Source: Nitrospirota bacterium (GTDB lineage: Bacteria; Nitrospirota; Leptospirillia; Leptospirillales; Leptospirillaceae). Taken from it: a stretch of 55,161 nt of DNA. The DNA lies in NCBI GenBank assembly GCA_021828805.1, contig JAJZCZ010000002.1, positions 1 through 55,161 on the forward strand, in the 5' to 3' direction. This document shows, in pieces, positions 1-55,161 of the stretch; positions within the stretch are counted from its first letter, which is position 1, and every line of letters starts with the position of its first letter. The translations under genes and the position numbers were made by a program. The notes under the pieces were generated by a model. That model had not been told where the DNA came from. It searched no databases and worked only from the letters and a program-made list of their open reading frames with translations.

Positions 1-922
1 CGGTATGGTAAATAAACACATCATCAAGATTGGGACGACGAACCGATGCCTCCCGGATCGGAACAGGAAGAGCCCGCAACAAATCCCAGGGGGACTGGTC
101 ACTTCCCGGAGGCAGGGGGAACAATAGAAGACTCGCCCCTTCCCGCCTTATTTGTGAGGAGACAAGAGAGGGGTATGTCGTTAAAAGATAGCTGTTGAGT
201 GCATCAGGGTGGTCAGTTTCTACCGAGAGCATTTCGGAAGAAAGATCTTTTTTCAGACGATCAGGGGTTCCTTCAGCAACGATCTTCCCGGCACTCATGA
301 TCGCCACACGATCCGAGGTATCAGCTTCTTCAAGATAATGGGTTGTCAGGAAGACAGTCATCCCCACGTCCTTTCGGACCCGGTGGATATACTCCCAGAC
401 AGAACGGCGGGAGTGGGGGTCAAGGCCAAGGGTCGGCTCATCGAGGATAAGAAGACGTGGGGAATGCAGGAGCCCCCGGGCTATTTCAAGACGTCGCTTC
501 ATCCCCCCCGAAAAGGTCCTGACAAGGTCATGCCGCCGTTCTCCGAGTCCCATGACACCTAAAAGAAAATCTCCCCGTTTTTGCCGGGTCTTTGAGTCGA
601 TACCATAGAGCCTTCCATGGAACTCCAGATTCTCCCACGCGGTCAGGCGATCATCGAGACTGGGGTCCTGAAAGATGATTCCTATTTTCTGGCGAACCTG
701 ATGGGGATAAGCAACAACATCAAGACCGTCGATACGGATGCTGCCGCGCGAAGGCGAGAGGAGTGCCACCATCATCTGAATCGTTGTTGTCTTACCGGCT
801 CCGTTGGGGCCCAGGAAAGAGAAAAACTCCCCCTCTCCAACGGAAAAAGAAATCCCGTCGACAGCGATCCGCTCTCCCCGTCTCGAGCGGTATATTTTTG
901 TAAGATCATTGGCTTCAATCAT
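1..922 (-). CDS. ABC transporter ATP-binding protein (partial, runs off window start)
   Basis: Reverse-strand reading frame from ATG at 922: MIEANDLTKIYRSRRGERIAVDGISFSVGEGEFFSFLGPNGAGKTT..., Walker A GPNGAGKT, signature FSGGMKRR, LLILDEPTLGLDP. Not in the ORF track because it is open at the window edge. Confidence 0.88.
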   Translation of the reverse strand, partial: MIEANDLTKIYRSRRGERIAVDGISFSVGEGEFFSFLGPNGAGKTTTIQMMVALLSPSRGSIRIDGLDVVAYPHQVRQKIGIIFQDPSLDDRLTAWENLEFHGRLYGIDSKTRQKRGDFLLGVMGLGERRHDLVRTFSGGMKRRLEIARGLLHSPRLLILDEPTLGLDPHSRRSVWEYIHRVRKDVGMTVFLTTHYLEEADTSDRVAIMSAGKIVAEGTPDRLKKDLSSEMLSVETDHPDALNSYLLTTYPSLVSSQIRREGASLLLFPLPPGSDQSPWDLLRALPVPIREASVRRPNLDDVFIYHT

Positions 923-1069
923 TGTTTTCTCTGCTCTGTGAGCGATCCATGAGTCTTCTGTTTTATTTTAAGCTTTTCTTCTTCGCCAATTCGAGGCTTG
1001 GCGGTTTCTTTTTTCCAAAAAAAAACGGCAGGATTGCTCCTGCCGTCTTTCATTTCCATGGCCTCGGAT

Positions 1070-2029
1070 TTAGTTCGTCTGGTCAGCCTTTGGCTCTCCA
1101 GGAACGAAAACCCCTTTATAATTCGTGATCGGAATCGGGATCGGACGTCCATTGTCCCGGTCGATCGGAAGGAACTTCTGAGGAATGGTGATGACGGAGG
1201 GGTCGTCAAGTCCTAACACCCATGTCGTCAGTGCGCTTGTCTGAAGATCAGTCAAGTGGAAGTTTGGCATGATCGTCGGGGGAACCTTGAATGTCGGGAT
1301 TCCCGGAGAGATCTTTCTCGGGTTTTTGAAATGTTCCCACTCCCATTCACGTTCGGAGTGGAGACCGCCCACATGGTTAAAGTCATGGACGTTATAAAAC
1401 CCAAGTTCGGTCCGGCTTCCGAAACCCGAAAGATCAGGGGCCAGAACTCCATGAAGATTGAACTGGGTCATCGTATGGCACGACCCGCAGCCCTTCTGAA
1501 TGATCGTCTTCTTCGCAAGGTTCAGGAAAGGCGTCATCGGAGGATTGATTCCGGGCTTAAAAAGATCCGTGTGACATTTGAGACATGATGACTCGGCAAA
1601 CGCTCCCCGCTTGGGCTGGTAGTTCAGGGAGACATTGAAACCGTGGGCCTCCGCAGCAACTGTGGACACCCCCTGACCATCATGACAAACGGTGCATCCA
1701 AATTTTTCAAAGGGATGCTTTCCGATGTAGCCCGCGAGGTCGGGATGGGTGGTAAAAGGCTCCGGAGCTGTTTTGAAGGCGGGAATAGCAATTCCCATAT
1801 GACAGGTCATACATCTGTCAGGCTTGTTCATGATCGGATTCCAGATCTGAACGACAGACAGAGTAGACGTTGCCAGGTCAGGCTTTTTCGTAATTTTGGC
1901 CAGAAGTTGATAATAGGCCCTTTGATATGTCATCCATTCGGGATGGGTATCTTTATAGAGCTCATAGAAGAAGACCCCGCCCAAAAGAACCGTGGAGATA
2001 AAAAAGAGAGCATAAATGCGCATTTTCAT
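1070..2029 (-). CDS. Membrane-anchored tetraheme-type cytochrome c of bc complex
   Basis: N-terminal TM helix, four CXXCH motifs (CMTCH, CTVCH, CLKCH, CGSCH), immediately downstream of the cyt b genes. Confidence 0.85.
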   Translation of the reverse strand: MKMRIYALFFISTVLLGGVFFYELYKDTHPEWMTYQRAYYQLLAKITKKPDLATSTLSVVQIWNPIMNKPDRCMTCHMGIAIPAFKTAPEPFTTHPDLAGYIGKHPFEKFGCTVCHDGQGVSTVAAEAHGFNVSLNYQPKRGAFAESSCLKCHTDLFKPGINPPMTPFLNLAKKTIIQKGCGSCHTMTQFNLHGVLAPDLSGFGSRTELGFYNVHDFNHVGGLHSEREWEWEHFKNPRKISPGIPTFKVPPTIMPNFHLTDLQTSALTTWVLGLDDPSVITIPQKFLPIDRDNGRPIPIPITNYKGVFVPGEPKADQTN

Positions 2030-2271
2030 TCTTTTCGTCCCCTTTCCGTGCTCTGGGCCGATTTGCGGAGGGGATGCCCCTCAGGATAGAAGGATCCTTC
2101 CTGCCACTTCTGAAACCAGATGACGAGGTAGTAGAAGATGGCGGTTCCCACTAAAAGGGTCAGGGAGATACCGATCCGGTAAGGGTACCCGAAATATTCC
2201 TCAACCCAGGGGGCATTGAGCAACTGATGAAACTGATCCATCGAACCTCCTTGCCCGAACATGGCGGACAT
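2026..2271 (-). CDS. Small single-TM protein within cytochrome bc operon
   Basis: 81 aa ORF with one hydrophobic helix (IGISLTLLVGTAIFYYLVIWF); overlaps the start of the cyt c gene by 4 nt (ATGA). Confidence 0.7.
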   Translation of the reverse strand: MSAMFGQGGSMDQFHQLLNAPWVEEYFGYPYRIGISLTLLVGTAIFYYLVIWFQKWQEGSFYPEGHPLRKSAQSTERGRKE

Positions 2272-2338
2272 TTTGACGTATCGGAGGCAGAGCCGCCGGG
2301 CGGCGGCTTCCTCCGTGACAGGTCAACGTGCTACAGCG

Positions 2339-3169
2339 TCAGATATTGATCCAAGGTGTAACGAGTACATATTTGATGTTAAAGAGAAGTCTGAGCACGA
2401 TCTTAAGCGCCACACCCATCATCGAAAGGAAGAAGAAGGAAAAGGTGAGATAGCGCCACAACCCCATCGCCTTGTACATGGGCTTCCAGATGATCATTGG
2501 AATGATCGTTCCCAGTGCAAAGTAACCGATGAAGATAATGTCTCCGAAGAGCTTCCCGACACCCTCGCTGACATGAAACCAGTTCACGAAGATCAGATGG
2601 AGCGGGATAAGGGTCACAAGCGCCGGATTCATATGTTCGAGATGATTACTCCAAGGCCAGTACCACTGCCAGTCGAGGCCCCGGAGATAGGTTCCAATGA
2701 CGATGGTGATCCACCAGATCGCAAATCCGAATGAGTAATTGAAGACAGCGAATTTGCGTTCGGAATAGGTGTAGTATCCCACACCCTTTGGATTGACATC
2801 GAGGTAAGGAAAGAGCATCAGTCCGGCGATGATCATTCCCGGCAAAACCACACCGGCATACCATGGGTCAAAGTACACAAGAAGCTCCTGAAGACCCAGG
2901 AAGTACCAGGGGGCACGCATCGGGTTTGGCGTCGTCGACGGGTCGGCCAGCGACCGAAGAGGCGCGTGTTCGAACTGAATCAGGACCATAAGGCCTACAG
3001 TTACGAGGATGGCACAAATAATCTCGATCATCAGAAGGTTTGGCCATACGTAAACGGTATCTTCAGGCTCCTTCTTGACGATGGGTGCCGTCTTTTTCAT
3101 AAGCTCGACAAGTCCATAGGACTTTCTCGAGTCGCGGGGAAAAATCTCCCGGGTCACCTTTTCATCCAT
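2339..3169 (-). CDS. Cytochrome b C-terminal half / subunit IV-like
   Basis: PNPMRAPWYFLGLQELLVYFDPW motif and multiple TM helices, typical of cyt b C-terminal/PetD-like subunits. Confidence 0.88.
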   Translation of the reverse strand: MDEKVTREIFPRDSRKSYGLVELMKKTAPIVKKEPEDTVYVWPNLLMIEIICAILVTVGLMVLIQFEHAPLRSLADPSTTPNPMRAPWYFLGLQELLVYFDPWYAGVVLPGMIIAGLMLFPYLDVNPKGVGYYTYSERKFAVFNYSFGFAIWWITIVIGTYLRGLDWQWYWPWSNHLEHMNPALVTLIPLHLIFVNWFHVSEGVGKLFGDIIFIGYFALGTIIPMIIWKPMYKAMGLWRYLTFSFFFLSMMGVALKIVLRLLFNIKYVLVTPWINI

Positions 3170-3251
3170 TATTGCCCCACCTCTCCATATAACTCTCTCA
3201 AAGGCTCATATGAAAACCATTTACGCCATAAGTTCGGCGATCCCCTCGAGC

Positions 3252-4013
3252 TTAGAGGGGACCGGAGAAACCGTCTTTCCGGATCCGCCAGAAGTGGACC
3301 GCGAGAAAGACCGTCACAACAAGCGGAAGCACGACGCAGTGAAGAACGTAGAAACGGATGAGTGCGTTCTGACCCACCACGGTGCCACCAAGGAGCATGA
3401 ACATAATATCGTTGGTCGGCAGGAATCCGAGCTGCGGACCCCAGGGACCATTCTGCCCGATCAGGGGAGTATAGGAGGCCATCTTGGCACCCACGGTCAC
3501 AGCCCAGTATGCCAGCTGATCCCAGGGAAGAAGATACCCCGTCCATGAAAGAACCAGGGTATTCACCAAGAGAACGACTCCGACGATCCAGTTGAATTCC
3601 CGGGGAGCCTTGTATGCACCGGTAAGAAAGACCCGGGTCATATGAAGCCAGACGAACAGAACCATACCATGCGCTGCGAACCGGTGAAGATCGCGCATCA
3701 GGTTTCCGCCGAAGATAACAAACTGGAGGTCCTTGATATTCCGGTAGGCCAATCCGGTATAAGGAGTGTAGTAGAACATAAGCCAGATCCCTGTCACGGA
3801 CAGGATAATGAAGAGAAAGAGGGTAATTCCGCCGAGGCAGAACGTATAGCGCATTCTCAATGCTGACCGACGAACCTTCACCGGATGAATATGAAGGAAG
3901 ACGCTGGAAAAGATTGCGTAGGCCCGGTCGAGGTCATTGTCAGGATAACCGTGCCGAAAGACAGACTTGAAGATCTGGGATTCGACAATTTCGTTTTTGA
4001 TTTTCTGAAGCAT
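3252..4013 (-). CDS. Cytochrome b N-terminal half (b6-like)
   Basis: Heme-b ligand regions [20 protein letters not shown] and [36 protein letters not shown] motif. Confidence 0.9.
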
Positions 4014-4199
4014 ACCTCAAGTCCCTTCCGTTAAAAGGACCACTCCCTGGTATCCGTCCTGGCGACTGTCATGGCCATGATCTTCGCCCCGGATCAAGTG
4101 CAGGGATAAAAGGATCCTCGCATGGGCTACAGCGGCAAGGCTTGTCGATGAAAACCTTGCCGTTCAACCGTTAACGACATTTGTTATATAAGCCCCTCG

Positions 4200-4820
4200 T
4201 TAGCAGAGGAGACGGTTGGAGGCACATGAGGCGCCTCCGGGAGAAGAATGCTCGATATAGAACGGCGACACTTCCTTGACCTTTTCCTTCACCCAGAGAC
4301 CTTGGGGCGTCTGGACTGGATCCGGGTCAAGCCGGATCACGGTGTTGACGATCAGCTCTCCGTCAAGAGGATCACGGGTGATCTGACCGCGCCAGAGGGT
4401 CCGAGGAGCCGGTCCTCCACGAACATTACCATGGGCATCATAAATCGATCCATGACACGGACAGCGGAAGCGCTTCTGGTCAGGAAACCAGTTTGGCGTA
4501 CACCCAAGGTGACGGCAAATCGAAATCATGTTGTAGATACCACGCATGTTTCTTACCACCCAGAAACGTCCCTTGAGCTTCCATCGCTCATCGACACCCA
4601 GTCCATAAGTGGACACATGACCGATCTTGAAGACCGTCGGGGGTTCATACAGGACCGGAGGAAAGAGGTACTTATAGGCAGCAAAGGTCGTGCCGGCCAT
4701 GGAAGCGCCCATGAGCGACCACCCAGCTGCCACGAGAAATTTTCTCCGCCCTTTGTCGGCCGGGCTTACAGCGTCGGCAGCGTCTCCAGGGTGTTGGGTT
4801 TGGGCTGATAAATTTGTCAT
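4200..4820 (-). CDS. Rieske iron-sulfur protein
   Basis: CRHLGC...CPCHGS Rieske cluster motifs; Tat-like N-terminus [19 protein letters not shown]. Confidence 0.92.
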
Positions 4821-6664
4821 TGGAGCGCAACCTCCTGTTTAATTTCGAGATGTTCCATGGCGATGGCCCCAGTCGGGCAGCGTTTGGCACACAACCCGCA
4901 CCGGATACAGCGCATCCCGTCCCATATCATTGCTGTCGATTGCGAAAGGGTCTGGACAACGGGCTCTTCAAGATGCTCAGGTGCAATTTCTGTTTCGGTA
5001 AATGTTTCGAGAAGCGGCTCCATCTTCCCGTGTTCGAGGTCCACATCGGAAAGCGGTACCATCTTCAATGCGTACTCTGGACAAACATCCACGCAGCCCC
5101 CGCACAGAACACACTTCTGTCCTTCAAAAATGGGGTTTACGTGGCAAGTAAGACATCGAGAGGCCTGAGACCGCGCCTGCTCTTCCGTCATCGAGACTTC
5201 GGCGAGGTCAAAGTTTGTCCGACGGTAGTCCGGATGAAGCAGGTCAGGATTCTTCCGTTCGATTGTATAGTAGCCCTTCTGGTTGAATTCTTCCGGCCAG
5301 ATAGGCGAGGGATTGGCTCGATGGGGAATCGGAGAAGACACCCCGGAAAGGTGCTTTGAAACTCCGGTCTTCATCAGATAGGCATGAACTGACTGCGCCG
5401 CCTTTTGGCCACCGGCAATAGCATCAATGAAGATCCGAGGACCGGTGACGACGTCTCCTGCTGCAAAGACCCCCGGTACTCCTGTGTCCATTGTATGCAT
5501 ATTGGTACGAATCACCCCATTCCGTCCAACAATACCTTCAAGGTCTTCCGGAACGTAGCTGGTATCAATGACCTGTCCAATAGCGAAGAGCACTGAGGAG
5601 CCGTGAACGATGCTCACATTCTCCTCATCAAAGGTCGGAGAGAAGCGTCCCTGGTCATCAAAAACCGAGAGAACCTTCTTGACCTCAAGACCTTCGAACT
5701 TTCCATTCGAACCGAGAATCCGTTTTGTTCCAAGACGGATGGCAAACTCGGCCCCTTCATGGACGGCGTCTTCAATTTCAAGATCATCGGCGGGCATTTC
5801 ATCCCATGTTTCAAGGGTCACAACGGTAACCTTCTCCACGCCCGGAACCCGGATGGCCGTCCGGACGACGTCCATCGCAACGTTTCCAGCCCCGACAACA
5901 ACAGGGCGAGGTCCAATGGGGAGGGGTGCGTGATTGTGATAAACCGACTGAAGGAAGGGAAGGGCTGAGTAGACCCCTTCAAGATCACGTCCCTCAAACG
6001 GAACCTGGCGACTTCCCCACGCTCCGGAGGCAAGGACCACCGCCGCAAACTCCTCACGGAGCTGCGCCATCGTGACATCTTTTCCAACCTTGACGTTCAG
6101 ACGGGCCTCAACGCCCATACTGATAATCGCGGCTATTTCCGCCTGGAAGAGCGGGCGGGGAAGACGATACTCAGGAACAAGATAAAAAAGGCCACCGAGG
6201 CGATCCTGAGCTTCAAAGATCGTCACACGGTAGCCAAGGCGGGCGAGGTCATGGGCGGCAGTAAGACCGGCCGGCCCCCCTCCAATAATCGCGACGCGAG
6301 CACCCGTCGCCTTTCCATATGGCACACCTGGAGCCGTCGAATAGCGCAACGTGGAAGCCGGATCAGAAACGGCCTCCGCTCCAAATTTTTCTGTCACAAA
6401 TCTCTTGAGCGCACGGATCGTCACGGGAGCATCAATATTTCCCCGCGTACAGGCCGTCTCACAAGGAGCATTGCACACCCATCCGCAAACTGACGCAAAC
6501 GGGTTGGGACCACGGGCAATGGCATAAGCCTTTTCGTAGCGTCCCTGAGCGATCGCCTGAACGTATCCGCCAGCGTCCGTCCCGACGGGACACGCTTTTC
6601 GGCAGGCCACCTGATCTGCATAGTACTGATAATCCGGTATGTGAAGCTTGTATTTTCCCTTCAT
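4817..6664 (-). CDS. GltD-like FAD/NAD(P)-binding oxidoreductase with N- and C-terminal Fe-S domains
   Basis: CRKACPVGT...[14 protein letters not shown]-terminal Fe-S region, two dinucleotide-binding motifs ([34 protein letters not shown]), C-terminal [16 protein letters not shown] and [16 protein letters not shown]. Start taken at ATG 6664 ([13 protein letters not shown]). Stop overlaps Rieske start (ATGA). Confidence 0.88.
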
Positions 6665-7036
6665 TCCGTTCCTCCTCCGTGGGTGACAAAGATCCCATAC
6701 GGAAAGAGGGACACCAAGCTTGCGAGGCCTTGCCAGGATACAGCCAAGGCCCCCAGGGTTCCCTATCCGGTCCAACAATGAGAATGATTTTCGGATTGAA
6801 TTTGCAGTGGCGCAATTTATAACATTTCCACCAAAATGAGTCAAGGTGTCTTTGAAGAGATTTTGGTTTATTCCGTAATACTGGGAGATTTTCCCATCTC
6901 CCGCTTACTCCTTCCTTCCCCAATGACCTCCTTCGGCTGTTATGCTACAATCTCCTCCGGATGTCCGGCAGCATTGTCGGGAGTCACCCCAAGGCCGATG
7001 TCAGTGGCTCCCGGCCCACCCTTCCACGGATGGACG

Positions 7037-7921
7037 ATGTCAAAAAAGATCCTCCCCAACATCATCGGCATTCTCACAAAGCCACACCGGTCGGCAGAGG
7101 TTCGGCAGCTTCTTCTTCCCCTTCTTCCATGGCTCGCCGGAAAAGGGCTCACCGTCATGCTTGACCGGGAGGCAACCCTCTCCATGGGAACGCCCCCCTT
7201 ACCAATCTTTGACCGGGAAGAGATCGCCGCCTCCGCCGATCTTCTGATTGTCCTTGGAGGTGACGGGACGCTTCTCTCAGCGGCACGGATTGCCACCCGG
7301 CGCCAGATTCCCATCCTCGGCATCAACCTTGGAACCTTGGGATTCCTTGCCGAAGTTCCAAAAGAGGAGACCTTCCGGGTTCTTGAATCCGTAATATCAG
7401 GCCATTATGTTGTCGAACAGCGGGCCATGATCCATGCCGAGCTTCTCAAAAACGGAGAGAGCATCTCGGAATCTCATGATGTGCTCAACGACGTTGTCAT
7501 CAACAAGGGAACGACTGCCCGTATGATTGAGGTGGAAATATATTCAAATAACCATTTCGTCACGGAGATGAAGGGGGATGGCGTCATCTTTTCCACGGCC
7601 ACTGGATCCACGGCCTATTCGATGGCTGCAGGGGGACCAATTCTCCATCCGGAATCCCAGGGCATCGTCATGACACCGATCTGCCCCCACACCCTTACAC
7701 AGCGCCCCATCGTCTTTCCCGAGACCGTTCATCTCGAAACCCTTTTCAAGACGGCCGATGCCCATGTCATGGTCATTTTTGACGGACAGATCAGCGTTCC
7801 ACTCGAAAAAGGAGATGTTCTCCAGATCTCCCGCTCCGACCAGGTCACCCGGCTTCTGGTCTCTCCCGACCGGAACTACTTTGAGGTTTTGCGGGATAAA
7901 CTCCGATGGGGGGGGGCATGA
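7037..7921 (+). CDS. nadK: NAD kinase
   Basis: LIVLGGDGTLLSAAR, NLGTLGFLAEV, KGDGVIFSTATGSTAYSMAAGGPI motifs; start at ATG 7037 (MSKKILPNIIGILTKP). Confidence 0.93.
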   Translation: MSKKILPNIIGILTKPHRSAEVRQLLLPLLPWLAGKGLTVMLDREATLSMGTPPLPIFDREEIAASADLLIVLGGDGTLLSAARIATRRQIPILGINLGTLGFLAEVPKEETFRVLESVISGHYVVEQRAMIHAELLKNGESISESHDVLNDVVINKGTTARMIEVEIYSNNHFVTEMKGDGVIFSTATGSTAYSMAAGGPILHPESQGIVMTPICPHTLTQRPIVFPETVHLETLFKTADAHVMVIFDGQISVPLEKGDVLQISRSDQVTRLLVSPDRNYFEVLRDKLRWGGA

Positions 7922-8694
7922 AGGAATTTCTCACGAGCCTGGATTTTCTGGCGGAAGTTGAACGACGGGCCGCCACTGCCGGCTTGCGCACCAGGATTCT
8001 GGGCCACGTTACCGCGGATTCGGGCCGCGTTCCGATTCTTTCCCTTTCCCGGAAAATCCCCGGAGCAGCCCCCCGGATTCTTATTTCTGCGGGCATTCAC
8101 GGAGACGAGCCGGCCGGACCTCACGCCGTTCTCACACTACTCAACGAACTGATGGCCGGATGGGACGCGCTCAGAAAGTTTCACATTGAGATTGTCCCGC
8201 TTATCAACCCCACGGGATTCGACCGCAGACAGCGCCACGACGGGAACGGGGTCGATCCAAACAGATCCTTTGGCTCCCCGGCCCCTCCCCCCGAGATCCG
8301 CTACCTGATGGATGACTACAGAAGGCGTTCCATCGATCTTTTTGTTGACCTCCACGAGGACGTCGACACACCCGGATTCTACCTCTACGAGCTCTCTCCC
8401 GATATCTCGGCGGCCTTTGGCCCCCATGTGATTGCCGCACTCCGGGCCGCCGGCTACCCGATCAATGAAGCTCCTGTCATTGAGGGCATGTCGGCCTCCG
8501 ACGGCCTGATCCTGAGAACATCCCGCTCCATTCCCCGCTTCTTCAGGCAGGGATCCCCTCAGGGCCTCTATATGAAACGGTTGGGGACCCGCAGGACATT
8601 GACCTTCGAATCACCTCCACGGCTTCCCCTGGCTGACCGTGTTGCCATGCAGCTCCTTGCCCTTCGGACAGTCGTCGACCGTTTTACCCGTTAA
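7918..8694 (+). CDS. M14-family zinc carboxypeptidase / succinylglutamate desuccinylase-like protein
   Basis: ILISAGIHGDEPAGPHAV (HxxE zinc ligands), NPTGFDRRQRHDGNGVDPNRSFG, FVDLHEDVDTPGFYLYE. Confidence 0.78.
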   Translation: MKEFLTSLDFLAEVERRAATAGLRTRILGHVTADSGRVPILSLSRKIPGAAPRILISAGIHGDEPAGPHAVLTLLNELMAGWDALRKFHIEIVPLINPTGFDRRQRHDGNGVDPNRSFGSPAPPPEIRYLMDDYRRRSIDLFVDLHEDVDTPGFYLYELSPDISAAFGPHVIAALRAAGYPINEAPVIEGMSASDGLILRTSRSIPRFFRQGSPQGLYMKRLGTRRTLTFESPPRLPLADRVAMQLLALRTVVDRFTR

Positions 8695-8736
8695 CTCCCC
8701 AATCTTTCATTCTTCCCGAACCGAAGGATTGCCTTC

Positions 8737-11028
8737 CTACGGCACAACCGGGGGCGCAATCATATTCATGATGGGAGCCAGAGCCGCCACACCGTTTAAG
8801 CTGATGGTGAACCCGAAGCCTGTCTGAACAGGAAGAGGCGATGGTTCATTCACGATGTAATACATGAAGGCCCCCGACCAGCATTGTCCGTTGTAGCCGA
8901 GGTTAAAGGATTCCATCTGGGTCCCTGCCCCAGGCCCCTGCCCCAGGTCGTAATAGTAGGCGGCCCCCATGTAGAGACCATTGCTCGTACTGATTCCCAG
9001 ATAGGGCACGAGAAAGTTCGTCCCGAATGGCTGGGAGTAACTTTCGGTAATATCGGTGGGGCTGAAAAAATTGCCCATGATGGGGACATTCCCTGCATGG
9101 GCCTCGGTTTGACCGAGAATCGCGTTGAGCATGACGGGACCGGGAGCCACGGCGGCCTGATTGAACATGATCGCCGCATCCTCAGTCGGCACATCTCTCT
9201 GATACATGTCGTAGAACCCCTCGGCGAAGAAGGAGACCGGTTGACCGCTCAGGATGTGGATAGAGCCGTACACGGGAGAGTAAGGCGTCTGAATCGGGGA
9301 AAAAGGATCAAGAAGTGTCTGCCCTCCAAAGAACATCGTCTGGGCAGCTCCGGGAAGGGCTGAATACTGGTACGTATCGGCCAGCTTGAGGGAGACAAGT
9401 TCTTTTGACTGACCGTCTGCCCCCTGCCAGAAGAGCCGCTGGGTCAAGGCGAGCGTGGTTGCATTCATCCCGAAGACATTGTCAGAAAACCCGCTTTGAA
9501 TAATCTGGGTCTCATTGTTCTGGGGAGCATAGTCAAAGTCGAGATTAAGCTGGATCTGGTGGGTCAGGTCCCCCCCGCCGGATGTATAAAAGTCCTTTTC
9601 CACGACGGACTGGGCGCCGATCCCCAGATTGGGGACCGCCTGGTCAAAGGGAGTCGGCGTCTGGTAACCCTGGCTGTAAGCAGTGGTCAGGACACCGGCA
9701 TGCGGCGTGAGGACCACCGCGCCGTCACCCAGCACATAGGACCCCATGGCATGGGGATAGATAAGTCCCCGCTGGATCATCAGAGGACCGCTCTGGATTT
9801 CTGCCCCCGACAGGAACGAGGAAAAATAGATTCCGGAGCCCCCCAGCGAATAGTCAAAGAGGCTCGCGCTCCCTTGGGGGAGTTTGCTCACGGTGGTATT
9901 GAGCCCGGGGAAAATATCCTGATTATAGTCGGCGATGAGATTGATTTCGCTATTATCCTGGTAGGCATTCACATAGATTGTCGAAAGGAGCTCGGGGTTA
10001 AAGGCCATGGTAGAGCCCACGCTCATGAGCTGATAGAAGTCCTGCGCGTTGACGTAATTGATATTGCCCATAATGGAAACATTGTCGGTGTTATAACTGT
10101 AAAGGTCGGTCGTGGAGGAGATGTTTGTCCGGAGTCCCAGCGGCGTATAGTCAACCGCCTGGTTCGTGATATTGAGAAAAAGATTCTGGGTGGAGCTGAT
10201 GGCCTGGCGGTAGGTGACGCCTTCTCCGATTCCGAAGTTTGACATATCGTCCATCGTGACCGACAGGTCGTAGGACGGATCGAGATTCCAGAAAAAGGTG
10301 TCGTAGAGAACAAGACCCTGGACGGAGTTGAACTGGACGTACGGAAAGAGAAATCCTGACTTCTTTGAGGCCACGGGGAAGGAGAAGTACGGCATGTAGA
10401 GGGCTGGAACACCTTTGATATCAAGAGCGTTCGACAGCCCCGAGAAGGCATCCCCCAGCGTCATGTCTCCCGACAGCGTCGAGATCGACCAGGAGGGAGA
10501 GCTGTCCTTGTCGCAGTTGCAGGTCGTTACCGAGCCTTTTTTGACGTGGTAATGCTTATGATCCTTGCGGTGGATCACCTCTCCGGTGATGTGGTAGGTA
10601 TAGAGTATCTGGGTGTTGTTCATCGAGTAAAACTGCTTGGTCTTGACCTTCCCGTGGTACAGGATCGCTTCGCCGGTCAGAAGGTTCGCGCGGATTCTGT
10701 CCCCGGTCATCGTCGTCCGGGGTCCTTTAAAAATCACATGGCCTGCTCCCCAGACGATACTGGTCTTTTTGTTGAGAATCAGGGAGTCGGCCCGGAGAGA
10801 CCAGGGGTTGCGGGAGATGTAGGCGTGGCCATTGGCGTGCAGGAGAGAGGTCACCCGGTTGAGACGGATATGGTCAGCCAGCACAACAACCTTGTCGGTG
10901 TCGGCCCCCTTCAGCGGAGTGGAGGGGGGGACCGGGGTCGCACCCGCCACCTCTCCCCCCCAACACAAAAATGCGACCAGCACGAGGAGAATTCCAGAAA
11001 ACCGGACCAGACTCCTTCGAGGATTCAA
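8737..11028 (-). CDS. lptD: LPS-assembly protein LptD
   Basis: 763 aa, signal peptide, OstA-like N-terminal domain (VVLADHIRLNRVTSLLHANGHAYIS...), followed by LptD barrel segments (YMPYFSFPVASKKSGFLFP). Confidence 0.85.
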   Translation of the reverse strand: MNPRRSLVRFSGILLVLVAFLCWGGEVAGATPVPPSTPLKGADTDKVVVLADHIRLNRVTSLLHANGHAYISRNPWSLRADSLILNKKTSIVWGAGHVIFKGPRTTMTGDRIRANLLTGEAILYHGKVKTKQFYSMNNTQILYTYHITGEVIHRKDHKHYHVKKGSVTTCNCDKDSSPSWSISTLSGDMTLGDAFSGLSNALDIKGVPALYMPYFSFPVASKKSGFLFPYVQFNSVQGLVLYDTFFWNLDPSYDLSVTMDDMSNFGIGEGVTYRQAISSTQNLFLNITNQAVDYTPLGLRTNISSTTDLYSYNTDNVSIMGNINYVNAQDFYQLMSVGSTMAFNPELLSTIYVNAYQDNSEINLIADYNQDIFPGLNTTVSKLPQGSASLFDYSLGGSGIYFSSFLSGAEIQSGPLMIQRGLIYPHAMGSYVLGDGAVVLTPHAGVLTTAYSQGYQTPTPFDQAVPNLGIGAQSVVEKDFYTSGGGDLTHQIQLNLDFDYAPQNNETQIIQSGFSDNVFGMNATTLALTQRLFWQGADGQSKELVSLKLADTYQYSALPGAAQTMFFGGQTLLDPFSPIQTPYSPVYGSIHILSGQPVSFFAEGFYDMYQRDVPTEDAAIMFNQAAVAPGPVMLNAILGQTEAHAGNVPIMGNFFSPTDITESYSQPFGTNFLVPYLGISTSNGLYMGAAYYYDLGQGPGAGTQMESFNLGYNGQCWSGAFMYYIVNEPSPLPVQTGFGFTISLNGVAALAPIMNMIAPPVVP

Positions 11029-12425
11029 GCGTCCTCCGAAAGGGGCCGATCCCTTTCGTTTCCGGAGAAGAGTACCGGACCGGAGGGAGGGATAAAGCGA
11101 GGGCGAATGGCGCCCAGAAGATAGAGTGAGCCGGTGACCACGAGAACTCGATCCGGAGACGCACGGCTCCAGTCAAGCGCCTTCTCAAGGAGATCCTCCC
11201 GACCTCCCCGCTCGATACAGGGATCGAGCTCTCCCCACATCCCCCGTACCTGCCCCTCCATGTCCCGGGCAGAGGCCCACCGCCCTCCCGCCGGAGCCTC
11301 ACCAAGAGAGGCATCCGGCAGAAAGAAGGCCCCGGAGGAAACCGGAGCCTCGCGGACAAGATCCAGCATCCGCTTCCAATCCTTGTCGGCATGGACGGCG
11401 AAGAGCCACCCGACCGACATCCTGGAGCCGACCCGGTCGAAAAGGGCGTGGAGGAGTCTCTCCATGGCCTCCGGATTGTGGGCCCCGTCGAGAAGAACCA
11501 GAGGATTGTGAGAAACCGTTTCAAATCGTCCGGGATGGCTGGCCCGGGCAATCCCCTCTCTAAAGCAGCTGACCGAAATCGGAAGAGGGCTCCACTCCAG
11601 AGCAGCAGCGGCTGCGGCGATATTTCCAGACTGGTAGGTCGCCGTCAGTGCCGGAGCGAAATGTCTTGTCCCCCATCGCCCCTGATATCGCAGCAGTCTT
11701 TTGCCATCCGGGGAGGGGCCACTTTCTCTCGCGGGATCCCCTCCCTCCCATGTCGCCTCAAAATCCCGACCCGAGAGGATCGGGAGAAACCCTGATCTTC
11801 TGCCCCGGTCAAGAAAGGCCGATCGCAGCTCCGGATCGGCCAGAACCGCCACAAATGGCCGGCCACGTCGCCCCACCGCCACCTTTTCCTCAAGAATCCG
11901 GAGAAGTCCCGGTCCGAGGATCTCTTCATGATCCAGAGAGACTCCCGTCAAAACGGTAACGATCGGGTCGGAGACCGTTGTCGCATCCCATCGTCCCCCC
12001 ATCCCTGCCTCGAGGACCACGCAGTCGACACCGGCTCTTCGAAAAGCCCGATGGGCCATGACCGTCAAAAACTCGAAAAACGTGAGGCCGAGATGGAGGG
12101 AGGTATTAAGGGCGGCCACTTCACGGACAAGGTCTGAAAAGACCCCGGGAGAGAGGATCTCTCCCGAGATGGCAATCCGTTCCCGGATATCGGAAAGATG
12201 AGGGGAGGTAAAACGGCCGGTCCTGTAGCCGGACTGACGCAGGATGGAGTCGACAAGGTGTGCGGTCGACCCTTTTCCGTTTGTCCCGACAATCTGGAAG
12301 GTCCGGGGGCTTCGCTCCGGATGGTCGAGGGCAGAAAGTGCCGCCTCGACTCTTTCAAGACCCGGCCTGATCCCAAAGCGCAAAAGCCCCGAAAGAATGG
12401 CGGAGACGTCCTCCGGCGGTGTCAC
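11025..12425 (-). CDS. folC: Folylpolyglutamate synthase / dihydrofolate synthase
   Basis: VGTNGKGSTAHLVDSILRQSGYRTGRFTSPHL P-loop, VLEAGMGGRWDATTV, VLLDGAHNPEAM. Confidence 0.93.
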   Translation of the reverse strand: MTPPEDVSAILSGLLRFGIRPGLERVEAALSALDHPERSPRTFQIVGTNGKGSTAHLVDSILRQSGYRTGRFTSPHLSDIRERIAISGEILSPGVFSDLVREVAALNTSLHLGLTFFEFLTVMAHRAFRRAGVDCVVLEAGMGGRWDATTVSDPIVTVLTGVSLDHEEILGPGLLRILEEKVAVGRRGRPFVAVLADPELRSAFLDRGRRSGFLPILSGRDFEATWEGGDPARESGPSPDGKRLLRYQGRWGTRHFAPALTATYQSGNIAAAAAALEWSPLPISVSCFREGIARASHPGRFETVSHNPLVLLDGAHNPEAMERLLHALFDRVGSRMSVGWLFAVHADKDWKRMLDLVREAPVSSGAFFLPDASLGEAPAGGRWASARDMEGQVRGMWGELDPCIERGGREDLLEKALDWSRASPDRVLVVTGSLYLLGAIRPRFIPPSGPVLFSGNERDRPLSEDA

Positions 12426-12428
12426 CCC

Positions 12429-13340
12429 CTACTGCTCCCCTCGGCAAGGTGAAGAGGCAGAGAGCGCTCCGTGGGGACCAAGATGGCAGAGAAGCCGCGC
12501 AAGCGTCTCCTTGAGATGCTTGCGCTCGACAATCATGTCGATGAAGCCGTGTTCCAGGAGAAACTCCGCCCGCTGAAAACCTTCAGGAAGCTGCTGACGG
12601 ATGGTCTGCTCGATGACTCTCGGACCGGCAAAACCGATCAGAGCCCGGGGTTCGGCAATGATGACATCTCCAAGCATGGCGAAGCTTGCTGTCACGCCTC
12701 CGAAGGTGGGGTCGGTCAGAACCGTGATGTAGGGAATCCCTTCCTTGCCGAGGCGGCCAACAGCGGCGGATGTCCGGGCCATCTGCATGAGGGAGAAAAT
12801 GCCTTCCTGCATCCGGGCGCCGCCGGAGGCGGTGACCAGGATCAGCGGGAGGCGGGATTCCAGCGCCCGGTCGGCGGCCCGCACGACCTTCTCGCCCACC
12901 ACCGAGCCCATCGACCCGCCCATGAAGTGAAAGGAGAAGAGACCGAGAACGGCCGGGATCCCCTCGATCCGGCACTCCCCCACCCTCACGGCGTCTTCAA
13001 GCCCGGTTTTTTTCTGGGCCGCGCGCAGACGTTCAGAGTAACGCTGGCTGTCGGTGAAGGACAGGGGGTCGGAGGAGACAACATCCCGGGCCACCTCGCT
13101 GAAGCTCTCCGCGTCCACCAGCTGTTCGAGGCGTTCCTCGAGGGTAATAGGGAAGTGATAGTTGCACTTCGGACACACCTTGCCGGCCCTGTCCACCTCC
13201 TTGCGATAGACAATCTGGCGGCAATGGTTGCACTTGATCCACAGCCCTTCAGGGATACGGACCTTCTTCCCGGAGTCCTCCTCCGGCTCACCCTTTGCCG
13301 CTCCCTTTCGATCCTTTCCCGGCCTGTCGAGCCAGCCCAT
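12429..13340 (-). CDS. accD: Acetyl-CoA carboxylase carboxyltransferase subunit beta
   Basis: [27 protein letters not shown] zinc finger; [34 protein letters not shown]; start at [11 protein letters not shown]. Confidence 0.94.
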
Positions 13341-13354
13341 GTTTTGATTCTCCT

Positions 13355-14170
13355 TCAAGATTGAGGTTCTGCCTTGCGGCATGCCGCAACGAACTCGAGA
13401 AATGTTTTTTCCCATCGCCCGGGAGTTTCTTCTTCCCTGACAAGACGGCTTCCTACAATGACCCCGTCAGAAAATTCCAGAATCTCCCGGGCCATTCGTG
13501 GCTCGCTGACACCAAACCCCAGGCAGACCGGTAAGGAGGTCCACTCCCGCATGGCACCGACCTTCTCCCGGATGGAGCCGGTGAGGGACAGGGCCGATCC
13601 GGTGGTGCCCATGAGACCGACATAATAGACAAATCCCCGGGCCTCCCGGACAATCTTGCGGGCCCGGTCGGCAGGGGTCGTGGGCGAGACGAAACCCACG
13701 AGGTTGACCCCGAAGGAGCGAAAGATCGACCGATAGCCCCGCGCGTCCTCGAAGGAGAGATCGGGGATCACGACCCCTGCCACCCGTCCCGTCTCCCTCG
13801 CCTTTTTGCAGAAGGCCTCCACCCCCATATGGTGAAAGAGGTTGAAATAGGTCATCAGGTAAAGGGGCGGAAGCTCCTCTTTGGGAATTGTACCAAGCCA
13901 GTCAAGCAGCTCGGGAAGAGCGGTCTCGTGGCGCAAGGATCTTCGGGCAGCCTCCTGGATGACCGGCCCGTCGGCCGTCGGATCGGAAAAAGGGACCCCC
14001 AGCTCCACGGCAAAGACCCCGGAAGAGGCCGCCAGCCGGAGATAGCGCCGCGTGGTGTCCAGGTCGGGATCTCCGGCCACAAGATAGGGAATAAGTGCCG
14101 GAGGCGTGACCCCGCGCTTGAAGGAGCCCCGCGACAAAGAACCTCGTCGCATTGAACGTCCCGACTTCAC
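13355..14170 (-). CDS. trpA: Tryptophan synthase alpha subunit
   Basis: [49 protein letters not shown]. Confidence 0.95.
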
Positions 14171-15423
14171 AGTTTCTCCCCCTTCTCCTCGAGCAGTCGG
14201 GAGACCTCCATCACATCCTTGTCCCCGCGTCCCGAAAGGTTCACGAGAATATTCCTGTCCCGGGGAAGGGTCTTCGCCAGGCGCAAGGCGTAGGCCACGG
14301 CATGGGAGCTCTCAAGCGCCGGAATGATCCCCTCCGTGCGGGAAAGAGTGCGGAAGGCCGCCAGCGCCTCGTCGTCCCCCACAGAGTCGAAGACGATCCG
14401 GCCGGTTCCCCGATAGTAGGCAAGCTCAGGTCCCACCGCTGAGTAGTCGAGGCCGGCAGAGACGGAATGAGTGTTTTCGATCTGCCCGTCGCGATCCTGA
14501 AGAACGTAGGTACGGGTTCCCTGCAGAACCCCCACCGAGCCTCCGGCAAATCGTGCCGCGTGAAGGCCGGGAGAGATGGCGATCCCCCCGGCTTCCACCC
14601 CAAACATCCGAACTCCCGCATCCTTGATAAAGGGATGGAGGAGGCCGATGGCATTGCTCCCTCCTCCTACGCAGGCGACGAGTGCGTCAGGCAGAGATCC
14701 GACCCGCTTCATGAACTGCCGGCGGGCCTCCTGACCGATCACCGACTGGAAAGTACGAACCATGAGGGGAAAGGGGTGGGGGCCAAAGGCCGTTCCCAGG
14801 AGATAGTGTGTTTCCCCGACGGTGCGGGACCAGTCTCTCAGCGCTTCGCTGATGGCATCCTTCAGGGTCCGACCTCCCAGGTCGACCGGGCTCACCACCG
14901 CTCCCAGAAGCTTCATACGAAAAACATTGAGCGCCTGCCTGCGAACGTCCTCCGACCCCATATAGATCTGGCAGGAAAATCCGAGCTTGGCCGCCACCGT
15001 CGCCGTCGCAACCCCATGCTGCCCTGCCCCGGTTTCGGCAATAAGACGGCTCTTGCCCATCTGCCGGGCAAGGAGCGCCTGTCCCACGGCATTCGTGATC
15101 TTGTGGGCTCCGGTGTGATTCAAGTCCTCACGCTTGAGCCAGATCCGGGCCCCACCCATTTCGCGGGAGAGGGCCTCTGCCAGGTAGAGCGGAGTCGGGC
15201 GGCCCGAATACTCGGCAAGCATCTCGTGAAACTCCTTCCGGAAGTCCGGATTCCGCCATGCCGTCTTGAAGGCATCCTCAAGCTCAAGAAGCGCCGGCAT
15301 GAGGGTCTCAGAGACAAAGCGTCCTCCAAATTCCCCGAAGTATCCCCGATAGTCAGGAAGAGACGGGGACGATGGCCGCGACTTTTTCCGGCTCTTTTCC
15401 AACGCTGCCACTCCTTTGATCAC
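14167..15423 (-). CDS. trpB: Tryptophan synthase beta subunit
   Basis: [60 protein letters not shown]. Confidence 0.96.
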
Positions 15424-16079
15424 GACGACCTCTCCCAGGCTCGCACATTCTCGACAAAGGCTCTTACTCGCCCTGCATCCTTCAGCCCCGGGTGGGACTC
15501 AACCCTTGAACTCACATCCACGCCGAAGGGGCGCCGCCCCTCCCCGCTCCCCGGGGGACAGACAGCGCTGAGCGCTGCCGCCACTCCTTCCGGAGAAAGC
15601 CCTCCGGAGAGAACCACCGGAAGAGGCCAGGGAACCTCTGTTAAGGTTCCGTAGTTCCATCCCTCCCCCGTCCCCCCCAGGCCTTTGGCAGAGCGTCCTT
15701 CCACCAGAAGGCGAAGAGCGGTATGAGGAGCATCAAGAGGGCTCGTTCCATCCCAGCGTACCGCATGCATCCAGGGAATGCCGAAGGAGCCAAGACGCGC
15801 ATCCGCCTCCCGGCCGAGGGGACCCCCATGCCACTGGATCAGGTCAATCCCGAGCCGGTCCACTGTCTCTTCTATCCTGTCCCAGTCCGGCTCGGTGAAG
15901 ACGGCCACTTTTTCAAGCTTCCCCGAGAGGGCTTCGACAATGAGCGCCGCCCGTTCAAAGGTGAGAGTCCGGGAAGACCGGGCCGAGAACATCAGTCCAA
16001 TGGCGTCCGCCCCTGACTTCTCCACCAGGAGCGCATCCTCCGGCCGGGTGATCCCGCAGATCTTAATCCACAGTCCCAC
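15420..16079 (-). CDS. trpF: Phosphoribosylanthranilate isomerase
   Basis: [51 protein letters not shown]; start inferred at GTG 16079 ([10 protein letters not shown]). Confidence 0.92.
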
Positions 16080-16857
16080 AGAACTCCTCCAGAGCCTGTC
16101 CCGGATCAGACGCGAGAAGGAAGCTCTCTCCCACCAGGACGAAGTCGGCACCGAGCTCCCCCATCCGGAGGTAATCGGCACGATTTTTGAGGCCGCTTTC
16201 GGCCACCCGGAGGATCCCCGGGGGAATCCCCGCAAGAAGATGGGCTCCGCGGTCCCAGTCAATGGTCAGGGTGTCGAGATCCCGGCTGTTGACTCCCACG
16301 ACCTGGGCACCGGCCGACAGGGCTCGCCCGACCTCGTCCCCCGTATGCGTCTCCACCAGAACCGTCAATCCAAGCGAGGTCCCAAGGTGCAGCAATTCGG
16401 AAAGAAGCTCTCCCGGAAGGATCCTGACAATCAGGAGAAGGATGTCCGCTCCCGCCACCCGGCTCTCAATCACCTGATAAGGATCAACCACGAAGTCTTT
16501 CCGGAGAAGGGGCAGAGCCTCTCCGGCAGGAGATTGACGGATCCGGGTCAGGTCCCCGAGCTCCCCGCCGAAGAAGGGGGTGTCCGTAAGGATCGAAAGG
16601 GCCCGGGCCCCCGACCGGTGATAGGACGCGGCGATGGAAACAGGGTCGTAAGGGTCCCGGATGAGTCCCCGGGACGGACTACGGCGCTTCATCTCCGCAA
16701 TGACTCCCGGACGGGCTGAGAGGTCTTTCCCTGACCTTAAGGGACGAACCGGAGGAGCCGATGGAAGGGCCCGCTCAAGATCTGTCAGGGAGCGAAGTTT
16801 TTTTGCTGCGGAGACTTCGTCACGCTTCCGGGAGATGATATCGTCGAGGAGGCTCAC
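16063..16857 (-). CDS. trpC: Indole-3-glycerol phosphate synthase
   Basis: VIAEMKRRSPSRGLI, LLRKDFVVDPYQVIESRVAGADILLLIV, VGVNSRDLDTL, VAESGLKNRADY. Confidence 0.95.
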   Translation of the reverse strand: MSLLDDIISRKRDEVSAAKKLRSLTDLERALPSAPPVRPLRSGKDLSARPGVIAEMKRRSPSRGLIRDPYDPVSIAASYHRSGARALSILTDTPFFGGELGDLTRIRQSPAGEALPLLRKDFVVDPYQVIESRVAGADILLLIVRILPGELLSELLHLGTSLGLTVLVETHTGDEVGRALSAGAQVVGVNSRDLDTLTIDWDRGAHLLAGIPPGILRVAESGLKNRADYLRMGELGADFVLVGESFLLASDPGQALEEFCGTVD

Positions 16858-17876
16858 GAAAGGCTTTCCTTCTGAATAGCGGAGAGGACCTCCCGGGCCT
16901 TGCCCGAGTCAATCGCTGCCCGGGCAAGTTCCACGCCCTCCGGCAGAGTACGCGCCTTTCCGGCCACAACAAATCCTGGAGCCGCTCCGGCCAGAACCCA
17001 GTCCCGGAGAGGAAGTTTCTCTCCTTCGAGGACGGTCCGGATCCGGGCGGCGTTTTCCATGCGGTCTCCCCCCTTGGCCGCTTCGACAGGTGAGGGAGAG
17101 AGGCCGAAGTCGGCGGCCCGAAGCTCACTCCAGATCTTCTTGCCTTGTGACAGGTGCAGGAAGGTCGTCGTGGAGGAGAGGTTCACCTCGTCGAGGCCGT
17201 CTCCGTGAAGAGCCACTACCTCCCGGCTTCCCGTCTTCTCCAGGACATCGACGACCGTCTCAAGGCGCTTCGCATCGTAGACCCCGATCACCTGGCGCCG
17301 CACCCCGGCCGGGTTGACCAACGGACCCAGGAGGTTGAAGAGGGTACGGATCCCCAGTTCGCGCCGGACCCCGGCGGCAACACGAAGGGCCGGATGGTAG
17401 AAGGGGGCAAAGAGAAAGGTCAGTCCCGTCTTCCGATAGATATGGAGCGCCTTTTCCGGATTCACCTCCACCGGGATGCCAAGCGCCTCCAGCACATCCG
17501 CCGATCCGGCCTGGCTCGAAACAGCACGGTTTCCGTGTTTGACGACCCCCACCCCCCCGGCAGCAAGGACGAAGGAGACAGCGGTGGAAAGGTTGACCGT
17601 CCCCGCCCGGTCCCCGCCTGTTCCGCAGACGTCGATCGCCTCTTCGAGAGAACCGGGAGCCTCCGGGGGAAAGGGATGGCACCGGCTCCGGATCGCATCG
17701 ACGGCCCCACTGATCTCATCGGAGCTCTCCCCCTTTGAGGCCAGTGCCACAAGAATCGCCGCGAGGAGAACTTCCGACACCTTGCCATCCATGACCTCTC
17801 CCATCACGGAGGCCATTTCGTCGCGCCCGAGCGAGCGGCCCGAAGTCAGGGCCGCCAGTGCCTCCCGGGGTGTCAC
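16854..17876 (-). CDS. trpD: Anthranilate phosphoribosyltransferase
   Basis: DVCGTGGDRAGTVNLSTAVSFVLAAGGVGVVKHGNRAVSSQAGSADVLEALG, RTLFNLLGPLVNPA. Confidence 0.96.
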   Translation of the reverse strand: MTPREALAALTSGRSLGRDEMASVMGEVMDGKVSEVLLAAILVALASKGESSDEISGAVDAIRSRCHPFPPEAPGSLEEAIDVCGTGGDRAGTVNLSTAVSFVLAAGGVGVVKHGNRAVSSQAGSADVLEALGIPVEVNPEKALHIYRKTGLTFLFAPFYHPALRVAAGVRRELGIRTLFNLLGPLVNPAGVRRQVIGVYDAKRLETVVDVLEKTGSREVVALHGDGLDEVNLSSTTTFLHLSQGKKIWSELRAADFGLSPSPVEAAKGGDRMENAARIRTVLEGEKLPLRDWVLAGAAPGFVVAGKARTLPEGVELARAAIDSGKAREVLSAIQKESLS

Positions 17877-18484
17877 GACGCGGAGCTCCCCTTCGGAGAA
17901 GTGGCTCCATGGCGCTTCGCCAGATCGACAAAGTTTGCCAGGATTGTCTTCCCGTGGAGGGTCAGGATGGATTCGGGATGGAACTGGACACCATAAACCG
18001 GGAGATATTGGTGAGCCAGCGCCATGACCTCTCCCTCCTCTGTCCGGGCCGTCACCCGGATTTCCTCCGGAAGGGAGCTCTCGAGAACGATAAGGGAGTG
18101 GTAGCGAGTGGCCTCAAAAGGGCTGGGAATCCCGGCAAAGAGTGCCGAGCCATCGTGAAAGACGGGAGAGGTCTTTCCATGCATCAAGCGGGGGGCGCGG
18201 ACCACCGTCCCGCCAAAGACCTCCCCGATGGTCTGGTGGCCAAGACAGACGCCAAGAATCGGCAGACGCTCCCCCAGCGACCGAACGATCTCCGGACAAA
18301 TTCCCGAATCCGCCGGTGTCCCCGGTCCGGGAGAGAGGACAATCGCCTCATATCCCCCCGACTCGATCTCCGCGAGGGTGATCCGGTCGTTCCGGAAGAC
18401 CTCCATCTCCACCCCCAGCTCCCAGAAGTACTGGACGAGGTTGTAGGTGAAGGAGTCGTAGTTATCGATCATCAAAAAAGCCAT
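17873..18484 (-). CDS. trpG: Anthranilate synthase component II / glutamine amidotransferase
   Basis: MIDNYDSFTYNLVQYF, LSPGPGTPADSG, PILGVCLGHQTI, YGVQFHPESILT. Confidence 0.94.
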   Translation of the reverse strand: MAFLMIDNYDSFTYNLVQYFWELGVEMEVFRNDRITLAEIESGGYEAIVLSPGPGTPADSGICPEIVRSLGERLPILGVCLGHQTIGEVFGGTVVRAPRLMHGKTSPVFHDGSALFAGIPSPFEATRYHSLIVLESSLPEEIRVTARTEEGEVMALAHQYLPVYGVQFHPESILTLHGKTILANFVDLAKRHGATSPKGSSAS

Positions 18485-19974
18485 GGTCCCTCGCTCGCAT
18501 GAGTGATCTCCAGCGCTCGGACCATCGCCTGCGCCTTGGCGAGAATTTCCTGGTTCTCCTTTTCCGGATCACTGTCCGCAACGATCCCGGCTCCCGCCTG
18601 GAAGAAGCCTTTTTTGCCGGAAAGAAAGACCGAACGGATCGCAATGGCCAGGTCCACCTCTCCCGAAAAGGCCACGACGCCCACGCATCCGGCATAGGGA
18701 CCTCTCCGGATCGTCTCAAGCTCTTCGATGATTTCCATGGCCCGGACCTTGGGAGCCCCGGAGAGAGTCCCGGCGGGGTGGGCTGCCCGAATGACGTCGA
18801 GGCCCGTCTTTCCGGACGCCAGGCGGCCCTTTACATGGCTCACGATATGGATGACATGGGAGTAGCGCTCGAGAACCATCATCTCGCTCACCTCCACGCC
18901 CCCCTTTGCCGCAACCCGCCCCACATCGTTTCTTCCCAGATCAACCAGCATGACATGCTCGGCCCGTTCCTTGGGGTCGGCCAGAAGCGCTTGAGAGCGT
19001 CGCTCGTCCTCTTCGGGATCCCCCGAACGACGAACGGTCCCGGCGATGGGACGGAGATCCACAATATCCCCCGTCACCCTGACAAAAAGTTCCGGAGAGG
19101 AGCCCACCAGGGCCCGCTCGCCCTGTTCGATCAGAAAAAGATAGGGAGAGGGATTGATGGAGCGCAGGACCCGGTAAAGAGTGAGCGGAGAGGCCTCCCA
19201 GTCGAACTCGAAACGGCGGGAGAGCACAACCTGAAAGATATCTCCGGCCCGGATATGCTCCTTCGCCCGCTCAACGGACCGTTTGAAGCTTTCGGCATCG
19301 GTCGTCTCACGAAGAACAAGGGGTCCGGCCCCTCCGGACGGCTTCTCGGGAGGCCGGGAAAGAGAAAGGGCCTGCCAGAAAGAAGAGAGGCGCAGGGTCG
19401 CCTCTTCGAAGAGGTTTGACGGATTCCCGTTTTCCCGGTCGACCCAGGTCAGGATTTTGAGGCGCTGGAGGGCATGGTCGAAGATCACCATGATCTCGGG
19501 AAGAATGAAGGAGAGGTCGGGGAAGTCATCGACGGAGGGAAGAGCCGCCGGAAGGCGCTCAAAGCAGCGGACAATATCGTAGCCCAGATATCCGACCACC
19601 CCCTGGGCAAAGACAGGAAGACGGGCATCGATCCCGGCATTGAGCTCTGCCACCGCGCGGGAAAACTCTTCAAAGAGATCCCCGGAGCGCTCCGTCATCT
19701 CCGTCCGCTGCCCCTCCTTGAAGCGTTCGATCCGAAGCCCCTTTCCCAGCGACCCGGAAAAGGAGACAAGCACTCCGGAGCCGACGAAGGAATACCGCCC
19801 CCACCGCTCCCCTCCTGTTGCACTCTCCAGAAGGAACCTCGGAGACTGTGGCGGGAGGGCCGCATAGGCCGCAGGGGGGGTCAGCAAATCGGAGAGGGCT
19901 TCCCCGATGACGGGAACGAGGCGATTCTTCTGGAGGGACTGGCGCACCTCGTCGGGCGAAGTCAGAATTCTCAC
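18472..19974 (-). CDS. trpE: Anthranilate synthase component I
   Basis: GDIFQVVLSRRFE, NPSPYLFLIEQGERALVGSSPE, DLRPIAGTVRRS, HMVxxLVDLGRNDVGR-type region, PAGTLSGAPKVRAMEIIEELE. Start inferred as GTG 19974 overlapping the upstream stop (GTGA). Confidence 0.94.
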   Translation of the reverse strand: MRILTSPDEVRQSLQKNRLVPVIGEALSDLLTPPAAYAALPPQSPRFLLESATGGERWGRYSFVGSGVLVSFSGSLGKGLRIERFKEGQRTEMTERSGDLFEEFSRAVAELNAGIDARLPVFAQGVVGYLGYDIVRCFERLPAALPSVDDFPDLSFILPEIMVIFDHALQRLKILTWVDRENGNPSNLFEEATLRLSSFWQALSLSRPPEKPSGGAGPLVLRETTDAESFKRSVERAKEHIRAGDIFQVVLSRRFEFDWEASPLTLYRVLRSINPSPYLFLIEQGERALVGSSPELFVRVTGDIVDLRPIAGTVRRSGDPEEDERRSQALLADPKERAEHVMLVDLGRNDVGRVAAKGGVEVSEMMVLERYSHVIHIVSHVKGRLASGKTGLDVIRAAHPAGTLSGAPKVRAMEIIEELETIRRGPYAGCVGVVAFSGEVDLAIAIRSVFLSGKKGFFQAGAGIVADSDPEKENQEILAKAQAMVRALEITHASEGPWLF

Positions 19975-21416
19975 GAGATGTCTCCCATTTCCCGCAGCTT
20001 TCTCCAAAGGGTTGACCGGCCGATCCCCAGGAGCTTTGCCGCCTGGGACATGTTTCCTCCGGTCTTCTCGACGGCCTTTCGGATCATGACATCTTCCATG
20101 GTCCGGAGAGCATTTGAATGGGACAGAGCCACATCGGCAAAGGTCCCATCCTCTTCAGGGAGGGGGGCGAGGTCCCGGGGAAGCTCACGGACACCAATCG
20201 TATGCCCTGTAGACAGAAGCACCGCATGCTCGAGGATATTCTGGAGCTCCCGGATATTCCCCGGATAGGAATGGTTCATCAGAATATTCTGGGCCTCCAG
20301 GGAAAGCCCCTCGACGTTCTTTCCGAACTCCGCATTGTAGCGGGAGAGGAAGGAGGAGATCAGAAGCGGGATGTCCTCACGGCGCTCCCGGAGCGGAGGA
20401 AGAAAAAGAGGCACGACCCGGAGACGGTAGTAAAGATCACGCCGAAAGGTACCCGCGTCAATGGCAGCCTTGAGGTCCCGATTCGTCGCCGCAATCACCC
20501 GCACATCCACCTTGAGGGTCTTGGTTCCACCAACCCGTTCAAACTCTTCTTCCTGGAGAACACGAAGGAGCTTGACCTGCATGGAGGCGGTGATCTCACC
20601 GATCTCATCGAGGAAAAGAGTCCCGCCGGAAGCCAGCTCGAAGCGTCCGGGCTTACTTGAAACTGCCCCGGTAAACGCCCCTCTCACATGGCCGAAGAGC
20701 TCCGACTCAAGAACTCCTTCAGAAAGGGCGGCACAGTTCACCTTGATGAAGGGGCCATCCTTGCGGGGGCTGTTTTCGTGGATGGCATGGGCGATGAGCT
20801 CCTTGCCGGTCCCGCTCTCCCCTTCGATCAGGACGGTAGACTTGCTCTGAGCCACCACCGGAAGGAGGTCAAAGATCTCCCGCATCTTTTCGCTTTGACC
20901 GATAATCTTGCCGAACGCATACCGCCCCTTGAGCTCTTTTTTGAGTTCGGCAAGCTGGGTCACATCGTGAAAGATCTCCACGCCACCGACCACCTGGCCC
21001 TCAGCATCCTTCAGAAGAGCGGTATTCACCCGCACAAGGCGGGTCCGGCGATGGCGGTCCGTGAGCGAAATCTCGTAGTTTCGGTAGGGCTCCCCGCTCT
21101 CGATCGTCTTCTCGATGAGACACCGGGCGCTACAGACCGAGCTTCGCAGGGCCTTCTGACAATCCATGCCGAATACCTCTCCCCGGGAAAGGCCCAGCAT
21201 TTCACGGGCGGCCCGGTTGAGATAGAGAACCTTCTTGTCGAGACCGATGGCGACCACCCCCTCCTCGAGGGAGTCGAGGATGTTGGCCGGGCCCAGGGCA
21301 TCAAGAACATTTTCCGGAACCTCAGAGAGGCCGGATGGAGGCTCCGCATTTCCCTCCCAGGAAGGATGGAGGGGCAGAGGGATCACCGAGGTCTTTTTAT
21401 TGGCCATAGCACACAT
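19971..21416 (-). CDS. PAS-domain sigma54-dependent transcriptional regulator (NtrC-type)
   Basis: PAS segment (NILDSLEEGVVAIGLDKKVLYLNRAAREMLG), AAA+ ESGTGKELIAHAIH, ELFGHVRGAFTGA, DEIGEITASMQVKLLRVLQEEEFERVGG, Fis-type HTH (MSQAAKLLGIGRSTLWRKLREMG). Confidence 0.94.
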   Translation of the reverse strand: MCAMANKKTSVIPLPLHPSWEGNAEPPSGLSEVPENVLDALGPANILDSLEEGVVAIGLDKKVLYLNRAAREMLGLSRGEVFGMDCQKALRSSVCSARCLIEKTIESGEPYRNYEISLTDRHRRTRLVRVNTALLKDAEGQVVGGVEIFHDVTQLAELKKELKGRYAFGKIIGQSEKMREIFDLLPVVAQSKSTVLIEGESGTGKELIAHAIHENSPRKDGPFIKVNCAALSEGVLESELFGHVRGAFTGAVSSKPGRFELASGGTLFLDEIGEITASMQVKLLRVLQEEEFERVGGTKTLKVDVRVIAATNRDLKAAIDAGTFRRDLYYRLRVVPLFLPPLRERREDIPLLISSFLSRYNAEFGKNVEGLSLEAQNILMNHSYPGNIRELQNILEHAVLLSTGHTIGVRELPRDLAPLPEEDGTFADVALSHSNALRTMEDVMIRKAVEKTGGNMSQAAKLLGIGRSTLWRKLREMGDIS

Positions 21417-21431
21417 ATCCCGCCAAGAAGA

Positions 21432-21875
21432 TCAGAGGCACAATGACGAAACACTCCCGCCCGGGGAGGAACGGGAGTGTTTCAAGGGAAGAAAAGAAAG
21501 GGCTCCCGTCGGACACACATGAAGGCAAAGCCGGCACCGGAGACATACCGCCCCTTCGAGATGCCCTCCCGGGAAGGCGCCCAGATCCAGAATACCTGTG
21601 GGACAAAGCTCCTCACAACGGCCACAGGCCCCGGCCTCCCGGCAGGCCGCTGGGTTCCACCGGATGTTATTTCCGGCAACCACACGGTCCGTCAGCTCTT
21701 CCATAAGGGAGAGACGATCTGACGAATCGGTGCGGGACAGCCCCTCCTGCACACATAAATCCGAGGGTTCCAGTAAAGTCTTCATTTTATCACCACGGGC
21801 GACAAAACCCAAACCATGACAGGGACAGCTCCAGCCCGATATCTCGGCCGCTTTGCATTTACAAGAATCCACCAA
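21432..21875 (-). CDS. Cys-rich 4Fe-4S ferredoxin-domain protein
   Basis: CGRCEELCPTGILDLG...CLRCRLCLHVCPTGAL (2x ferredoxin-like), extra N-terminal CKC...CPCHG. Start either GTG 21875 or ATG 21785 (MKTLLEP). Confidence 0.72.
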   Translation of the reverse strand: MVDSCKCKAAEISGWSCPCHGLGFVARGDKMKTLLEPSDLCVQEGLSRTDSSDRLSLMEELTDRVVAGNNIRWNPAACREAGACGRCEELCPTGILDLGAFPGGHLEGAVCLRCRLCLHVCPTGALSFLPLKHSRSSPGGSVSSLCL

Positions 21876-22365
21876 GACCTAAGGCAACAATGGTCTTGGC
21901 ATCACGAATCTCTCCCGAATCGATGCGGGAACGGATGTCCTCGCGTGTGAGAAAGAGGGGAGGATCGATCCACTCATCCTCCTCCAGGTGAGGAGGGCCC
22001 ACCGTTCCGCCTCGGGCTATCACAAGATGAATGACCTCGTCACAGAAGCCTGGTGTGGTGTAGATCGAATGCATCAGGCGAAGCTCCGCTCCCTCGATCC
22101 CTGTTTCTTCATACAGCTCCCGGCGAGCGGCTTCCAGAATCTCTTCCCCCTCTTCCAGCTTGCCCGCCGGGATCTCGAGAATGGGAACCCCGACCGCCGG
22201 GCGAAGCTGACGGATAATGACCACACGGCCATCGTCTGTAACCGGAAGAATTGCCACGCCTTGTCCAAAGCGGACGATCTCGAAGGGGTGCGACCGGCCG
22301 GGACGATCCGGACGGTCGACCTCCAAAAGATCCACCCCGATTCTTCTCCCTTGCCAGACCCTCAC
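21859..22365 (-). CDS. NUDIX hydrolase (ADP-ribose pyrophosphatase-like)
   Basis: NUDIX box GKLEEGEEILEAARRELYEETGIEG. Confidence 0.88.
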   Translation of the reverse strand: MRVWQGRRIGVDLLEVDRPDRPGRSHPFEIVRFGQGVAILPVTDDGRVVIIRQLRPAVGVPILEIPAGKLEEGEEILEAARRELYEETGIEGAELRLMHSIYTTPGFCDEVIHLVIARGGTVGPPHLEEDEWIDPPLFLTREDIRSRIDSGEIRDAKTIVALGLGGFL

Positions 22366-22384
22366 AACGCCTCCCCGCGATTGA

Positions 22385-22894
22385 ATGTCGTCCGATTATA
22401 TGCTATTTTTTCATCCCATGGTAGACAAACACTTCATCCTCACCCCCGACAAAAAAGGGGCTCTGACCAGCGGCATTTTCCACGGCTCGGCACTGATTCT
22501 TTCGGGAATCCTTTCCTGGTCCTACTATGCCCACCACCAGACGAATACCTTATGGTTTTACGTCTTCTTTGGAGCTTTCTGGCTCGTCTTCTTTTCAGCG
22601 GTCACTTCGATTGGAAACCAGTGCCTGCTGCTGACGCCCCATTCCCTGAAGTCCCTCCGCATCCGAGGCAACACCCTCCTTCTCGAATGGAAAAACGGCG
22701 ATGTCGACGAACTCGTCCGGAAGGTCAATGTCCATGGAAGCCGGACCATTCTTGGTATCTGGGGCCAGACCATCGACAAGAGACGCATTCAGGCGACGAT
22801 CCGTCGCCACTCCCTTCCACCGGATGAGGTCAGGGAACTTCTCAATCTGCTGACAGATCTGACACCGGCAGACAAAAACCCGCCCAAGACTTAG
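22385..22894 (+). CDS. Two-TM membrane protein with PH-like soluble C-terminus, unknown function
   Basis: Two TM helices (ALILSGILSWSYYA, FYVFFGAFWLVFFSAV) then beta-rich tail; start could be ATG 22421 (MVDKHFILTP). Confidence 0.65.
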   Translation: MSSDYMLFFHPMVDKHFILTPDKKGALTSGIFHGSALILSGILSWSYYAHHQTNTLWFYVFFGAFWLVFFSAVTSIGNQCLLLTPHSLKSLRIRGNTLLLEWKNGDVDELVRKVNVHGSRTILGIWGQTIDKRRIQATIRRHSLPPDEVRELLNLLTDLTPADKNPPKT

Positions 22895-23055
22895 CTCTCC
22901 CTCTTCATCACCCATGACTGCTTGTGCTAGAATCAAGAAAGGGTGACAGAGTCTTCCGTCCGAAAATCCGGATTGACCCCAACTCTTTACTGTACATAAG
23001 CGTCCTGCCGGTCGATGAAGGGCACAAACGTCACCACCTCGGACACCGAACTGCC

Positions 23056-23355
23056 ATGGGCCAAGAGAAACGCTCACTTACCGAGCTTGTCAAGCGTCAT
23101 CCCCTCCTTACCACCGTCTTCGGCTTCTGGGGATTCGGCTACACCTTCATGGTTCCCAATCTCCTGGGCGGCCGATTTCTCCAGGCATTTTTTCATGCGG
23201 TCGGGAGCAACCCCGGAAAGGTCTTTCTCGGCTTCGGAGCCCTTTTCTTCATGGTTTTTCTTTTTGCCGGCGTCGTTCCTTTTGCCCTGTGGTACTTCGT
23301 CTGCCAGGCACTTGAAAGTGCCGACACCTCCTCACAGACCCCTAAGAACGGATAA
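23056..23355 (+). CDS. Small two-TM membrane protein
   Basis: Start at MGQEKRSLTELVKRHPLLTT; two hydrophobic segments; 5 bp upstream of the DUF420-like gene. Confidence 0.6.
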   Translation: MGQEKRSLTELVKRHPLLTTVFGFWGFGYTFMVPNLLGGRFLQAFFHAVGSNPGKVFLGFGALFFMVFLFAGVVPFALWYFVCQALESADTSSQTPKNG

Positions 23356-23360
23356 GAGCC

Positions 23361-23969
23361 ATGCACGGATTTCTTGGAACAAAAGCTGACTTCTGGTGGG
23401 ACCTCACCATCACGAGCGAGACCATCGTCTTCTCCTGCCTGTTTTTTGGAGCCTACCTCGGACGCAAACACCGGGGGACCGCCCACCATAACACCATGCT
23501 TCTTTCCACGATACTCGTGGCCGGATGGTTTCTCATGTATCTCGCCCAGCAGTACATTGTGGGGATCGTCGGCTTTGGCGGCCCCTCAATGATCAAGTAT
23601 ATGGTCTACTACCCCATTATCATCTTCCACTCCCTTGTCTCGACCGCCGCCCTGATCTTAACCGGTGTGGTTGTCTTTAATGGCTTCATGACCACCGAGG
23701 TCATCGAAGGCGTCCGAACCCTCAAGAAGAACCCGATGGTTCACAAGCGTCTCGGCTGGGTCACACTTCTTTCCTTCGTCTTCTCCATTATCACGGCCTA
23801 TACGGTCTATGCCCTCCTCTTCGTCATCTACAACCCCGCCCGGACTCCCACCTACGGGATCAAGTCCTCCATCGGAGCCCTGTCGGGGATCGGAGCCTTC
23901 GTCCTGATTGGCCTTCTCTGCCTGTTCTGGTACCTCAATCGCTCCCGGCTGAGATCCTCGGGATCCTAA
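23361..23969 (+). CDS. DUF420-like polytopic membrane protein
   Basis: Pattern AHHNTMLLSTILVAGWFLMYL...YYPIIIFHSLVSTAALILTG...HKRLGWVTLLSFVFSIITAYTVYALLF resembles DUF420/CtaM-type proteins. Confidence 0.6.
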   Translation: MHGFLGTKADFWWDLTITSETIVFSCLFFGAYLGRKHRGTAHHNTMLLSTILVAGWFLMYLAQQYIVGIVGFGGPSMIKYMVYYPIIIFHSLVSTAALILTGVVVFNGFMTTEVIEGVRTLKKNPMVHKRLGWVTLLSFVFSIITAYTVYALLFVIYNPARTPTYGIKSSIGALSGIGAFVLIGLLCLFWYLNRSRLRSSGS

Positions 23970-24009
23970 GCTTGCTTCCGTAGCCCCACACTACTCCGGG
24001 ATAAAAAAG

Positions 24010-24052
24010 AAAAGCCCCCTCCAATTGATCTTTCTGGAGCGGGGCTTTTTTA
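24010..24052 (+). terminator. Rho-independent terminator
   Basis: GCCCCCTCCA ... TGGAGCGGGGC followed by TTTTTTATT just downstream of the 23969 stop. Confidence 0.85.
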
Positions 24053-24135
24053 TTGATGGACTGTCAATCATGGAGCCTGCAAGGACAACCCGTGATTTAA
24101 CGTCATCAGCTTTCAGAAACAGTTATTTTTGGTTT

Positions 24136-24871
24136 GGGTCATGACTAGAACAGGAATCTCCAATGTGGGATAAACCTAGTCATGACGGTAAAAAACAAGT
24201 ACGTCAATCGTTCGAAAATTTCGGAGGCCAAATTCCGGGAGTTGATCCGGCTCTTTGCCCTCAACCTGGATGCCACCCAGATCGCTGTTCTGACCGGTTT
24301 GAACCGGAATACCGTAAACCGGTTTCTGAAAGCCCTCTGGGAACGGATTGCCCAGTATTGTGAAGAGCAGTCTTCCCTGTCCGGAGAGATTGAAGTCGAC
24401 GAGTCCTTTTTCGGTCCCCGGAGGGTCAAAGGAAAACGGGGCCGAGGGGCATTTGGTAAAACCATCGTCTTCGGTCTCTTCAAACGGAATGGGAAGGTCT
24501 ATACCGAGATAGTTCCCAACTGTTCCAAGGACACCCTTCAGGCGATCATCCGGGGAAAGGTCAGTCTGGAGAGTGTCATCTATTCCGACGGCTGGCGGGG
24601 CTATAATGGCCTCGTGGACGTCGGATACGGCAAGCACCTTCGAGTGGATCACGGGAAGGACCAGTTTGTATCAGGTCCGGCCCATATCAACGGGATCGAA
24701 GGATTCTGGGGATTCGCCAAATCCCGGCTTACCCGGTTTCGCGGCATGAACCCTTCGACCTTCTATCTTCACCTGAAGGAATGCGAATTCCGGTTCAATC
24801 ACCGAAACCAGGATCTCTACAAATCGATCCTGAAAATGATCCGAAAAAAACCTCTGTTCTAGTCATGACCC
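24136..24871 (+). mobile_element. IS1595-type insertion sequence (IS1016-like), 736 bp
   Basis: Perfect 18-bp terminal inverted repeats GGGTCATGACTAGAACAG (24136-24153) / CTGTTCTAGTCATGACCC (24854-24871) flanking one transposase gene. Confidence 0.9.
24182..24862 (+). CDS. IS1595-family (ISXO2-like) DDE transposase
   Basis: EIEVDESFFGPRRVKGKRGRGAFGKTIVFGL, IYSDGWRGYNGL, HINGIEGFWGFAKSRL, LKECEFRFNHR. Confidence 0.92.
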   Translation: MTVKNKYVNRSKISEAKFRELIRLFALNLDATQIAVLTGLNRNTVNRFLKALWERIAQYCEEQSSLSGEIEVDESFFGPRRVKGKRGRGAFGKTIVFGLFKRNGKVYTEIVPNCSKDTLQAIIRGKVSLESVIYSDGWRGYNGLVDVGYGKHLRVDHGKDQFVSGPAHINGIEGFWGFAKSRLTRFRGMNPSTFYLHLKECEFRFNHRNQDLYKSILKMIRKKPLF

Positions 24872-24932
24872 ATAAATTTTGCTACCTCGCATAAAATCGG
24901 GCATGGATTTATTCAGGGATCATTTCATTAGG

Positions 24933-24978
24933 TTGACACTGGAAGCGATAGCCTCTATATTTAACCACATGGTTAAAT
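24933..24978 (+). promoter_or_regulatory. Sigma70-type promoter and overlapping 20-bp palindromic operator
   Basis: TTGACA (24933-24938) -17 bp- TATATT (24956-24961); perfect palindrome ATTTAACCACATGGTTAAAT (24959-24978) covering the ATG start (24969). Confidence 0.75.
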
Positions 24979-25298
24979 CATCAGGAGCTGAACTCGACGC
25001 AGTGTTTCACGCGTTGTCTGACTCGACGCGGCGTTCGATTCTCAGGGATATTGCTGGCCGCCAGAAGACTGTCGGTGAAATTGCCCGCCCTTACCGCATG
25101 TCGCTTCCTGCTGTTTCCAAACACCTGCGCGTGCTGGAAGCGGCAAATCTCGTCATACGCGAGAAGCAAGGAAGCTTTCATGTCATTCGGCTTAACCCCG
25201 TCCCAATGCGCAAGGTTGCGCATTGGGTGCAGTTCTACGAGCGATTCTGGAACGAGAAGCTCGATGCGCTGCAAAACCTGTTCGAAAAAGGAGAATGA
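24969..25298 (+). CDS. ArsR-family winged-helix transcriptional regulator
   Basis: LDAVFHALSDSTRRSILRDIAGRQKTVGEIARPYRMSLPAVSKHLRVLEAANLVIREKQGS; start taken at ATG 24969. Confidence 0.92.
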   Translation: MVKSSGAELDAVFHALSDSTRRSILRDIAGRQKTVGEIARPYRMSLPAVSKHLRVLEAANLVIREKQGSFHVIRLNPVPMRKVAHWVQFYERFWNEKLDALQNLFEKGE

Positions 25299-25299
25299 G

Positions 25300-25743
25300 A
25301 TGACACCACCGATTCGCCTCTTGATCACGAAGATGATTAAGGCCCCTCGCACGCGCGTATATGAAGCGTGGACCGACCCCGAATTGATGAAGCGCTGGCT
25401 TGCGCCAGGCGAATTCCATGCGCCTAGCGCCACGAGTGATGTCCAGGTCGGGGGAAGTTTTCGAATCGAGATGGAGGGCATGATGCACGGCCGACCGACA
25501 AAAGGAGTGGCGAGCGGAATCTATCGCGAACTCGTCCCCGGCGAGCGCATCGTACTGACCTGGAATTGGGCAGGTGACTACTCCCCCCCGGAGACACTGA
25601 TCACGGTCGAGTTCCGAGAGGTCGATGGAGGGACTGAGGTTCGTCTTACCCAAGAGGGCTTCGCAGAAGAGCAACACCGGGCCGGCTTTGAGGGCGGCTG
25701 GCAAAGCGCATTCGAAAAGCTTTCAAGGGCTATTGCGATTTAA
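25300..25743 (+). CDS. SRPBCC / AHSA1-like domain protein
   Basis: FEARRxxVYEAWTDPELMKRWLAPGEF-type N-terminus, GGSFRIEMEG, LTWNWAGDYSPPETLITVEFREVDGGTEVRLTQEGF; paired with ArsR gene. Confidence 0.88.
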   Translation: MTPPIRLLITKMIKAPRTRVYEAWTDPELMKRWLAPGEFHAPSATSDVQVGGSFRIEMEGMMHGRPTKGVASGIYRELVPGERIVLTWNWAGDYSPPETLITVEFREVDGGTEVRLTQEGFAEEQHRAGFEGGWQSAFEKLSRAIAI

Positions 25744-25826
25744 CCTTCCCCGATGCGGAACATACGGGACAGAAGGGCTTGACCATTAGCAGGCTGGTGA
25801 ATTCTCTGAGCGAAATTTGCATCGTG

Positions 25827-25852
25827 AAGAGCCCCTTCGATGGGGCTCTTTT
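25827..25852 (+). terminator. Rho-independent terminator
   Basis: AAGAGCCCC ttcgat GGGGCTCTT followed by TTG; 9-bp perfect stem. Confidence 0.75.
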
Positions 25853-25929
25853 GTCCGTGCTACGGAAGGGATCGGTCGGTGACCCAGGCACCGAAAGGTC
25901 TCTTCTCCGAAAACCGGACGACCCGGTAG

Positions 25930-26143
25930 AATCACTGTGCCGACAAGGGATATACCGGAGCCCCTGCCAAAGCGACGATTGAATCCCGGGGATATGTCCC
26001 TCATGTCGTTCCCAGAGGTGTTGAAAAGAAGTCCATCTAAGAGACGCCGGGATACAAGGCGAGGCGTTGGGTGGTGGAAGCGGCCCATTCGTGGTTCAAC
26101 CGATTCCGGAAACTTCTCGTCCGATTCCAAAAACAGGCATAAA
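25930..26143 (+). pseudogene. Remnant of IS5-family (IS427-like) transposase C-terminus
   Basis: Direct translation NHCADKGYTGAPAKATIESRGYVPHVVPRGVEKKSI*ETPGYKARRWVVEAAHSWFNRFRKLLVRFQKQA*; in-frame TAA, no intact ORF. Confidence 0.85.
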
Positions 26144-26202
26144 GTGTCCAAATGGCCAATTTATGGTTGTTTCCACAAGTCAACTCATCGGTCCCAACAT
26201 AA

Positions 26203-26955
26203 TCATTCATTCCGTACCCACAAATTCTTCGGACGAGCCATTCTTTTCAAGGAACTCTGAATTGCCATTTTTTTCCAATTCTCTCCAATTAAACTGATAT
26301 CGCCTCGCAACTTGTTAACCGTTTCAATCAATTTTTTATGGATGCTAGTTTTTTCGCTTAACTGAATCATTGCGCTTGGATCCAATGCCCCTTTTCCTTG
26401 GGGGGGTTCTTTTATATCCATCATTGCTTTATCCATATCGAATTGGGCTCGATCAATTTTCACCTTGAATACTGAATAAACTTCACCTCCAATTTCATGA
26501 AGTAAATCGTTTTCGTTGAATGTATGGGTTTCTGCATTTAATTCATCGAGTTGCCTGTCAGAGATGCCTAGTCCTTTGAGTTCTTTCCCAATTGTGTCCA
26601 CAAATTCAAATCGGTTTTTCCTTGAAATTGGGCCGGACCACCTCCCCAAACGATTCAACATCTTTAAATTTATAGCAGCAAGAGGTAACGCGATATCCCT
26701 CAATTTTTTGATCGTATCGTCAGCTTCCCTGATTTTTTCTCTAAGTTCCGCTTCGATTCCAAATCCCTTGAATTTTTGAAATTCGTGAATGAATGCGAAG
26801 AATAAGACAAGAATTCCGAATCCAAACGCGCTTGTTGCCGACCCGGTGTTGTTTTTGTAGGCTAGAAAAGCACCTAAGGTTATAAGGAAATAGCAGATAT
26901 AAAAAGAATGGTTCTTGCTATAAATCGGATCAATTCGCGAGTATTTGTAAAGAAA
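26203..26955 (-). CDS. AT-rich membrane protein of unknown function (possible 5'-truncated gene)
   Basis: Open frame extends upstream of the listed TTG (26703) to the integrase stop: SEFLYKYSRIDPIYSKNHSFYICYFLITLGAFLAYKNNTGSATSAFGFGILVLFFAFIHEFQKFKGFGIEAELREKIREADDTIKKLRDIALP...; two TM helices; no ATG/GTG/TTG start found in the upstream part. Confidence 0.5.
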   Translation of the reverse strand, partial: FLYKYSRIDPIYSKNHSFYICYFLITLGAFLAYKNNTGSATSAFGFGILVLFFAFIHEFQKFKGFGIEAELREKIREADDTIKKLRDIALPLAAINLKMLNRLGRWSGPISRKNRFEFVDTIGKELKGLGISDRQLDELNAETHTFNENDLLHEIGGEVYSVFKVKIDRAQFDMDKAMMDIKEPPQGKGALDPSAMIQLSEKTSIHKKLIETVNKLRGDISLIGENWKKMAIQSSLKRMARPKNLWVRNE

Positions 26956-26956
26956 C

Positions 26957-27985
26957 TCACTTCATTCTCTCCGCCAGATCTTCTGCCCTCAGATGCGTAT
27001 ATCGAGCCAACATTTGAAGCGTTTTGTGGCCGGTAATCGTTCTGACCTCCATCGTATCAAATCCCTTCTCAAAAAGCCGACTGGTGGCCTCATGCCGGAG
27101 ATCGTGGAAGGTCAGATCGACCAGGAAGGACGGGTCCGGTTTTTCCCCCTTCTCCGCGCATTCCTTCTTGTAGGAGTCCCGAGCCCGGGAGACGGCACGA
27201 ACGAAGGCTTGCGTGATGGAATCCGGCTCCATCCCCCAAACCTCTCCGTCGATTCTCCGGATCAGCCCGGACAGGATCCGGACGGCCTCCGTCGAGAGAG
27301 GCACGACCCGCTTTTCCCCGTTCTTTGTTTCCAGAATGGTCACTGTTCGCTTTTTAAGATCCACCATCTCCCAGGTCATCCCGGCAAGTTCTCCCCGCCT
27401 CATTCCTGTTTCAATGGCAAAGCGGACGATATCGGACAGAACGGGAGATTCGGAGGCAGCGACGATTCTCTCCAGTTCTCCTTGGAGTAGTCTTCGGTCC
27501 CGACCCCTTGGGAGCTTGGGTTTCCGGATCTGCATCACCGGATTGATCAGCCCGGCCATGCCCCATTCCTTGACTGCGATCGTGAAGAGATGGGAGAGAA
27601 GCGCGAGATCAAGGCGGACAGTGTTTGCAGAACCACCGGACTTTATCCGCTCATCCCTGAATGCGGCGATATCCTTTCCCTGGATCTGTGCGAGGCTTCG
27701 CTTTGAGATCGGCCAGCGTTTCAGAGCGTTTGCCCGGTTCGTTTCCCTTCGAAGCTGTTTTTTATGCGGAAGAATTTCGGAGATATATCTGTCCAGGGCT
27801 TCGGCAAGCGTTGTGTTTTCTGATTCTTTCCTGGAGACAAAGACTCCCCGACCTATTTCTGATTCGACTGTGGCCGCCCAGGCTTCTGCCTCGCCCTTCG
27901 TGTCGAACGTGCGGGAAATACGAGGAAAACCTTTCTTTTCGATCGATGCTTCCCATGCTCCCGACCGCTTCCGGAAATAGGCCAT
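26957..27985 (-). CDS. Tyrosine-type site-specific integrase
   Basis: Phage-integrase catalytic residues: ETGMRRGELAGMTW (R), HDLRHEATSRLF (HxxR), TGHKTLQMLARYTH (H, Y); start at MAYFRKRSGAWEA. Confidence 0.93.
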   Translation of the reverse strand: MAYFRKRSGAWEASIEKKGFPRISRTFDTKGEAEAWAATVESEIGRGVFVSRKESENTTLAEALDRYISEILPHKKQLRRETNRANALKRWPISKRSLAQIQGKDIAAFRDERIKSGGSANTVRLDLALLSHLFTIAVKEWGMAGLINPVMQIRKPKLPRGRDRRLLQGELERIVAASESPVLSDIVRFAIETGMRRGELAGMTWEMVDLKKRTVTILETKNGEKRVVPLSTEAVRILSGLIRRIDGEVWGMEPDSITQAFVRAVSRARDSYKKECAEKGEKPDPSFLVDLTFHDLRHEATSRLFEKGFDTMEVRTITGHKTLQMLARYTHLRAEDLAERMK

Positions 27986-28100
27986 TCTCATCCCTCCAAA
28001 AGTAATTTTCTCGGACAGGAAAATCATACTCTTTTGGAATTATCCCGGCAAATTCAACTTTTATTATGAGGGAATTTTTTTTAATGGCTCTGGCATTGGT

Positions 28101-28173
28101 GGCGATGGAGGGATTCGAACCCCCGACCGAGTGATTATGATTCACCTGCTCTGCCGACTGAGCTACATCGCCT
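28101..28173 (-). tRNA. tRNA-Met (CAT anticodon)
   Basis: Reverse complement GGCGATGTAGCTCAGTCGGCAGAGCAGGTGAATCATAATCACTCGGTCGGGGGTTCGAATCCCTCCATCGCCA folds as cloverleaf; loop ATCATAA gives anticodon CAT. Elongator Met favoured, Ile2 (lysidine) not excluded. Confidence 0.93.
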
Positions 28174-28213
28174 TGAAGAAGAGAGTTATGCTTCGTTGCG
28201 GAAAAACTTGTGT

Positions 28214-28242
28214 AATATAGCACGGGAAGGAATCCGGAGCAA
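28214..28242 (-). promoter_or_regulatory. Sigma70-type promoter for tRNA-Met
   Basis: Minus strand TTGCTC-N17-TATATT, about 40 bp upstream of the tRNA. Confidence 0.6.
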
Positions 28243-28285
28243 TCGGTCAAACCAGAAGCCGCGGAGGAAAGCTGATTGAGCCCTT

Positions 28286-28717
28286 TTAGTGGTGATCCTT
28301 GCCGAAGTGGCCCTCACGGGTCAGCCGAGCGTGCTCCTTCATGATGCACTTATCCATCACCACCGACATACCCGCAATCTCCGCCATACGGTATCCCTCT
28401 TCACTGACAATCCCTTCCTGAATCCAGACCCGGGGAACGGCTGTTGCCACCGCCTCCCGCACCACATCGGGGATATCCGAGGCCTTTCGAAAAATCACCA
28501 CCAGATCAGGGGTCACAGGAAGGCTCTTCAGGTCAGGAAAGCAAGGGACATGCGCCACCGAGGTCAGATTGGGATTGACGGGAAATACCTCAAACCCGTG
28601 GTCCTTCAGGTAGCTCGCAACCGTGAGGCTGGGGCGACCAAGCTTGTCCGAAATACCGACAACGGCCACCGTCTCCGAGTCCTTCAGAATCGAATGTATG
28701 AGATCATTTTGTTCCAT
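28286..28717 (-). CDS. CoA-binding domain protein (YccU-like)
   Basis: ETVAVVGISDKLGRPSLTVASYLKDHGFEVFPVNPNL, VWIQEGIVSEEGYRMAEIAGMSVVMDKCIMKEHARL. Confidence 0.88.
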   Translation of the reverse strand: MEQNDLIHSILKDSETVAVVGISDKLGRPSLTVASYLKDHGFEVFPVNPNLTSVAHVPCFPDLKSLPVTPDLVVIFRKASDIPDVVREAVATAVPRVWIQEGIVSEEGYRMAEIAGMSVVMDKCIMKEHARLTREGHFGKDHH

Positions 28718-29002
28718 GGGCGTGACTTCTCCAGCACATTTTTCATCGTGAATACGTAGAAAAAACAAAAAAACTCCCGAGACGAATCGGGATAAAACAC
28801 TTGTCTGCATCAATCCCGCAGAACAAGGTTCTCGCAGGACAGGACCCGACCGGTTCCCTTCATGGTATCATAGGTTAATGGCGGACAGGAACCCGGAAAG
28901 GACGCGACATCAACCGGCATTGTCCATGCCTTCGACCGGAGCCAGAACCGGAACTCCGATACGAAAAACGGGACAGCGCTGAAAAACCCGAGGAACCTTA
29001 CC

Positions 29003-30160
29003 ATGATCCACCTGCATGTTGACGCGATGCCATTTTTTCGACCGGGAGTCCGGGAGGCCATCAATCGGGAACTTGATGACACCATCGTCCCCACGGCCCG
29101 AATCCGGAAGGGCCTCGACAAGGCCGAGCGACTGGAGCACTACCGTGAGGAGATTGCCCGGTATGCCCAAAGCCGACCGGAAGAAGTCGTCTTTGTCTCC
29201 TCCGTCACCGAGGCCAACGGATGGGCCATCCGGGGAGTCCGCTTTCCCGGAAACTCAGCCCCCAATCATGTTCTGATCTCGCCCCTCGAACACAGCTCCG
29301 TTCTCCGGAGTGCAGAGGCCCTTGCGCGGGATACCGGCGCAAAAATGCAGCTGGTGGCCCTGACCTCAAAGGGAGCGGTCGACCTCGATGCCCTCATAAA
29401 AAACTGGCCCGGAGATCGCACCCTGGTCTCGGTCCAACGGGTCAACCCCGAAACCGGCCTTCTCCAGCCAGTCTCAGACATTGCCCGCATCGTCCGGGAG
29501 CGAGGGGGCATTCTCCACAGTGACACCTCGGGATCCCACGGCTGGGAGATTCCCCTCTTCTCAAAAGACGGTCCGGACCTGATGTCTCTCTCATCCGCTT
29601 CAGCCGGAGGCCCTGCCGGGATCGCAGCGCTCCTGATCCGGCGGGGGATCCGGATCACTCCCTGGCTTCTGGGAGGCGCCCAGGAAGATGGCCGCCGGGC
29701 AGGAAGCCAGCCGGTCTTTCTTGCAGCCGGCTTTTCCCAGGCGCTTCTCCATGAAAAAGACTCCATCGACGGAGAGCGTCAGCGGCTTACTCATCTCGAC
29801 CAGATTTTTCTGTCTGCCATCACAAAAAACCATCCGGATGTGACGATCGTCGGCCTTGACGGGAAACGTCGGCCAGGCATTTTAAATCTCCTCGTCCCCG
29901 AGGTTGACGGCCAGGCCCTTCTCTCCCTCCTCGACAGGGAGGGGGTGGGGGTCGGAACCGGAGCCAGCTGCTCAGCCCAGTCCCTGACCGTGACACATGT
30001 ATTGACGGCTCTCGGCTACCCTGCACGCCGATCCCAGGGTTCCATTGTGCTCTCGTTCGGATGGTGGAACCAAGAGTCCGATCTCGAGCCCTTCCAAAAA
30101 GCTCTGGAAAAATCCCGGGGGCTCCTTTCCCGGATCAATGTCTCCGGTGCCACGGCCTAG
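29003..30160 (+). CDS. Cysteine desulfurase-fold (NifS/IscS-like) protein lacking the PLP lysine
   Basis: Class V aminotransferase pattern (FVSSVTEANGWAIRG, LISPLEHSSVLRSAEAL, VQRVNPETGLLQPVSDIA, GVGVGTGASCSAQSLTVTHVLTALG) but SxHKxxGPxG replaced by SSASAGGPAG. Confidence 0.85.
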   Translation: MIHLHVDAMPFFRPGVREAINRELDDTIVPTARIRKGLDKAERLEHYREEIARYAQSRPEEVVFVSSVTEANGWAIRGVRFPGNSAPNHVLISPLEHSSVLRSAEALARDTGAKMQLVALTSKGAVDLDALIKNWPGDRTLVSVQRVNPETGLLQPVSDIARIVRERGGILHSDTSGSHGWEIPLFSKDGPDLMSLSSASAGGPAGIAALLIRRGIRITPWLLGGAQEDGRRAGSQPVFLAAGFSQALLHEKDSIDGERQRLTHLDQIFLSAITKNHPDVTIVGLDGKRRPGILNLLVPEVDGQALLSLLDREGVGVGTGASCSAQSLTVTHVLTALGYPARRSQGSIVLSFGWWNQESDLEPFQKALEKSRGLLSRINVSGATA

Positions 30161-30246
30161 GGTCCGGCCCAGAGACTCGTGGGGACTCACTATGAACACC
30201 TTCCCTCAACGCCACCCATGTCAGACAAAATAGCAAGGAGCTCCTG

Positions 30247-31149
30247 ATGAGTGAGAATAACGCCCAGGACGTTCATGCAATCATCGGAGGAACGGGATTT
30301 GTCGGACGCTATCTGGCCGACGCCCTCCGAACGGAAAAGAATACCCGGATCCGCCTTCTGGCACGAAACCACCCGGACTCCCTTCCTCCGGAGACCGAGT
30401 TTTACCCGGCGGATGCCGTCTCCGGAAAAGGCCTCAAGGAGGGCCTTGCCCGAGCCACCGTTGTCTGGTATCTGCCAGGGATCCTTGCCGAGACCCGGGA
30501 TCAATCCTATGAGATGGTCCACCACCAGGGGCTTGTCAACACATTGTCGGCCGTGGATCAGGGCAGCCTTCGGCATATCGTTCACATGAGCGCGGTGGGA
30601 ACCGCGCCCAACGCCCCCAGCGCCTACCACCGGACCAAGGCCCGCGGGGAAGAGGCCATCCGCAAGAGTGGCCTCCCATTCACGATCGTGAGACCCTCGC
30701 TCGTCTTTGGAACGGGTGACCGCTCCATCAATCAGTTTCTGGAGCTCGCACGACTCTTTCATATCCTGCCCATGATCGGACCGGGAACATCCCGGGTTCA
30801 GCCCATCTTTGCCGGTGACCTCGCCAAGTTCTGTGTCATGATCTCCTCCCGCCCTGACACACAGGGAAAGATCTTCGAGGTCGGCGGACCCCGCATCTAC
30901 ACCTACCGCCAGATGATGGAGGCGATCAGATCCTCAAAACACCTCAGCGCCCCCATACTGGGAGCCCCGGTGGGGATCATGATGGCCGCCGCCGTGGCGC
31001 AAAAACTTCTCCTGTCCCGGCCATTCCTGACTCCTGACGTTCTCAGGATGGCGCTTGCCGACAACGTTCCCGAGAAAAACGCATGCGTCGCCGACTTTGG
31101 CATGATCCTCCTGGGGCTCGAAGCATGGCTTGAAGAAAAGGAAGGCTGA
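30247..31149 (+). CDS. NAD(P)-binding epimerase/dehydratase family protein (NDUFA9-like)
   Basis: IIGGTGFVGRYLADALR, HMSAVGTAPNAPSAYHRTKARGEEAIRKSGLPFTIVRPSLVFG. Confidence 0.85.
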   Translation: MSENNAQDVHAIIGGTGFVGRYLADALRTEKNTRIRLLARNHPDSLPPETEFYPADAVSGKGLKEGLARATVVWYLPGILAETRDQSYEMVHHQGLVNTLSAVDQGSLRHIVHMSAVGTAPNAPSAYHRTKARGEEAIRKSGLPFTIVRPSLVFGTGDRSINQFLELARLFHILPMIGPGTSRVQPIFAGDLAKFCVMISSRPDTQGKIFEVGGPRIYTYRQMMEAIRSSKHLSAPILGAPVGIMMAAAVAQKLLLSRPFLTPDVLRMALADNVPEKNACVADFGMILLGLEAWLEEKEG

Positions 31150-31958
31150 TGGGAACCCTTCCCACACTTTTTCTCTCCCACGGAGCACCGAACTCTCTGG
31201 AAGACTCCGAATGGATGGAGACACTCAATACCTTGGGCAGGTCTCTCACCGATGTCAGGGGAGTGGTCGTACTTTCCGCCCATTGGGTGGAGCGGGGGAT
31301 TTTTGCCGGGCCGCTTGCCCCCTCCCCCCTGATCTATGATTTTTACGGTTTTCCCGAACGACTCTATCGCGTTCGCTACCCCGCCCCTCCCGGCGCAGAG
31401 CTCTTCGAGATCATCAAGAGCCTTCCCGGGATGCCGCCGATTACAGCGGCACCGGGAAGAGGCCTCGATCACGGGGTGTGGGTTCCCATGATGGGACTTT
31501 TTCCTGCTGCCGACCTCCCCGTACTCGGCCTTTCCCTTCCGGGGACAGACCCCGCCCGCCTCTATGCCCTGGGACAGTCCCTGGCTCCGCTTCGGGAACA
31601 AGGGATTCTCGTGGTGGGAAGCGGGGGTATGACACACAATCTCGGGGCCCTGATCCCCCAGGAGAATGCCCCTTCCGTTCCATGGGCCCATGCATTTGAC
31701 CAATGGGCGACAGACCGGCTTGAAGCCTCTGATGCCCTTTCACTGATCGACTTTCGAAGAAAAGCGCCGAACGCGGCGCTTGCCCATCCGACCATCGAAC
31801 ACTTTGCGCCTCTCTTTGTGGCGATGGGGGCTGCCGGAGAGACCTTTCGGGTCTCCTTCCCTGTCGATATCTTCCGCTATGGCTCCCTCTCTCTCCGCTC
31901 GGCAGCCTTTTGGAGCCCGGCAGGCTCTTCCAAACCCGAGCAATCTCCCCGACCTTGA
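31149..31958 (+). CDS. DODA-type (4,5-DOPA) extradiol dioxygenase family protein
   Basis: LFLSHGAPNSLEDSEW, VVVLSAHWVERG, DHGVWVPMMGLFP, VGSGGMTHNLGAL. Confidence 0.88.
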   Translation: MGTLPTLFLSHGAPNSLEDSEWMETLNTLGRSLTDVRGVVVLSAHWVERGIFAGPLAPSPLIYDFYGFPERLYRVRYPAPPGAELFEIIKSLPGMPPITAAPGRGLDHGVWVPMMGLFPAADLPVLGLSLPGTDPARLYALGQSLAPLREQGILVVGSGGMTHNLGALIPQENAPSVPWAHAFDQWATDRLEASDALSLIDFRRKAPNAALAHPTIEHFAPLFVAMGAAGETFRVSFPVDIFRYGSLSLRSAAFWSPAGSSKPEQSPRP

Positions 31959-32043
31959 AGCCAGCGGGTCTTTTCAGATACAATAGCTTCTTGACGTAAG
32001 GATCTTATGTTGTCAGCTTGAAAGGGTTTACCCGGAGGATATC

Positions 32044-32400
32044 ATGGAAAACAAGAACAATGTCACGATCAATGCCTATCTCAAGCCAAGCTGTGGCTGG
32101 AGTCGTGGAGTGCGGGCAGTCTTCAGCAAGTATTCCCTCCCCTACAACGACATCAACATCATCGGCAGCTCCGAAGCCTATAGCGAAATGGTGAAAAAAT
32201 CAGGACAACGTCTCTCTCCGTGCGTCGAAGTTGACGGAGTGATGCTTGCTGACGTGAGCGGTGAAGAGGTTGAAAACTATCTGATCTCCCGCGGCCTCGT
32301 CGCACCTGTCACCTCAAGCGATGCAACGCCTCTCGACAGGGGATGCCAGGATGGCGAACCGGTTGAAACAGGATCGTGGGGAACGAACAAGAGTTTCTGA
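32044..32400 (+). CDS. Glutaredoxin-like protein with CGWS active site
   Basis: NAYLKPSCGWSRGVRAVFSKYSLPYNDINI, RLSPCVEVDGVMLADVSGEEVENYL (cis-Pro region). Confidence 0.75.
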   Translation: MENKNNVTINAYLKPSCGWSRGVRAVFSKYSLPYNDINIIGSSEAYSEMVKKSGQRLSPCVEVDGVMLADVSGEEVENYLISRGLVAPVTSSDATPLDRGCQDGEPVETGSWGTNKSF

Positions 32401-32446
32401 CCGTCCAAATGTCGGCAGGAAATCATACGCCTGATTAAAAGGGAGA

Positions 32447-32665
32447 TTGAGAATGCAGCGAGTGGAGTTGATGGAATCAGAAGGGATTGCAACCGGGGCG
32501 GACGTTCTGGCCAAAGGGGCCAAGTGGAAAGAGGTGGCGCTCGTCGTGGGAGCCTTCGTCTGGATTCCTGCCACACTCTACTTGCTTCTTTTTGCCCCCA
32601 TTCCCGTGGTCCACGACATGGTCCATCCTGTCCGCCACGCCTTCAGCTTTGTCATGTGCCACTAG
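32447..32665 (+). CDS. CbtB-like single-TM protein with His-rich C-terminus
   Basis: One TM helix (VALVVGAFVWIPATLYLLLFAPIP) and C-terminal VVHDMVHPVRHAFSFVMCH resembling CbtB. Confidence 0.6.
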   Translation: MRMQRVELMESEGIATGADVLAKGAKWKEVALVVGAFVWIPATLYLLLFAPIPVVHDMVHPVRHAFSFVMCH

Positions 32666-32758
32666 TCGAACGACACAAGCTCTCCTAGCAAAACGGGGGC
32701 GAACGGGAAGATCCCTCCGGGATCTTTCCCTCGTCCCTTTCTCTTTTTTTCCTTTCAT

Positions 32759-32835
32759 GCGCTCGTAGCTCAGTCGGATAGAGCAACAGCCTTCTAAGCT
32801 GTGGGTCGCTGGTTCGATTCCAGCCGAGCGCACCA
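32759..32835 (+). tRNA. tRNA-Arg (TCT anticodon), CCA encoded
   Basis: GCGCTCGTAGCTCAGTCGGATAGAGCAACAGCCTTCTAAGCTGTGGGTCGCTGGTTCGATTCCAGCCGAGCGCACCA; full cloverleaf; loop CTTCTAA. Confidence 0.96.
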
Positions 32836-32905
32836 ATACTTGAATCTCCTCACCCCTCCAAATGACCCAGTTGTGCCGGCTCTTTGCCTCAAGCCGCCAC
32901 TGGAT

Positions 32906-33931
32906 TCATCCTTCCTCTTCTTCGTCTCCGCGCTTGACATCCGTCAGGTCGGGGAAGACCCGTTCCTCAATCTTTACCGCCCGTGCCGAGCGATAAACCC
33001 CCGGCCGCGCTTTAAAGCGAATCGCCTTCTCAACGGTAATATTGATCGGATCGTCCACATACTGGTCGAGTGTGAGCATGTCTCCCGGCTTCCATGCAAG
33101 AACCTCGGACAGACGCGCCTGGGTGGTTCCAAGCTCCGCCACAACCTTGATGGGAACGCTGTCGATCTGCTGCCGCAAGCGAAGGATCCATCGGTGGTCG
33201 ACCTCGTACTGGTCGCTCTGGAAGCCGGTATAGAGCTTCTCCTTGATGGGCTCGATGGTGGAATAAGGAATGCAGATATAGACGGGACGCCCCTGACCAT
33301 CGATGTCGAGCCGGTAGGTCAGCGCGATCACCATTTCGGTGGGGCTCACGATCGCCGAGAACTGGGGATTAATCTCTGAGCGGATGTAGGAGACTCCAAT
33401 GTGATGAACCGGAGCCCAGGCCTTCTCGAAGTCCCCGATCGCCTGGTTGAGGATATTTCGGGTAATGCGGTTTTCAATCGGAGAAAAGTCCCGACCCTCG
33501 ACCTTAACGTGGCCTCGTCCCACCCCTCCGAAGAGGTGGTCGACCAGAAGGTAGACCATTCGGGCGTCGATGATGAGAAGGAAGTTCCTCTTCATGGGCT
33601 CAAGACGAAGAATGTTGATGTTGGAGGGAAGGGGAATCTTCTTGATGAACTCCCCGAACTTGATCATTTCGGTGGAGACAGGCGAGAACTCCACCGCCTT
33701 TCTCAGCGTCGACGAGAGTGTGATTTGAAAAAACCGCGCGAACCGCTCGTTGACAATTTCAAGGGTAGGCATCCGGCCACGGATAACCCGTTCCTGGCTG
33801 GCGAGGTTATATTCACGGGTCTTCTTTCCCGGCTCTTCCTTGACCTCTGGCTTGCTGGTCTCGACATCTCCCTCGACGATGCCTCGAAGAAGCGCATTGA
33901 CCTCGTCCTGGGAAAGAATATTTTCAGCCAT
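32906..33931 (-). CDS. fliM: Flagellar motor switch protein FliM
   Basis: NILSQDEVNALLRGI, FARFFQITLSSTLRKAVEFSP, SEINPQFSAIVSPTEMVIALTYRLDIDGQGRPVYICIPYSTIEPIKEKL. Confidence 0.95.
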   Translation of the reverse strand: MAENILSQDEVNALLRGIVEGDVETSKPEVKEEPGKKTREYNLASQERVIRGRMPTLEIVNERFARFFQITLSSTLRKAVEFSPVSTEMIKFGEFIKKIPLPSNINILRLEPMKRNFLLIIDARMVYLLVDHLFGGVGRGHVKVEGRDFSPIENRITRNILNQAIGDFEKAWAPVHHIGVSYIRSEINPQFSAIVSPTEMVIALTYRLDIDGQGRPVYICIPYSTIEPIKEKLYTGFQSDQYEVDHRWILRLRQQIDSVPIKVVAELGTTQARLSEVLAWKPGDMLTLDQYVDDPINITVEKAIRFKARPGVYRSARAVKIEERVFPDLTDVKRGDEEEEG

Positions 33932-34029
33932 GGCGCTCGATCCCCCGCAACCTGTTCCCCTCGAACTCCGGAAACAGTATCTCCGGAGCGTCCAGTTTCC
34001 CTCTCGTTCCCACTAACTTATCGGACAGA

Positions 34030-34770
34030 TTAACCGTTTCGTGAAGAGGACGGGCTCAGATGGCGATCAAGAAACTCCCGGAGCATCGGCTCCGCACGAT
34101 CTGCTGAATCCTTGTGATAGACGGTGCGGTCTTCACAGAAGAAGCCGTGACCGGCCTCGGGAAAGACCTCCATCCGGAAGGAGCGGCCGGCGGCAGACAG
34201 CGCCCCGGAGATCGCCTTACGCTCTTCCTCGGGAATAAAGTCGTCCTTTCCCCCGTACATGAGAAGCAGGTCCGCCCGGATCGCCGGAACCAGTGACAGA
34301 GGAACTTCCGTCTGTCCGGGGAAGAAGCCTTTGGGGGTCCCGATGCCTCCCCCATAGAAGGGGACAGCCGCCTTGATCTTCTCTCCAAACCATCCGGCCG
34401 AGAGAAAGGCGAGACGCCCTCCCATGCAAAAACCCACCGTCCCGATCCTCTCCCGGTCGACCCGGGGATCGTTCCGGAGAATCTCGAGACAGCGGGAAAT
34501 GTCCTCCTTGGCGTCCCGGTCCTGCAACGCGGAAAGGTTGGCCATGGCGGTCTCCCGGTCGGTATAGGCCACCACCCGCCTCTCCTCGGAAAAACGCCGA
34601 TAGAGATCGGGAACCAGCACGGCATACCCCCACCCGGCCAGCCGGGCCGCCAGGCGCCGGAAGTGGTCATTGACTCCATAGGCTTCCATCAGAAGGATGA
34701 TTCCCGGGACCTTCCTGTCTCCAGCGGGACTTTCCTTGAATGCCAGCCCCCGCTCAATCCATTCTCCCAT
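34030..34770 (-). CDS. Dienelactone hydrolase family protein
   Basis: ILLMEAYGVNDHFRRLAARLAGWGYAVLVPDLYRR, GTVGFCMGGRLAF, EAGHGFFCEDR. Confidence 0.9.
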   Translation of the reverse strand: MGEWIERGLAFKESPAGDRKVPGIILLMEAYGVNDHFRRLAARLAGWGYAVLVPDLYRRFSEERRVVAYTDRETAMANLSALQDRDAKEDISRCLEILRNDPRVDRERIGTVGFCMGGRLAFLSAGWFGEKIKAAVPFYGGGIGTPKGFFPGQTEVPLSLVPAIRADLLLMYGGKDDFIPEEERKAISGALSAAGRSFRMEVFPEAGHGFFCEDRTVYHKDSADRAEPMLREFLDRHLSPSSSRNG

Positions 34771-34856
34771 CGACTTCCTCCTGTTTTTCCAATGTGATCA
34801 GGCTGCACCGACACCGGTCGGCGCACTTAACGACTCGTTTTCCTCATCTCCGTTGA

Positions 34857-35906
34857 CTATGGCTTAATCGTCGCGCCGTCAATGACAAAGCGATAGCGGA
34901 CATCGCCGGCCAGGGTCCGTTCGTAGGCCTCGTTCACCTTCTGAACCGGAATAACCTCCACATCGGAAACGATCTCGTGTTCACCACAGTAATCCAGCAT
35001 CTCCTGGGTCTCCCGAACCCCTCCGATCAGGGAGGCGGTCAGATTGCGCCGCCGGGAAATAAGCAGAAAGGAGTGGATAGACAAGGGCTTTTCGGGAGCA
35101 CCAAGGAGAACCATATTCCCATCGCGTCGCAGGGCACCGAGATAGGGTCCTAGGTCGTGATCTCCGGAAACGGCATCGAGGATAAGATCAAATCTCCCCG
35201 CAGCTCGTCCGCCCCAGCCCTCCTTACGGGTCAGGACAAAGTCATGGGCTCCGAGGCTGGCAGCATCCTTTTCCTTGGCGGCCGAGGTGCTAAATACCGT
35301 AACACGGGCCCCCATCGCCCGGGCAAACTTGATGGCCATATGTCCGAGACCACCCAGTCCCACCACGCCAACCTCCTGCCCGGGGCCGGCCCCGAAGCGG
35401 GCAAGCGGCGAGTAGGTGGTAATCCCGGCGCAGAGGAGGGGGGCCACATGGGAAAGGGGAAGGCCCTTGGGAAGCTTCAGGGCAAAATCCTCGCGGACAA
35501 CGATCACATTGGAGTACCCGCCCTGGGTCCGGGTCTTTCCGTCACGTTCAAGGGCGTTGTAGGTCCAGACGGGGCCATGGTCGCAAAACTGCTCAAGCCC
35601 CTCTTTGCAGGACGGACACGTATGGCAGGAGTCGACCATGCATCCCACCCCGGCAAGGTCTCCCGGAGCGAAGCGGGTGACTCCAGGCCCTACCGCGGTG
35701 ACCCTTCCGGCGATCTCATGGCCGGGAACCATGGGAAAGGTCGCCCCGCCCCACTCATCTCTCACCTGATGAATATCGGAGTGGCAGATCCCCGCATAGA
35801 GAATCTCGATTACGACGTCTCCCTTGCCCGGATCCCGACGGGTGAACTCGTAGGGGGCGAGGGGGGCACGGGGGGCAGAGGCAGCATAACCAAAGGCCTT
35901 GATCAT
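34857..35906 (-). CDS. Zinc-dependent NAD(P)-alcohol dehydrogenase (YahK/CAD-like)
   Basis: YAGICHSDIHQVRDEWGGATFPMVPGHEIAGRVTAVGPGV, GCMVDSCHTCPSCKEGLEQFC, VGVVGLGGLGHMAIKFARAMGA. Confidence 0.93.
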   Translation of the reverse strand: MIKAFGYAASAPRAPLAPYEFTRRDPGKGDVVIEILYAGICHSDIHQVRDEWGGATFPMVPGHEIAGRVTAVGPGVTRFAPGDLAGVGCMVDSCHTCPSCKEGLEQFCDHGPVWTYNALERDGKTRTQGGYSNVIVVREDFALKLPKGLPLSHVAPLLCAGITTYSPLARFGAGPGQEVGVVGLGGLGHMAIKFARAMGARVTVFSTSAAKEKDAASLGAHDFVLTRKEGWGGRAAGRFDLILDAVSGDHDLGPYLGALRRDGNMVLLGAPEKPLSIHSFLLISRRRNLTASLIGGVRETQEMLDYCGEHEIVSDVEVIPVQKVNEAYERTLAGDVRYRFVIDGATIKP

Positions 35907-36281
35907 CGAAAGCTCCTTATATTCTAAAGGTTGTCCATCTTGATCCTCGTCTTCTGAGAAGACTCCTTCAAAGGAGGAAGCCTCCAGAAAGCAAGGAGGA
36001 TCCCGTTCTTCCGGCCGTCGCCTGTTCGCAGCCGACAGGCCCGCGCCTTCGGATCTTGACCCTCAGAAAATTATACCCGAGAAATCGGTGACAGGTGAAG
36101 CCGAAAGAGGCTTTTCTTCTGAAAAAGATAACAGCCCGCTCTCAAGTTTGATCCCGACCCGTGATTTCCAGCCTCTCTCCGCCTCTTTCCCCTCTCCCGG
36201 GAGAGTGTTATACTTTTTTCCGTAAGATCACCGCCCCTTGTCGAGACGTCGATCTCATCGCAGCCAACACTGGAGGACTGA

Positions 36282-36833
36282 ATGTTCAACCCCTGGCACG
36301 ACCTATCCCTTGGCGAAAACGCCCCCCATGAAATCCAGGCACTGATCGAGATCCCGGCCCGATCCCGGGTCAAGTACGAACTCGACAAGGATACCGGCCT
36401 GATCCGCGTCGACCGTATCCTCCATAGCGCCGTCTATTACCCGGCCAACTACGGACTCATTCCCCAGACCTATTGCGAAGACAACGATCCCCTGGACGTC
36501 TTCGTTCTTGCCTCGGAGCCCCTTCAGTCCAACTCCATCGTCTCCGTCCGCCCGATCGGGCTGATCAACATGGAAGACGGGGGCGAGAAAGACGACAAGA
36601 TTGTCGCCGTTCTGATCAAGGATCCGGAGTGGGGGCAATACCGTCATATCGAAGACATCATTCCCCACCGTGTCCGTGAGCTGACCCAGTTCCTCAAGGA
36701 CTACAAGACGCTTGAGAACAAGCAGGTCACCGTCAGCGACGTCCTCGGCAACGCAGAGGCCAAGAAGGTGATTGAGGCCTCCATCAGCCTCTACAACTCG
36801 AAGAAGTCCCATCTCATCAAGAAAACCCGATAA
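36282..36833 (+). CDS. ppa: Inorganic pyrophosphatase
   Basis: IEIPARSRVKYELDKDTGLIRVDRILHSAVYYPANYGLIPQTYCEDNDPLDVFVL. Confidence 0.95.
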   Translation: MFNPWHDLSLGENAPHEIQALIEIPARSRVKYELDKDTGLIRVDRILHSAVYYPANYGLIPQTYCEDNDPLDVFVLASEPLQSNSIVSVRPIGLINMEDGGEKDDKIVAVLIKDPEWGQYRHIEDIIPHRVRELTQFLKDYKTLENKQVTVSDVLGNAEAKKVIEASISLYNSKKSHLIKKTR

Positions 36834-36852
36834 AACGGAAACGTCTTAGACC

Positions 36853-37551
36853 ATGACGAAGATCGATGGCCCCGGGATCTCCGTCCATCTCGAGGCCGTC
36901 ACCAAGATCTATTCCGTGTCCGGAGAAGAGCTTCCCGCCCTGAGAGGGGTCTCCCTCTCGATCGGCGGGGGCGAATCCGTGGCCATTGTCGGCAGCTCCG
37001 GTTCCGGCAAGTCCACCCTTCTCCATCTCATGGGTCTTCTCGACCGTCCAACCTCGGGCTCTCTCTCCTTTGGCGACCGGCGGGTCGACACCCTGTCTGC
37101 AACGGATCGCGCCGTCCTCCGCAATCGCTCTATCGGCTTCATCTTCCAGAACTTCCAGCTGATCCCCCGCACCTCGGCTCTCGAAAATGTGGAGATGCCT
37201 CTCCTCTACCGGGGACTTCCCGCCCGGGAGCGCCGGGAACATGCCAGGGATCTTCTGGCATCGGTCGGAATGGGCGACCGGGAGCGCCATACCTCCTCCC
37301 AACTTTCGGGAGGCCAACAGCAGCGGGTCGCCATCGCTCGTGCCATTGCAGGATCTCCAGGCCTTTTGCTGGCCGACGAACCCACCGGTAATCTCGACAG
37401 CCGCTCGGCCTCCACCATCCTGGACCTTCTTCTCTCCCTCCGGGACCGCTTCAAGACCACCCTTGTCCTCGTTACCCACGACATGGAAGTGGCACGGCAT
37501 CTGAGCCGGACGATCCGCGTCAGGGACGGCCAGCTTGAGGCCTCCTCATGA
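36853..37551 (+). CDS. ABC transporter ATP-binding protein (MacB/LolD-type)
   Basis: [55 protein letters not shown]. Confidence 0.94.
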
Positions 37552-38756
37552 CCCTTATTCTCCTGGGGATCCGCTCCCTGCTCAAGAACCCCTATCGCTC
37601 GATTCTTACATCACTGGGCATCCTGATCGGCGTCCTCTCTGTCGTGGTTCTCACCGGGATCGCTTCTGGAGCCAAAGCTCTGGTTCTGCAAAGCATCCAG
37701 AACCTCGGCCCCAACCTCCTCGTGGTCATCCCCGGAAGCGTCACCGACTCAGGCGCCCAGGTTGGAGGCGGCACCGACACAACCCTGACCGCGGAAGATG
37801 CCCAGGCGATCCGCTCCCAATGTCCCGACATCTGGAACGCCTCCGGGGCCCTTCGCACGGCCGCCCAGGTCCAGAGCCCCCATGCCAACTGGTCAACGGT
37901 GATCCTGGGGGCGGAGCCCAGCTACCTCCCTGTGCGGGACTGGCGGCTGGCCCGCGGGGGATTTTTCGGGGACCAGGAGGAGCGGGGAATGGCGCGGGTT
38001 GCCGTCCTCGGGCGAATCGTGGCCTCGCGCCTCTTCGGACTCTCCGACCCCATCGGGAAATTTGTCCAGATCAACCATGCCCCCTTCCGGGTCATCGGGA
38101 TCCTCTCCTCCAAGGGACAATCCCCCATGGGCATGAACCAGGATGATATGGTGGTCGTCCCCCTGTCGACCCTCCAGAGCCAGATCATGGGCGTGACCTA
38201 TGTCGGCGTGATTCTTGCCGCCGCGACCTCGCCTGACCGCATTGGAGCCGCCCGGCGCGAGATCAACGGCATCCTCAGGCTCCGACACCACATTCCCTCC
38301 GGCGGACGTCCCGACTTCGAGATCCAGGCTATGAGCGACATCGCCAAGACGGCCGGGCGGCTCTCCCTCATCCTGACCGTCCTTTTGGCGCTGATCGCTT
38401 CAATCTCCCTTATTGTGGGCGGGGTGGGCATCCTCAACATCATGCTGGTTTCCGTCCGGGAGCGAACCCGGGAAATCGGGATCCGGATGGCAATCGGAGC
38501 CCGTCCCCGGGATATCCTGGTCCAGTTTCTTTCGGAGGCCGCCGCCCTCTCCTTCTTTGGAGCCGTGGCGGGGGGAGCGGGAGGAGTGCTCTCCCTTCTC
38601 GGGATCCACCTGGCCGTCGGCTGGCCCACCCCTCTTCCCTGGATTGGACTGGGTCTTACCGTGGCGGGAGCCACCCTCCTGGGGATCCTGTTTGGTCTCT
38701 ACCCGGCGTGGCGAGCCTCCCGCCTCGACCCCATGGAGGCACTGAGATACGAATGA
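37548..38756 (+). CDS. ABC transporter permease (MacB-type FtsX)
   Basis: N-terminal TM, MacB periplasmic core-like region, C-terminal [42 protein letters not shown] and [18 protein letters not shown]. Confidence 0.93.
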
Positions 38757-38847
38757 CTCCGACTCCCGGGCCTCAATCCCGCTATACTAGAGACTACGCA
38801 TCGCCTCCGAGACCTCCGTCTTGTGGCTCATCGTTCTGGAGACCCCG

Positions 38848-39987
38848 ATGAAATCCGTCCTGAAGAAACCTCTCGTCTTTATCCCCCTCCTTCTCCTTGC
38901 CGGGGGAGCCCTGTTTCTTCTCATGCACCATCGCCACCCGAAGACGCCCCCCTTTGTCACCCGGCCGCTCGTCCGGGGCATCCTTAAAAAAGCGGTTACC
39001 GCCACCGGTCGCCTCAAGGCCCTGAAAACCGTCCATGTGGGCGCCCAGGTCAGCGGCATCATCATGAAGATCAATGTCGATTTCAACTCCCATGTCACCA
39101 GAGGGGAAGTCCTCGCCCAGATCGACCCGGCCATCTACCAGGCCCAGGTGGCTCAGGCCGAATCCAATCTCTCCAAGATCTCCACCAAGATCTCCCTTGA
39201 CAGAATCCAGCTCGCTCGCGACCGGGATCTGCTCGGCCACCATATCATCGCCCGCAGCACCTACGACTCCGACAAAGCCCAGCTCATGATGGACAAGGCC
39301 TCCGAACGCCAGCTCCAGGCGGCACTTAATCTGGCCCACACAGATCTCTCCTATACAACAATCCGCTCCCCCATCGACGGGGTGGTCATCTCCCGCAAGG
39401 TCCAGATCGGACAGACCGTGACCTCGGCCTTCAAAACCCCCCGCCTCTTCACCATCGCCCATGATCTTCGCATGATGCGGCTCGATACCCGGGTGTCGGA
39501 GGCGGACATCGGAGCGATTACTCCCGGCCAGGCGGTCTCCTTTCGCGTCCCGGCCTATCCCGACCGTCTTTTTTCCGGATCGGTCACCGTTGTCCGGGAC
39601 CATCCCCGCACGGTCTCCCACGTGGTGACCTATGACGTTCTCTCCACCGTCCCCAACCCCGATATCGCCCTCAAACCCGGCATGACCGCCACTGTTACAA
39701 TCCATACAGGGGAGATCCCCGAGGCGCTGATCGTTCCCAATGGGGCCCTCGTCTATCGGCCTCCCGCCCGCTACATTAAAGACCGGACGATCCTGCGGGC
39801 CAAGAATGTCACCTATCTTTTTCTCCTGAAGCGGTCCGGTAAATCCTGGTCGGTCTCCGCCGTTCCGGTGACCGTCGGGGCCACCGACGGCATCCACTCC
39901 CAGGTAAGTGGTCCTGTCACACCCGGGGCGGAGGTCATCGTTCGGGACCGTCGGACAAAACGGCATAACGGAGGGCTGGTTCCCTAG
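38848..39987 (+). CDS. Periplasmic adaptor (MacA/HlyD-type membrane fusion protein)
   Basis: N-terminal TM anchor, VTATGRLKALKTVHVGAQVSGIIMKINVDFNSHVTRGEVLAQIDP, coiled coil, TTIRSPIDGVVISRKVQIGQTV. Confidence 0.92.
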   Translation: MKSVLKKPLVFIPLLLLAGGALFLLMHHRHPKTPPFVTRPLVRGILKKAVTATGRLKALKTVHVGAQVSGIIMKINVDFNSHVTRGEVLAQIDPAIYQAQVAQAESNLSKISTKISLDRIQLARDRDLLGHHIIARSTYDSDKAQLMMDKASERQLQAALNLAHTDLSYTTIRSPIDGVVISRKVQIGQTVTSAFKTPRLFTIAHDLRMMRLDTRVSEADIGAITPGQAVSFRVPAYPDRLFSGSVTVVRDHPRTVSHVVTYDVLSTVPNPDIALKPGMTATVTIHTGEIPEALIVPNGALVYRPPARYIKDRTILRAKNVTYLFLLKRSGKSWSVSAVPVTVGATDGIHSQVSGPVTPGAEVIVRDRRTKRHNGGLVP

Positions 39988-40106
39988 GAGGCAGAACTTG
40001 ACGGACAAGGGTTTTCGCAAACGAAGGAGTCCTGATTATTGAAGGCTTACAGCGGATTGTCAGACAGGAGGGCGATTTTGTACGGAAAGAGTGCGAAGGG
40101 AAAGGC

Positions 40107-40681
40107 TCAGGACGGAGCGATGTGAGAGCGGAAGGCCAGGATCTCTCGCTGACGAAGAATAAGGTACTGGAGCAGGTTTTCGTGCATCTCCCCCTCAAGG
40201 CCCTTCCAGAGAACCGTGACAAGGTTCCCGCCAGACGGCTGAGGCTGGCAGGAGGCGACAGTAACAGGGCAGTCGATCTCAAAGACCGGAAGCGTGGGGA
40301 GCTCGACCAGAAGCCGCCCGGAGGTACCGGGAGCGGGAGCGGTCCGCGAGGAAAAGGTCGCGGCGGCCTCGGAGAGCCTCACCGGAACAACCTCGGGAAG
40401 AAGGAGAGGCTCCCCCCGGGACAGTCGGCCCAGACTGTCAAGGATGCGCCCCAGACGCATATCGAGCGACTGAAAGAGGCCTACCCAGGGCACTTCAGAC
40501 TCAGGCAGGGTGGCGGCACGGGGAAAGGCAATCAGGGGACGGCGGCGAAAAGCCGGCGGAGCAAGGGGAAGAGATGCTCCCCCGGTATCGTCAGAAAGAT
40601 ACAGCAGGGGGAGCCGATCCTCCACATTCAGGGAAGGATGGGAAGAAGAATTTCCGGAAGAGTGAGAGGAGTCCTCAGGCA
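40107..40681 (-). CDS. Putative PilZ-like domain protein
   Basis: FQSLDMRLGRILDSLGRLSRG...VVPVRLSEAAATFSSRTAPAPGTSGRLLVELPTLPVFEIDCPVTVAS...; start uncertain (TTG near the stop of the upstream 76 aa ORF). The exact start is approximate. Confidence 0.5.
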
Positions 40682-40884
40682 AAAAAATCAACCCGGTGAC
40701 GGGGGGTGGCCCGGGAGGACTCTTCCTTCTGAGCCTCCTGTTCCCGGGTGCGAGCGCGTTCCTCATCCTGGCGGGAGCTCTCCTCGCGCTTCTGGACCGC
40801 AGATCGCTCCTCGACACGGGAGCGTGGTTCAACCCGCCCCACCGGCTGATCGAGGTTGGTCACGTTGTTCACCCCAAAGGCCAT
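40675..40884 (-). CDS. Small Arg/Glu/Ser-rich protein in flagellar cluster
   Basis: MAFGVNNVTNLDQPVGRVEPRSRVEERSAVQKREESSRQDEERARTREQEAQKEESSRATPRHRVDFFA; overlaps downstream PilZ-like start. Confidence 0.5.
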   Translation of the reverse strand: MAFGVNNVTNLDQPVGRVEPRSRVEERSAVQKREESSRQDEERARTREQEAQKEESSRATPRHRVDFFA

Positions 40885-40960
40885 TGAACCCTCTCTCAAA
40901 AACACAGGTCAGACATACATCGCAGCCGGTAACGCTGCCCCGGGGATAGCGCCTCCAGGG

Positions 40961-41551
40961 TCAGGCCGTCTGGTTGAGCTTCATTCCCTGAAACATCATA
41001 TAGGCTTCCCGGGCGGCATTACGGCTTTCTTCGTAGGCACCAACGCGGAGTCCCGCACTTCCGATGCCGCTCGCAACAGGAGGAGCCGGCGCAGGAAGCT
41101 GCGCACTTTGCCAGTGGTTCCCGACCTTCTTCGTCCCATCGCCCTGGTCGGTCTCATGAACCACCACATCGGTCACGATGCTTCTTCCCATCGGCTGGGA
41201 GTAGACGGAGACCTCCGCCGGGGCGGAGCCCACGGCATCGATACCGGCGAGCACCCGGGAGACGACTCCCGAGTCGGAAGTTGTCTCCGTGGTCAGGCGG
41301 GGCCCCCGCCCCTCCCCGGGTTGGGGCGGAAGGCCGGTGATGCCGGACATAACAGAGAGTTGAGGACGGGACCGTTTTTCCTCGGTGAGAACAGGCACCT
41401 GCAGAAGGGAGGCGGCAGAGGTCCCGGAAACCCCGGAGACCGCTGGCCGCAAGGACGCAACCGTGGCAGAGGCAGACAGGGGACCATAAGAACTTTCCCC
41501 TCCGGCCTGACCTGCCAGGATCTCAGAACTCCTTAGCGGTGCGATACTCAT
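40961..41551 (-). CDS. Hypothetical protein, 196 aa, probable flagellum-associated
   Basis: ORF with RBS-like GGAGGATCC and own promoter; C-terminus REAYMMFQGMKLNQTA; no recognised domain. Confidence 0.6.
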   Translation of the reverse strand: MSIAPLRSSEILAGQAGGESSYGPLSASATVASLRPAVSGVSGTSAASLLQVPVLTEEKRSRPQLSVMSGITGLPPQPGEGRGPRLTTETTSDSGVVSRVLAGIDAVGSAPAEVSVYSQPMGRSIVTDVVVHETDQGDGTKKVGNHWQSAQLPAPAPPVASGIGSAGLRVGAYEESRNAAREAYMMFQGMKLNQTA

Positions 41552-41606
41552 CAGGATCCTCCTGATATCACGGACTCACGTCGCACGTCCCCATTAACTC
41601 ACCTTT

Positions 41607-41634
41607 ATTCTAGCACGAATATGCCCTCCGTCAA
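41607..41634 (-). promoter_or_regulatory. Sigma70-type promoter
   Basis: Minus strand TTGACG-N16-TAGAAT upstream of the 196 aa gene. Confidence 0.55.
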
Positions 41635-41690
41635 GTCTGACGAAAACAAAAAAATTGAGTGTCGTCATTCACATCCGAAAAAGTCCGCCC

Positions 41691-42371
41691 CTAGGCCACG
41701 ACCCGGCTTTCCTCCCGAAGGGCTTCGGCCTGGCGGGTCAATGCCTCCGACGCCTTTCCCCGGCCCCGCTGGAGAATCGGCAGGATCTCGTACTCGACAA
41801 GGTCGGCCAGAAGAATCCAGTCCTGGCTTTCCTGGGCTCCGAGCATTCCGGACAGGATCGAATCAATGCGATCGCTCTCCTCGATAAATGAAAGCCGGAA
41901 GCTGTCGTGACCGGCCTGGCGCTCAATACGTCCCACCTCTTCAACGAGAACCTGGGTGGCCACGATTCCTTCAAGTCCCTGCATATAGACCCCACCAGTT
42001 TCGCCATTTTTCTCGGGCGCGCCGAAGACGGCTCCCAGCGTCCCCCTGCGCAGGTTGGCTCCGATCTCTCCAAAGACCACCTGGAGGCTGTCTATATGAT
42101 TCACAAGATCAGACAGGACTTCCTCGAGAAGCAGCGACAGCGCCTCCGTCTCGATCGCCAGAATAAAGTCTTCCCTCTGGCAGTCGGCGACCTGGGTCCG
42201 GCTGGCAGGAGCGCCGTTGAGCGTCACCCCGACAATCGTCCGATCCTTGGGTATCGCTCCAATGATCCGGTCCAGCACATCCGCAAGGGTCTCCCCCTCG
42301 CTTCTGGTCCAGCTCACCGCTGTCTTGTCCACCAGAATCTGTCCGTTTTTTCCCTGGGTCATCTCACTCAT
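41691..42371 (-). CDS. Hypothetical alpha-helical protein, 226 aa
   Basis: Long ORF between glycosylation genes and 196 aa gene; no recognised motif. Confidence 0.65.
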   Translation of the reverse strand: MSEMTQGKNGQILVDKTAVSWTRSEGETLADVLDRIIGAIPKDRTIVGVTLNGAPASRTQVADCQREDFILAIETEALSLLLEEVLSDLVNHIDSLQVVFGEIGANLRRGTLGAVFGAPEKNGETGGVYMQGLEGIVATQVLVEEVGRIERQAGHDSFRLSFIEESDRIDSILSGMLGAQESQDWILLADLVEYEILPILQRGRGKASEALTRQAEALREESRVVA

Positions 42372-42415
42372 CGCTCACTCCTTCGTTGTCGGCACAATGC
42401 CGGTATTATTCTTAC

Positions 42416-44266
42416 CTAGGTCTGCGTTGACACCTTGCGGAACCCTTTTGAACTGAATTCCCGATCCTTCTCCCCAAACTCCGGGAGATTCCCTGCAAAC
42501 CATCGGTCGGCGAGGCGGATAAGACGATCGATTCGCAGGATTCCCTGGCGATAGACCTTTCCGATCGATTCGACCATTTCCAGAAGGCGAAGGGGATCAT
42601 CGATGGCCACCGCCTCCTTTTCGATCCCGAAGAGGGTCGTGACCGGACCCAGTGCAGGAGAGACCCATCCCTTCTCCCGGATCTTCCGGTCAAGATCCTC
42701 CAGGGATCCGGCCGTCCGGGAGAGATCCTCCTTGTCCGATTCTCCGAGCTCTCCTTCCGCGAGCGCCTGGGAGATTGAAAAGCACAGACTCTCTCCCTCC
42801 CTGAACATTCCTCCAAGCTCCAGCGCCTGTCTTCGGATTTCCTCCCAGGACGACCGGGGAAATCCGGAGGACTCGAAATCCTCGAGAAAAATACGCCGCT
42901 GACTCTCCCAGTCGACAAGCGCTCCGGACTCCATCGCCCAGATCTGCCGGTAGAGACCGCGAAAGAGATCTTCGGTTTCCATCGGGTAGCGGGTGAGCGG
43001 CCGATAGAGGAGGCTCCCGCGCCCGTCGAACTCCGAGCGGGCCACAAGAATCTGGGAACCGGGAGGATTGTCTGACAAAAACGTGAAGATCGCCTCTTTC
43101 TGATTCTCTCTTTCCGTTTCTCCGTCTTTTGCATTTCTCCCCGCGTCTGACAGGCTCCGGCCTCCCAGAACAACGACGAGTTGCGCCACCCACTCCGGAT
43201 CGATTTCCTCCCGGCAGACGGGGTTGAGGCAGACAGCATCAAGGCCGCAGGGGGCACACGCTCTCCGGCTCTGGAGGACCACGTGTCCCTCTCCGTAGGG
43301 CGCTGTCTCATGGTAGTAAAGGTTGGCGAAGGAGAGTGCGACGACCGGTGTCCCCATCGCTGCGGCCACATGCATCGCCCCGGTGTCATTTGAGACGAGG
43401 CGAGCGACACGGCGGAGGACCCCCGCGAGGGTCGCCACACTCGTTTTTCCGGTGAGATTGAGGATGCGGCCGGCCGACCAGCGGTCTTCAAGAGCGGCCA
43501 CGATCCGGCGATTTCTCGCGACCTCTTCGTCCCCGGCTCCGATCAGGACGACCCCCCACTCAGGGGCCCTGGAAAGGATATGGGCGATCATCCGGACGAA
43601 GGCATGCTCCGGCCAGCGTTTGATCTCAACCGACGCTCCCGTCTGAACGGCAATCCATGTCCGGTCCCCCGGCAACAGACCCGAATCCTCCGCCCCCATT
43701 TTATCGGCAAGGACCAGCCCCCGGGGAGGCGGAACCTGTCCAACCCGAAGAAAGAGATCAACGAGGTTGGTGTCATTGTAGAGCCGGTTCTGGACCATCT
43801 GTCCGAAGTAGGCAATGGCCGGATCGAGAAAAGCCCGGAAGCCGTCCCGGGTCAGGGTCACGCCCCGGACCTCGCGGGCCCGGACAAGGTAGCCCAGTAC
43901 CGCACCGATCCGGTTCGGAGTCAGATTGATCAAAAGATCCACCGGAACCGCGCTCCAGTCAGCCGTCATCGTCTTGATGCGCACGATCTTCTCCCGGAAG
44001 GAGACGGCATCGTCATAGATCATGGTGCGAAGGGCCACGGCATCGACAAGGTAGAGGTCGTCGAAGAGGGCCAGACCAATCGCCGTCTCGCCAAATTCAC
44101 GATAGGCCACCAGAGAAATACGGCACCCCTTGTGACTCTCCCGAAGGGAGGCGACCATGGGGGCCATCTGGAAAAGATCTCCCATGCGCGTCATGGCCAC
44201 GACCAGGATCCTCTTGCCCTCTCCTGATGCCTTCTTGAGAGACGGACGCTCTTCCATGACGATCAT
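42416..44266 (-). CDS. GT9 (heptosyltransferase-like) glycosyltransferase with helical C-terminal extension
   Basis: ILVVAMTRMGDLFQMAPMVASLR, VLIGAGDEEVARN, LVSNDTGAMHVAAAMGTPVVALSF, CAPC...C...C motif. Confidence 0.88.
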   Translation of the reverse strand: MIVMEERPSLKKASGEGKRILVVAMTRMGDLFQMAPMVASLRESHKGCRISLVAYREFGETAIGLALFDDLYLVDAVALRTMIYDDAVSFREKIVRIKTMTADWSAVPVDLLINLTPNRIGAVLGYLVRAREVRGVTLTRDGFRAFLDPAIAYFGQMVQNRLYNDTNLVDLFLRVGQVPPPRGLVLADKMGAEDSGLLPGDRTWIAVQTGASVEIKRWPEHAFVRMIAHILSRAPEWGVVLIGAGDEEVARNRRIVAALEDRWSAGRILNLTGKTSVATLAGVLRRVARLVSNDTGAMHVAAAMGTPVVALSFANLYYHETAPYGEGHVVLQSRRACAPCGLDAVCLNPVCREEIDPEWVAQLVVVLGGRSLSDAGRNAKDGETERENQKEAIFTFLSDNPPGSQILVARSEFDGRGSLLYRPLTRYPMETEDLFRGLYRQIWAMESGALVDWESQRRIFLEDFESSGFPRSSWEEIRRQALELGGMFREGESLCFSISQALAEGELGESDKEDLSRTAGSLEDLDRKIREKGWVSPALGPVTTLFGIEKEAVAIDDPLRLLEMVESIGKVYRQGILRIDRLIRLADRWFAGNLPEFGEKDREFSSKGFRKVSTQT

Positions 44267-46065
44267 GCCTCCACCTCCCGGGCAAACTCCCGAAGAAGGA
44301 GCACCGCGGCCTCCGTCTCTGAGAGCGGGGCCTCCTGGGGATGGATCCCCCGTTCGAGATCATCAAGGTCCACCGATCCGAAGCAGCGGAACCTGTCAAA
44401 GAATCCCGAGAGTTCGGCATCACCCTCTGAAGCCGCCACCAGCTCAGAGACACTCTGCCGGCCAGGAAAGGCTGCTCCCCGGGGACGGAATCCCCGGGCA
44501 TAGAGATGGTCGAGCCATGTCTCCATCCGCCGCGCGATCGTATGCTCCTGCATCGTCCGCGCAAGACCTGCCCGGGCGATAGCTTCCCGCTCCCGGGCAT
44601 GGGACTGGTAATGCTGCACCATCTTGCGGCAACTCTCTTCGTCATCAAAGACGGCGACCTCTTCCTCCGGCACGAGAAGCTCCGGGAGCAGGGACCGCCG
44701 GTCGACGAGCTGGAAGCCGCCGCAAGCAGCGATCTCGAAGGTCCTTGGGTTTACAAAATCCCCGTCGGGATTGACCCCCCTGTGATAAACCGACGAATGG
44801 ATGTTCAGGTTCACCCCCGAATTCCGGTAGATCTGGGCGGCCTCTTCCGGAAGGATCCGCTTGCCGGGGGAGCGCAGATAAGGGCCGAGCGGGTCGGAGA
44901 CCTCCCAGTCGGCGCCCCAGATCCCGAGCCCCAGATCCGAAAGATGTCGGAGAAAATGCTGGCGGTTGTAATATCCGGCCCCCATGAAGGCCAGAGGGGC
45001 GGAAAAGCGGACCGGATCCTCCCCCGTTGCCGGCTCCGGACGGAAAATCGTCTGATCGGCCGCAGTGGGAAGATAGAGAACATTGGAGAGCCCCCGCCCC
45101 TCGAGACGGGGGATCCACTCCTCCTTCTGGATTACGGCAAAGGAGGTCACCAGCGGGGCGATCCTCTCCCAGTAGGTGGCAATCCGGAAATCTTCGACAA
45201 ACCAGTAGGCCACGGGAATATTCATCCCGCGGAGCTTTTCCAGAAGCTCCGTCGAGAGCGGCGACTGGGCCAGCCCGATGATGAGGTCAGGCTTTTCCTG
45301 AAAGACCCGGGCCAGGATCATCTCGGCCATGAAGTTCTGGAAGAGCCCCCGAAGCTGGGCCCGGTGCATGTCGATCCGGGTCTGGGAACCGATGGCTTTC
45401 AGGGATCCGGCAAAGTCACCTGCGTCAAAGAGGGAGACCCGGTGCCCCATCCCCGCCAGGGCCCGGACCACGCCATGAGCGATCGGGTAGGAGCCTCCGG
45501 AGACGGGAGATACCACCAGGACGCGCAGAGAGTGGGCAGCGGCGCCGGCCTCATTTCCCGCAAGATTTTTGACCGACCGGTAAGCATCCGGACGAACCTT
45601 TTCAGAAGGCACATGAATAGCCACGAAAAGTCCATCGACCTGTCCCCGGAGCGCTCCCGGATCGGTCGCAAAACGGAGCCTCCCGGACCAGCGGGACCAG
45701 GGGATAAGACGGAAGGAGGCACGGAGAATATCGGGAGAGGCCTCAAAGACGATAACAGGCAGGGTTGTCCGGGCCAGCAAGGCCTCAACGTGGTAACCCA
45801 GCCCCAGACCCAGCACCAGCATGCCCCGGCTCCCCTCAGGAGTCTGGGACACAACCTCTTCGGCCCACCGGATCCCTTCCGTGACCGGATTATAGCGGCT
45901 ATGGAGGCTGGCACCCTCCCAGAGAAGGGTGGGAGATCCTTCCTTCGAGTCGAGGATCTCCCAGCTTTCCCGGCTTCGATCCGGGCGAACAAGCACCTCG
46001 CGGAGCTCGCCCTGGCCAAACACATCCAGGTTATTCCGGAAGACATTCTCATCGAACTGCCACAT
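44263..46065 (-). CDS. CgeB-like / DUF3880-type glycosyltransferase
   Basis: GLGYHVEALLA N-terminal region; IYRNSGVNLNIHSSVYHRGVNPDGDFVNPRTFEIAACGGFQLVDRR...LVPEEEVAVFDD. Confidence 0.85.
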   Translation of the reverse strand: MWQFDENVFRNNLDVFGQGELREVLVRPDRSRESWEILDSKEGSPTLLWEGASLHSRYNPVTEGIRWAEEVVSQTPEGSRGMLVLGLGLGYHVEALLARTTLPVIVFEASPDILRASFRLIPWSRWSGRLRFATDPGALRGQVDGLFVAIHVPSEKVRPDAYRSVKNLAGNEAGAAAHSLRVLVVSPVSGGSYPIAHGVVRALAGMGHRVSLFDAGDFAGSLKAIGSQTRIDMHRAQLRGLFQNFMAEMILARVFQEKPDLIIGLAQSPLSTELLEKLRGMNIPVAYWFVEDFRIATYWERIAPLVTSFAVIQKEEWIPRLEGRGLSNVLYLPTAADQTIFRPEPATGEDPVRFSAPLAFMGAGYYNRQHFLRHLSDLGLGIWGADWEVSDPLGPYLRSPGKRILPEEAAQIYRNSGVNLNIHSSVYHRGVNPDGDFVNPRTFEIAACGGFQLVDRRSLLPELLVPEEEVAVFDDEESCRKMVQHYQSHAREREAIARAGLARTMQEHTIARRMETWLDHLYARGFRPRGAAFPGRQSVSELVAASEGDAELSGFFDRFRCFGSVDLDDLERGIHPQEAPLSETEAAVLLLREFAREVEA

Positions 46066-47656
46066 GAATCTCCTCCTTTTGGGGAATCTCCCGCCCCTGT
46101 TCTCTTCCCAGCAGACGTCCCGCACTCATCGTTTCCCAGGAAAGCGCCGCTCCCGCCCGGAGAAGACCGGGAAGGTCACCCTGTCCCCCTTCCACCCGCT
46201 CAAGATGGTGCAGGAGCGGCCAAAGGGCAGGAAAGTCGGCGGCCAGACGATCCACCATCCGCTCCCGCTCTCCAGGATGCAGGGATCTTTCGCGAAGTCC
46301 CAGATAGAGCTCGACCCCCCGTTCAAGACGGACAAACCAGCGGGGATCGATCCCCGCTCCCTCCGTCCCCCCGACAAACGGGAGTTCTTTTTCTGAACCG
46401 TGTTTAGCAAGACGCATGCCTGAGAGAAAAATCTCCTGGGAGAGCGAAAGGAGAGGAACCTCCGGGTTCAGGTAGCGGACCACGAAACGGCGCAGAAGAA
46501 CTGCCAGGAGAGCCTCCTTCGATGGAGCCACCGGAGTGGCGGCCTCCTGCAATAACCCCGAGGGGGTCTCCCGGGCGACAAAAAGATGGCTGCCTGTCAG
46601 AAATCCCGACAGACGGGTTGCGATCTGGAAAGCCGGCTCGCCCCGGCGACGTCCGGCGACAATCCGGGCCAACACGTCGGGGTCGGGCTCGTTCCGGCAG
46701 GAAAGAGAAGTGCACGACGACCCCTCTCCCGCACAGGGATAGCAGTCCTCCCGGGTCACAACTGACAGGGCCCCCTCACGATAGGCTCCGGTCTCAAACG
46801 GAAGAGCGCTGGCAAAGAACAGGCCGACGGTGGGGATCCCCCGGGAAGCTGCCAGATGAAGCGTGGCTGTATCCGGCGAAAGAACAACGCCCGCCTCTGC
46901 GATCAGGGCAGAAAGCTCTCCCACCCCCGTCTGCCCCGCGGTATTGGTCACTCCTGATCCGGCCTCCCGGGCAATGGACTCCCCAAGCTCCCGGTCTTCC
47001 GGGCCTCCGGAGAGAATGACGGGAGAGCCGTCAATTTTGACAAGGGCCGAAACGAGACGGACAAGCGCCGGAGGAGCAAGCCTCCGGAAGGGGCTTCTTC
47101 CCCCCAGCACCACGACCGTTGGGCCCCTCCGTTCCCCCTCCTCCACGGAGGAAGCCGGCCTGGGCGGGATTACCCCGGGCCCCGCAAATCCCCGCCACAT
47201 GTCGGACAGATGGATCCGGTTGAGGGCCCGGACGCCCCGGGAAGAGGCTACCAGATAGGCCGGCCATCCCGACAGGGGAACAGAGCTTCCGTCCCCCCGG
47301 TCAAAGAGGTGGTCAAATCCCGAAACAGGGATCCCCAGGATCTTCGCCAGAGCGATCCCTGTTCCGTGGTGGTTTAAGACGATTGCCCGGGAAAACCCCA
47401 GCTGGCGCACCTTGCGAATAAATTCCCGCGACCCCGCGACCCGCTCATAGAACGAGTGGGGAATGGCCGGGTTTCCAAAATCGGGCCAGGAGAGGATCTC
47501 CGGCGCGACCTTCAACGCCTTCGCCCCCTCCACAACCCCTTCCCGCACAAGAAGCGTGGGAGTGTTGCCCTCATCACAGATCCGTTGAACCAGCGCTCCG
47601 CTCTGAATGAGATCCCCGAGACGGGCCTCCTGGATGATCAGAACCTTGTCCGCCAC
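46049..47656 (-). CDS. GT9 (heptosyltransferase-like) glycosyltransferase with helical C-terminal extension
   Basis: VLIIQEARLGDLIQSGALVQRI, VILSGGPEDRELGESIA, VLSPDTATLHLAASRGIPTVGLFFASALPFETGAY, CYPC...C...C motif. Confidence 0.88.
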   Translation of the reverse strand: MADKVLIIQEARLGDLIQSGALVQRICDEGNTPTLLVREGVVEGAKALKVAPEILSWPDFGNPAIPHSFYERVAGSREFIRKVRQLGFSRAIVLNHHGTGIALAKILGIPVSGFDHLFDRGDGSSVPLSGWPAYLVASSRGVRALNRIHLSDMWRGFAGPGVIPPRPASSVEEGERRGPTVVVLGGRSPFRRLAPPALVRLVSALVKIDGSPVILSGGPEDRELGESIAREAGSGVTNTAGQTGVGELSALIAEAGVVLSPDTATLHLAASRGIPTVGLFFASALPFETGAYREGALSVVTREDCYPCAGEGSSCTSLSCRNEPDPDVLARIVAGRRRGEPAFQIATRLSGFLTGSHLFVARETPSGLLQEAATPVAPSKEALLAVLLRRFVVRYLNPEVPLLSLSQEIFLSGMRLAKHGSEKELPFVGGTEGAGIDPRWFVRLERGVELYLGLRERSLHPGERERMVDRLAADFPALWPLLHHLERVEGGQGDLPGLLRAGAALSWETMSAGRLLGREQGREIPQKEEIHVAVR

Positions 47657-47672
47657 GATTTCCTCCGGTCGT

Positions 47673-50006
47673 TCAGGCCTTCACAGCCAAGACAGGATCC
47701 GCGGACCTCGCCTTTTCGACGATTCCTATCGCCACGCTGTTCTTGGGATCCCGGACAAGAATCTCCCGAGCCAGCTGAAGGGCCTCCTCCTGTTGCCCGG
47801 ATTCGTCGAGCAGCCTGGCATAGAGTGCCCGGAATCCCGTCTTGAAGGGGTGGCGCATCAAAAACTCCCGAACCCGGCCCATGGACGCCTCCGGACGGCC
47901 GATGGCCAGCGACATATCCACGAGAAGACGAAGCACCTCCTCCTGGTCGGGATCGATTCCCAGGGACTGGTCATAGTAGTAAACGGCCTCTTCGTAGCTT
48001 CCAAGTTCCTGACAGACCATTCCAAAGCCGGAGAGCGCCGCATGGGAGCGCGGATTCCTCTCAAAGACCCGCTTGAAATCCGCCAGGGAGTCCGCAAAGT
48101 CCTTCATCAGGAGAGCAATCACCGCCCGGCCCTGATAGGCCCGCTCATCAGAAATCATGGGAATGGCACGCTCGAAGGCCTCGCGAGCCCCCGGCAGATC
48201 CCCTTTGATGGAGAGGATCTCCCCCAGCTTGATCTCGACCTCGCCCCGCTCTTCCCGGGTCAGACCCGGGTCATCCAGCGCCCCTTCAAGCAGCTCTTCC
48301 ACTCCTTCCGTAATCCCCGATCCGACCATGTCATCGACCTTCTCGATGATCCCGTAGACCCGCCTCCGGGCCGTCACCAGATACTGCATGACGAAAAGAT
48401 CCCGGATCTCCTCCGGCGACTGATTCCGGAGAACAATCGTTCCAAGATCGATGTCGGTGCGTTCCTCTCCCCGGCGGGACAGCTCTTCCGACATCTTCGA
48501 GAACTCGGTAGAGACGTTGGCTCCCAGCGTTTCTATCTGGAGACCGGTCTGCTCGAGGAGCTCGACTAAGGTCTTTCGGGTAAAGAACCGCAGATGGCTC
48601 CGGTCGAGAATCCCCTGCTCCTGATAATCGAAGCGTCCCTGGGCCAGGCCGCCCAGAACCTCGTGGTAGCGGATATTGGGAACCGAAAGCACCAGCACCC
48701 CCTGAGGAGACAGGTAGGGAACATACTTTTTGAGGAGCTTGACGGGGTCTTCCACATGCTCAAGTACATCGGCCATGACGATGGTATCGAAGCTCTCCTC
48801 CCCCAGGTCCGCCTCCCATGTGGCGGCATCGGCGATGATCACCCGGTCGTAGTAGGCCTTGGCCTCAAATCCCCGGGCGGCATCCTTTTCAATTCCGACG
48901 AGGGTGACATTCCCCCAGCGGGTCCGGATCCCCCGCCCCATGCTTCCCGTTCCGCACCCGATATCGAGGATGCGGTTGGCCCCGGCCGGGATCCGGTCGA
49001 TGACCTCCCCCCGCTCCTTGCGGTACACCTGCTTGGGCTTCCAAATGGACACCTTCTGGTTGATGAGCCTCTCCCAGCTTTCAAGGAAGCGGTCGACGGG
49101 GAACTCGCGGGCCACGATTTCACGGGAGGAGGCGCCCATCTCCAGCGCCATCTGCCGATTGTCGAGAAGGCTCGTCACGTGGGCTCTCAGATCCTCCACG
49201 CGATCCGCCTGGAAGCCGTTGATGCCGTCTCTGACCGGAGACCCCGAATGGGTCAGCGCCACGATAGGCATCCCGGTGGCCATGGCCTCGAGAAGAGAGA
49301 AATTGTATCCATCCTCCCAGGGTTCGACCGTCGTATGGAGAAGAAGCCGGTGGTGGCGCATCTGCTCCTTAAGATCCTCGAGGTTCCTTGAAGGACGGGC
49401 CTCTGGAATCCGGGGATTAAGCCCCAGCGTAGTGTGGGGGAGTCCTTCCAGAGCCTTGGAGGACAGGGTGGCTCCCATCATGAGATCCCTCTCCTCGATA
49501 AAGTTCCCGATGCGGAGAGCCCGTGCGTCGACGCCGTCATATCCTCCCCACTCTGCGGTATCGATACCCGGCAGGATCACCGGCCCCGCAAACCCCCAGG
49601 ACTCCTTCTTCGATGTCGAGATGAAGACCGGGGTCAGGTCGCTCACCTGTGACATGAGTTCGGCGAGGGACTTCCGGTATTCCCGGGGATCAACAGTATT
49701 CTTTCCCAGAGCGACCATGGTATCGAGACGGTTGTGGAAGACCATGAACTGGGGAACGGCCGACTTGCGTGTCAGGAGAAGGTCGCTCATGTCATGGCAG
49801 ATGATGGCGTCGTACTCTTCCCGGGCCAGATGCCCCATGGCCGTCTTGAAGTCAACGATCCGGGAGCCCCGGGGACAGGGACGGAACTCCGTCATCCAGC
49901 GGTCATAGCCGCCCTTCGTCCTTTCGACGATGTCGAAGGTGACCGGGAGCTTGCCCAAGAGAGAGATGTACCCTTCATGCCAGTTAAACGTAAGAATGCG
50001 CAACAT
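47673..50006 (-). CDS. Fusion protein: glycosyltransferase (GT4-like) + SAM methyltransferase + TPR
   Basis: GT part VEPWEDGYNFSLLEAMATGMPIVALTHSGSPVRDGINGF; MT part NRILDIGCGTGSMGRGIRTRWGN...DTIVMADVLEHVEDPVKLLKKYVPYLSPQGVLVLSVPN; C-terminal TPR-like repeats; start at MLRILTFNWHEGYISL. Confidence 0.88.
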   Translation of the reverse strand: MLRILTFNWHEGYISLLGKLPVTFDIVERTKGGYDRWMTEFRPCPRGSRIVDFKTAMGHLAREEYDAIICHDMSDLLLTRKSAVPQFMVFHNRLDTMVALGKNTVDPREYRKSLAELMSQVSDLTPVFISTSKKESWGFAGPVILPGIDTAEWGGYDGVDARALRIGNFIEERDLMMGATLSSKALEGLPHTTLGLNPRIPEARPSRNLEDLKEQMRHHRLLLHTTVEPWEDGYNFSLLEAMATGMPIVALTHSGSPVRDGINGFQADRVEDLRAHVTSLLDNRQMALEMGASSREIVAREFPVDRFLESWERLINQKVSIWKPKQVYRKERGEVIDRIPAGANRILDIGCGTGSMGRGIRTRWGNVTLVGIEKDAARGFEAKAYYDRVIIADAATWEADLGEESFDTIVMADVLEHVEDPVKLLKKYVPYLSPQGVLVLSVPNIRYHEVLGGLAQGRFDYQEQGILDRSHLRFFTRKTLVELLEQTGLQIETLGANVSTEFSKMSEELSRRGEERTDIDLGTIVLRNQSPEEIRDLFVMQYLVTARRRVYGIIEKVDDMVGSGITEGVEELLEGALDDPGLTREERGEVEIKLGEILSIKGDLPGAREAFERAIPMISDERAYQGRAVIALLMKDFADSLADFKRVFERNPRSHAALSGFGMVCQELGSYEEAVYYYDQSLGIDPDQEEVLRLLVDMSLAIGRPEASMGRVREFLMRHPFKTGFRALYARLLDESGQQEEALQLAREILVRDPKNSVAIGIVEKARSADPVLAVKA

Positions 50007-50949
50007 AGTTTTCTCCTTGTGGTGTGACGGTTGATCCGCTGGAAAGGGTCTGGACAATCGAGACCGCCCGGTGATGGTAGGTATGGGATTCAAGAACCTT
50101 TTTCCGTCCCTGGGCACCAATCCGGTTCGCCACCTCGGGGTTCTCGAGGAGGAATCGGACACGGTCCACGAGATCCGCATCCTCATAGACCACGAGGTCG
50201 GTATCGGGAACGAAGAAATCGGTCAGCCCCGGAACGGAATCTGTCAGGAGGCACTTCCCAATGGCAAGACTCTCGAAGACTCTCATATTCAGGTCGTCTT
50301 TTACGGCCGAGTTAAAAAGGAGGGGCGACGAGGAGAGGAAGCGGGCCATATCGTCGAAGAACAGCCGGCGGACACCCACAGAAAAGCGGATACCCAGGCG
50401 GGCGAGGCGGCGAGAGCGCCTGTCGGTCTTTCCCGGAGAGGTACAGATGGCAATATCGAAGGCTTCTGGAACTTCATGGGGGCGATGGACCTCGGGGTCA
50501 CAGGCCAGGGGAAGCCAGAAAACCGGCTTTCCCAGACGTTCCCGAAAAATGTCGACATAGGCCTTCTGGGCGAGGAAGATCACATCAAAACGATTGGCAA
50601 GCTGAAGATGGTCCGCCGCGGAGAGATGGGTGTCGATCAGGTAGCAGGCCTTGGGAAGGGTCGGGTCCGAAAGAATCGGCATCTCGAACCAGACGCCACT
50701 CTCCACAAAGAGGAGCCAGTCCGGCCGAAAGCCGTCGAGTCCCCGCCTGACCTCCTCAAGCGTTCCCTCTTTAAGCTCGATGTCATGAGGGGCGACCCGG
50801 TCGGCGATCCCTTCGAGATCCCAGGCTCGCAGCGTCCAGTCGGGAACCGTCGGTCCGCAGGTTTTCACGGTGGCGACTCCCCGGAGAGCCTTTTCGAGAT
50901 AAGCACCGGTCGTATGGGGCATAGACGTGTACATCATCAGGATGTTCAT
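49984..50949 (-). CDS. CgeB-like glycosyltransferase
   Basis: PVFWLPLACDPEVHRPHEV, LLFNSAVKDDLNMRVFESLAIGKCLLTDSVPGLTDFFVPDTDLVVYEDADLVDRVRFLLENPEVANRIGAQGR; overlaps the downstream fusion gene by 23 nt. Confidence 0.85.
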   Translation of the reverse strand: MNILMMYTSMPHTTGAYLEKALRGVATVKTCGPTVPDWTLRAWDLEGIADRVAPHDIELKEGTLEEVRRGLDGFRPDWLLFVESGVWFEMPILSDPTLPKACYLIDTHLSAADHLQLANRFDVIFLAQKAYVDIFRERLGKPVFWLPLACDPEVHRPHEVPEAFDIAICTSPGKTDRRSRRLARLGIRFSVGVRRLFFDDMARFLSSSPLLFNSAVKDDLNMRVFESLAIGKCLLTDSVPGLTDFFVPDTDLVVYEDADLVDRVRFLLENPEVANRIGAQGRKKVLESHTYHHRAVSIVQTLSSGSTVTPQGENYVAHSYV

Positions 50950-51175
50950 GGCGACCTCCTTGCCCTGCCTGTAGCACGTTCCGTGCCAGGAAGCAGGAAA
51001 GACCGGAGGAGTCCATGGAAAAGTGGCTTGTGGACAAAGAGAATTTTAAAGAGACAGGGAACAACGGAAAGTGCGGCAAAAGGGGAGGGATATTTTTTCC
51101 CGGTTCCCCGGGAGGGACAGGGAATTTCTTCCCGTCAGAAGTTTGACGGACGGCAGAGGAGGCGGCAGAAAGGGG

Positions 51176-51667
51176 TCAGGCCCGGCCCAGGACCTTCCGT
51201 CCAAAGAGGGTCCCGGAGTCTCGGGACGCCTTGCGGTAGGCTCCTTCCGGACCCTGTCCGGTGATAGCCGCGATCCGGGAGGCGAGAGGACCGTTAGCGG
51301 CGGCAAAGGGGGCCAGGGCGCGATTGAGTCGCTCGATATGGTGAGAGAGGGTCAGCAGCTCTGGAAGAGAGAGGGCCATGAGAGCCTCTTCACCCCCCGA
51401 TCGATCGAGCTCAACCTGAGCCGACAGAAGAGGTCCGAGATCCATCTCCTCGACCCGGGCAAGGGAGAGGGATCCCCCGTCAGCCCCCTCGGGAAAGAGA
51501 AACCCGAGAAGGGAATCAAGCTGGAGAAGGAACTCGCGGGCTGCCATCGCAGCCGGGATCAGCGGGACCTCCGGGGACACCTCCCCGGCAGAGACACCCG
51601 GTGCTGAAACGTCTTCCAGAGGCGGTTTCCCCTCCCCCGATGGCGGGGTTTCTCCCGTTCTCTTCAT
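51176..51667 (-). CDS. Hypothetical protein downstream of fliS
   Basis: Start inferred at ATG 51667 overlapping the fliS stop (ATGA); helical C-terminus; no recognised domain. Confidence 0.65.
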   Translation of the reverse strand: MKRTGETPPSGEGKPPLEDVSAPGVSAGEVSPEVPLIPAAMAAREFLLQLDSLLGFLFPEGADGGSLSLARVEEMDLGPLLSAQVELDRSGGEEALMALSLPELLTLSHHIERLNRALAPFAAANGPLASRIAAITGQGPEGAYRKASRDSGTLFGRKVLGRA

Positions 51668-52116
51668 CCCCGCACCGAGAGTGTCCGGCGGGGAAGACCC
51701 CCGTCCGGGAAAGCCGAAGAAGGCGAGGGAGGAAGTGATCCGCCCCGCGAAGAGGAGGCCGCTGTCTTCCATGTACCAAGAAGGTCGACCAGAATGTCCC
51801 GGACAGGATCCAGTCTCTCAATCTCCCCTGCCACATTGGCCAGGGTCACCTCCTGAATGAGAAAGAGGTACAGGGAGACGAGAGATTCCGAAAGGTCCTT
51901 GGGCTCCTGGCCCTCAATGGCAGAGGCAAGCTCCGAGAAGATCCCCGTCAGACGGTTGACGGCGTCGGAGCGGCGCGGGATGTCGCCGGCGCTCATCGAC
52001 TCCTTCATGATGTCGACAAGGCGCACGGAGCCCTCGTAGAGGCGTATCAGAAGATCGGCCGCAGGAAGAGTTCTCTCGAGGGTTTCCCGGTAGGTGGCAG
52101 CGGCATAAGTGTTCAT
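51664..52116 (-). CDS. fliS: Flagellar export chaperone FliS
   Basis: YAAATYRETLERTLPAADLLIRLYEGSVRLVDIMKESMSAGDIPRRSDAVNRLTGIFSELASAIEG; between fliD and downstream genes. Confidence 0.9.
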   Translation of the reverse strand: MNTYAAATYRETLERTLPAADLLIRLYEGSVRLVDIMKESMSAGDIPRRSDAVNRLTGIFSELASAIEGQEPKDLSESLVSLYLFLIQEVTLANVAGEIERLDPVRDILVDLLGTWKTAASSSRGGSLPPSPSSAFPDGGLPRRTLSVRG

Positions 52117-52163
52117 CTCACATCCTCTTCATAGGGAGATCACCGGGAGGGTGTATCCCTCCC

Positions 52164-53615
52164 CTAGATCACTCCTCGGGCGATTTGCTGCTGAACATAA
52201 GCCTGCTTCTGGTTCAGCCCCCCCAGAAGCCCCTGGAGCCCCGAGTACTTCTCTTCGAGCTGGTCTTTGAGGTTCGCCAGTTCATCCTGCTTCCGGGTCA
52301 TCTCCCGGACATTCGTCCGTTCCTGGTCGTTGATGTCGGAGATCTCGCTGGCCAGCGGACCGCTGGCAGGGTTGGCAAACTGCATGAGCAGGTCATGGAC
52401 CCCCGAGGCGATACCGGGGGTTGCCCCCTGGCCCGTCATCAGGTGGACCACGTCGTCATAGTTCGAGGCCAGGGTCTTGTCGAACTTTCCGGAATCAAAG
52501 GACAGATGGCCGTTTCTCTGAAAGGAAATCCCCACGTCCGCCAGGGTCCGGAGCTTTCCGGTCACCTTGTCGGAAAGCGGTCTTGTCAGGACTGTTCCCA
52601 GTCGATTTCGAAGATCCACCACCGAATAGGCGCCCAGGAGGGGGCCTCCCTGCCCGGTGGCCGGATTCACCTGGGTCTCCTTGTCGAGAAAGTCAAGAAG
52701 GTCGTTGTAGCTTTTGACGAAGGCCCCGACATTCGACTTGATCGTCTTGCTGTTGTGGACGATCGAGGCGGTGGTGGGGGTCGCTCCCGTGGTCTGGCGA
52801 AGGTGGATGACGGAGCCGGGAATGGCGTCGGCCACATCGTTCGACTCCGACTGTACCGGAACTCCGTTGACCGTCAGATGGGCAAGCGAAGCCTTCTGGA
52901 CCGTCTTGAAGGTAAAGCCGAGCCCCTCTTGCTCCATGACCCGAAAGTTCATGCCGTTCTTCGTGGAGGAGAGCGAAAGGGAGTAGGGGGCCCCGGGAGC
53001 TCCGGTCCTCATCACCATGGCGTGGATCCCGATATGGGCATCGTTGATGGCTCCGGCCAGGCTCTCGAGGGTGAATCCGGTGCTCTGGTCGATCCTCACT
53101 GACTTGATCTTCCCTCCCACCAGATGGTCCCCGATCAGAAAGGTCAGGGTGGCATGAGAAAAGGCCCCGTCGGGGGGGATGTTGAGAACGGAGGTTTTGT
53201 CCTTGTCGGGAACGCCGGAGGAGACGAGGACACCCGGACGGGCCAGGGAATCAACGGAGACGCTGTAGGATCCAAGGGTCGCCCCGGGACCGGGGGTCAC
53301 GGTAAAGGCAGAATGAGGAGGAACAACACTCTTGAAAGCGTTGAAATCCTGGCGCAGGTGCAGATTACCGGCCGACTTAAGAAAACCGTCGAGTTTGGCC
53401 TGAACCTGTCGCCAGATGGCGGACTTCGACTCGAGATCGCCCTGGTGCTGCTGCATCTGCTCGAGAGGAATGGCCGCCGCAGACAGGCTCGCGTTGACGA
53501 GTTTTTCCGTATCCAGCCCCTGGGAAAGGGCGGACATGTTGGTGATCCTCATGCGGCGCGGGGAGGACGCCCCTCCGTCGGCGCCGGGAATCGACCCGGA
53601 AATACCGCTCAACAC
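52164..53615 (-). CDS. fliD: Flagellar hook-associated protein 2 (filament cap)
   Basis: ALSQGLDTEKLVNASLSAAAIPLEQMQQ N-terminus; YNDLLDFLDKET, LGVLTRPLS-type region, LTxLADVGISFQRNGHLSFDSGKFDKTLASNYDDVVHLM. Start may be at 53552 (MRITNMSALSQ). Confidence 0.9.
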   Translation of the reverse strand: MLSGISGSIPGADGGASSPRRMRITNMSALSQGLDTEKLVNASLSAAAIPLEQMQQHQGDLESKSAIWRQVQAKLDGFLKSAGNLHLRQDFNAFKSVVPPHSAFTVTPGPGATLGSYSVSVDSLARPGVLVSSGVPDKDKTSVLNIPPDGAFSHATLTFLIGDHLVGGKIKSVRIDQSTGFTLESLAGAINDAHIGIHAMVMRTGAPGAPYSLSLSSTKNGMNFRVMEQEGLGFTFKTVQKASLAHLTVNGVPVQSESNDVADAIPGSVIHLRQTTGATPTTASIVHNSKTIKSNVGAFVKSYNDLLDFLDKETQVNPATGQGGPLLGAYSVVDLRNRLGTVLTRPLSDKVTGKLRTLADVGISFQRNGHLSFDSGKFDKTLASNYDDVVHLMTGQGATPGIASGVHDLLMQFANPASGPLASEISDINDQERTNVREMTRKQDELANLKDQLEEKYSGLQGLLGGLNQKQAYVQQQIARGVI

Positions 53616-53719
53616 GCACCTCCATCCCCAGGTCGCCTTGGAGGGAGGAGATCCCCTCTCCCGAAGACCGGAGGAGTTCTATGTTACAGCTGTTTCATGC
53701 GATCTCTCACGAGAACGCT

Positions 53720-53752
53720 AAAAATAGGGCCGGCCGACGTCTCCGCCGGCCG
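53720..53752 (-). terminator. Terminator downstream of flagellin
   Basis: Minus strand GGCCGGCGGAGACGTCGGCCGGCCC-TATTTTT hairpin plus T-run. Confidence 0.65.
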
Positions 53753-53779
53753 ATCCCTAGGCCCGACGGGCGGGCCTGG

Positions 53780-54607
53780 CTAAGGGAGCAGCTTGATGGC
53801 TGCCTGTGGAATCAGGTTCGATTGAGCCAGAACCGCCGCACCAGACTGCGACAGAATCTGCCGCTTGGTGAACTTGGCGGTCTCTCCGGCGAAATCCACG
53901 TCGCGGATTCCGGCACGGCTGGCCTGAACGTTTGTGGTTGCGGTGTTCAGGTTCCGGATTGTCCATTCCATCCGGTCCTGGATGGCACCGATGTTTCCCT
54001 GGAGCTCGTTGATTCTGTCCAGCGCCTTGTCGAGCTGGTTCACCGAATTCTTCGCATCGTTGCGGTTCATAATATCTGTCCCGCTGATACCGAGGGCATC
54101 GGAGTCGACCTTGCCGACCTTGACGTGCAAACGGTCGCTGAACGAGGTGTAGATACCTACATGAAACTTGAAGTCCTGATGGCTGCCATCAAGGAGCTTC
54201 ATGCCGTTGAAGTCGGTCACCTTGGCGATACGGGTGATTTCCGACTTGAGGTGCTGGTACTCCTGATTGAGCACCTTGAGGTCCTTTGGCGAATAGGTGC
54301 TGTTGGCCGCTTCAATGGCCAGCTGCCGCATCTTCAGGATGATGGTGTTGTCGGTCTGAAGAGCCCCGTTCGTCGTCTGCAGAAGGCTGGACCCGTCATT
54401 GGCATTCCGGATGGCCGCCGCATAGGATTTGACCTGTCCGCCCATACGCTGGGAGATCGCGTAACCGGCCGGGTCGTCCGCAGGGGTGTTCACGCGGTAC
54501 CCGGAGGAGAGCCGGTTGATGTGCTTCGCCAGAGCATGCTGGGTTTCGTTCAGGTTGTACTGCGCATTCATCGAAGCAATGTTGTCATTAATGACTAAAC
54601 CGCTCAT
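53780..54607 (-). CDS. fliC: Flagellin (short, D0/D1-only type)
   Basis: INDNIASMNAQYNLNETQHALAKHINRLSSGYRVNTPADDPAGYAIS ... RAGIRDVDFAGETAKFTKRQILSQSGAAVLAQSNLIPQAAIKLL. Confidence 0.96.
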   Translation of the reverse strand: MSGLVINDNIASMNAQYNLNETQHALAKHINRLSSGYRVNTPADDPAGYAISQRMGGQVKSYAAAIRNANDGSSLLQTTNGALQTDNTIILKMRQLAIEAANSTYSPKDLKVLNQEYQHLKSEITRIAKVTDFNGMKLLDGSHQDFKFHVGIYTSFSDRLHVKVGKVDSDALGISGTDIMNRNDAKNSVNQLDKALDRINELQGNIGAIQDRMEWTIRNLNTATTNVQASRAGIRDVDFAGETAKFTKRQILSQSGAAVLAQSNLIPQAAIKLLP

Positions 54608-54703
54608 TGTTCCCTCCTTGGTTTGTTCGGCCTTATCCCTGGCCTTGTCCTTTTGGTACCCGGCGACGTGACCGGGGAGGCGATCCTCTTCGCCTCAAGG
54701 AGC

Positions 54704-54731
54704 TCTTCGGCAGGGGGCCAAAAAAACTTTA
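54704..54731 (-). promoter_or_regulatory. Candidate sigma28 promoter of flagellin gene
   Basis: Minus strand TAAAGTTT...GCCGAAGA (TAAA-N16-GCCGAAGA; consensus TAAA-N15-GCCGATAA). Confidence 0.55.
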
Positions 54732-55161
54732 GGGGGTCTCCGAATTTTTTTTCGGGAGGAAAACCGGCTGGCGGAGCCACTCTTCCGACTCAGCAAGAAT
54801 CACCTGCCGGCCAAGCCTTTCGGATTCACGGACGAGGAGCGGAGCGAGGAGGTTGGCCGTGGCTACCTCCCCGGAGAAGGTCACGATCACCATGGCCGTG
54901 AGTTCGGTCGAGGGGAGCGGGGCAAAAAACTCCCGGTCCCACTCGGGAAGAACCAGCCGGGCCATATAGTCGGGAACAAGAAGAACCGGGTCCATGACCA
55001 CGAAGGCCAGCGCCGGATCATCAAGGGACTGGAGCCAGTAGAAGACCTGCTCCTCTCCCGTCTCGAGCAGAAGGAAGCGACGGGCGCCCGGAAATCCCGG
55101 AAGTCCGTCGGGAAACAGGATCACCCCCGACTCGGACACGGGGATCTCTCCGAAACGAACC
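54729..55161 (-). CDS. fliW: Flagellar assembly factor FliW (5' end outside window)
   Basis: Frame continues to the window edge: VRFGEIPVSESGVILFPDGLPGFPGARRFLLLE...PVLLVPDY; typical FliW N-terminal pattern RFG-x-I-x(5)-I-x-FPxGLxGF. Confidence 0.88.
   Translation of the reverse strand, partial: VRFGEIPVSESGVILFPDGLPGFPGARRFLLLETGEEQVFYWLQSLDDPALAFVVMDPVLLVPDYMARLVLPEWDREFFAPLPSTELTAMVIVTFSGEVATANLLAPLLVRESERLGRQVILAESEEWLRQPVFLPKKNSETP

Follow-up and report, generated by a model that had tools for sequence, protein, structure and literature searches.

What role is left to a protein that keeps the fold and the loop cysteine of a cysteine desulfurase but has lost the lysine that would bind PLP? 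The question is raised by a gene in a 55,161-nucleotide stretch of Nitrospirota DNA (the whole of which is herein referred to as the window; contig C115 of a genome estimated to be 78% complete), for which a first-pass annotation had described an intact, NifS/IscS-like reading frame with Ala-Ser in place of the His-Lys pair.

Fold and active-site residues of the window protein

The frame is indeed open from an ATG start and encodes 385 residues, and alignment with E. coli IscS bears out the substitutions first noticed: Ala199 and Ser200, within the segment SLSSASAGGPAG, sit at IscS His205 and Lys206, and the HVDATQ motif reads HSDTSG, with Gly in place of Gln183. The EH motif (PLEHSSV) and the loop cysteine (Cys323 in GTGASCSAQS) are present, as had also been described. 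The alignment adds two losses to that list, Asn155 to Pro and the substrate-carboxylate Arg354 to Val, and shows that His104 and Asp180 are kept; at the remaining IscS sites compared, the window protein has Thr (T76), Ser (S203) and Ser (T243). The gene and its diagnostic codons are as follows:

29003..30160, + strand: 385-residue protein of the NifS/IscS fold, lacking the PLP lysine (Pfam, NCBIfam, structure model, 18 aligned family sequences)
29291..29293, + strand: His97 codon, equivalent to IscS His104 (ring-stacking His), kept in 18/18
29522..29524, + strand: Asp174 codon, equivalent to IscS Asp180 (partner of the PLP pyridine N), kept in 18/18
29597..29602, + strand: codons GCT TCA (Ala199 at 29597, Ser200 at 29600), replacing IscS His205-Lys206
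29969..29971, + strand: Cys323 codon, equivalent to IscS Cys328, in the loop GTGASCSAQS, kept in 18/18
30047..30049, + strand: Val349 codon, replacing IscS Arg354 (substrate carboxylate), Val in 18/18

Membership of the wider fold is clear from both sequence and model. Pfam Aminotran_5 matches the protein at 4.3e-38, its top PDB sequence matches are IscS proteins, and an AlphaFold2 model built from 18 aligned sequences (pLDDT 87, pTM 0.87) lies nearest to human NFS1 complexes and to the IscS proteins of A. fulgidus, M. tuberculosis and E. coli, with TM scores of 0.85–0.91 (by query length) against IscS/NFS1 structures; the low-confidence stretches of the model are the Cys loop (322–328) and residues 223–234. 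The protein nonetheless passes no curated NCBIfam cut-off, every model falling below threshold, and the top match, the NifS model TIGR03402, reaches 215 bits versus a cut-off of 530.75. Judged against group I cysteine desulfurases, it has the class V fold, the equivalent of Cys328, and His104 and Asp180, and lacks Lys206, Gln183 and Arg354 as well as a passing NCBIfam score. It shares fold and Cys loop with the canonical members E. coli IscS and NifS, and differs from them in having no PLP lysine, Gln183, His205 or Arg354.

Orthologues and gene neighbourhood in Leptospirillaceae

Full-length orthologues of this protein (the window type) occur in 17 of the 21 genomes of inferred Leptospirillaceae that were searched, spanning five genera at 36–77% identity; a fragment alone lies at a contig start in genome G007, and no window-type gene was found in G009, G010 or G020 (72–89% complete). 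Residue counts for the type refer to 18 sequences from these 17 genomes, one of which has two copies. Among 396 Nitrospirota genomes the window type (matches above 570 bits) is confined to Leptospirillaceae, the next matches scoring 324 bits, and a search of contigs with the window protein alone returned one distant Dadabacteria locus, the peptide patterns being too specific to gauge spread beyond the phylum.

The orthologues show that the lysine is missing from all 18 sequences (17 assemblies), its column holding Ala in six, Ser in five, Arg in four and Val in three. Cys328, His104, Asp180 and Ser203 are invariant (18/18), Arg354 is replaced by Val throughout, the T76 column is always Thr or Ser, and the Q183 column is Ala, Gly or Thr. 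No column of the alignment has a conserved Lys (the best has Lys in 11 of 18 rows), on which ground a PLP lysine that has migrated within the protein was rejected, and the Cys loop ranks among the most constrained stretches. Pairwise dN/dS within the type is 0.09–0.18 (NG86, with some dS values above 1 and hence near saturation), and by this measure the type evolves faster than the isc-operon IscS of the same family. Orthologues in independent assemblies, together with these ratios, rule out sequencing error or single-strain decay as the cause of the lysine loss. Of the objections that the first-pass annotation had raised against its own reading, random decay in one strain falls away, and the evidence strongly suggests that the window-type gene encodes a conserved pseudo-desulfurase and not a decaying one. 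The proposal of a pseudoenzyme that keeps its cysteine gains from the lack of an alternative Lys, from further losses at the PLP site, and from the invariant Cys loop, purifying selection and presence in five genera. Separately, genome G000 contains a second window locus (L031, G000:C23:1-4664), the NifS-like gene of which is 99.5% identical to that of G004, another species, and 73% identical to that of the window; this locus is probably assembly contamination or a recent transfer.

The CoA-binding and CGWS glutaredoxin neighbours named in the first-pass annotation are recognized by Pfam and belong to the following surroundings:

28286..28813, - strand: CoA_binding_2 protein, divergent, beside the NifS-like gene in genera g1 and g3 and at one further locus (PF13380, 5.7e-35; synteny)
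30247..31149, + strand: SDR / NAD-dependent epimerase-like protein, the immediate downstream neighbour at almost all loci (PF01370, 1e-12)
31149..31958, + strand: LigB/DODA-type dioxygenase-like protein, window genus only (PF02900, 8.7e-29)
32044..32400, + strand: glutaredoxin-like CGWS protein, in conserved synteny in four of five genera (PF00462, 1.1e-8)
32447..32665, + strand: end of the conserved block, a small membrane protein with the C-terminal sequence HPVRHAFSFVMCH that resembles CbtB in motif alone

The genes of the window genus thus run CoA_binding_2 (divergent), NifS-like, SDR, LigB/DODA-like, CGWS glutaredoxin-like and small CbtB-like; in g3 the order is CoA-binding (divergent), DUF3501, NifS-like, SDR, glutaredoxin and CbtB-like, and in g5 RFO, DUF3501, NifS-like, SDR and glutaredoxin, with which the parts of the g2 and g4 loci that were read agree. 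DUF3501 is present in 6 of the 21 family genomes, in each case as the gene immediately preceding the NifS-like one; no DUF3501 was found among the 14 window-genus genomes. DUF3501 and RFO are known as companions of aerobic-type rubrerythrin (PMC5114695); peroxiredoxin-like (Bcp motif) and rubrerythrin-associated oxidoreductase genes, along with those for DUF3501 and glutaredoxin, lie near the window-type gene in genera other than that of the window. No IscU or TusA gene was found beside it at the family loci, and the IscU of each family genome with a match adjoins the isc-operon IscS rather than the window-type gene. Given the block with DUF3501, RFO and glutaredoxin, the setting of the window-type gene is redox-linked and is not that of an Fe–S operon.

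Two further observations concern the neighbourhood. Upstream in the window (26957-28172), a phage-type integrase gene lies next to a tRNA-Met (28097-28172), which points to a likely integrated element with its end just before the CoA-binding gene. At locus L086 (G182:C19:78000-91000), rubrerythrin-like, RFO and DUF3501 genes are found beside a convergent pair of TusA-like and lysine-less NifS genes, an arrangement from which the family's DUF3501/NifS-like linkage may have arisen.

The isc-operon IscS and other sulfur genes of the family

Unexpectedly, the housekeeping isc IscS in these bacteria, judged by its residues, is also without a PLP site; the first-pass annotation, correct about the lysine loss in the window protein, had caught just one of two lysine-less paralogues. 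Lys206 is absent from the isc-operon IscS in 20 of 20 family genomes in which the protein was found (including G000:C42; L131, L169), with no match in G001 (66% complete), and the two lysine-less paralogues occur together in 16 of the 21 genomes. Across the 20 sequences, the H104 column is Ile (14) or Gly (6), Asn155 is replaced by His in 19, and Asp180, Gln183, Ser203 and Lys206 are replaced in all 20 by Asn, Tyr, Asn and Leu, respectively; T76, H205, T243, C328 and R354 remain in every one of the 20, and the GPKG Lys, which might conceivably stand in for the lost lysine, is invariant in the alignment. The protein is ~53–56% identical to E. coli IscS and under strong constraint (dN/dS of 0.02–0.07), and its gene is directly upstream of IscU in all 20 genomes; the operons that were read comprise an IscR-like regulator, isc IscS and IscU, then HscB, HscA, ferredoxin and an IscX-like gene, with an IscA-like gene called in one. 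NCBI PRK14012 accepts this lysine-less protein as ‘IscS subfamily cysteine desulfurase’ (593–616 bits, cut-off 548), and it scores below the TIGR02006 cut-off. The ten closest IscS proteins read from outside the family all keep TEH, DATQ and HK. In seven genomes from four genera (L167, L168, L169, L232-L236), the isc operon is preceded at a distance of a few kb by genes for ATP sulfurylase and/or an APS-reductase-like protein, which were not found near it in G015 (presumed L. ferrooxidans); this proximity is consistent with a supply of sulfide, or may be chance.

In a tree of 82 proteins, obtained by a quick search with long-branch warnings and of which the separation of the two lysine-less groups is the safe part, the window type forms one clade (100 SH-aLRT) that is nearest to other lysine-less Nitrospirota proteins, and the lysine-less isc IscS sits apart, inside a clade of Lys-bearing IscS from E. 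coli and Nitrospirota. Because the two groups are separate, the lysine has, to judge from this tree, been lost at least twice among the proteins of Leptospirillaceae. Lysine-less IscS proteins of other Nitrospirota (L072-L080, L082, L085, L087, L090), spread across the phylum, have Gln, Glu, Leu, Ile or Arg at Lys206; at most of these loci, genes for a TusA-like carrier and IscU accompany the IscS gene, and an IscR-like gene is a frequent addition. They resemble the window type in keeping His104, Asp180 and the Cys, in having Ala at Gln183 and in mostly having Val at Arg354; unlike the window type, they keep His205 and often have TusA and IscU adjacent.

An inventory of class V proteins (Pfam PF00266 over the 21 family genomes, mostly drafts, with the sequences read) identified Lys-bearing NifS copies in part of the family, patchily and as two types, x and y. 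At both loci examined, type y is part of a nif gene cluster (NifB-like radical SAM and DUF269 genes in one, a NifB-like gene in the other), and the one type x locus examined has ArsD and ArsA nearby; a further type x copy (L146, G015:C1:1271678-1272755) runs over two frames and is apparently disrupted. No Lys-bearing NifS was found in G017 (99% complete), G012 (95%) or G016 (89%), or in the less complete G000, G001, G007, G011 and G018, an absence that carries weight only where these drafts are most complete. A SufS-type back-up enzyme was likewise sought and rejected in G017 and G012, where the remaining class V matches comprise an aminotransferase of the aspartate-glyoxylate type, GcvPB and decarboxylases (for G012, three proteins were assigned by similarity to their G017 counterparts). 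All 15 other Nitrospirota genomes checked have a Lys-bearing paralogue. TusA is present in 20 of the 21 family genomes and rhodanese in 8 of the 10 searched, and the persistence of MnmA-like, TusA and rhodanese genes in most family genomes checked indicates that sulfur-using pathways have not been lost.

Precedents, rival readings and consequences

An IscS without desulfurase activity is already known from archaea. The A. fulgidus protein (PDB 4eb5, 4eb7, 4hvk; D199K mutant 4r5f), in which Lys is replaced by Asp, is reported to be inactive as a desulfurase and to provide its Cys as a ligand to the cluster on IscU (PMC7585200). Like the window protein it has the group I fold, a lost Lys and a kept loop Cys, and like the window type it keeps the equivalents of His104, Asp180 and Ser203 and has lost that of Arg354; however, it shares 27–29% identity with the window protein, keeps the equivalent of Asn155, lies outside the window clade in the tree and works with IscU, which the window-type gene does not adjoin. 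Of the features of such a scaffold, the window protein has the replaced Lys and the kept Cys and is not encoded with IscU, and the isc-operon IscS has all three, with IscU directly downstream. Methanosarcina acetivorans IscS1, a paralogue of an active IscS, is also without the catalytic lysine (PMC7585200); set beside the window protein by description only, it shares the missing lysine and differs in being archaeal and encoded beside iscU1. In E. coli IscS, the K206A, H104Q and Q183E variants are reported to have no desulfurase activity, K206A retaining some PLP (PMC9978102), and under anaerobic conditions the IscU of E. coli can be supplied by sulfide in the absence of IscS (PMC13015791).

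From these residues we strongly infer that both lysine-less proteins have lost desulfurase chemistry; what we propose for their sulfur source, partners and persulfide is conjectural. The published mutants, A. fulgidus IscS and the feeding of IscU by sulfide lead us to take both as PLP-free platforms. We hypothesize, and consider somewhat probable, that the window gene encodes a NifS paralogue, found across the family, whose function is that of a PLP-free sulfur relay or scaffold and no longer that of a PLP-dependent cysteine desulfurase. Its loop Cys would accept sulfur supplied as sulfide or polysulfide, or by a carrier (TusA, rhodanese), and pass it on, or would alternatively be an exchangeable ligand in Fe–S assembly or repair, probably with the glutaredoxin as partner, a role similar to that suggested for A. 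fulgidus IscS. In the isc operon, where the PLP site was separately lost, housekeeping Fe–S assembly would probably proceed on a PLP-free platform fed by sulfide or persulfide. The wider picture, to which we give slightly less than an even chance, is of a family-wide ISC system with such an IscS, the window paralogue in a separate redox-linked branch, and members without a nif cluster or an acquired NifS having no class V cysteine desulfurase at all.

Invariant His104 and Asp180 would be odd had the PLP site of the window type simply been abandoned, which leaves room for a non-covalent ligand. The window protein could bind PLP, PMP or another phosphate ligand in this manner and catalyse some other reaction, partnered by the CGWS glutaredoxin and the SDR, as the invariance of Ser203, the constant Thr/Ser at T76, the PLP retained by IscS K206A (PMC9978102) and the conserved block with the SDR (plus a dioxygenase-like protein in one genus) would allow; however, His205, Gln183, Asn155 and Arg354 are missing, there is no conserved Lys to serve as general base, and constraint is concentrated among other stretches on the Cys loop, such that we regard this reading as unlikely. 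That same loop, kept entire with IscS-like spacing and hence beyond the needs of a lone sensor Cys, makes it rather improbable that the protein is a regulatory or structural subunit that dimerises with isc IscS or competes for IscU and uses its Cys for redox sensing and not for sulfur transfer, a role that the co-occurrence of the paralogues (16/21 genomes) and the peroxiredoxin-like, rubrerythrin-associated oxidoreductase, DUF3501 and glutaredoxin genes nearby in other genera would suit. The three genomes in which the gene was not found, the fragment in G007 and evolution faster than that of isc IscS are what would be seen of a decaying paralogue heading for loss, but purifying selection over five genera, 18 intact frames, the invariant Cys loop and conserved synteny make decay very improbable.

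The relay or scaffold reading, extended to the isc operon, bears on a general assumption, as the sulfur source of bacterial ISC systems is usually taken to be a cysteine desulfurase and the lysine-less proteins are annotated accordingly. If it is correct, the source of sulfur for housekeeping Fe–S assembly is reopened in an acid-loving, iron-oxidising family relevant to biomining, and roles of IscS beyond sulfur donation become testable with proteins that naturally lack the PLP site and come from aerobic bacteria, not from anaerobic archaea. The cysteine desulfurase activity published for Leptospirillum extracts would also need another explanation (PMC9628965): crude extract of strain CF-1 formed thiocyanate from cysteine and cyanide, which was ascribed to IscS as the sole desulfurase gene detected, and such an assay can also respond to other sulfur-transfer reactions. 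Our literature searches, with most subscription papers outside their scope, returned nothing on lysine loss in Leptospirillum IscS. The type strain of L. ferriphilum expresses proteins annotated as NifS and NifU, and strain ML-04 is reported to have no nif cluster (PMC5772234); since the family genomes carry a single full IscU-type gene, beside isc IscS, the expressed pair may be the isc pair. When the published CF-1 iscS primers were compared with the family, six loci gave the right amplicon length and frame, but with 6 to 12 mismatches in all.
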